Positions 1-37,697 of a DNA stretch of 37,697 nucleotides are shown here, one piece after another. The stretch comes from a virus. The notes beneath the pieces were generated by a model. It was given only the letters and a program-made list of their open reading frames with translations. It was not told the DNA's origin and ran no database searches. The stretch's first letter is position 1. The number at the start of each line of letters is the position of its first letter. The stretch lies in the IMG/VR virus record IMGVR_UViG_3300042691_001458, positions 1 through 37,697 of that record; one strand, given 5' to 3'. A program made the position numbers and the translations under genes.

Positions 1-1
1 G

Positions 2-55
2 CGTACCGAACGCGACATCTTCTCCGCGCAGCGGGAAGGTCGCATTTCTCCGTGA
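2..55 (+). CDS. C-terminal end of an upstream gene (partial)
   Basis: The second forward frame is open from the window edge to a TGA at 53-55 and ends in residues RTERDIFSAQREGRISP, a charged composition typical of a soluble phage protein. The stop lies 23 bases before the capsid gene start, which fits the end of the gene preceding the capsid gene (often a scaffold or head-assembly protein in this position, an inference from gene order only). The other two frames also run for a while, so the frame choice is tentative. Confidence 0.35.
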   Translation, partial: RTERDIFSAQREGRISP

Positions 56-78
56 ACGCATGATCAAGGAACTAGGAA

Positions 79-990
79 ATGTCTTATCCCAACGCACCGG
101 GTCGTCCGAACTATTCGGGCAACTTCATCCCTGAAATCTGGTCGGGCAAGCTGATCGAGAACTTCTACGACGCCACTGTGCTGGCGGCGATCTCGAACAC
201 CGACTACGAGGGTGAAATCCGCCAGTACGGCGACACCGTCAACATTCGCACCTCGCCGGAAATCACTCTGCGCGAGTACGTCAAGGGTCAGACCCTGACC
301 GTGGAAAACCCCGACAAGCCGAAGCTCCAGCTTCTGATCGACAAGGGCGAGTACTTCGCTTGCGTCGAAGACGACGTGGATAAGGTGCAGGCCGACATCA
401 ACATGATGGACCTGTGGTCGAAGGACGCCTCGGAAAAGATGAAGATCAAGATCGACCAGCGCGTCTTGACCGACATCCTGCCGGGTATCTCGGCTCTGAA
501 CAAGGGTGCCAGTGCCGGTCGCATCTCCGGGAACATCAACCTCGGCATCACCGGTACGCCGGTCGCTATAACCAAGACCAATGTCACCGAGTTCATCGTG
601 GACATGGGTACGGTTCTGGACGAAGCGAACTGCCCGGAGTCGGACCGCTTCCTCGTCATCCCGGCCAAGCTGGCTGGTCTGATCAAGAAGTCGGACCTGA
701 AGGACGCCTCGCTGACCGGTGACACGCAGTCGATCCTGCGTAACGGTCGTCTGGGTATGATCGACCGCTTCACCATCTACATGAGCCACAACCTTCAGGT
801 TCAGTCTGGTGGCAAGTACAGCATCATTGCTGGTCACAAGATGGGCTTCACCTTCGCCTCACAGATGACGAACATGGAGACCCTGCGGTCGACCACCACG
901 TTCGGCGACATCATCCGTGGTCTTCAGGTGTACGGCTATCAGGTCGTGAAGCCGGAAGCTCTGGCTCAGGGCATCGTCACTCTGTCCTGA
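79..990 (+). CDS. Major capsid protein (HK97-like fold)
   Basis: This 303-residue protein is the probable major capsid subunit that builds the icosahedral head. It begins SYPNAPGRPNYSGNFIPEIWSGK and then reads as alternating helix and strand, with the early EIWSGKLIENFYDATVLAAI helix, a GDTVNIRTSPEITLREY strand region and a C-terminal GDIIRGLQVYGYQVVKPEAL stretch. These match, as I remember the family, the capsid proteins of many short-tailed marine and proteobacterial phages. Length is typical for an HK97-type capsid without a separate delta domain. An AAGGA ribosome-binding site at 66-70 supports the ATG at 79. It is followed by a strong hairpin and then a decoration-like gene, the usual capsid order. 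No catalytic motif is expected. The family assignment is from sequence character and position, not a database search. Confidence 0.88.
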   Translation: MSYPNAPGRPNYSGNFIPEIWSGKLIENFYDATVLAAISNTDYEGEIRQYGDTVNIRTSPEITLREYVKGQTLTVENPDKPKLQLLIDKGEYFACVEDDVDKVQADINMMDLWSKDASEKMKIKIDQRVLTDILPGISALNKGASAGRISGNINLGITGTPVAITKTNVTEFIVDMGTVLDEANCPESDRFLVIPAKLAGLIKKSDLKDASLTGDTQSILRNGRLGMIDRFTIYMSHNLQVQSGGKYSIIAGHKMGFTFASQMTNMETLRSTTTFGDIIRGLQVYGYQVVKPEALAQGIVTLS

Positions 991-994
991 CCGT

Positions 995-1014
995 GAGGGG
1001 GCTTCGGCCCCCTC
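995..1014 (+). terminator. UUCG hairpin after the capsid gene
   Basis: A perfect 8-bp stem (995-1002 paired with 1007-1014) closes a TTCG tetraloop. It starts four bases after the capsid stop. The downstream side is ATAACCCC rather than a T-run, so it may be a weak or partial terminator, or an RNA 3'-end stabiliser of the abundant capsid message. Confidence 0.7.
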
Positions 1015-1042
1015 ATAACCCCCTCTCTGGAAGGTTCTGAAC

Positions 1043-1528
1043 ATGGCTACTTATACTGACTCCATTGGCTTCAATAAGGGCACTGCTGCTGCTTATGTTG
1101 ACAACGGTCTACACAAGGTCACTGTACTCGAAGTTACCCTCGACTTCGCCGCTATCACTGTTGCCCGTGCTGCTGCCGGCGCTACTGCGCTGACCGCTGG
1201 TGACGTGCTGGAAGTCCTGCGTATTCCGGCGAAGTCGCAGGTTCTGAATGTTGGTATCGACGTGACCACTGCGGAAGGTGGTACGCTGACCATCGACGTA
1301 GGCGACGGCGCTGACGCGGACGGCTTCCTCGACGGCGTAAACGCCAATACCGCAGCCGGCTACTCGTCGTCGACGGTGACGCTGGTTGAAGGCGCTCCGA
1401 ACACGCTGTCTCCGGCGTTCGGTTTCGGTAAGTACTACAGTGCTGCCGACACCATCGACGTGACCACTGTCAACGCTGCCGACGCGGCGGTGATGCGCGT
1501 GTGGGCCATCGTGGTCGACTGCAACTGA
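1043..1528 (+). CDS. Probable capsid decoration / cement protein
   Basis: This 161-residue protein sits directly after the capsid gene and is bounded by two terminator-like hairpins. The composition is rich in Ala, Val, Thr, Asp and Gly with alternating hydrophobic residues, which suggests an all-beta jelly-roll or Ig-like fold. A central GGTLTIDVGDGADADGFLDG turn and the ending MRVWAIVVDCN resemble small virion proteins that are usually encoded next to the capsid gene and decorate the head surface. A GGAAGG ribosome-binding site at 1029-1034 supports the start. No signal peptide or membrane segment is seen. A head fibre base or another small structural role is possible. The call rests on gene position and predicted fold. 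Confidence 0.6.
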   Translation: MATYTDSIGFNKGTAAAYVDNGLHKVTVLEVTLDFAAITVARAAAGATALTAGDVLEVLRIPAKSQVLNVGIDVTTAEGGTLTIDVGDGADADGFLDGVNANTAAGYSSSTVTLVEGAPNTLSPAFGFGKYYSAADTIDVTTVNAADAAVMRVWAIVVDCN

Positions 1529-1533
1529 GTGGG

Positions 1534-1561
1534 GTAGGGGGCTTCGGCCCCCTACTTTCTT
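1534..1561 (+). terminator. Intrinsic terminator with UUCG loop
   Basis: A 9-bp GC-rich stem (1534-1542 with 1547-1555) closes a TTCG loop and is followed by TTTCTT, the layout of a rho-independent terminator. Its core is the same 14-base sequence seen at 998-1011 after the capsid gene. Confidence 0.85.
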
Positions 1562-1577
1562 GTGGTAGGGTAAAAGT

Positions 1578-2474
1578 ATGCCGACGAATCTGACTGGAAC
1601 CAAGATCAATGTTACGTTCGGGCAACTCCTGCACGTAGACGGCGGTCCGACGGCGACTGAGAAGACGGTATACAGTGGCACTGGGGTGGCCACGGCGCTG
1701 AAGATCGGGACGGTATCTATATCCGCCACGTTCTCCGCGATCACGTTTCTAAATAAGGCTACAGCGCGGGCCGCGCTCGACCTTGGCACCATGGCTACGC
1801 AGCCAGCGTTCTCCGTTGCAATCACCGGCGGAACTATCGACGACGTAAACATTACCAACGCCACGTTTGGCAGTTTGACTCTCGTCAACGCTACTTCAAT
1901 TACGACGAGTAACCTTGTCACTGGAGTAACGCTAACCGGCAACACACTGGCCGCCGACGGCACCGACGCCAACATCGACATCAACATCACCCCCAAGGGG
2001 ACGGGTGAGGTGAACCTCACCAAGGTCGACATTGATGCTGGGTCTATTGACGGCACCACTGTGGGCGCAACAACGCCGGCCTCGGTGAAAGGTACGACTG
2101 TCGAGGCTACGACTTCAATCGGGTACCCCACCGGTACCGGTGGCTCCGTCACGCAGGCTACAAGCCGCACGACAGGCGTCACCCTCAACAAGATCACAGG
2201 TCAGATCACACTCTTTGCCGGCTCACTCGGCGGACATGATGCGGACGAGTTCACACTTACCAACAGCACCATCGCCGCAAATGATGTCGTCGCACTGTGC
2301 ATCAAATCCGGGGTCGCTGAGGCTACTCGAAAGTACTACCAAGTTAACGCCGTGGCTGTCGGGGCGGGTTCCTGCGTTATATCCGTGGGGAATATCGACA
2401 ACGCAACCATCCCGGCTTCGAGTACCGATAGTCCGGTGTTGCAGTTTGTCGTCTTGAAGGGGGCAGTCGCGTAA
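1578..2474 (+). CDS. Virion fibre-like structural protein
   Basis: This 298-residue protein is Thr/Val/Ile-rich and reads as repeated short beta strands, with a middle region (about residues 75-170) of N-x-T-x-G-x-L-type units like a fibre shaft. Residues about 180-298 carry YPTGTGGSVTQATSRTTGVT, LNKITGQITLF, SIAANDVV and a final VLQFVVLKGAVA. I recognise this module from the C-termini of many phage head-fibre and tail-fibre proteins, where it forms a compact beta domain that is exposed on the particle. It lies between the capsid/decoration genes and the connector genes, so a head fibre or capsid spike is more likely than a tail fibre. No enzymatic motif is seen. The next gene starts on its stop codon (TAATG). 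Confidence 0.6.
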   Translation: MPTNLTGTKINVTFGQLLHVDGGPTATEKTVYSGTGVATALKIGTVSISATFSAITFLNKATARAALDLGTMATQPAFSVAITGGTIDDVNITNATFGSLTLVNATSITTSNLVTGVTLTGNTLAADGTDANIDINITPKGTGEVNLTKVDIDAGSIDGTTVGATTPASVKGTTVEATTSIGYPTGTGGSVTQATSRTTGVTLNKITGQITLFAGSLGGHDADEFTLTNSTIAANDVVALCIKSGVAEATRKYYQVNAVAVGAGSCVISVGNIDNATIPASSTDSPVLQFVVLKGAVA

Positions 2475-2728
2475 TGGCTAAGACACCCGCATGGACCCGC
2501 GCTGAAGGTAAGGACCCGAAGGGTGGTCTGAACGCCAAGGGGCGCGCGTCCTACAACAAGGCTAACCCCGGCAAGCCCGGACTGAAGCCGCCGCAGCCGC
2601 AGGGCGGCCCGCGCAAGGATAGCTTCTGCGCCCGCATGGAGGGTATGAAGAAGAAGCTGACCAGCGAAAAGACGGCACGTGACCCGAACTCGCGCATCAA
2701 CAAATCTCTCAAGGCATGGAACTGCTGA
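2474..2728 (+). CDS. Small basic DUF6321-type protein
   Basis: This 84-residue, Lys/Arg-rich protein starts on the stop codon of the preceding gene (TAATG), so the two are probably translationally coupled. Its sequence, with AWTRAEGKDPKGGLNAKGRA near the start, a Pro-rich KPPQPQGG turn, a central SFCARMEGMKKKLTS and a C-terminal DPNSRINKSLKAWNC, follows the pattern I remember for DUF6321, a family spread among phages of aquatic bacteria with no known function. Two cysteines (in SFCARM and the final C) could bind a metal or form a bridge. The high positive charge suggests contact with nucleic acid. A role in the virion or in DNA packaging is only inferred from position. Confidence 0.65.
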   Translation: MAKTPAWTRAEGKDPKGGLNAKGRASYNKANPGKPGLKPPQPQGGPRKDSFCARMEGMKKKLTSEKTARDPNSRINKSLKAWNC

Positions 2729-2729
2729 T

Positions 2730-2897
2730 ATGAGTAGCCCGAAACCAACGAATCCCGCGCTGTGGTCCAAGGTCAAGTCCGAGGCTAAGTCAAAGTTTGA
2801 TGTGTACCCCAGTGCCTATGCCAATGCGTGGGCTGCTAAGGAGTACAAGAAGCGCGGCGGTGGGTGGAGCGGCCCTGATAATCGGGTGAAGAAGTGA
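2730..2897 (+). CDS. Small DUF5872-type protein, N-terminal half
   Basis: This 55-residue basic protein starts at the ATG two bases after the preceding stop. A longer reading from 2679 would overlap the previous gene by 50 bases. The text PALWSKVKSEAKSKFDVYPS followed by AYANAWAAKEYKKRGGGWSG matches the N-terminal pattern of DUF5872 as I remember it, a helical domain of unknown function found in phages and algal viruses. In relatives this segment is usually followed in the same polypeptide by the Trp- and Cys-containing part that is encoded here by the next gene. The final GTGA overlaps the next start. Function is unknown. Confidence 0.6.
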   Translation: MSSPKPTNPALWSKVKSEAKSKFDVYPSAYANAWAAKEYKKRGGGWSGPDNRVKK

Positions 2898-3124
2898 GCA
2901 AGGGCGGCCTCGGCAAGTGGTTCGGCGAGAAGTGGGTCGACGTGAAGACCGGCAAGGATTGCGGTCGGTCTGGCTCCGAGAAGTCGTCAAGAGCATATCC
3001 TGCTTGCCGCCCTGCCGCAGCCGCAGCTAAGATGACCGCCGGTGAGAAACGCGCGATGGCCGGTAAGAAAACCAGTTCGGATCGCAAATCGTGGCCGGTA
3101 TCACCGTCCGGCAAGCGGAAGTGA
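2894..3124 (+). CDS. Small DUF5872-type protein, C-terminal half
   Basis: This 76-residue basic protein begins at a GTG that overlaps the previous stop in a GTGA junction, one base back in the reading frame. It reads GGLGKWFGEKWVDVKTGKDC, then CGRSGSEKSSRAYPACRP, an alanine-rich stretch and a Lys-rich tail. The WVDVK...CGR...YPACRP pattern is the second half of DUF5872-type proteins in other viruses, by memory. Two or three cysteines (in KDCGR and PACRP) suggest a small metal-binding unit. It may act together with the preceding product, or be joined to it by a -1 frameshift. Function is unknown. Confidence 0.55.
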   Translation: MSKGGLGKWFGEKWVDVKTGKDCGRSGSEKSSRAYPACRPAAAAAKMTAGEKRAMAGKKTSSDRKSWPVSPSGKRK

Positions 3125-3157
3125 TATGCTGCTGACTAGCAAAAGGAAACCGAAGAA

Positions 3158-3421
3158 ATGACTGCAAAGATGTACATTCGGGTGAAAGCCGACGGCTTTA
3201 TCTACGACTACAACGAGATGCTGGCTCGAAACTCGTTGTGCGAGGTGATCACTGAGCAGGAGGCGTACCCGGAACGCGAGATCACCGAGGAAGTCGCCGA
3301 GCGCATTAAGAAAACCCGCGCCAAGAAAACTGGTCTCGATCTGGCTACTGACATGCCGGCAGAACAGGTATATACCAATCCTGATTTGTCTGAGGAAGTA
3401 GGACGGGACTGGCCTAAGTGA
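3158..3421 (+). CDS. Small conserved phage protein of unknown function
   Basis: This 87-residue acidic and basic mixed protein starts MTAKMYIRVKADGFIYDYNE and carries a heptad-like, Lys/Glu-rich middle (about residues 40-62, ITEEVAERIKKTRAKKT) that may form a helix. Small proteins opening with a similar 'MYIRVK-DGFIY-YNE-LA-N' text occur, as I recall, beside head genes in several podovirus-like genomes. The gene lies between the basic DUF proteins and the connector genes. An AAGGAAACC ribosome-binding site precedes the ATG. Its stop overlaps the next start (GTGA). No function can be assigned. Confidence 0.6.
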   Translation: MTAKMYIRVKADGFIYDYNEMLARNSLCEVITEQEAYPEREITEEVAERIKKTRAKKTGLDLATDMPAEQVYTNPDLSEEVGRDWPK

Positions 3422-4062
3422 CACCTGCCGAGATCATAGTGCAAGTTCGCCCCTTGGTGCAGGACACCCGTGCGCCGTATCGCTATTCCGATACGGTCCT
3501 GCTGGGTTTTGTGAACCAAGCACTCAAGCGAATGGCTATGGTCCGGCCAGATTTGTTTACGGTCTTCGAGACGGTGGCAACTAATCCCAACACGGTGATT
3601 CAGAAGCTGCCGTCTACCGCTACCCGCCTCGTTGAAATCTACAACGTCGTGGGCGGTAACGTCATTACTGAGGTGGATAAGAACGCACTGGATCAGGCTT
3701 ACCCCGGCTGGCGCTCTTCTGCGTCGGGGCAACCTGTGAATTACGTGCGGCACGTTAGGAACCCCACGAGCTATTTCCTGTACCCCGCGCCGGCTGACGG
3801 CGTCATGCTGGTGGCAGAGTATGCCGTGGCTCCGACGGACTATACCATCAACCAAGAGATCGACCTGCTCAGTGACACCTACCTTCCGACCTTGGTCGAC
3901 GGCACGGTGTTCCTGTCGCAGTCGATTGACGACGAGCATATCAACTCTGGTCGGGCGAAGATGTTCCAAGACTCGTTCAACCAGACGCTGATTGCCGGTC
4001 TTCAGACTCGCACAATTACGGACACTGACGCGAGCGGGCTTGATCCGAGGCAGGTGGTGTAA
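3418..4062 (+). CDS. Head-tail adaptor-type protein (DUF6682-like)
   Basis: This 214-residue protein starts at a GTG overlapping the preceding stop. It opens with a helical TPAEIIVQVRPLVQDTRAPY segment and the YSDTVLLGFVNQALKRMAMV helix, then a mixed beta part (residues about 55-140) and helices near the C-terminus. This helix-bundle opening is what I remember of DUF6682 and related phage adaptor proteins that sit below the portal and join head to tail. Position after the capsid genes and immediately before another connector-like gene supports this. Ends DPRQVV at a TAA shared with the next start. An alternative is a tail tubular protein A role. Confidence 0.6.
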   Translation: MTPAEIIVQVRPLVQDTRAPYRYSDTVLLGFVNQALKRMAMVRPDLFTVFETVATNPNTVIQKLPSTATRLVEIYNVVGGNVITEVDKNALDQAYPGWRSSASGQPVNYVRHVRNPTSYFLYPAPADGVMLVAEYAVAPTDYTINQEIDLLSDTYLPTLVDGTVFLSQSIDDEHINSGRAKMFQDSFNQTLIAGLQTRTITDTDASGLDPRQVV

Positions 4063-4826
4063 TGGCTGATAAGACGTTTGCCTCGCTAATCCCGCGCATC
4101 AACCCTAATGTGCCGGGGTGCCCGCAGCCGCTGATGGAGTCGATCATCCGCACGGCTGCTATTCGCACCTGTGAGCGCACATTGGCGTGGCGTCATGCCC
4201 AACCGACCTACAACCTGACGCCTGCGGTGCATCAGTACTACTACCGCAAACCGGATAATGCTGATGTCCACGTCGTCTTCGATGCGGCGGTCAACGGCTA
4301 TCCGCTCGACCGTGTGCCGCTGGAAGAAGCTCTGTGTCGGTATCCGGCATGGGCTGATCTGTATAACGGTGTGTCCTACGATCAGCTTTGGACGGAAGGC
4401 GGCACCTTCAACGGACAGGGATTCAATCAGGGTGGCTTCAACGCCGGCTCGACGTTCACGCTGACCGACGACGCGCTGAAGAACACCAGCGAACCGCGCA
4501 TCATTACGCAACTTGGACCTGACCAGTTCATTGTCTTGCCGTCGCCTGACGACGAGAAGGCGTACACCCTCAGATTGATCTACGCCCTGAAGCCGAAGCG
4601 CACGGCTACCAGTATGCCGGAGCAAATCTTTGACGAACTGGAAGACGCTATCTTTCACGGGGCGCTGCAAGACCTGCTCATCATGCCGAACCAAGCATGG
4701 AAAGACAGAGAACTCGCTGCATATCACGCAAGGCAGTATACATATCACGTGACTGAACGACGTGCCCGTGCTAATCTCGGTGCCGGGCGTGGTCCTGTGT
4801 ATGTCAGTATGCGACCCTTCGCCTGA
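4062..4826 (+). CDS. Connector / tail-completion virion protein
   Basis: This 254-residue protein starts on the last base of the preceding stop (TAATG). It opens with FASLIPRINPNVPGCPQPLM, and then the helix IIRTAAIRTCERTLAWRHAQ. The middle is Gly/Asn-rich (GGTFNGQGFNQGGFNAGSTF, residues about 118-137), followed by a beta segment ending in SPDDEKAYTLRLIYALKPKR and a C-terminal helical part with an HGALQDLL core. The 'P-VPGCP-P-----IR-AAI--CE' opening is shared by a family of structural proteins in podovirus-like genomes that I remember lying next to the adaptor protein. A tail tube or head-closure role is therefore inferred. No enzymatic motif is visible. Confidence 0.55.
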   Translation: MADKTFASLIPRINPNVPGCPQPLMESIIRTAAIRTCERTLAWRHAQPTYNLTPAVHQYYYRKPDNADVHVVFDAAVNGYPLDRVPLEEALCRYPAWADLYNGVSYDQLWTEGGTFNGQGFNQGGFNAGSTFTLTDDALKNTSEPRIITQLGPDQFIVLPSPDDEKAYTLRLIYALKPKRTATSMPEQIFDELEDAIFHGALQDLLIMPNQAWKDRELAAYHARQYTYHVTERRARANLGAGRGPVYVSMRPFA

Positions 4827-4838
4827 CGGAGTTTACAG

Positions 4839-7298
4839 ATGGCGGTTAAGCTCAAGAACAATGCACGGGGTTTTCTGGATGCCGCAGTCACGGCGTCTAG
4901 CACTCAGTTTTATCTGAGCGCCGGCACCGGCGATGCTTTCCCCGCGCTGGCTTCGGGAGAGTTTTTTAACGCTACCGTCGTCTCATCCGGCGGTTTGCGT
5001 GAAATCGTAAAGGTCACGGCCCGGTCGACCGATACACTGACCGTTGTTCGCGCGCAGGAAAGTACGACTGCTATCGCGTTCAGCCCCGGCAGCCTTGTCG
5101 AACTGCGGGTGACGGTCGCCAACATCGAAGCAGCCATCGGCGATGACAAGCCGTTCCGCGACTTCCGCCCCGGTGATGCCCCCAACCGCTTCACACTGAC
5201 AGGCGGTTCGGTCACAGCCAGCCTCAACGGTAACGTCTACCGCTTCACCGGTCTCGGTTCGGCGTTCTTGCTGGACAGCGTTCCGCTGGAGCCTAACCAG
5301 ACCTACACCTTCCGTGTCGGCTATCAGCGGTTTAAGGATAGCGGTGATCCGGCGAACGACGGCCTCACTGCCGGTGTCGACTGGTACAACGGCTACGGCA
5401 ATAAGATCGGCACTGCCGTCATCCGCTCAGATAACACCCTGCTGGTGAGTTCGCTGCTGCGTACGGCGACCTACTCGGTCGGCTTTCCCGGCGGTAATGC
5501 GTTCGATGTCTACATCCCGCAGTCGGCACGGTACGCTGTCCCGTGGTTCCGCACGTTTGGCGCAGGTCACGAGACCGATCTCGTCACCCTCGCGCTGCGC
5601 GACACTCCGACGCCGTCGGTGGTTGTGTCGGCTAATAATCTCGTTATCCCGAACAACTTCCAGTGGCCCGCTGGTACTATTCCTGCGGGCGCAGGTGTCA
5701 CAGACCCGTACACCGTGGCACGGACGTTCTATGTCACCATGACGGGTAGCGATGCCAATACCGGCACCAGCTTGTCAGTGCCTCTCGCCACGATCAACGC
5801 CGCGCTTACAAAGCTGGCAGCCCTCAATCAACCGGGCATCGTCATCGTGCAGCCGGGTGAGTACGTGGTGCAGCCCAACACCGATATTCCGCCGAACTGC
5901 GCGCTGTATGGCTTCGACTTGCGCGTGACCAAGCTGCGTCTGCCTAACGGGCTGTCACAAAACAACATGTTCCGCTTGACCAGCGGGTGCAAGGTTCGCG
6001 GCTTTACGTTTACCGGCCTTCAGCACGAATCACCACAGGCCTACGCTACGACCGCTGGCGGTCTGGCGTCTGTTGCTCTACTAGACTATTTCACTGTTGC
6101 TGGGGTTCTGTATCGCAAGATCAGCACCGGAGCGCAGGTGACAACCCATGACTATCCGCCCACTAAGGGGTTCGCGTTCGTCTTCAAGCCGGGTGCAAAC
6201 ATCACGCGGTCGCCCTACATCAGCGACTGCTCAACGCTGCACGACTTCACGTACGACCAGATGACGCTGCCGATTGACCGCGAGACGGGCAATCCGCTGA
6301 TGCCAAGGGGCGCTGGTAACTTGCGCGCTGACGGCTCTGTGCTGGACCCTGCGTCCGTACTTCGCTCTGTCGTCGTCGACTCCTTCACGGCTATCAACCC
6401 GAACGGCTACGCTTACCTGATGACCCGCAACGCATTCGTGCAGCTTGTGTCGGTCTTTACCAACTGGTCTCGATATGGCCTGTGGTGCCACGATGGCGGT
6501 CAGGTCACGGTAGCCAACTCGAACTCCACGTTTGGCGATTACGCTCTCGTCTCGACCGGGTTCCGGAACAGTGTTCGCATCCCCGATCCTGTTGGCCAGC
6601 CGCGCGGTGTGTATGTAGCTGCGGCTGATGCTATCACGGAGCAACGCGATACCATCGTCGAAGAAGTCTATGCGCTTCTGGCTAACGCGTATGTCGTAGT
6701 GCAGAACTTCAATGCAGCGAATGAGGCATTCACTCGCAGCGATTTGCGTACACTGCTGCGCGAACTCGCGGATGACCTTCGGTCGGGTCAGGACCGTGGC
6801 TCACAGTTTTTCGTTAAGGGCTTCTTCGATTGGAACGCCGGGTATCTGTTTGACTCGACGCTGCTGCCGATCTTCCTTGCCAGCTACGATTTTACATACG
6901 ACCGCATTCTTGCCCGTTGCGCTCTGACCAACCCTGCACAAACCATGCTTGCATCGCTGATCAGCCTGATCAAGACTAACCTCCAAACTCCGCCGATCAT
7001 CGCTTTCCCGTCCGTGGTCGAGGCAACCGGCCAGCAGTTCAGCTACGTCGGCTCCGGCGTCAACTTTAACTCGCTGCCCTTCTCACAGCGCGGCACGGGT
7101 ATGGCGGGCGATCCCACCTTTGTTAACCTAAAGGTCAACGGAGGACGTATCTACGCGACGTTCTCGACAGAACTCGGTGACACGTATCTGGGTGACGACC
7201 TTCGCGTTGACTTTGAGCGCGGAACTGTCGAAGGGCAAGCATTCTCGCGCGGTGTCCAGAATATCACCCTGCCGCTCATTCAGGCACTTGGAGCTTAA
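4839..7298 (+). CDS. Tailspike with beta-helix (pectate-lyase-like) domain
   Basis: This 819-residue protein is a probable receptor-binding or depolymerising tailspike. Residues 1-105 form an N-terminal module (AVKLKNNARGFLDAAVTASS, REIVKVTARSTDTLTVVRAQ) common to phage tail fibres, which attaches them to the virion. Residues about 105-285 look like a beta-sandwich (carbohydrate-binding type). From residue about 293 the text FYVTMTGSDANTGTSLSVPL, GEYVVQPNTDIPPNCALYGF and later strands matches the DUF1565/pectate-lyase beta-helix opening. The C-terminal ~180 residues (SGVNFNSLPFSQRGTGMAGD, IYATFSTELGDTYLGDDL, AFSRGVQNITLPL) recall a conserved end domain of cyanophage structural proteins. Catalytic acids cannot be assigned by eye, so enzymatic activity is unproven. 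The gene follows the connector genes with a 12-base gap. Confidence 0.7.
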   Translation: MAVKLKNNARGFLDAAVTASSTQFYLSAGTGDAFPALASGEFFNATVVSSGGLREIVKVTARSTDTLTVVRAQESTTAIAFSPGSLVELRVTVANIEAAIGDDKPFRDFRPGDAPNRFTLTGGSVTASLNGNVYRFTGLGSAFLLDSVPLEPNQTYTFRVGYQRFKDSGDPANDGLTAGVDWYNGYGNKIGTAVIRSDNTLLVSSLLRTATYSVGFPGGNAFDVYIPQSARYAVPWFRTFGAGHETDLVTLALRDTPTPSVVVSANNLVIPNNFQWPAGTIPAGAGVTDPYTVARTFYVTMTGSDANTGTSLSVPLATINAALTKLAALNQPGIVIVQPGEYVVQPNTDIPPNCALYGFDLRVTKLRLPNGLSQNNMFRLTSGCKVRGFTFTGLQHESPQAYATTAGGLASVALLDYFTVAGVLYRKISTGAQVTTHDYPPTKGFAFVFKPGANITRSPYISDCSTLHDFTYDQMTLPIDRETGNPLMPRGAGNLRADGSVLDPASVLRSVVVDSFTAINPNGYAYLMTRNAFVQLVSVFTNWSRYGLWCHDGGQVTVANSNSTFGDYALVSTGFRNSVRIPDPVGQPRGVYVAAADAITEQRDTIVEEVYALLANAYVVVQNFNAANEAFTRSDLRTLLRELADDLRSGQDRGSQFFVKGFFDWNAGYLFDSTLLPIFLASYDFTYDRILARCALTNPAQTMLASLISLIKTNLQTPPIIAFPSVVEATGQQFSYVGSGVNFNSLPFSQRGTGMAGDPTFVNLKVNGGRIYATFSTELGDTYLGDDLRVDFERGTVEGQAFSRGVQNITLPLIQALGA

Positions 7299-7301
7299 AG
7301 T

Positions 7302-7708
7302 ATGCCTACGATCACCACTCCGCGCCCGCCGCTCAATCTGTTCAACGTCAACCGCATTTCGGTTCCGTCGACCTATACGACGATCTTGGATGTGCCGAAC
7401 TACGGTATCCCTGCGAATGGGCCGAACCCGGCGCGCACTGTTCAAGCGGTTGCTTTGCTTACCTCGCTCATCGTGGCGAACAACAGCAACGCAACGATTC
7501 AGTTCTCGATGCAGATACTGGACGCAAGCAACGTCACGTGGCAGATTCTGACCCTGATGGACATCCCGCCGAACGACTTTGCGCTGATTGAACTGGGCAA
7601 GCAGAACCTGCCAAGCGGCGACCGGCTGCGACTCAAGTGCGAAAATTTCCAAGGGGCTGTAGCCAGCCTGTCCTATGTGCTAAACCAGCGCGAGGAGTTT
7701 GTTACACT

Positions 7709-7712
<4 letters not shown>
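7302..7712 (+). CDS. Small virion-type protein of unknown function
   Basis: This 136-residue protein has an alternating hydrophobic pattern (VALLTSLIVANNSNATIQFS, QILTLMDIPPNDFALIELG, GDRLRLKCENFQGAVASLSY) that predicts a beta-sandwich. Similar proteins are found with tail fibres of podovirus-like phages, and the ending VLNQREEFVTL is one I associate with those proteins. It starts three bases after the spike gene stop and overlaps the next gene (ATGA). A collar, fibre-adaptor or fibre-trimer cap role is only inferred. Confidence 0.5.
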
Positions 7713-10662
<2,950 letters not shown>

Positions 10663-10673
10663 CAGGAACACCC

Positions 10674-10979
10674 ATGATCTACACTCAACTCTCAACTTCT
10701 TACAAATACGATACTATCGCGGACGCCATGTACGGACGCGAGGTAGAGTATTTTCATTATGATTTCGACCGCATCAACTTTGAGCATCTGCTGGCCAACG
10801 CCACGGACAACGAATTTGCTGCCAACGTAGCCGAACGGTTGGACGCAACTCGCAAGCAGATGAGCAACGTCGCGGCTATCATTGCTGCGCTGAATGCTCA
10901 GATTGACGATCAGGCTGAATATGAAGCGGCGGTGGTTCGCGCGACTGCCAAGCGCAAGGCAAAGGAATCCGAGGGATGA
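10674..10979 (+). CDS. Small conserved fibre-associated protein
   Basis: This 101-residue protein starts 11 bases after the fibre stop with an AGGAA ribosome-binding site. It begins IYTQLSTSYKYDTIADAMYG and continues VEYFHYDFDRINFEHLLANA, then a long helix with AIIAALNAQIDDQAEYEAAV. The C-terminal half is a predicted amphipathic or coiled-coil helix, as in tail-fibre assembly chaperones. Proteins with this opening accompany collagen-type fibres in other podovirus-like genomes, by my recollection. The end overlaps the next gene (ATGA). A chaperone role is inferred from the neighbourhood, not proven. Confidence 0.55.
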   Translation: MIYTQLSTSYKYDTIADAMYGREVEYFHYDFDRINFEHLLANATDNEFAANVAERLDATRKQMSNVAAIIAALNAQIDDQAEYEAAVVRATAKRKAKESEG

Positions 10980-11437
10980 ACCTTTATTACGTCCAAGCCC
11001 AAGGCGACACGTTCGTCCGGCACATCCATGATGTCGAGCCGACGCGCTGGGACGACGACAACTATTGCCGCGTGGTCAAGCTGACGCCAGAGCAGGTCGC
11101 GCAGTTTGGCGTACACAAGCTGAAGCTCATCACGCCGCCGTACTTTGACCCGGCCACGCAGGCCCGCGAGCATGGGCCGGCGCTGCTGATTGACGGTGTG
11201 TGGACGCAGAACTACATCGTGACGGACCTTGACGCAGACGCATCAGCGGCCAAGGTTGAGGCGCAGTGGGCCGTCATCCGCACCGAACGCAACGCCAAGC
11301 TAGTTGCCTCTGACTGGACGCAGGTTGCCGACGCTCCGGTAGATGCCGCTCAGTGGGCGACGTATCGCCAAGCCCTGCGCGACATTACTAATCAGACTAA
11401 TCCGTTTATTATTGTCTGGCCCGCCGTGCCGGTGTGA
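10976..11437 (+). CDS. Tail-assembly chaperone-type protein (Phage_tail_APC-like)
   Basis: The C-terminal ~65 residues of this 153-residue protein (IRTERNAKLVASDWTQVADA, then AQWATYRQALRDITNQTNPF and a final WPAVPV) follow the well-known phage tail-assembly-chaperone pattern 'RNxLLxxSDWTQxxDxP...WxxYRQALRDIP....P..VxWPxxP'. The first ~90 residues are a separate mixed alpha/beta part. Members of this family are encoded beside tail fibres and are thought to aid their folding or attachment. The gene overlaps both neighbours (ATGA before, GTGA after), so it is made together with the fibre and with the glycosyltransferase that follows. Confidence 0.7.
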   Translation: MNLYYVQAQGDTFVRHIHDVEPTRWDDDNYCRVVKLTPEQVAQFGVHKLKLITPPYFDPATQAREHGPALLIDGVWTQNYIVTDLDADASAAKVEAQWAVIRTERNAKLVASDWTQVADAPVDAAQWATYRQALRDITNQTNPFIIVWPAVPV

Positions 11438-12111
11438 TAACCTGCGCGATCCCTACGATGTGGCTTGCCGACGAAATCACTGCGTCGTGCGATGCGCTAG
11501 CCGTTATCCCCATCGTAACTGAGGTTCTCGTTATCAACAACGATGAGAGCCGGCGTTTCCTCGATCTGACGCGGTATGGACCTGAGACCGACAAAGGAAC
11601 CTGCGACTACGGCGAGCGGCCATACGCCGTCAAGACATACGGGAAGTTCACTCTGTTGACGCCACCCTCTAATGTGTATGTCGGGGAGTCGTGGAACGTA
11701 GGGGTCGTAGCGGCAAACAACCCACTGGTCTGCCTACTCAACGACGACGTGGTATTGCGCTCTGACACGTTCGAGTATATCGCCGCAAACTTTCCCGCCG
11801 ATGCCAGCTTGATCGGTGCAGGCGGCGCTTGCGATCACCTTAATCTGAGCGAAGTTGGCAGTCGTTGCTACGGGTTCGGAGTGGCTATGTTTCTGCGTAA
11901 AGACAAATACATAGCTATCCCAAATAGTATACGTATTTGGTATACAGATGATTTCCTATTTGAGAATATGCCCGGTGCTAAATACCATTTGGCAGGGTGT
12001 ATTGAACGGTTTAGGATGAGTACCACTGTCCATAGCGGGATCGTTAATAGCGACATTCTGGTGCAGGACAGGCTAGGATACTTGGTTTCTAAGAGGGCGA
12101 CACCATCATGA
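11434..12111 (+). CDS. Glycosyltransferase-like protein (GT-A type)
   Basis: This 225-residue protein starts at a GTG overlapping the preceding stop. The N-terminus ITCAIPTMWLADEI and the beta strand TEVLVINNDESR look like the nucleotide-sugar-binding part of a GT-A fold. The segment ESWNVGVVAANNPLVCLLND followed by DVVL carries an N-D-D acidic motif in the position of the metal-binding DxD of GT2-type enzymes. A C-terminal FLFENMPGAKYHLAGC part would contain acceptor-site residues. It probably transfers a sugar, and its position between two GPT-collagen fibres suggests the fibres as acceptors. The segment from about 11880 to 12060 is visibly richer in A and T than its neighbours. Catalysis is inferred from motifs only. 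Confidence 0.6.
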   Translation: MITCAIPTMWLADEITASCDALAVIPIVTEVLVINNDESRRFLDLTRYGPETDKGTCDYGERPYAVKTYGKFTLLTPPSNVYVGESWNVGVVAANNPLVCLLNDDVVLRSDTFEYIAANFPADASLIGAGGACDHLNLSEVGSRCYGFGVAMFLRKDKYIAIPNSIRIWYTDDFLFENMPGAKYHLAGCIERFRMSTTVHSGIVNSDILVQDRLGYLVSKRATPS

Positions 12112-13169
12112 AAATCGCAGTCTACGCTATCAGCAAGAACGAGGAGCAGTTCGTCGAGCGGTTCTGCACGTCGGCTAAGGACGCCGACCTGATTATGATT
12201 GCCGATACCGGCAGCACGGACAACACGGTCGAACTGGCGCGCGTACATGGGGCCGTGGTTCACGACATCTGCATTACCCCGTGGCGATTCGACAAGGCGC
12301 GCGACACCGCGCTAGCCCTGATCCCGCGCGACATCGACGTGTGCATCAGTCTTGATCTGGATGAGGAACTTCAGCCGGGGTGGCGCGAAGAGATCGAGCG
12401 CGTCTGGAAGGCCGACACCACTCGGCTGCGCTACAAGTTCGACTGGGGCTGCGGCATTGTTTTCTACTACGAGAAAATCCACGCGCGACATGGCTACCAC
12501 TGGCACCACCCGTGCCACGAATACCCCCGTGCCGATGGCCGCATCACGGAAGTTTGGGCGCATACAGACATGTTGCTGGCCATCCACAAGCCGGACCCGA
12601 CCAAGAGCCGGGGGCAGTATCTCGATCTGCTTGATCTGTCAGTGAAAGAAGACCCGCACTGTCCGCGCAATGGTTTCTACTATGCGCGCGAATTGACTTT
12701 CTATGGGCAGTGGGTCGACGCTATCATCGCGCTGCTGCGCTATCTCGACCTGCCCGGTGCCACTTGGGCGAACGAACGCTGCTATGCAATGCGGCTACTG
12801 GGGCAGTCATACACTCAGCTTGGACAGCGGAACACCGCGCGCGAATGGTACCGCAAAGCTACCGTCGAAGCGCCGAATACCCGCGAACCGTGGGTCGAAC
12901 TCGCTGATCTGGCGTACCACGATCAGGACTGGCAGACTTGTTTTGACGCCGCCTCACGCGCGCTGGAGATCAAGGATAAGGCTTTGGTCTACACGATGGA
13001 CCCCACAGTGTGGGGAGCGAAGCCTCATGATCTGAAGGCCATTGCCGCATTTCATATAAACAAGTATAGTGACGCCGTGGAGCAGGGTGAGTTGGCTTGT
13101 CAGCTTGAACCTGCCGACGAACGACTGACAACCAACCTTGCCTTCTACCGGGCCAAGCTGGAGGCATAA
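12108..13169 (+). CDS. Family 2 glycosyltransferase with TPR-like C-terminus
   Basis: This 353-residue protein begins [20 protein letters not shown] and [18 protein letters not shown], the classic opening of GT2 glycosyltransferases (nucleotide-sugar binding). The acidic motif in [14 protein letters not shown], at about residues 78-91, is the expected metal-binding DxD. His-rich [13 protein letters not shown] follows in the catalytic half. Residues from about 220 to the end ([40 protein letters not shown], later [20 protein letters not shown]) are TPR-like helix pairs that may bind the protein acceptor. This is the 'SunS-like' order of a GT2 domain plus TPR seen in peptide glycosyltransferases. 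It overlaps the previous gene (ATGA) and lies five bases before the second collagen fibre. Confidence 0.8.
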
Positions 13170-13174
13170 CGCCA

Positions 13175-14821
13175 ATGCCGATTACCCCGTCATCCACGAT
13201 TGGTTTCGCACTGCGCGGCGATACTCTTGCTCGGTGGACCTCGTTCAATCCGGTTCTCGCCGACCGTGAACTCGTGCTTGAGACGGATACAAACCGGGTT
13301 AAGATCGGCAACGGTACCAGCCCCTACCTTTCGCTTCCGTACGCCGGCATCATTGGTCCGACAGGACCCACGGGTGCAGCTTCGACTGTACCCGGTCCGA
13401 CAGGTCCGGGAGTTGGAGCAACAGGTCCGACGGGTGCCACCGGTGGCGCTGGCCCGACAGGTCCGGGAGTAGGTGCAACAGGTCCGACGGGTGCAACAGG
13501 TCCCTCCGGCACCGGTCCGACTGGAGCCACGGGTGCAGCTTCGACTGTCGCTGGTCCAACAGGTCCTACAGGTTCGGGGCCAACAGGTCCGACGGGTACA
13601 GCTTCGACTGTTGCGGGTCCAACAGGTCCCTCCGGCACCGGTCCGACAGGACCCACGGGCGCAGCATCAACCGTACCCGGTCCGACAGGTCCGGGAGTAG
13701 GTGCAACAGGTCCGACGGGTGCCACTGGTCCCTCCGGCACCGGTCCGACTGGACCGACTGGACCCACGGGTGCAGCATCAACCGCAGCCGGTCCGACAGG
13801 TCCGACTGGCCCACAGGCTACAGGTCCTACAGGTCCGACAGGTTCATCCGGTCCGACAGGTCCGGGAGTTGGAGCGACAGGTCCGACAGGACCCACAGGT
13901 GCGACATCAACCGCAGCCGGTCCGACAGGCCCCACTGGTCCGCAAGGTGCAGCATCAACCGCAGCCGGTCCGACGGGTCCGACTGGCCCACAGGCTTTAG
14001 GTCCTACAGGTTTATCCGGCCCGACTGGTCCGACAGGTCCGCAGGGTGGCGGTCCTACCGGACCGACGGGTACGGCATCAACCGCAGTTGGTCCGACAGG
14101 TCCTTCGGGTAGTGGTCCGACAGGACCCACGGGTGCTGCATCAACCGTACCCGGTCCGACAGGTCCTTCAGGTGGAGGTCCGACAGGTCCCACGGGTACA
14201 GCTTCGACTGTCGCTGGTCCGACAGGTCCAACTGGCACCGGTCCAACAGGTCCGACGGGTGCAGCTTCGACTGTCGCTGGTCCGACAGGTCCTTCGGGTG
14301 GAGGTCCGACAGGTCCAACTGGCCCCGCCTCTACGGTTGCAGGTCCAACAGGTCCTTCGGGTGGAGGTCCGACAGGTCCGACGGGTGCTGCCGGTGGCGG
14401 TCCTACCGGTCCGACAGGTGTTTCGGGAAGTGGTCCTACTGGTCCGACAGGTGTTGGTCCTACGGGTCCAACTGGCGCAAACTCGTCAGCAACTGTTTTT
14501 GCGACTTTAATCGATGTTGTAGCCGGATTATCAATACTTGTACCGTATGCCAACACAACAGGGCGAACTGCGTATTTTACGCTGCAAGTAGATTCGACGA
14601 TATCTGCCGGAGGTAATGGTGCCGCATACATGATAATCACTAGCCCCAGTAATCAATCTTTTGATATGGAACTAAACCAACGAATAAACTCATCCGGAGC
14701 GTCGCAAACTTTTACAGACGTTCTTACAGGAATAGTTCCTCCCGGATGGACAGTGAAATGGACACGTGTTGGAACCGGCATATCTGGTCCATCCACTGCA
14801 AATCTGGTGCTTTTCTCTTAA
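13175..14821 (+). CDS. Second GPT-collagen tail fibre
   Basis: This 548-residue fibre shares its N-terminal ~60 residues ([40 protein letters not shown]) with the first fibre, including a 26-base identical DNA stretch, so the two are paralogues and probably bind the same place on the tail. Residues about 58-436 are a GPT collagen-like shaft with periodic ASTVAGPTG and Gly-Val-Gly interruptions. The C-terminal ~110 residues ([55 protein letters not shown]) form a compact beta domain that differs from the propeller tip of fibre 1. The DNA of this tip is less GC-rich than its surroundings. The role is host binding or particle display, by analogy. Confidence 0.78.
13346..14484 (+). repeat. Tandem repeats coding GPT collagen-like shaft (fibre 2)
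   Basis: The same GGTCCGACA-type units as in the first fibre, here more often broken by inserts such as GCTTCGACTGTCGCT (ASTVA), GGGAGTAGGTGCA (GVGA) and CCTTCGGGTGGA (PSGG). Long near-identical blocks recur within the array (for example around 13550, 13610, 14205 and 14265), which makes recombination within this array, and with the array at 8308-9186, likely. Confidence 0.9.
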
Positions 14822-15375
14822 TGACCCGCGAACAGCCTCTCTGGGAATCTACCCGCGAGCTACACCATGCGTGTGAGCAGCATCCCATCGGGGCGTCGAT
14901 GTCGGCTGGTACGGTATCTGAACAGGTCTGGTGTGATTGGCTCGGCGCACTCGACACTCTTCACTCCGAGATTGATCTGTGGATTCCTCCTTACGTGCAG
15001 GTCTCCGGCCAACTGACGCTCGACCTGCTGGACATGCTGCCGCTAAAACCGCGCTACACGCTGGCGGCAGATTGCTTTGCCTCCACGCTGGTTAATGTTG
15101 AGCGCGTCTGCGGCGCTGCATACGTTCTGATCGGTGCCCACCGCCGTGGCGGCCAGATGATGGAGCGGTCGTTCGCCAAGGCGGGGCGTACCCTGCCTAA
15201 CCGGCACGTACAATTTTACGATCCGGCTGCCGCTGAGGCGTTCGTAAAACATCTCCGTCTAAAAGATGTACTCACCGAGGCTGCCCGTGACACGTTTCAA
15301 TGCTTGCTGGATGTGATGGACGAAATCCATAAGCTAAATGTTCAGGGGGGCTTCCGTGGATCAGACAATCGTTAA
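14821..15375 (+). CDS. Heme-oxygenase-fold protein
   Basis: Reading from the ATG that shares a base with the fibre stop gives 184 residues. LWESTRELHHACEQH lines up with helix 1 of heme oxygenases, where the histidine of 'T-E-H' (here His15 or His16) is the heme ligand. Residues 97-112 (GAAYVLIGAHRRGGQ, Gly105, Gly110-Gly111-Gln112) line up with the distal-helix text 'GALYVLEGSTLGGQ' of bacterial heme oxygenases such as BphO, where glycines let heme bind. Length is usual for the family. If active it would cleave heme to biliverdin, iron and CO. It lacks the common acidic residue after the glycine of the distal helix (Ala-His here), so it may bind heme or another ligand without turnover. Homology is judged by eye. 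Confidence 0.6.
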   Translation: MTREQPLWESTRELHHACEQHPIGASMSAGTVSEQVWCDWLGALDTLHSEIDLWIPPYVQVSGQLTLDLLDMLPLKPRYTLAADCFASTLVNVERVCGAAYVLIGAHRRGGQMMERSFAKAGRTLPNRHVQFYDPAAAEAFVKHLRLKDVLTEAARDTFQCLLDVMDEIHKLNVQGGFRGSDNR

Positions 15376-15649
15376 TTGGCTTTTCGCCGCGTTCGGCGCT
15401 ACGGCAAGCTGGATTCTCAAGGCAGTCTGGGACGCCGTCAGAGACTTACGCAAGGACTTGCGGGAGATTGAAGTCAGCCTTCCAGCAGTGTATACTCGCA
15501 AGGATGACTTTCGAGATGCCCTCACCGAAGTGAAGACCGAGATGCGCGAGATGCGGAAGGATATCAAAGACAGCTTCAAGCACGTCGATGACACCCTTAT
15601 CACACTCTTTAAAAAGTTGGACAGCAAGGAGGATAAAAATGCCCGGTAA
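15356..15649 (+). CDS. Small membrane protein with coiled coil (lysis region)
   Basis: The GTG start is chosen because GGGGGG lies six bases before it. Starting at 15338 would remove that site. The 97-residue product has one N-terminal hydrophobic segment (about residues 4-24, TIVNWLFAAFGATASWILKA) followed by a long charged helix (KDLREIEVSLPAVYTRKDDF, KTEMREMRKDIKDSFKHVDD), which predicts a membrane-anchored coiled coil. Proteins of this shape stand beside endolysin and holin genes in many phages and are called holin-like or spanin-like, with no agreed function. It overlaps the end of the previous gene by 20 bases and the next small gene by 11. Confidence 0.6.
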   Translation: MDQTIVNWLFAAFGATASWILKAVWDAVRDLRKDLREIEVSLPAVYTRKDDFRDALTEVKTEMREMRKDIKDSFKHVDDTLITLFKKLDSKEDKNAR

Positions 15650-15773
15650 AAAGATGATGCCGATGATGGCCTCCTACAAAAAGGGTGGTGCGGTGTTCAA
15701 GACGTGCGCCAAGTGCCCGTCCCCGGCGAAGTGCAAGGCTGCCGGTAAGTGTCTGCTGCAAAGCAAGAAGTGA
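15639..15773 (+). CDS. 44-residue Lys/Cys-rich peptide
   Basis: A perfect AGGAGG at 15627-15632 stands six bases before the ATG, one of the best ribosome-binding sites in the window, so this small ORF is very likely translated. A longer reading from 15588 would ignore it. The product begins PGKKMMPMMASYKKGGAVFK and then has four cysteines in a C-x2-C-x5-C-x4-C pattern (CAKCPSPAKCKAAGKC). Such spacing could hold one zinc ion. KKGGAV-type small basic peptides are found in other aquatic phages. Function is unknown. Confidence 0.6.
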   Translation: MPGKKMMPMMASYKKGGAVFKTCAKCPSPAKCKAAGKCLLQSKK

Positions 15774-15780
15774 GATAGCT

Positions 15781-16212
15781 GTGGCGTTTAAGCTGAGTAA
15801 GCGGTCGATGAATAAACTGACTGGGGTCCACCCCCAGTTGGTTTCTGTTGTAAACCGTGCGATCTCTCGTAGCGAGGTGGATTTCACCGTGCTTGAAGGT
15901 CTGCGTACACGGGACCGCCAAGCAAAGCTAGTCAAAGCTGGTGCATCGAAGACCATGGACTCCCGCCACCTGACGGGCCACGCCGTGGACTTGGGTGCGT
16001 GGATCGGGGGTTCTGTCCGCTGGGACTGGCCGTTGTACCTTAAGATTGCAGAAGCCGTTCGCGCTGCATCCCTCGAACTCGACACCCCTATTCGTTGGGG
16101 TGGTACATGGGGTCTCCTATCGGCGCTCGATGTGCCGATTATGAATGAGGTCCTGCACAACCGGTTCCCCGACGGTCCTCACTTCGAGTTACCAGCGGCG
16201 AACTTTCCGTAA
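15781..16212 (+). CDS. Endolysin, M15 L,D/D,D-peptidase type
   Basis: This 143-residue protein (GTG start; a longer reading from 15685 would run back over the Cys-rich peptide) is a peptidoglycan peptidase of the M15/VanY fold. The zinc motif S-R-H-L-T-G-H-A-V-D-L lies at residues 61-71 (ligands His63 and Asp70), and the third ligand is in GPHFEL (His134). EGLRTRDRQAKLVKAGASKT (about 38-57) is the conserved substrate-side part. It resembles the T5-type L-alanyl-D-glutamate endopeptidases in size and motif order. There is no signal peptide, so release needs the holin encoded just downstream. It cuts stem-peptide bonds in host murein at lysis. Confidence 0.85.
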   Translation: MAFKLSKRSMNKLTGVHPQLVSVVNRAISRSEVDFTVLEGLRTRDRQAKLVKAGASKTMDSRHLTGHAVDLGAWIGGSVRWDWPLYLKIAEAVRAASLELDTPIRWGGTWGLLSALDVPIMNEVLHNRFPDGPHFELPAANFP

Positions 16213-16222
16213 GGAGAACTAC

Positions 16223-16390
16223 ATGATTGATTTCGTCTTGAATCGTTTGCGTGAGCCAAGCACCTACGCCGGCTTCGCCGGTCTGGCTGCCGCTGTCGGC
16301 ATCGCTGAACCCCTGTATCAGGCTGTTACCGCTGTGGTCATGGCCGTTGCTGGTTTGGCTGCTATCTTCCTGTCTGAGAAAAAGGCGTAA
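16223..16390 (+). CDS. Holin-like small membrane protein
   Basis: The ATG at 16223 has AAGGAG at 16211-16216. The 55-residue product begins IDFVLNRLREPSTYAGFAGL and holds two hydrophobic stretches (about residues 15-30 and 34-50) separated by a short turn at EPLYQ, ending in charged SEKKA. This is the shape of a small two-segment holin, and the 'L-EPSTYAGFAGL' opening is one I recognise from phage holins. It would form the membrane lesion that lets the endolysin through. It lies between the endolysin and the spanin genes, the usual cassette order. Confidence 0.75.
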   Translation: MIDFVLNRLREPSTYAGFAGLAAAVGIAEPLYQAVTAVVMAVAGLAAIFLSEKKA

Positions 16391-16391
16391 A

Positions 16392-16610
16392 GTGAGACTC
16401 CTTGCGTCCCTATTTAGCGTGATCTCCACCATACTTACGTGGTGGAAAGAGCGGGCGCTTATTAATCAGGGGCGCAAGGAGGCTGCTTTGGACGCTATAG
16501 TGGAGGTTGAAGCCCGTGTTGAAAAAGCTGAGGCCGCTGTGGCTACTCCCGATCCTGTGCGTAATCAGCGCCTGCGTAGCCGGTTCGACCGCGCCGCTGG
16601 TGATCAGTGA
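16392..16610 (+). CDS. Rz: Inner-membrane spanin (Rz-like)
   Basis: The GTG at 16392 gives a 72-residue protein with one N-terminal hydrophobic segment (LLASLFSVISTILTWW) followed by a charged helix (GRKEAALDAIVEVEARVEKA) and a C-terminal RNQRLRSRFDRAAGDQ. This is the type II topology of an inner-membrane spanin, short for the class. Its 3' part contains, in another frame, the start of the lipoprotein gene at 16516. The two products are expected to bridge the periplasm and fuse the membranes in the last step of lysis. Confidence 0.7.
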   Translation: MRLLASLFSVISTILTWWKERALINQGRKEAALDAIVEVEARVEKAEAAVATPDPVRNQRLRSRFDRAAGDQ

Positions 16611-16740
16611 CTACTGCCGCATAGCCAAGCCCATTGGTTATGACTCCACTAGGGATAGCGCGGCTACCATAAAAGAGGTAGAAGATCACAACTCTAAGTG
16701 GGTATGCCTCTGCGAGGATGACTGCCCGAAAGCACCATAA
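16516..16740 (+). CDS. Rz1: Outer-membrane spanin lipoprotein (Rz1-like)
   Basis: Starting at GTG 16516 (TTG at 16507 is an alternative) the product has a basic N-terminus, a hydrophobic stretch and the lipobox I-S-A-C, with Cys20 as the lipidation site. The mature ~54-residue chain contains the segment STRDSAATIKEVEDHNSKW, a pattern found in Rz1-like proteins of many phages ('S-D-T---I---N--W---C'), then Cys residues in VCLCEDDC. The gene starts inside the Rz-like gene in a different frame and runs past its end, the embedded/overlapping order usual for spanins. It would sit in the outer membrane and bind the Rz product. Confidence 0.8.
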   Translation: MLKKLRPLWLLPILCVISACVAGSTAPLVISDYCRIAKPIGYDSTRDSAATIKEVEDHNSKWVCLCEDDCPKAP

Positions 16741-16743
16741 ACC

Positions 16744-19164
16744 ATGTCTGCCGTAAAGATTACCACCTTCTTCGGCATCTCCCCCAAGGTGTCTCCGGAA
16801 CTGCTGCCGGAGACTGCCGGTCAAATATCGAACAACACCAAGCTGGTATCGGGAGACCTCGATCCATACCCCACCCCGGTCATCGTCGATAACTCCGGCA
16901 TCACCGGCACAATCCGTACGCTCTACGCCTTCAAGGGCGATCAGAACGAGAACCGTTGGTTGGCGTGGACCACCGACGTAAACGTAGCGATTGTCACTGC
17001 TACGGGAGAAACCGACCGTCGGTTTTACTACACCGGTGACGGATCACCCAAGGTAAGCAACTACTCGCTGGCGTTCGCCGGTGCTGGCCCCTACCCCACG
17101 GGGTACTACGAACTGGGTCTGCCGCTGCCGACGACCAAGCCGATCATCACTGTGTCGGCGTTCACGCCTGCAATCACTGCCTCCTACGCCCGCGACACAA
17201 ACAACATTGCCACGCTGGTGACTTCGGCTCCGCACACGCTGCGCTCCAATGCGATCATCACGGTCACGGGTTTCAGCTACCTGTCAGGAACCTACACCCA
17301 CTCCAGCACCACGGTTACATGCACTGTCGTATCGCATGGTCTGACCGGTACGCCGCAGATCACGGTGGAGTTCGCCACCGGAGATGCCATTTCCGGAACC
17401 TACGTGGCCACTGTCACCGGGTCTAACACGTTCACGATTACGGTACCTACTGTTCCAACGACAAACGGTACGGTTCGCCTAAGCCTGTTTTCGTTCAACG
17501 CCACCGGTGTCACGGCCACCATCACCAACACCACTACGATCCAGTATTTCAGTCCCGGCCCTCCGCTGACTACGACCAGTTACTTCGGAGGCACGGTTGA
17601 TCTGGGCAGCCCGATCACACCGCGCTCGTATGTCTACACATGGATGACGCCGTGGGACGAGGAGTCTATTGCGTCGGAACCGACCGATACGGTCTATGTC
17701 CGCGAAGGCGTGACGGTTACGGTGAGCAGCCTGCCAACGGCGAAGCCGGCGGGCGACAACTTCATTCGTGGCATCCGCCTGTATCGCACCTTGTCAACGG
17801 TGCAGGGATCGGAGTACTTCCGCCTCAAGACGCTGTGGTTTCCCACTGGTTTGTCCAGTGTGCGCCGCACCACTAACGTCGCCACCGTCATGCTGGTCGA
17901 GCCACACAACCTCGGCATCAGCGATCGGTTCAAGATTGCTGACTGCACGGACGCCTCGTTCAACATCACCGGTGGTATCGTCCTCGACATCCCCGATGAC
18001 TACACGTTCACCTACACCAGTGCGGGGAGCAACACTGCACTGACCGCTGTCACCGCTGGCACCCTGTATATAGACGTGTCTGAGAACCCACCAACGACCG
18101 CAGCGCGGTACTGGGGTGACGCCGGCAACTACGATTTTATCGACGACTTTGATGCGTTGAACCTGTTTGATAGCCTTGGTTCTGATAATGCTGACCCGCC
18201 TCCCGCTGACCTTCAGGGTCTGACTGCGGTGCAGAACAACATCCTCGCTGGCTTCGTAGGCAACAAGCTGTACCTCACTCCACCAAACGAACCCTATGCG
18301 TGGCCGGAAGAGTTCGTCATCACGTTCCAGCACAACGTCATCGGGCTGGCACCCATCAACGGCGGAATCCTCGTCCTGACCGAAGCCTATCCTTTCCTTG
18401 TTACCGGTGCCGATCCGGCTGCCGGTATGAGTGTTCAACGCATCGACGCGCTCTATCCCTGCCTCAACCGCAAGGGTATCGTCTCCATGAACTACGGCGT
18501 GGTCTACCCCACGCACGACGGTCTGGCACTCTACGCACCGGGGTCCGGTCCTGCAATCATCACTCAGACGAACTTCGACAACGACACGTGGGGGACCGAG
18601 CTTGACCCAACGACCATCGTGGCCGACTATTATGGCGATGCCTACATCGCCTCTCACTCCACCGGTGGATTTATATTCCAACCTGTGCCGCAGGCCGGGG
18701 GTCAGTTTGTCACCATCGACTTCGACTTTACCGCGTCCTACTACGATACCATCGAGGGTCGCCTCTTCGGTGCTGCCGGTACCAAGGGCGATATCTATGA
18801 GTGGGATTCGCTCGCGCAGCCGAAGCTGATACAGAACTGGAAGTCTAAGGTCATCAAGACCCCTCGCATGATGAACATTGGTGCGGCTCGCGTTATCGCC
18901 GACTATGGTGAGGGCACGATCCTCTGGAATGAGGCAAACAAAAACTGGGGGGCTGAGACCCTGCTATGGTCAGCTCTAAGCAACATTACGTTTTATATGT
19001 GGGTAGACAAGGAACTGATCCTCACCACCGCGCTGTCGAGCAGCGGCGTCTTCCGCCTTCCCGCCGGCTACCTATCAGATACCTTTGAAGCAGGCGTTGA
19101 AGGTGATATTCGTGTACGGGCAATCCACCTCGGCGAGACGCCGCTGAGTCTGAAGGAAGCCTGA
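16744..19164 (+). CDS. Probable tail nozzle / tail tubular protein B-like
   Basis: This 806-residue, Thr/Gly/Asn-rich all-beta protein begins VKITTFFGISPKVSPELLPE, then AGQISNNTKLVSGDLDPYPT and GTIRTLYAFKGDQNENRWLA. The opening 'G-I-P-----LP---A-----N--L-SGDL-P' is what I recall of large tail proteins that sit in the nozzle position of podoviruses (T7 gp12 analogues). The middle (150-330) carries Ig-like Thr-rich segments (VTVSSLPTAKPAGDNFIRGI), and the second half (NNILAGFVGNKLYLTPPNEP, NGGILVLTEAYPFLVTGADP) has propeller-like repeats. It starts the ejection-protein block and ends with TGATG overlap to the next gene. Ig-like insertions may contact host sugars. Call by position and size. Confidence 0.55.
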   Translation: MSAVKITTFFGISPKVSPELLPETAGQISNNTKLVSGDLDPYPTPVIVDNSGITGTIRTLYAFKGDQNENRWLAWTTDVNVAIVTATGETDRRFYYTGDGSPKVSNYSLAFAGAGPYPTGYYELGLPLPTTKPIITVSAFTPAITASYARDTNNIATLVTSAPHTLRSNAIITVTGFSYLSGTYTHSSTTVTCTVVSHGLTGTPQITVEFATGDAISGTYVATVTGSNTFTITVPTVPTTNGTVRLSLFSFNATGVTATITNTTTIQYFSPGPPLTTTSYFGGTVDLGSPITPRSYVYTWMTPWDEESIASEPTDTVYVREGVTVTVSSLPTAKPAGDNFIRGIRLYRTLSTVQGSEYFRLKTLWFPTGLSSVRRTTNVATVMLVEPHNLGISDRFKIADCTDASFNITGGIVLDIPDDYTFTYTSAGSNTALTAVTAGTLYIDVSENPPTTAARYWGDAGNYDFIDDFDALNLFDSLGSDNADPPPADLQGLTAVQNNILAGFVGNKLYLTPPNEPYAWPEEFVITFQHNVIGLAPINGGILVLTEAYPFLVTGADPAAGMSVQRIDALYPCLNRKGIVSMNYGVVYPTHDGLALYAPGSGPAIITQTNFDNDTWGTELDPTTIVADYYGDAYIASHSTGGFIFQPVPQAGGQFVTIDFDFTASYYDTIEGRLFGAAGTKGDIYEWDSLAQPKLIQNWKSKVIKTPRMMNIGAARVIADYGEGTILWNEANKNWGAETLLWSALSNITFYMWVDKELILTTALSSSGVFRLPAGYLSDTFEAGVEGDIRVRAIHLGETPLSLKEA

Positions 19165-19511
19165 TGGCGAGGTTCACCCCCATTCCTAGCCCGCCGCAGT
19201 CGGACATCCAACCGTGGCTGAGTTTTACCCTGACCGCAATGAAGGAGAACATCGAACTGCTGGCCGGTCTACGCGGCGAGAAGGACGGTGCCAGTACGGC
19301 AGTCCTGAAATCAGCAGTTACGATCCGAGCCGTTCCTACTCAGAAGATGACGCGAGTGTCGGCGCAAGGAGCGGGGATAACGGTCAGCGGGGCTAGTGTC
19401 CCTACCTTATCGGATTATGTTACGGTAGTGCGAGACCTACAGTCGCTGGCACAGGACGTAGCCAATCTACGGTCGACGGTGGAAACCCTGATCTCACAGT
19501 TGCGAGGCTGA
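19164..19511 (+). CDS. Small virion protein with C-terminal helix
   Basis: This 115-residue protein starts on the last base of the nozzle stop (TGATG). It opens FTPIPSPPQSDIQPWLSFTL and TAMKENIELLAGLRGEKDGA, then a beta part (VTIRAVPTQKMTRVSAQGAG), and ends in a helix with leucine periodicity (LQSLAQDVANLRSTVETLIS) that may trimerise. Proteins like this with the 'PWLSFTL-AMKENIELLAG-RG' text occur beside nozzle genes in related phages, by memory. It is probably a small tail component or an assembly factor. No further function is visible. Confidence 0.5.
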   Translation: MARFTPIPSPPQSDIQPWLSFTLTAMKENIELLAGLRGEKDGASTAVLKSAVTIRAVPTQKMTRVSAQGAGITVSGASVPTLSDYVTVVRDLQSLAQDVANLRSTVETLISQLRG

Positions 19512-19512
19512 T

Positions 19513-20304
19513 ATGATAAACCAGATGGATCAAATGGGACAAAACATGCAGGTCTCAACTGATAGCTTGGATTTGCCTCCGGCTCTTGCTAGTATCCTTG
19601 CTATGCCGGCGATGACCCCAAACATGTCGCCGGCGGCGACCCCTGCTCAGTCTATGCCTTCCTCGCCCGGCGGGCTTGGGCAGAGCTTGGGGTCGCCACT
19701 TCCTTCGTTTCAAGAGGGCGGTATGGTCGGCCCCGGCGGTCAGCCGATGAGCGGCATGGCACTCGGCGCACAGGAAGACGACGGACCCATGGACTCAATG
19801 GAGCGTGAGACGCTCATCACGCAGGGTCTTCAGCAGAATCCGCAGCAGGCGGAGGAGATTAAAGCCGCCATCATGCAGGCGCTTCAGAGCGGCGAACTGA
19901 CGCCGCAAGAACTGAACATGATCGTGCAGCTTACACAGGTTGCAGCATCGAACCCGGAGATGTACCCCTACGTTCGCAATTTTGCTATCCAGAACGGCAT
20001 CGCCGAAGAAGGCGATCTGCCAGAGAAATACAACGAAGGCGTCATGGTCGTCATGCTTACCGTTGCCAAGGCAGCACAGCAGATTATCCAAGGCGGGTCG
20101 CAGATGCCGGAGATGCCGCAGGCTGGCCTCGCTGGCGGACAGATGCAGTCGATGGCCAAGGGCGGCACGGTCAACGGTAAGACCGACGCTCCGGTGCCGA
20201 TCATGGCGCACGAAGGCGAGTACGTTATCCCCAAGCACGTCGTGGCGATGAAGGGGCGTGAGTTCTTCGACAGCCTTGTGGACAAGTACAAGGATAAAAT
20301 GTGA
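19513..20304 (+). CDS. Ejection-block virion protein, Met/Gly/Pro-rich
   Basis: This 263-residue protein is Met-, Pro- and Gln-rich in its first 90 residues (low complexity, PNMSPAATPAQSMPSSPGGL), then helical (ETLITQGLQQNPQQAEEIKA, LTPQELNMIVQLTQVAASNP) and ends with PVPIMAHEGEYVIPKHVVAM and a KGREFFDSLVDKYKDKM helix. The GEYVIP motif also occurs near the C-termini of tape-measure and internal virion proteins. It opens the run of internal proteins, so a role in the ejected core is likely but not proven. Its stop overlaps the next start (GTGA). Confidence 0.5.
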   Translation: MINQMDQMGQNMQVSTDSLDLPPALASILAMPAMTPNMSPAATPAQSMPSSPGGLGQSLGSPLPSFQEGGMVGPGGQPMSGMALGAQEDDGPMDSMERETLITQGLQQNPQQAEEIKAAIMQALQSGELTPQELNMIVQLTQVAASNPEMYPYVRNFAIQNGIAEEGDLPEKYNEGVMVVMLTVAKAAQQIIQGGSQMPEMPQAGLAGGQMQSMAKGGTVNGKTDAPVPIMAHEGEYVIPKHVVAMKGREFFDSLVDKYKDKM

Positions 20305-20747
20305 GTGATCTGACGGTTGAGATGCTGACGCAGGAGCGGGCACTGGAGATGTGGCCCCGCCTTGTGCCGTGGCTACAAAAGTCCATACACGGCAACACAA
20401 TGACCAGCGACGATCTGGATGTGCAGTACATCTTCAATGCCGTGGCTGCCGATGAGGCGGTTGTGTTTGTCGGGTTCGAGGGTACGCTCGTTGCTCTCGT
20501 GCTGGTTATCCAGTTTCACCACATGGATAAAAAGCTGGCTGCCTCAATCCTCGCCATGGCTGGACGCAAACTGCGCGCGTTTGCTTCGTCGTTCTGGCCG
20601 TCGGTAATTGACTGGCTGCGGGCCAACAAGGTAGATTTTCTCGACACCTATGTTCCGTCCGACCGAGCTATGCTATATATGAATAAGTTCGGGTTTAATA
20701 AATCCTGCGCCAAGGTGCGTATGACGTTGGGGGATACCCATGGGTAA
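20301..20747 (+). CDS. GNAT-fold acetyltransferase-like protein
   Basis: This 148-residue protein starts at a GTG that overlaps the preceding stop. The order of segments (helix ERALEMWPRLVPWLQKSIHG, strand EAVVFVGFEGTLVALVLVIQ, helix AASILAMAGRKLRAFASSFW, and the end VPSDRAMLYMNKFGFNKSC with a final strand) matches the GNAT fold, in which the last helix carries the 'A--MY-K-GF' text. The acetyl-CoA-binding Q/RxxGxG/A loop is not clear, so catalysis is uncertain. GNAT-like proteins occur in the same place in other podoviruses (T7 gp13 is described as acyltransferase-like). It may be a non-enzymatic core-assembly protein. It overlaps the next gene by eight bases. Confidence 0.6.
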   Translation: MSDLTVEMLTQERALEMWPRLVPWLQKSIHGNTMTSDDLDVQYIFNAVAADEAVVFVGFEGTLVALVLVIQFHHMDKKLAASILAMAGRKLRAFASSFWPSVIDWLRANKVDFLDTYVPSDRAMLYMNKFGFNKSCAKVRMTLGDTHG

Positions 20748-21969
20748 GAAAACTTTTGGAACCATCGTAAAGGTAGCTGCGATTGTCGCTATCGCATATT
20801 TTGCCCCCGCTGTTGCAGGTAAGGTTCTTGCCACTACCCTCGGTAAGGCAGCCGCTGCCAAGGTCGCTGCCTCGACGCTTGGGGCCACGATCTCCAGTGC
20901 CGCCGCAGGTGCTGCGCTAGGTGAAGCGGGAGGCGCGGTCGGATTAGGCACAAACTGGCAGTCAGGCGCACTAGCAGGCGGTTATGGGGGGTATACTGCG
21001 GCCAAGGCTGCTGCTGCTGCTGCCGCCGGAGGTATACCCGCTGTGGGAACCACCGGCGGCAGCAGTATCAGCGGCTCAACTTTCGCCGGAGGTAGCGCAG
21101 GTCTACCCGCTGTGGGAACCACCGGCGTCGGCAGTATCAGCGGCTCAACTCTCGCCGCTGGGTCTGGGGCGGGGACTGCTGCCGGCGGCCTTGGTGCAGG
21201 TCTGTCCACTGTGGGAACCACCGGCCTCGGCAGTATCAGCGGCACAACTCTCGCCGCTGGGTCTGGGGCGGGGACTGCTGCCGGCAGCCTTGGTGCAGGT
21301 CTGTCCACGGGTCTACCCGCTGTGGGAACCACGGGCCTCGGCAGTATCAGCGGCTCAACTCTCGCTGCTGGTGGTGGTGGTGGTGGGATTGGTGCTACTC
21401 TTAGCGGTCTTACGTCTGCTATTCCCGCCGGCCTCAAGAAAGTCGCTCCGTCGCTTATCGCCGCTGGCGTCGTCGGCGCTGGTATGTCTGCTCAGATGAA
21501 GGCGCAGCAGGCGGAACTTGAAAAGGCACGGGCGTCCAACGCCGCCTTCACGCAGGAGCGATTCAGCCAAGCGCAGCGTCTGCTGGGCGAAGCTGACTAC
21601 CTCAACCCTGAGTATATGGGTCGGCAGGCTGGTCAGGCCGCACTCGTCCGTGGCTCGATTCAAGAAGCCGAAGGTACCCGTGGTCTCACCGGTGCCCGCC
21701 GAGAAGCCGAACTGCGGCGTTTCCGTCTGGGTACTTCCCGCAACGTGGGCACTGCGTTTCAGCAGGGCTTCGGTCAGGGTGTCACCGGTCGCATCCAAAC
21801 TCGTCAGGCTGGCATCCAGTCGATCCCAACCGAATATCCGACCACGACTACCGAAGGTCTGAACTTGGACGATGCTCAACTGGCTCGTCGTAACGCAGAG
21901 CGTAAGGGTATTGGCCTCTTGCTGGGTGATGTGATTGGCGTTCCCCCCATCACTGCGCCCGCCGGCTAA
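20740..21969 (+). CDS. Internal virion protein with Gly/Ala/Ser repeats
   Basis: This 409-residue protein has an N-terminal hydrophobic and small-residue segment (TIVKVAAIVAIAYFAPAVAG), glycine-zipper text (GATISSAAAGAALGEAGGAV), four repeats of about 25-35 residues around PAVGTTG-GSISGSTLAAGSG (residues about 97-210), a hydrophobic GLKKVAPSLIAAGVVGAGMS, and a helical C-terminal half (AQMKAQQAELEKARASNAAF, QAALVRGSIQEAEGTRGLTG). The position and the membrane-seeking N-terminus fit T7 gp14, the ejection protein that forms a pore in the outer membrane. Glycine-zipper text is usual in such proteins. The repeats are unusual for gp14 analogues. Confidence 0.55.
   Translation: MGKKTFGTIVKVAAIVAIAYFAPAVAGKVLATTLGKAAAAKVAASTLGATISSAAAGAALGEAGGAVGLGTNWQSGALAGGYGGYTAAKAAAAAAAGGIPAVGTTGGSSISGSTFAGGSAGLPAVGTTGVGSISGSTLAAGSGAGTAAGGLGAGLSTVGTTGLGSISGTTLAAGSGAGTAAGSLGAGLSTGLPAVGTTGLGSISGSTLAAGGGGGGIGATLSGLTSAIPAGLKKVAPSLIAAGVVGAGMSAQMKAQQAELEKARASNAAFTQERFSQAQRLLGEADYLNPEYMGRQAGQAALVRGSIQEAEGTRGLTGARREAELRRFRLGTSRNVGTAFQQGFGQGVTGRIQTRQAGIQSIPTEYPTTTTEGLNLDDAQLARRNAERKGIGLLLGDVIGVPPITAPAG
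21031..21370 (+). repeat. Four in-frame DNA repeats in the internal virion protein
   Basis: Four copies of a unit starting GGTCTACCCGCTGTGGGAAC (21031, 21100, 21199 and 21309) code PAVGTTG-GSISGSTLAAG. Units two and three share about 60 nearly identical bases and are followed by the same spacer (GCTGGGTCTGGGGCGGGGAC), so recent duplication is likely. Unit lengths differ (about 69, 99 and 110 bases), all multiples or near-multiples of three that keep the frame. Confidence 0.85.
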
Positions 21970-21979
21970 GGAGTAGCAT

Positions 21980-23962
21980 ATGGGTATCGGATCATTCCTC
22001 GCCGACGCCGGATACATCGGGGCCGAAGCCGAGAACTATGTCAACACCCGTGAAGTGCAGCGCGCTGCCCGCGCAGAGGCGCAGGCTCGTCAGCTTGAGT
22101 TGGCTCGTACAGAGAAGTTGCGTCAGGGCGTCATCGCCATGCCGGACCTCAGTGCCGAAGGACCGATGTACAATCTCGGTGCGCCGGGTGCCGTAGAAGA
22201 TGTTGGTGTTCGTCGTCCTGCTGCTATCACCCCCGTCAGTACTGGCACCGGTGCTGCACCTCCAGTTAGCGTCAAGCCGCCGGCTCCGACCGGTGCCCCC
22301 AAGCGCATGTTCGCTGGCGTTGAGGTGCCGTACTACGACAAGAACGCACCGGAACGACTGGGTATAGACCCCAATGCGTCGGACTTCGCCCGTTCGCGCG
22401 GGCAGTCCAGTGCGCGGGCAGCCGTTGGTAATCGCCTGTCCAACATCGCCAACGATGTCTTCGGGCGCACCGGAGCATCGAAGAAGGCGCTGTTTACGTC
22501 CTTCCTGCCGCAGAACGAAAAGGCTGATGTCGAACTGCGGAAGCGCGCGTCGGACTGGTACACCGGTAAGAACGCTGTCGAGTACTTCATCCGCAACCCG
22601 GAGATGGAAGCTGTCGCCGCGAAGGACCCCATCGGGTTCTTTAAGACGGTAATGACGCCGCCCCCGGCACGAGGTGCTGCACCGCAGACAGCAAAGGCTG
22701 CTGCCAAGACGCCGGCAACGCAGACTGCGACCGGAGACCTGACCCAGTACGCCAATGTGCCGTGGTCTGCGGTGCGCGACCGTGTCGCCAACATCGAGTC
22801 AGTCGGATATGACACGCTGGCGTATGACCGTGGCGACCGTAACCTTGCAGGCGTTCGCGCACCGCAGCCGGTGACGACCATGACAATCGGGCAGGTGCTG
22901 AACTTTCAGCGGAACCAGATGCGCGCAGCGACCAAGGGATTCCGTGGTAGCGGTGATGTAGGAAGCACCGGCGTTGGTCGATACCAGTTCGAGTCTGACA
23001 CACTCGAAGAGAACGCAAAGAAGGCGTTCGGCAAAGACTATCAAAACGTACAGTTCACTGCTGCTAACCAAGAGGTTCTGGCCGAGACCCTATGGAATGC
23101 CGTTCGCGGTAGTCCGCAGCGCCTTGCAAAAACTTGGGGTGCGTTCGGCGGTAAAGAAGCTGGGCAGACACAAACTCAATCTGCCGGTGTCCAGCAGGTA
23201 GCCTCTGCCTCACAAGATCGTATCGACCCGTCGAACTTCTATCTGAGCAACCCCACGGCGATCTCGCGTGACACGTCCAACGCCATTCAGGCGCGACAGG
23301 AACTGACGCAGATGGCCAACTTGTACCGTCAGTCTGGTATGGTTGGCGAGTTTACTCAGGCACGGGCTGCGCTGCGCGAAGCAGACAACAACATCCGTAT
23401 GCTCCAAGGGATGCAGGGCATCACCGAGATGGCCATGGCCAATGACCCCCGTCGTCTCGCTGCGGTGTGGTCGGACTACGCCGGGACGCCGATTCAGATT
23501 CAGCCTCGCACTGACGGCACCTTTAACATCATCGTCAATGGTAAGGTCGCACAGCAGGGCGTTGACCGCAGTTCGCTGGTCGATACGGCACGGTCCACGT
23601 TCGACCGGGCCTACCTCCAGCAACGCGTTGAAACTCAGAGCGCCGTGACGATGGAACGCCTTAAGAGTCAGTTGAAGATCGACGAAGCCACGGCTACGGG
23701 GCTGATGCAGGCGGCGCGTGAGATCGAAATTGCCCGGATCAACGGCGACTATAACCTTGCCAAGCAGAAAATAGCCAATCTGGAAGAGAAGATTTTTGCT
23801 ACGCCGGGTGGCGACACCTACCTGCGTTCGGGTGGTACGTGGCAACAGCTTGTCGCCAACTATCGCGCTCCGGGTCTGCCGGAGGATGTCCCCGCCGGAC
23901 CTGCTGCTGTCCCCATTGCGGGCCTCACTCCGCGCGTGGTAGGGTTCGGCACTGGAGGTTAA
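21980..23962 (+). CDS. Virion lysozyme-like internal protein
   Basis: This 660-residue protein has a helical N-terminus (residues 1-65), a low-complexity Pro/Ala linker, and from about 265 to 390 a lysozyme-like domain: WSAVRDRVANIESVGYDTLA (Glu273, candidate catalytic acid), TIGQVLNFQRNQM, then DVGSTGVGRYQFESDTLEEN (Gly331-Phe337) and QEVLAETLWNAVRGSPQRLA. The 'IES-GY--' and 'G--GRYQF-S-TL' blocks are those of phage muramidase/transglycosylase domains. The C-terminal 270 residues are helical. It would open murein during DNA entry, as T7 gp16 or related virion lysozymes do. It sits between the gp14-like protein and the giant protein with short gaps, in the expected order. Chemistry is inferred from motifs. 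Confidence 0.7.
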   Translation: MGIGSFLADAGYIGAEAENYVNTREVQRAARAEAQARQLELARTEKLRQGVIAMPDLSAEGPMYNLGAPGAVEDVGVRRPAAITPVSTGTGAAPPVSVKPPAPTGAPKRMFAGVEVPYYDKNAPERLGIDPNASDFARSRGQSSARAAVGNRLSNIANDVFGRTGASKKALFTSFLPQNEKADVELRKRASDWYTGKNAVEYFIRNPEMEAVAAKDPIGFFKTVMTPPPARGAAPQTAKAAAKTPATQTATGDLTQYANVPWSAVRDRVANIESVGYDTLAYDRGDRNLAGVRAPQPVTTMTIGQVLNFQRNQMRAATKGFRGSGDVGSTGVGRYQFESDTLEENAKKAFGKDYQNVQFTAANQEVLAETLWNAVRGSPQRLAKTWGAFGGKEAGQTQTQSAGVQQVASASQDRIDPSNFYLSNPTAISRDTSNAIQARQELTQMANLYRQSGMVGEFTQARAALREADNNIRMLQGMQGITEMAMANDPRRLAAVWSDYAGTPIQIQPRTDGTFNIIVNGKVAQQGVDRSSLVDTARSTFDRAYLQQRVETQSAVTMERLKSQLKIDEATATGLMQAAREIEIARINGDYNLAKQKIANLEEKIFATPGGDTYLRSGGTWQQLVANYRAPGLPEDVPAGPAAVPIAGLTPRVVGFGTGG

Positions 23963-23965
23963 GTC

Positions 23966-26900
23966 ATGGTCCGTGCCGGTATAATGGTCAACCCGCTGCT
24001 TCCCCCAGCGGACAACCTATCTAATCCACTTATGCCGCCGTCACTCGGCGGTAGTCTCGGTGGAACTAGCGTCGAAACGGCCCTTGCTGGCATCGCTGCA
24101 TTAGGTCAAAACGCGCGTCAGGGCTTGGCGGACCTCCCGCCGGAACCTGCTCGTCCGTCGTACGGCTTTAACTCTGCGACCAACCAGTTCTTTGCCAAGG
24201 GGCGGACGTTCGGAGTGGACGACTACCAAGCTGCTGTCGAGTCCGCTGACCAGCCGGGTACTGTTGCGCCGTTGCCCCAAGGGTTCCAGCCGCTGTCCGA
24301 GCAGCAGTTCGGCGGCTACGTCCAGTCGATCCGCAACCCCAGCAGGGGTACGCTGGCTTCCCGTAACTTCGGTCGTGGCATCGACCAGCTTCAGATGCTG
24401 GGTGGTCGCGGTCTCCAGCTTCTTGGCGCAGAGGAAACAGGTCAGCGCATCGTCGACCAACAGGTCGAGGACCTGCGGAAGACCACTCCGTACGAGCGTC
24501 AGTTCACTGACATTGACAGTACCAGCGGTGCCGTCGACTGGTTCGTGGCCAACCTCGCGCAGCAAGGTCCCATGCTGCTGGAAGCCATCGGTGCGGGCCT
24601 TGCGGGTGCTGCTATTGGTACTGCCTCCGGTGGTCCTGTTGGCGGCGCACTGGGTGCGCTGGGTGGTCTCGTTGCCAAGGGGGCGTGGAAACAATCGGTG
24701 CTGGCGGCAGCCCGCAAGAAGGCTGCGGGCGAAGCTCTCGACGTAGCCGAGACCCAACTGCTCAAGAAGGCTGCTGCCCTCGGTGGTGCCACTGCTGTGG
24801 CGACAGCAAACTCTCTTCAGATGGGCGCGTCCGACATCTACGGAGAACTCAGGGAACAGGGTGCCAGTGCTGATGACTTTGGTGCCCGCCTGACTGCGCT
24901 GGCCGGTTCGATCCCCTACGCTGCCATGGACCTGCTGCCTGAGTATGCGCTGGCTAGTCGCCTCCTCAGCCCCGCTGCTGCAACGGCAGGGCGCGCTGCC
25001 CGCCGTGGTGATACGCTCCGCCGTATTGGTAAGGGTGCCCTCGTCGGTGGCGCACTCGAAGGTACTACGGAACTGGGTCAGGAAGCAGAACTTCTGGCAC
25101 TGTCCGGCCAAGACTTCACCAACCCTGAGAACATCAAGCGCCTAATCAACTCGTTCGCTGCCGGTGCTGCTATCGGCGCACCCTTCGGTGGTGCTGCTAA
25201 TCTGCGGCGCGGGAAGTCGACTGACGTTTTGCAGGGCGGCACCGATCCGGATCAGATGCTGGCGCTTCCGGCTCCATTGCTGGCGCTTCCGGCTCCTCCG
25301 TTGGCGCTTCCGGCTCCGGGGGGCGATGCCACGCAAACTGAAACGCTGGCGCTTCCGGCTCCAATGCGGGCGCTGCCTGATTATACGGGTGGGTTCACCC
25401 CGACTGAGGGCGAACTGCCACTGATGGGTGGCGAAGCGACTCCTACCGCGTCGGGCTTCCGTCCGGCACAGGGAGAGATGTTCCCCGTTGGCGAACTGGG
25501 TCAGGCTCCTGCCATGCCGCAAGGCGGACAGATGGAACTGCCGTTTGCCGCAGGTGCGAACCAGCGTCCTGAAATCCAAGATGTGCTGCCGCTGGACACC
25601 GGCCTGCCGCCGCGCTTCTTCGCTGACCAGAGGACGCAGCCTCCTGCTGCTGGTACTGTCGGTGGTGCTAACCCTGTTCTTGCTGCATTGCAGCGCCGGA
25701 TGCAGACCAACCCGCAGTTCGATGCGGCAGAGCGTGAGCGCGCAGCGCAGCAGGCACAGCAGGAGCAACAAGCCCCCGGTATGGCGGCACTGCGTCGTGA
25801 CCTCACCCTTCAGCAAATCCAGCCAGAACTGCTGGCCGCTGAGACGGCACTGCCTGAAGTGCAGACATCCGTGTCCCCTGCCAACGCTGCTGAGGCGTGG
25901 CGCAGGCTGGCTGGCCGTGGCCGTCCGAAGGCGTTTGAGAAGTTTCTGCCCGCTACTCAGAACCAGTGGATCGACGCACTCAACATGGCGGTCGCTGGCG
26001 AACTGACGCAGGACGACCTGAAGCAAATCCGCATTGAACTGGTGCAGGCCGAGACTGTCGCGCGCATTACCAAGTCTGAACCGCGCACTGTGGTGACTGG
26101 TGCCATCACGCCGCTCGAACCGGAACCCACTCCACCGACGCCACCGAAGGGAGGCAAACTCCGTGCAGATCAAAAGCCAAAGCCAGCTACGGTGGCTCGA
26201 ACGCAACCTGCCGGACGTGGCGGACAAGGTCTCAAGCGCGGTACCGGAGGCACAACTGGACAAACTACCGGAGCGCCTGTCGCCGCAGCAACGCAGCCAG
26301 CAGCGCAGCCAGCCAAGCCCGTCCCTGTTCAGCAGCCCAAAGCGAAAGCTGTTCGGGAAACTGTAGGTCCGTCGACCACTGCGGTTGAGCGGGCAGACAT
26401 GTCTGACTCTGAGCGGCTGGCTGCTGCCGTCGAAGTGGCCGAGACCTACACCAAGACAGATGAGGCATACGCGGACGCCATCTACGATATCATTAGCGTC
26501 GGGTACTTCGATAAGCTCACGTCAGGAACGAGTACAGCGCGCAAGGCTCTGGTTGATAAGGCGCGGTCCTTCATCGAGGACACCACGTTTACAGCCAAGC
26601 AGCGTCAGGTGATCAGCAGCGTCTTCACTGCACAGATCAAGGATGCAAAGACCGAAGGTCTGTCCGCCGTCTCCGGTACCGATGTAGCCCCGTGGCTCCA
26701 GTTCATGATCGACGCCGGTCGTCTGGAAGACACACGCCCCCTGCGCGGCACCGTCAAAGACATCAACAAGATCGCTGACCCGGTCGTCCGTGACCAAGTG
26801 GCCGCTGTACTGGAGGTCAAGAAGGCTGCGCCGCAGGTCACTTCGCCGACGCAGGAGTCCAAGGCTGCTGACCCGGCGTCACCGCTGGCGATGTTGCAGC

Positions 26901-29900
26901 GGTTCCTTGGTGAGTACACCCGGAGTGCGCGCACCCAAGAGTTCTGGGACCAGCCGTTTACGTTTGAAGGTACGACCTACTCGTACGGTCCGCGTGGCTT
27001 CGCCGAGGACATGTTTGCCGAGATCGACCCCAACGACGCCAAGGCTTCGTACATGGGCACCCCAATCCGCGACTACTTCAACAAGGACGGCAGCCTGAAG
27101 CTGGATGAGACCAGTCGCGTCGAGATGGGTGATAAGGCTTTCGTTCTCCAAAAGATCGGTGGCACCAAGGGCACCGGTCGCTTCTCCCTGTCGTCGTTCA
27201 ACAACCCTGAGACATCCATGTCCGAGGGGTCTGTCAGGCTGGCCGTGGGTAAGTTCCTGTCCAAGCTGATGACCAAGCCGAGGGTCACGGTGGTCCGCAA
27301 TCAGGCTGATCTCATGCGCCGCTATCCGGCGCTGTACCGCAAGGCTGTGGCAGAACGGCCACAGGGTGACTTCGATGCCGCACAGGCAGCAGGCTACTCG
27401 TTCGCCGGCGGCAACGTCATCATCTTCACCGACCGGATCGCCAACGAACAGCACCTGAACTTCGTGCTGGCACACGAGACCATGGGTCACTTCGGCCTGC
27501 GGGGTATCATCCCTGAGTCCAAGTTCAACGCCGTGATGGATCAGGTCTATCAGTCCAGCCCCTACATCCAAGCCGATGTGGACGCCTTCGTGGCGCAGGG
27601 CATGAGCAAGGAAGAGGCGGTCGAGGAGTATCTCTCCGACTTCGCCGGCATCCTCGACACCAGCGTCGTGGCCCGCATCTGGAACGCCATCAAGGGCGCA
27701 CTCAACAAGCTGGGTATCAAGTTCGGCGACGAGATGATGCGCCATCTGCTCAAGCAGTCGCGGTCCTACGTTCGTCAGGGTAAGTCCTACATCCACCAGA
27801 CCGATCAGGTCTTCTCTGATATGTATCTGGTTGAGAACGGCTACGGTCCGCAGGGCACCGGTCGCTTCTCTACGACTAACACCTTGTATGATACTATGCG
27901 GACCGCTGAAAACCTGCGCTTCGCTGACCAACAGCGCCCCACTGATATGGCCAGCGCGTGGAAAGAGTTCGTCTCGTACGTCGGGCCAACGGCGCGCAAG
28001 TTCGACCGCTTCGCCTCCGAGTTCCTCAGCCTTCAGGTCTTCCGGTCGCGCAAGAACCCCGGCGCGCAGCGCCTGTATGAAATCCTGCAAGCGACCAACG
28101 GCATCGCCACGCGCGTCCGGGTCAAGAGCAACGAGCGTAACAAGGCTATCTTCGACGCCTCGTCTGAGGTGACGGATCGCACCAGCGCATTGTTGTACGC
28201 AGCGCAGGAACTGGCGGACTCTCGCATCACGGACATTCGCAAGCTGAACGGTTCACCGCTCTACTCTGTAGTCAACGGTGTCCTCGAACCTAACTTCGCC
28301 GAGATCAAGAGGCTCAAGAAGATGGGTCACATTGAGTTCGAGCAGGCGCGTGACGGTTTTGACTACCCGGTGGTCGATGAAACTGGTGCCACCCGTACGG
28401 AACGCTTTGCCGGTATCAAGGGTCTGACCAAGAATAGCACTGAGTGGATGGGCTACCTGTCCCTGCGCGAGACGATGGACGATGTTGCACTCGACCTATT
28501 GCGCGCCCGCTATAGCGCCACACTGACTGACCGTAAGATCAGCTTCAAGCAGTTCGACGAACTGGTCGACGGCAAACTGACTGACGCAGAGAAGCAGTTC
28601 ATCGACAGTATGCTCAACACGTACCGCGATCTTTACGCGGCTGGGACCACGCTGGATGCAGATGGTAACGTCATCTTCGACCGCGCTGCCATGCAGAAAG
28701 CCGACGACTTCCTCGTGGCGATCAACCGGAGCATCCTCAACCTGAAGGAAGGCTATGCCGCCATCGAGGCGCAGTTCAAGGATCAGGTGCCGGACGACAC
28801 CGTGGCCAAGCTGCGCGAACTGAGCAAGCGGATCAAGCTGGGCGAAGACAAGTTCGCGGTGCAAACCCGGATGAAGCAACTGATGATCGACGGCCTGTCC
28901 ACGGAGCAGGCCGACATGTCGGCGCGGCAGTCGATTGCCGGCGGATACACCCCGCTGCTGCGCGAAGGTCCGTACCAACTTCGCCTGCAAGCTATAAACC
29001 CCCGCACAGGTCAGCCGGTTAAGCTCGATGAGTCATCGCGGGATCGTCTGGTTTACATGCAGATGGATAGCGAACGTGAGGCAGTCCGCCTCGCTGACGA
29101 GATCAACACGCTTCTCTCCGAAGATGGTAAGCCCAAGCAGTACACGCTGAAGGCGTACAACCCTGACACTCAAAAAGTGGAAGACACTCAGGTACAGTTG
29201 GTGGCCGAGGCGGAGCGGTCGCCTGATAGCATCTCCGGCCCGCCGCAGCTAAACCTCAACGAGTTCCAGTACGGTCTGCGCCAACTGAACATCTCGCTCA
29301 CCCCGGCGGAAGTACAGAACGTGGTGGTCGCTATGACCCGCCAGAACAGCGCGGCGCGCAACCGCTTGCGCCGTGGCTTCGTGCCCGGTGCTGACCGAGA
29401 TGCAGTCAAGGCTATCTCTAAACATATCGACAGCCGTGCATCGACCATTGCAAAGACGGAGATGCGTCCGTACCTCAACGAACTGATGAATATGTCGATG
29501 CGTTCGACACAGCTTCTGTGGAAGGGTGATGCTGATCTGCTGAAGGAACTGAAGGAGCAGGCCGAAGATCAATCAATCTCAGCGGACCAGCGCCTGCTCC
29601 GACAGCGCGAGTACACCCGCTATAAGCACATGTATGATACCACCAACCCGAAGGGTGGGGCCAAACGGGGCAACGAGTTCTATAACGAAGCGTCCCGCAC
29701 GGTGCAGTTCCTTAACGAGAACCGCGACGTGTCGACCTCGGACTTCGAGGCAGGCGCAGTGGCCTCCCGGCTGCGGTCGTTTACCAGTGCTGTGCAGCTT
29801 GGCGGTTCGCTGGCGACAGCCATCCTCAACTTTATCGGTGTGTACACCAACGCCCTGCCGTTTCTCGCCACCTACAACGAGCGCAATGGATTTGGCGGCG

Positions 29901-31336
29901 GCTTTGGTGCTGGTGCTGCTGTCTCTGAGTATCACCGTGCCCTTGGTCAGGTGGGCGGTCTGGGTATCACCAACCCGAAGGCGAACACCGCTGAGTTCTA
30001 TGATCAGTTGTCGGACGCTGATCTCAAGCGAATCGGCCTGACCCGCAACGAGGCGAACTTCATCGCCAGAGAAATCCGTGAAGGGTCCATGATCCCGGCG
30101 CAGTCCAACGCGCTGATCAACACCTCGCGCGGGCGGTCGAACTCGCCGTTCGTACGGCGGTTCCTTGAAGTTTGGATGGCACCGTTCAACATGTCAGAGC
30201 AGGCTGCTCGACGTAGTCTTGGTCTGGCCGCCTACCGTCTGGAGTATGCCCGCCAAAAGCAGGCCGGTGTCGCTGAGGACAAGGCGGTTGAAGCGGCTCG
30301 TCGCTTCGCTGTCGAAACCCTCGATGTAACCATGGGTGAGTACTCGGTCCTCAACCGACCGGCAGCATGGCGCAGTGGCATCCAGTCGTTCATCTACATG
30401 TACAAGGTCTACCCAACCACGGCGATCCAGTTGCTGGCCAACATGTCGCGCAGCGGACAGATTGCCATGCTGGGTATGCTCTTGCTGCTGTCTGGTATGC
30501 AGGGTCTACCGTTCGCCGAAGACCTCGAAGACATCGTGGACACCATCGCGCAGGCACTGGGTTTGACCATGGGCAGCGTTCGCGCCGAGGTGGTCAAGCT
30601 AATCGACAACACCATGCCGGGTGCATCAGTGCCGTTCGTTCAGGGTCTGGTCGGGATGTTCTTGCCCGGAGATATCGGTGCGCGTACGTCGCTAGGCAAC
30701 CTGTTCCCCGGCACTGGTATCGGTCTGGCTGGTGCCGACGTGACCCGTGAACTCCAAGACATTGCTGGTCCGATGCCTTCGGCCATGCTTCAGTCAGCCA
30801 AGACGGTCTACAATACGCTGCGGCTGCCGTTCTCGGATCAGGTGACGCTGCCGGATGTCATGCGCGAGTCGCCGGTTACTATGATGCGTGTCGCCGGTGA
30901 CGCCGTGGCCTACGCTGAAGCTGGGGTTGTTATTGACAAGCGCGGTTACACCGTATCCGAAGACGCCGGTGCAGGCGTGATGGCTGCACGTATCCTCGGC
31001 TTCTACCCGACCGATGCAGCCCGTCAGTATGCGGCCATTCGCATCTCAAAGCGCATCACTGACTACCAGCGAGATACTGTCACGAGTTACCGCACGGCGT
31101 GGGTTCGGGCCAAGATGGCCGGCGACAACGACGGAGCGCGAGACATTGAGCGGTCGGTACAGAAGTGGAACGAAGGTGCCGAGGGCACCGGTCTGCGAAT
31201 CAGGAACTTCATGCAAGGAAGTCAGCGCGCACTCAGGGAAGCAAAGCGGCCCGCCGGTGAGCGGGCGCTTCGTACCACACCGATAGCCAACCGCTCCGAT
31301 ATCGAACAGGTCTATGATCTAATGGGTGCTACCTGA
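23966..31336 (+). CDS. Giant polyvalent ejection protein with metallopeptidase-like motif
   Basis: This 2456-residue protein starts at an ATG seven bases after GGAGG. Residues about 200-245 are a glycine-zipper hydrophobic segment (LLEAIGAGLAGAAIGTASGG). Residues 431-471 hold LALPAP repeats, and 710-805 are a Pro/Lys/Gln-rich linker. Residues 1169-1177 read AHETMGHFG, with H-E-x-x-x-H at 1170-1175, the signature of zinc-peptidase-like domains in phage polyvalent proteins, followed by EEAVEEYLSDF with possible third ligands. Identical GTGRFS motifs lie on both sides (1069-1074 and 1297-1302). The C-terminal ~600 residues (FIGVYTNALPFLATYNERNG, FIYMYKVYPTTAIQLLANMS, IAMLGMLLLLSGMQGLPFAE) resemble the LPD38-type domain. 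As the last and largest late gene it matches T7 gp16 in place, and is probably injected. Its enzymatic activity is unproven. Confidence 0.7.
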   Translation: MVRAGIMVNPLLPPADNLSNPLMPPSLGGSLGGTSVETALAGIAALGQNARQGLADLPPEPARPSYGFNSATNQFFAKGRTFGVDDYQAAVESADQPGTVAPLPQGFQPLSEQQFGGYVQSIRNPSRGTLASRNFGRGIDQLQMLGGRGLQLLGAEETGQRIVDQQVEDLRKTTPYERQFTDIDSTSGAVDWFVANLAQQGPMLLEAIGAGLAGAAIGTASGGPVGGALGALGGLVAKGAWKQSVLAAARKKAAGEALDVAETQLLKKAAALGGATAVATANSLQMGASDIYGELREQGASADDFGARLTALAGSIPYAAMDLLPEYALASRLLSPAAATAGRAARRGDTLRRIGKGALVGGALEGTTELGQEAELLALSGQDFTNPENIKRLINSFAAGAAIGAPFGGAANLRRGKSTDVLQGGTDPDQMLALPAPLLALPAPPLALPAPGGDATQTETLALPAPMRALPDYTGGFTPTEGELPLMGGEATPTASGFRPAQGEMFPVGELGQAPAMPQGGQMELPFAAGANQRPEIQDVLPLDTGLPPRFFADQRTQPPAAGTVGGANPVLAALQRRMQTNPQFDAAERERAAQQAQQEQQAPGMAALRRDLTLQQIQPELLAAETALPEVQTSVSPANAAEAWRRLAGRGRPKAFEKFLPATQNQWIDALNMAVAGELTQDDLKQIRIELVQAETVARITKSEPRTVVTGAITPLEPEPTPPTPPKGGKLRADQKPKPATVARTQPAGRGGQGLKRGTGGTTGQTTGAPVAAATQPAAQPAKPVPVQQPKAKAVRETVGPSTTAVERADMSDSERLAAAVEVAETYTKTDEAYADAIYDIISVGYFDKLTSGTSTARKALVDKARSFIEDTTFTAKQRQVISSVFTAQIKDAKTEGLSAVSGTDVAPWLQFMIDAGRLEDTRPLRGTVKDINKIADPVVRDQVAAVLEVKKAAPQVTSPTQESKAADPASPLAMLQRFLGEYTRSARTQEFWDQPFTFEGTTYSYGPRGFAEDMFAEIDPNDAKASYMGTPIRDYFNKDGSLKLDETSRVEMGDKAFVLQKIGGTKGTGRFSLSSFNNPETSMSEGSVRLAVGKFLSKLMTKPRVTVVRNQADLMRRYPALYRKAVAERPQGDFDAAQAAGYSFAGGNVIIFTDRIANEQHLNFVLAHETMGHFGLRGIIPESKFNAVMDQVYQSSPYIQADVDAFVAQGMSKEEAVEEYLSDFAGILDTSVVARIWNAIKGALNKLGIKFGDEMMRHLLKQSRSYVRQGKSYIHQTDQVFSDMYLVENGYGPQGTGRFSTTNTLYDTMRTAENLRFADQQRPTDMASAWKEFVSYVGPTARKFDRFASEFLSLQVFRSRKNPGAQRLYEILQATNGIATRVRVKSNERNKAIFDASSEVTDRTSALLYAAQELADSRITDIRKLNGSPLYSVVNGVLEPNFAEIKRLKKMGHIEFEQARDGFDYPVVDETGATRTERFAGIKGLTKNSTEWMGYLSLRETMDDVALDLLRARYSATLTDRKISFKQFDELVDGKLTDAEKQFIDSMLNTYRDLYAAGTTLDADGNVIFDRAAMQKADDFLVAINRSILNLKEGYAAIEAQFKDQVPDDTVAKLRELSKRIKLGEDKFAVQTRMKQLMIDGLSTEQADMSARQSIAGGYTPLLREGPYQLRLQAINPRTGQPVKLDESSRDRLVYMQMDSEREAVRLADEINTLLSEDGKPKQYTLKAYNPDTQKVEDTQVQLVAEAERSPDSISGPPQLNLNEFQYGLRQLNISLTPAEVQNVVVAMTRQNSAARNRLRRGFVPGADRDAVKAISKHIDSRASTIAKTEMRPYLNELMNMSMRSTQLLWKGDADLLKELKEQAEDQSISADQRLLRQREYTRYKHMYDTTNPKGGAKRGNEFYNEASRTVQFLNENRDVSTSDFEAGAVASRLRSFTSAVQLGGSLATAILNFIGVYTNALPFLATYNERNGFGGGFGAGAAVSEYHRALGQVGGLGITNPKANTAEFYDQLSDADLKRIGLTRNEANFIAREIREGSMIPAQSNALINTSRGRSNSPFVRRFLEVWMAPFNMSEQAARRSLGLAAYRLEYARQKQAGVAEDKAVEAARRFAVETLDVTMGEYSVLNRPAAWRSGIQSFIYMYKVYPTTAIQLLANMSRSGQIAMLGMLLLLSGMQGLPFAEDLEDIVDTIAQALGLTMGSVRAEVVKLIDNTMPGASVPFVQGLVGMFLPGDIGARTSLGNLFPGTGIGLAGADVTRELQDIAGPMPSAMLQSAKTVYNTLRLPFSDQVTLPDVMRESPVTMMRVAGDAVAYAEAGVVIDKRGYTVSEDAGAGVMAARILGFYPTDAARQYAAIRISKRITDYQRDTVTSYRTAWVRAKMAGDNDGARDIERSVQKWNEGAEGTGLRIRNFMQGSQRALREAKRPAGERALRTTPIANRSDIEQVYDLMGAT

Positions 31337-34196
31337 CGGCCTGAAGTTTACCAAACAGTTCGCTCTCGTAGGCAGTGCCGGCTTCGTCGAGGATGCCCTT
31401 CAGACGGGGGTGACTGAGGTTGATCCGCACCACATACGACTGACCCATCTTGATGTCGGTGCCGCGACCGAGGTATGCCTTGTCCGCCTTTACCGGAATG
31501 AGGATGCCGTCAGCCTTGAGCGTCTCAATGACATCTTTATAGTTGGCCTGCTTGACCACTAGCCACTTGCGGAAGTGGGTCCGGTCTATCGTGAGCGACC
31601 CATGGTCAAACGCAGAGCCTGTGTCCTTGCGATGAATGTCGTAGCGAACCCGCACTTCCTCCCTCGGCATCCGCGACAGCAGCGGCACTGATGTATTTAC
31701 ACCTGTGTGCATGACGGTGAGTGCCCACTTGGGCGTTTCGTTCAGGTAGAGGTCGAGGATATCATAGCTGTCGAGGGTGTTGTCGATGAGGTTCTGCCGG
31801 GTTACACCGGTCTGGCTGAGTGCCCACTCCACTGACAGGTGTGGGCTGAAGTCGATGATCCCCAGCTTGCTGGCCATGCGAAGCGCAAGGTCCACCAGCA
31901 CGATAGTCATCTCCCAGAACCGTTCCTCACCGCTGAATGTCGCGCCTCCATAGCGACGGGCAAACGTATCCGTGGCCTCTCTTATCTGGCGCTTCACCTC
32001 GTCGGCACCGAGACCCATGATATGGCTGAGAAAAACAGGGCCGGCGGTGCCATAGTTCTCGGTGATGAACTGGTATATCTTGCGGCCAGCGTCAGACCCG
32101 TTCGAGAACAGCGGATGCTTGTTCACGGTCAGTTCCAAAAGTCGCATCATCTGCGCGTCTGTCGCTGTGCTGGATGCTGACAGCTTGTTCGAGATGGGGA
32201 TGTTGGTCGACAGCAGCATAGGCAGTCCCCATTGTGCAGTCTGCCGCTCCTCAGCAGCACGGGTCAGGCGGGTCTTGTCCCGTCCCTGCGTGACCATGTA
32301 GAGAAACTCACCGATCTCTTTCTCGCTGATCATGGTGGCTTCGTCGATGGACATGGGCAGGTTGCCATGGAAACCGAGGCGGTTGTACAGAGCGTTCGGT
32401 GTGAACTTGGCTGTAAAGTGTAGCTTGTCAGGGTCGCCCCACACCGACTGATAGACTAGCTGGGCCAAGGTCTTACCCGACCCACTGGGTCCACAGAACG
32501 ACACGGTGATACCGCTCAGACCAGTGAACTTCAGCAGCGGTGCTGCCAGTGACAGACCGATAGCGAACATGTGAGCGTTCAGCTTGGCCTTCTCAAACAG
32601 GGATGTGAAGTCCGTCCAGTCCTTGAGTGTACCCGACTCGCGGTAGAGTTCCGTGCCGAGGCGCTGGTGTGACGAGGAGAGGCTGATCTGGTCGCGTACT
32701 ACAGTGCCGTCATCGGCCCGGCGAAACAACGTGTTACCGAGCAGGAACTGGCGGTAGTCTTCCTTCCAGCCCATGCCGTTGTAGAGATTCGTCATAGTAC
32801 GTAGCTGGCGTAGATTATCCATGTATGTGCGGAGCATAAACTGAAAACTCTCTGTCTGCTTCTGCGTCTTCAGGACGATGCCCTGATCCGCAATAGCGGT
32901 GGCAAACTCGGTTCGCCGTGCGTCAGTGAGATAGGCTTGTCGCAGCTTGATTTCCTGCCACCCTATATGTGTCCGATTCCAATGGTAGCGCACCACCTCA
33001 TAGCCAAGGGACTCATCCCTGCCGTACCCTACGGGGTAGATGTCGAACGGACAGACATCTGTGTCGGTGCCGTCGAGTGTCATCTTGATCCCGTCAGACG
33101 TTCGCTTGAACGGACGAGGGATCGGAACCTGTGCCGCCTCGCTGTCCAACACGTTGGCAGCCACGGAAACCTCGGCGTACTTGGTGCCTAGCTGAACGGG
33201 TGTCGATACCTTGCCAGCAAACTTGCACTTGTCGCAGCCCTTCGAGCGTTCGTTCTTAAACTTCTCGCAGGTCGCTGGTCCTGTAGTGACATTGCGCCAT
33301 TGATCCATCTTCTTGATGGTGGCAGCGTAGCTGTAGTTCGGATGGTTCTGTGACCAGTCAACAGCAGTCTGCTCTGGGTTCTCAGTGTGTGCGGCGACAC
33401 CCATCAGGGCGTACCAGAACGGCTCCTCCACATCGCCTTGGTTCTCGGTGGCCCACTTTATCTGAGCGCACTTCTCGGCCAGCACGGCAGCATCGGCAGG
33501 CGGGTAGTCCGCCTCGACGATCATAGCTTGTGCTAACGTACTTGTAGGTGTTTGCAGATTTCTTTGGTTGTTTAGATTCGGTACGACACTCGGCATAGCG
33601 TACTGACCCAGCGCAGCCCGCAGTGCATCTGGTGTGACCGGCGCAGCTTTGATCAACGCCTTCACGGTGTTGCTACCCTTGGGGTTCACGGTGCCTACGA
33701 TCCGCAGCAGACGCGCACTGTCAGCGGTCACAGCCCGGTCGATGTAGAGATCATTGGCGATAGCTACGCTCTTGATCGTCTGCGCCAGCGGCTGCCACTC
33801 GTGCGGCTCCAGTTCTTCGGTCAGTACCCAGTAGATGTGCAGCCCGTTGCCGGAGTGTATGATCATGGGCTTGGGTAGATTGGTAGCGGTGATGAAATCC
33901 TGAAGCGCCAGCAGCCCTTCCTTCCACGACGGGTACGGCTTCTTCAGTCCGCAGTCCACGTCGAACGCCACCAGCTTGGTGGCACGGGTGTTAGTTTGGC
34001 TACGCTCAGACGCATCCAGCATAGAAGAAACAGTATAGTAGACGTTGCCGCCCTTGGCGCTTGTTGCCAGTGCCCACTGTGCGAGGTCATCGGTCGTGTC
34101 AAAAAACTGGTGGCGCATACCGAACGATGTCAGTTGCGCGCCTACGTACACCCCTTGATCGGGGAGTATTTTATTCAGAAATGTCAGCGTGTCCAT
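31329..34196 (-). CDS. Primase-helicase (AEP primase fused to DUF927-type ATPase)
   Basis: This 955-residue protein has an N-terminal archaeo-eukaryotic primase-like part: F-D-V-D with Asp79 and Asp81, S-G-N-G-L-H at 115-120 followed by IYW, and D153-R154 with RLLRIVGTVNPKG at 162-174, which are the DxD, sGxGxHxYW and 'R--G--N-K' blocks of primase-polymerases. A cysteine cluster (CEKFKNERSKGCDKCKF, about 312-328) may bind zinc. The C-terminal half is a DUF927/SF3-like ATPase with Walker A GPSGSGKT at 569-576 and a downstream MSIDEATMI Walker B. It would prime and unwind DNA at the phage fork. It is the last gene of the minus-strand block and overlaps the late block end by eight bases. Confidence 0.82.
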   Translation of the reverse strand: MDTLTFLNKILPDQGVYVGAQLTSFGMRHQFFDTTDDLAQWALATSAKGGNVYYTVSSMLDASERSQTNTRATKLVAFDVDCGLKKPYPSWKEGLLALQDFITATNLPKPMIIHSGNGLHIYWVLTEELEPHEWQPLAQTIKSVAIANDLYIDRAVTADSARLLRIVGTVNPKGSNTVKALIKAAPVTPDALRAALGQYAMPSVVPNLNNQRNLQTPTSTLAQAMIVEADYPPADAAVLAEKCAQIKWATENQGDVEEPFWYALMGVAAHTENPEQTAVDWSQNHPNYSYAATIKKMDQWRNVTTGPATCEKFKNERSKGCDKCKFAGKVSTPVQLGTKYAEVSVAANVLDSEAAQVPIPRPFKRTSDGIKMTLDGTDTDVCPFDIYPVGYGRDESLGYEVVRYHWNRTHIGWQEIKLRQAYLTDARRTEFATAIADQGIVLKTQKQTESFQFMLRTYMDNLRQLRTMTNLYNGMGWKEDYRQFLLGNTLFRRADDGTVVRDQISLSSSHQRLGTELYRESGTLKDWTDFTSLFEKAKLNAHMFAIGLSLAAPLLKFTGLSGITVSFCGPSGSGKTLAQLVYQSVWGDPDKLHFTAKFTPNALYNRLGFHGNLPMSIDEATMISEKEIGEFLYMVTQGRDKTRLTRAAEERQTAQWGLPMLLSTNIPISNKLSASSTATDAQMMRLLELTVNKHPLFSNGSDAGRKIYQFITENYGTAGPVFLSHIMGLGADEVKRQIREATDTFARRYGGATFSGEERFWEMTIVLVDLALRMASKLGIIDFSPHLSVEWALSQTGVTRQNLIDNTLDSYDILDLYLNETPKWALTVMHTGVNTSVPLLSRMPREEVRVRYDIHRKDTGSAFDHGSLTIDRTHFRKWLVVKQANYKDVIETLKADGILIPVKADKAYLGRGTDIKMGQSYVVRINLSHPRLKGILDEAGTAYESELFGKLQAVR

Positions 34197-34212
34197 TGTC
34201 GTCCCCGCAATA

Positions 34213-34236
34213 GTGGGGGAACCTAGGCTCCCCCAC
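34213..34236. terminator. GC-rich hairpin between HTH gene and primase-helicase
   Basis: GTGGGGGA (34213-34220) pairs with TCCCCCAC (34229-34236) around an eight-base loop that can pair further. No T-run follows in the minus direction, while TCCTTCCTTATT follows in the plus direction. It could limit minus-strand read-through into the primase gene or stop antisense plus-strand transcription. Its polarity cannot be settled from sequence alone. Confidence 0.5.
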
Positions 34237-34243
34237 TCCTTCC

Positions 34244-34525
34244 TTATTGCTGGTCTAGAAGCATAATCAGTAGCTCCCTACGTTGCTTCTGGTCCGCAGC
34301 GAGTGCCTCCTGTGTGGGCCACTTACGAGCGGACACCACGGAAAGCAGCCTTCTTAGCATGACTCGGACCGCCGCGTCATTGCTTTTACGGAGAGGTGTA
34401 CCTTTGAGCCACCCGTAGTAGGTGGCCCGCGTTACGCCGAACAGGAACGCGATGTCGTTCACCGTCAGGAGCATACGCTTGCGGATCAGGTCGATCTGAG
34501 CGAAGTCCAGCGGCTTACTCGTCAT
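34244..34525 (-). CDS. Small helix-turn-helix protein
   Basis: This 93-residue protein has the segment MLLTVNDIAFLFGVTRATYYGWLKGTPLRKS (about residues 18-48), read here as two overlapping helices of a helix-turn-helix: LTVNDIAFLFGV is the first and RATYYGWLKG the recognition helix, the form of Cro/C1- or MerR-like small DNA binders. The rest is a basic helical tail. The gene overlaps the ssDNA-binding gene by 11 bases on its 5' side and has a hairpin before the primase gene. It probably regulates early or replication genes, or marks an origin. Its target is unknown. Confidence 0.6.
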   Translation of the reverse strand: MTSKPLDFAQIDLIRKRMLLTVNDIAFLFGVTRATYYGWLKGTPLRKSNDAAVRVMLRRLLSVVSARKWPTQEALAADQKQRRELLIMLLDQQ

Positions 34526-35513
34526 CAGTGTTTAACCCGTTCACCAGTGCAGCGATCTCATCGGCGAGGCTGCCGCCGTCGGTTTCCTCAACCACGGTGA
34601 CAGGTGCGGGCTTCGCCTTGGCAGCCGGCTTAGTTTGAGCAACCGGTGCCGCTGGTGCTGCCTTGGCACCGAACCCACGCTTGGGAGCAGGGGCTTCTTC
34701 CTCAACCTCTTCGACCACGGCTTCGACAACCACAGGTTCCGGCTTGGTCTCGACGACACGCACCGACTGCGGCTTGGGTGCAGCGATAACCGGGGCAGCA
34801 ACAGCTTCGACTGTCTCACCAGTGACCTCACGCACCTTATCCGTACCGAACAGGTCGTCGACGATAGCCTGCGTCTGCGGGTCGATGAACCCACCGAACG
34901 AGAACTTCAGCTTGGGATATGAAGCATCAGTGTCAAACGACAGGGTCGTGAAGACAACTTCAGGCGGGATACCACGCAGGGATAGTTCGCGTTGGTACTG
35001 GTTCAGTTCCTTGAGCGCAGCCGGCGTCACCTGAAGCAGGTAGACCGGACCATCAGCATCATCACCAGCCACCACGGCCAGCTTCTTCTGATCAGCGCAG
35101 GACTTGATCTTCTGCCCGTTGGGGCTGATCTTGGAACCCCACTGGTTGTGCATACACAGGGCACAGGCATCGCTCTGCGGCTTCTCGGCATCCGGTGCTG
35201 GAACCTTGCCATCGTTAGAGTAGCAGTCAGGACCCTTGGCTTCGTCGTTGGGGTCCCACGCCTTACCGTAGAACGTCTTAGTCACAGCCGGGTTGGCACC
35301 AACGATGACGGTCTTCAGCTTGATCTCATCCAGCACGGTCTCGGTCTTGCCTTCGACGATGCGGAACCGGGCACCCTTGATGCTGATGCGCGGCACAGAG
35401 ATACCAGTACCAAGGCCGGCGGACAGCGAGGCAGCCAGCGACGACGGCTGCCGAAGGCGGGCGGCAAGGTGCGCCGGGATTTGAATGTTAGCGGGGATGA
35501 TTGCGTTGCTCAT
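34515..35513 (-). CDS. Probable single-stranded DNA-binding protein
   Basis: This 332-residue protein has a beta-rich core (residues about 40-215) with four cysteines at 97, 117, 120 and 139, the latter in DACALCMHNQWGSK and KSCADQ contexts, which suggest a zinc site. A long low-complexity Pro/Ala/Glu/Val linker (about 235-310) follows, and the chain ends in acidic GSLADEIAALVNGLNTDDE. A beta core, a flexible linker and an acidic C-terminal tail are the shape of phage ssDNA-binding proteins (T7 gp2.5 and T4 gp32 types), where the tail recruits replication partners. It is encoded upstream of the primase-helicase. A GAGGA ribosome-binding site precedes the ATG. A recombination mediator is another possibility. 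Confidence 0.55.
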   Translation of the reverse strand: MSNAIIPANIQIPAHLAARLRQPSSLAASLSAGLGTGISVPRISIKGARFRIVEGKTETVLDEIKLKTVIVGANPAVTKTFYGKAWDPNDEAKGPDCYSNDGKVPAPDAEKPQSDACALCMHNQWGSKISPNGQKIKSCADQKKLAVVAGDDADGPVYLLQVTPAALKELNQYQRELSLRGIPPEVVFTTLSFDTDASYPKLKFSFGGFIDPQTQAIVDDLFGTDKVREVTGETVEAVAAPVIAAPKPQSVRVVETKPEPVVVEAVVEEVEEEAPAPKRGFGAKAAPAAPVAQTKPAAKAKPAPVTVVEETDGGSLADEIAALVNGLNTDDE

Positions 35514-35525
35514 ATAGTCCTCTAT

Positions 35526-35648
35526 TCAAACATGTGGGTGGTTGTTGGCGGGGGGTGGGAAGTAGGGGAGAGGCGGATCGAACGGTAGTTCCAACTGCTC
35601 TTCTACATCTTCAACCGGCGGCGGGTCTGGTCCGTCTGGTTTTGTCAT
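35526..35648 (-). CDS. 40-residue Pro-rich peptide (short ORF)
   Basis: The ATG (35648-35646) overlaps the stop of the preceding gene as ATGA, and the TGA (35528-35526) lies 12 bases before the ssDNA-binding gene. The chain begins TKPDGPDPPPVEDVEEQLEL and ends with PFDPPLPYFPPP, then ANNHPHV. The ATGA coupling, the exact fit between two genes and the absence of any other ORF in this gap support translation. The proline-rich text suggests a short disordered linker protein. Function is unknown. Confidence 0.55.
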   Translation of the reverse strand: MTKPDGPDPPPVEDVEEQLELPFDPPLPYFPPPANNHPHV

Positions 35649-36052
35649 CAGTCGTCTGCCTTTGCTGTGGGCTTGCGAACCGACACCGTGATGACGGTGC
35701 TGTAGTTCACGCCCGGTGGAAGTAACTTCTTCTCGTCCAGATATGCCCGGACAGCGGCCTTGTTCACTGCCTTGTTGAGCAGGTCGTAGGCACCCTTCTC
35801 TTTAATAAAACCAAGCAAGGTATCCCAGTCTGCCACGGACGCATTGTCCTTGGACGACAGAAACGCCGTACCCGCCGGAGTCTTAAATGTGGACGTACCG
35901 ACCTCGTCTGCCATTGCCTTCAGCCATGCCTCCAGCTTGTCCATCTTGGCGTTGATGTCCTCCACCTCCGCCTTCACCTTGTTCTCGATCTCCGCCTTCA
36001 TGTTTCGCAGCTTGATGTAGGCTGCGATGGCGGCGTCAACTTGCACCGTCAT
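35648..36052 (-). CDS. Gp157/Gam-like coiled-coil protein
   Basis: This 134-residue protein opens with a long heptad helix (AYIKLRNMKAEIENKVKAEV, MDKLEAWLKAMADEVG), followed by FKTPAGTAFLSSKDNASVAD, a W-D-x-L-L-x-F-I segment and a C-terminal PPGVNYSTVITVSVRKP strand. The order matches the siphovirus Gp157 / Gam-like proteins that are common in phage early regions and are tied to resistance to host nucleases or to recombination, a role known only in part. It overlaps both neighbours by ATGA and so belongs to the replication operon. Confidence 0.65.
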   Translation of the reverse strand: MTVQVDAAIAAYIKLRNMKAEIENKVKAEVEDINAKMDKLEAWLKAMADEVGTSTFKTPAGTAFLSSKDNASVADWDTLLGFIKEKGAYDLLNKAVNKAAVRAYLDEKKLLPPGVNYSTVITVSVRKPTAKADD

Positions 36053-37602
36053 ACCATTGTCCCTTCTCTGATGAGATCGAGGAGCAGACCCTGTACCTTC
36101 TGCTTGTTCCTCAATCGTTCGTACATTTTATGCTCTAGGTCGGTCGCCTCGATATGAACGACATTCGAGGTCTTGTTCTTACCAATACGTTCAATCCGAC
36201 CACATGCCTGAACGTATATCTCGTTGCTGGTAACGGGGCCGTACCAGATAATGGTGGAGGCTACGGTCAGGGTGAGACCGTGAGCCATGGTGCCGGGGTG
36301 GGCGATCAATACGTGCGGGTCCTTCGCCTCTTGGAAGTTCTTGAAGATGACATCCCGCTTGGAAGCAGACACCTCACCGTTCACCACGCCAACCGTCCAT
36401 CGCTTGGAGAGTTGTTTCTCCAGCATATGCAGGGTGCCGGTCAGTGGTACGAATACGATGACCTTTTCTCCGGCCTCCTCGATGATCTCCTCTACCAGCT
36501 TGACCCGTGGCGAAGCGTCGAGGTGGATGTGCTTGCCATCGTCACCGTAGACAACTCCACAGGCGATCTGGATCAGCTTCTGTACCTTGACCGCTTCGTT
36601 GACGGCACTGATGGTGCCACCGCTTCCGATCTCAGTGACCAGTTCCTTGATCATAATCTTGTAGTGCTTATGCTGCTCTGCCGTCAGCGGCACATGCCGT
36701 GTCTGCGTCATAGTTTCAGGCAGGTCAAAGCACTCCTCGCGGGTGAAGCGCACCGCCGGTTGCAGCACGTTCCGTACGATCTCAGTGGAGTCCGACCGAG
36801 GGATGAACTTCCACTGCCCAAACTTCTGCATCACCGTCTCACGGAACGCGGTGAAGGTCTGGCTCAGTACCGGGCTGTCGATCAGCTTGGCCAGTGCCCA
36901 CGCATCGGTGGGTTCGTTTGGCGTCGGCGTCCCGGTCATCAACCACAGACGTGTGTTCAGGTTGTTGGCCATCCACTTACGGAACTGTTTGAATCGCTGA
37001 GTGCTGGGGTTCCGCAGCACCGCTGCCTCGTCAACGATGACGAGGTCGAACATATCCTTGCATACGTCGGCGATGATGGGGAACCCATCGTGGTTGATGA
37101 TGTAGAAGTCCACCTCCTGCTTGAGCAACCGCAGCCGCCGTTCAGCAGAGCCATGCAGCACAGCGAACTTGCGACCGGGGAAACCCATAAAGATACCATC
37201 ACCCCAGACACGTTCCAGTGTGGACAGCGGGGACAGGATCAGCACCTTCTTGATGGCACCCTTGGTCAGCATATAGTCCGCCGCCCACAGCGCCGACTGC
37301 GTTTTACCCGTGCCGATCTCGTTCAGCACGATGCACTTGGGGTGCAGGGTCAGGAACGCAGCCGTCTGCTTCTGGTGATCGAACGGGATAAACCGACCGG
37401 GCCAGTTATAATAGTGCAGGATGGGGGAGGGGGCTTTAATACCCATGTTGTGCAGGACACGCACCTCATCCAACCGGTGCGGAGCAACGACCAGATCAAT
37501 CCCACGAACTGTGATCGCCTTGGCAGTCGGTATAGACTCAAGTACCCTAGCCGGATTGGCCAGCTTGAGGGCCAGCACCTTGGCTTTCTCGATAACAAGC
37601 AC
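36049..37602 (-). CDS. SNF2-type DNA helicase (superfamily 2)
   Basis: A GGAGG nine bases before GTG 37602 favours this start over TTG 37620 and GTG 37578. The product (~517 residues) has the SF2/SNF2 motif order: I-G-T-G-K-T-Q (motif I, near 37300-37320), a VLILSPLSTLERVW motif Ia, VIVDEAAVLRNPST (motif II, D-E-A-A), LMTGTPTPNEP (motif III), then in the second lobe KVIVFVPLTGTLH, VLIAHPGTMAHGLTLT (motif V) and QACGRIERIGK (motif VI). It is an ATP-driven DNA translocase of the phage replication or recombination block. It overlaps the next gene by ATGA. Similar helicases occur in many phages beside a VRR-NUC nuclease. Confidence 0.82.
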   Translation of the reverse strand: MLVIEKAKVLALKLANPARVLESIPTAKAITVRGIDLVVAPHRLDEVRVLHNMGIKAPSPILHYYNWPGRFIPFDHQKQTAAFLTLHPKCIVLNEIGTGKTQSALWAADYMLTKGAIKKVLILSPLSTLERVWGDGIFMGFPGRKFAVLHGSAERRLRLLKQEVDFYIINHDGFPIIADVCKDMFDLVIVDEAAVLRNPSTQRFKQFRKWMANNLNTRLWLMTGTPTPNEPTDAWALAKLIDSPVLSQTFTAFRETVMQKFGQWKFIPRSDSTEIVRNVLQPAVRFTREECFDLPETMTQTRHVPLTAEQHKHYKIMIKELVTEIGSGGTISAVNEAVKVQKLIQIACGVVYGDDGKHIHLDASPRVKLVEEIIEEAGEKVIVFVPLTGTLHMLEKQLSKRWTVGVVNGEVSASKRDVIFKNFQEAKDPHVLIAHPGTMAHGLTLTVASTIIWYGPVTSNEIYVQACGRIERIGKNKTSNVVHIEATDLEHKMYERLRNKQKVQGLLLDLIREGTMV

Positions 37603-37696
37603 AGATATATCCCTCCACAATACCTATCGTCGCTTCGTCGTACACAAGGAACCACGTACCACCCGCAGCTTGTATGTCTGATGCACACTTTAGCTG
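37547..37696 (-). CDS. C-terminus of an upstream gene, possibly VRR-NUC nuclease (partial)
   Basis: The minus-strand frame from the window edge to TAG at 37549-37547 reads QLKCASDIQAAGGTWFLVYD, then EATIGIVEGYICACYRES to the end. The 'Q-----I-AAGG-W-LV-D--' text resembles the last strand and helix of VRR-NUC endonucleases, which often stand beside SNF2 helicases in phages. Only 49 residues are inside the window, and they overlap the helicase start by 56 bases. The family name is therefore tentative. Confidence 0.4.
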   Translation of the reverse strand, partial: QLKCASDIQAAGGTWFLVYDEATIGIVEGYICACYRESQGAGPQAGQSG

Positions 37697-37697
37697 G

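Follow-up and report, generated by a model that had tools for sequence, protein, structure and literature searches.

The window is a 37.7-kb stretch of an IMG/VR virus record that carries head, tail-fibre and internal virion genes. Its + strand structural block ends with the gene of a giant virion-type (polyvalent) protein (Table 1). The gene lies 3´ of one for an internal virion protein (16744-19164, +; phrog_511, E 1.2e-104) that is kin to proteins of Bcep22-like and other podoviruses, and this is the same placement as that of the DarB-like gene in those phages. Three further + strand genes match tail-fibre families (4839-7298, 7960-10662 and 13175-14821), some of these families being collagen-like; the latter two genes match largely the same ones. 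Among the tail-fibre genes there is also a phage beta-1,4-glycosyltransferase (12108-13169, +; phrog_13126, E 1.5e-100).

A Pfam scan of the giant protein gave no family above its gathering score, with Peptidase M48 (PF01435) reaching 14.7 bits against a gathering score of 20.3. The C-terminal part exceeds the cut-off of 100 for the NCBIfam model NF032893 (PLxRFG, tail-700) with 140.9 bits. This domain is common to giant virion proteins of the Pseudomonas F116/H66 type, and the record of H66 gp60 annotates its verification in the virion by mass spectrometry. The H66 protein differs in having HExxH-type motifs instead of HExxGH, and it carries no flanking FS[R/K] pair. Hydrophobic segments occur in the N-terminal part near residues 203-221 and 393-411, followed by a proline-rich stretch with four copies of LALPAP at about residues 431-465.

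In the middle of the chain, translation of the open frame confirmed what the initial annotation had read there, two identical GTGRFS strings bracketing a HETMGH motif. They stand 96 and 122 residues from it, and the interval between the copies is about 228 residues.

Table 1. Positions of the giant protein, its features and predicted products in the window, and loci of the module discussed below
Feature	Residues	Position	Strand	Remarks
Giant virion-type (polyvalent) protein, 265.8 kDa	2456 aa	23966..31336	+	single open frame; C-terminal PLxRFG/tail-700 domain
Predicted N-terminal product, 112 kDa if cut before F1073	1-1072	23966..27181	+	putative cut
GTGRFS copy 1, candidate upstream cleavage/recognition site	1069-1074	27170..27187	+	translation; pLDDT mostly <50
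Zincin-like metallopeptidase folded core	about 1087-1271	27224..27778	+	AlphaFold core pLDDT about 80-98
HETMGH, HExxGH catalytic/zinc motif	1170-1175	27473..27490	+	H, E, G, H invariant in 76 aligned sequences
EEYLSD, E1221 predicted third zinc ligand	1220-1225	27623..27640	+	invariant in 76 sequences; helix after catalytic helix
GTGRFS copy 2, candidate downstream cleavage/recognition site	1297-1302	27854..27871	+	homologue conservation; pLDDT <50
Predicted C-terminal product, 128 kDa if cut before F1301	1301-2456	27866..31333	+	putative cut
PLxRFG (tail-700) domain	1792-2419	29339..31222	+	NCBIfam NF032893
Loci of phosphoribosyltransferase-like module		L228-L253 at 6001-6600; also L131, L133, L099, L095		

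The zincin-like domain

The spacing of HETMGH was initially pointed out as differing by one residue from that of HExxH. The difference is real, but it is no oddity of this protein. In an alignment of 76 sequences, H1170, E1171, G1174, H1175, G1177 and E1221 are invariant, and the HE..GH spacing is constant in all relatives that have the motif, including those found via a region outside the domain. A degenerate HExxH is ruled out, as the clade shows no variation in this spacing. Such motifs were also described before: the zincin-like MPTases of polyvalent proteins were defined by Iyer et al. in 2017, and one set of them has HEXXXH with a probable bend of the helix (PMC5512222).

An earlier AlphaFold run from 12 sequences, with a poor mean pLDDT of 63.5, is superseded by a run on the 76 aligned sequences, which gave a mean pLDDT of 82.6 and values above 85 for most of the core. 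The model runs from a helix and a strand through further helices and two more strands to the HExxGH helix, with E1221 on one of the helices that follow; the elements at high pLDDT are H28-39, E47-51, E84-87, E91-95, H102-121 (HExxGH) and H156-166 (E1221). A zinc site had been suggested as something to look for in a model, and the predicted ligands indeed come from the HExxGH helix and the E1221 helix of a confident core. A Foldseek search against the PDB returned no significant match, MATCAP being among the weak ones, and a search against predicted viral structures matched polyvalent proteins (E 7e-7). VIA-align ranked known zincin metallopeptidases on top with Z of 4-6, where Z below 8 is not a proof of fold and many of the alignments stop just past the HExxGH position; MATCAP had Z 4.5 over 99 residues (rmsd 6.3), and DPP III was not listed. 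Sequence (the invariant HE..GH and E1221) and fold (zincins aligned best, at Z <6) together make it very likely that the middle domain, at first called only peptidase-like, is a zincin.

The domain resembles the HEXXXH MPTases of Iyer et al. in several respects. It is situated within a giant multidomain phage protein, HEXXXH lies on a helix and the Glu on the following one, and the small core consists in the AlphaFold model of an N-terminal helix, three strands and two C-terminal helices. The HExxxH zinc motif is found also in dipeptidyl peptidase III (M49) and in MATCAP/TMCP carboxypeptidases (PMC5805324, PMC10499314). These enzymes are exopeptidases whose architecture as a whole appears to differ; no relationship to them was detected at sequence level and the Foldseek E is not significant. 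The peptidase itself is thus a new member of an already known type. Unlike in the description of the HEXXXH set, the domain is bracketed here by a [G]RF[S]/FS[R] motif whose conservation is described below. The main text of PMC5512222 was searched and holds no linker or cleavage motif, and a literature search confined to open-licence papers found no such motif either. The new element would thus be the bracketing motif, a candidate processing motif.

Conservation of the motif on both sides of the peptidase

The repeat itself is weak evidence. Three 6-mers are repeated in the giant protein (GTGRFS, AGAAIG and the four-fold LALPAP), and at least one repeated 6-mer appears in 24% of its shuffled copies. 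The codons for G-T-G-R-F are identical in both copies (P about 0.009 from the codon usage of the frame, a post hoc value). Both facts would suit a short string repeated by chance or a scar of recombination at DNA level. Serine of the motif is, however, encoded by both TCN and AGY codons across relatives, therefore selection acts on the level of protein, and a DNA-level recombination site is ruled out. Conservation across homologues, which extends to enrichment on both sides of the peptidase in distant ones, is not a matter of chance, and we consider an origin by chance or as a scar highly improbable. It is this conservation, not the repeat, that is the real evidence for significance of the motif. 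Further GRFS-like sites were not found in a scan of the giant protein, RFS and FSR are sporadic in the other window proteins that were scanned, and no split genes with ends at the motif were found when looked for.

IMG/VR scans yielded 93 giant homologues, and column statistics were made on 44 non-redundant ones. Copy 2 stands out as an island of conservation with the pattern G-R-[F/Y]-small in a linker that is otherwise variable: G1299 and R1300 are each kept in 43 of the 44, F/Y1301 in all and S/A1302 in 38. Conservation is poor at columns 1303-1313, and columns 1293-1295 contain gaps. Copy 1 is looser and only moderately conserved, [G]x[F]S-L, with G in 32 homologues, R in 19, F/Y in 25, S in 22 and then L in 34. 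To avoid selecting on the peptidase, another search was made with a query about 480 residues downstream of it. All 37 untruncated proteins obtained in this way contain HExxGH, and in 35 of them GR[F/Y][S/A] follows about 130 residues after it; the remaining two have GRYM and GRFM. Peptidase-less members of the family, which could serve as a control, were not found, and every family protein checked combines peptidase with motif. When the window family is divided into 18 clusters, the form enriched downstream is F[S/A] (14 versus 2.25), not FS[R/K].

Remote-profile scans extended the comparison to 48 clusters with less than 60% identity in the domain core, 30 of them outside the window family. 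Over the 48 clusters, [F/Y]S[RKQL] shows an enrichment of about tenfold in two bins, -100..-80 and +120..+140 from the catalytic motif, and has a single occurrence between -80 and +120; control motifs show no enrichment at the two positions. In the 30 clusters outside the window family, [F/Y]S[RKLQ] was counted 12 times upstream (0.71 expected), 11 times downstream (0.73 expected) and never inside the domain core (7.0 expected). Corresponding Poisson p-values are near 1e-10 and overstate the significance, because clusters share ancestry and the bins were picked post hoc.

The initial annotation spoke of symmetric placement. Motifs do occur on both sides, but the symmetry is only approximate: [F/Y]S is present upstream in 24 of the 48 clusters, so that about half of them lack this site or have it in degenerate form, and the downstream [F/Y][S/A] is near-universal (38 of 48). 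Some distant members have neither motif (locus L149, Achromobacter phage CF418P1). Phage records outside the sample gave a mixed outcome; Dolichospermum phage Dfl-JY45 has AFSR at +125, as predicted. In Bacteroides phage BF1-TP2 (L258), [I/V]RFR[E/S] occurs four times, at residues 229, 435, 940 and 1161 of the stretch that was read. VRFR stands at -86 and +135 of HEVVGH, and the protein has IRFR at other places. Possibly this is the Bacteroides version of the motif, and it hints that the motif may change by lineage at both positions together. Upstream and downstream motifs match within one protein better than with shuffled partners at P 0.026, a weak value that carries no correction for relatedness. 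Similar motifs at the same places in very different phages are probably cutting or docking sites of the protease.

The motif at borders of modules

The proposal that RFS-type linkers recur between domains of polyvalent proteins is borne out across giant phage proteins. FS[R/K] lies at most 8 residues from ends of local alignments between them in 43 of 68 cases, with 15.9 expected; controls [LIV]S[R/K], [F/Y]A[R/K] and [F/Y]T[R/K] are near 1, and proline linkers reach 1.6. A prespecified test concerned a phosphoribosyltransferase-like module (VLLDDTLTQGGTLAQLKTHIE), which is found before or after the HExxGH peptidase in giant phage proteins; FSR was expected before it in new loci. [F/Y]SR stands just before the module in every one of the 26 loci, although the module takes several architectural positions and follows differing sequences; many of these loci are near-identical or overlap contigs already used. 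As the adjoining GW..FPD is partly conserved too, [F/Y]SR may travel with the module.

One could therefore think of a structural cap or strand of adjoining folds, kept for stability only. The motif merges with the start of the module ([F/Y]SR[R/D]GW), and other domains end in NPDI-x-FSR. Both GTGRFS copies, however, fall into the terminal flanks of the AlphaFold model, where pLDDT mostly stays under 50 and neither strand nor helix is predicted; the columns around the motif are variable and it recurs beside unrelated folds. We find a purely structural role quite unlikely.

FS[R/K] is also present at module boundaries far from any peptidase, so the motif could have another role. It might be cut by a different protease, of the phage prohead or of the host, with the internal zincin acting on host or other targets. 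The prohead protease Pro does cut DarA and the major capsid protein of P1 (PMC12810830, PMC9024508), and polyvalent MPTases are without experimentally assigned cleavage in the literature examined. On the other hand, the E|S site cut in the P1 capsid protein is unlike FS or RFS, every family protein checked unites peptidase and motif, and positional enrichment is strongest around the peptidase itself. Cleavage by another enzyme thus seems to us unlikely.

Proposed processing of the giant protein

We suggest that the GTGRFS copies are recognition motifs in disordered linkers, most likely sites at which this peptidase cuts, be it in cis or in trans; from the conservation and the model together we put the chances of this at about even. 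Zincins commonly select residues on the primed side, and a hydrophobic S1´ pocket suits an aromatic residue at P1´. In the proposed scheme, a polyvalent protein, either injected or kept in the virion, would carry the zincin-like HExxGH metallopeptidase in mid-chain. The resident peptidase would cut its own polypeptide at both GTGRFS copies, within one molecule or between two of them. The bond would presumably be R|F, which would place the conserved aromatic residue at P1´ and the small one at P2´. Three products would result: residues 1-1072 (112 kDa), the peptidase 1073-1300 (25 kDa) and residues 1301-2456 (128 kDa).

Viral polyproteins with proteases of 3C type offer a parallel, as such a protease cuts itself out at two similar sites, one at each end. 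The likeness consists in a protease domain between two like sequences; the protease class and the viruses are different, and the sites are here only candidates. Self-cleavage of the giant protein, which was the original suggestion, is plausible. This reading is strengthened by the independent proposal that MPTases autoprocess polyvalent proteins, for which Iyer et al. considered three alternative times, before packaging, inside the head or once injection has taken place (PMC5512222). Cleavage after entry, as originally suggested, would be only one of these.

The vRNAP of phage N4 contains an MPTase with HExxH, and it is packaged in uncut form (PMC5512222). This would fit an uncut binding or docking element, for instance a latch for the peptidase cleft, a tag for packaging or ejection or a chaperone site, repeated at module borders. 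Conserved short linker motifs frequently are binding sites, and many copies at borders would suit packaging or ejection coupled to unfolding. Nevertheless, the same residues flank the peptidase in proteins of otherwise quite different architecture, and a zincin subsite would be expected to read the aromatic-small core. We regard docking without cleavage as fairly unlikely. N4 vRNAP itself has no such motif at matching positions near its HELVH, and a motif-less, uncut protein is consistent with cleavage at the motif, yet this is a single case from a different clade. P1 DdrB was considered as a precedent and rejected. It has RFS at 756, about 116 residues before HELGH, it belongs to another MPTase clade, and its predicted N-terminal piece of 82.5 kDa fits poorly to the reported one of about 76 kDa.

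A broader and more tentative idea is that polyvalent proteins in general are polyproteins. Border motifs of the [R]F[S][R/K/L] type might then constitute a shared code by which the resident HExxGH peptidase frees itself and the other effector modules, and lineage variants (FSR, GRFS, the RFR of Bacteroides phages) would match within one protein. Ever since the discovery of MPTase domains in injected giant phage proteins it has been asked whether, where and when these proteins are cut. With a defined motif there are exact predicted ends to be sought in peptide data from virions and infected cells, and the mutation E1171A should abolish them. Should the motif be confirmed as a processing site, the sequence of many giant phage proteins that now lack annotation could reveal where their modules meet and which effectors they carry, and the peptidase would be a possible source of a new site-specific protease.

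HExxGH appears twice in the stretches covered at the loci L130 and L141, and the giant protein of L059 contains HELGH besides HETIGH.
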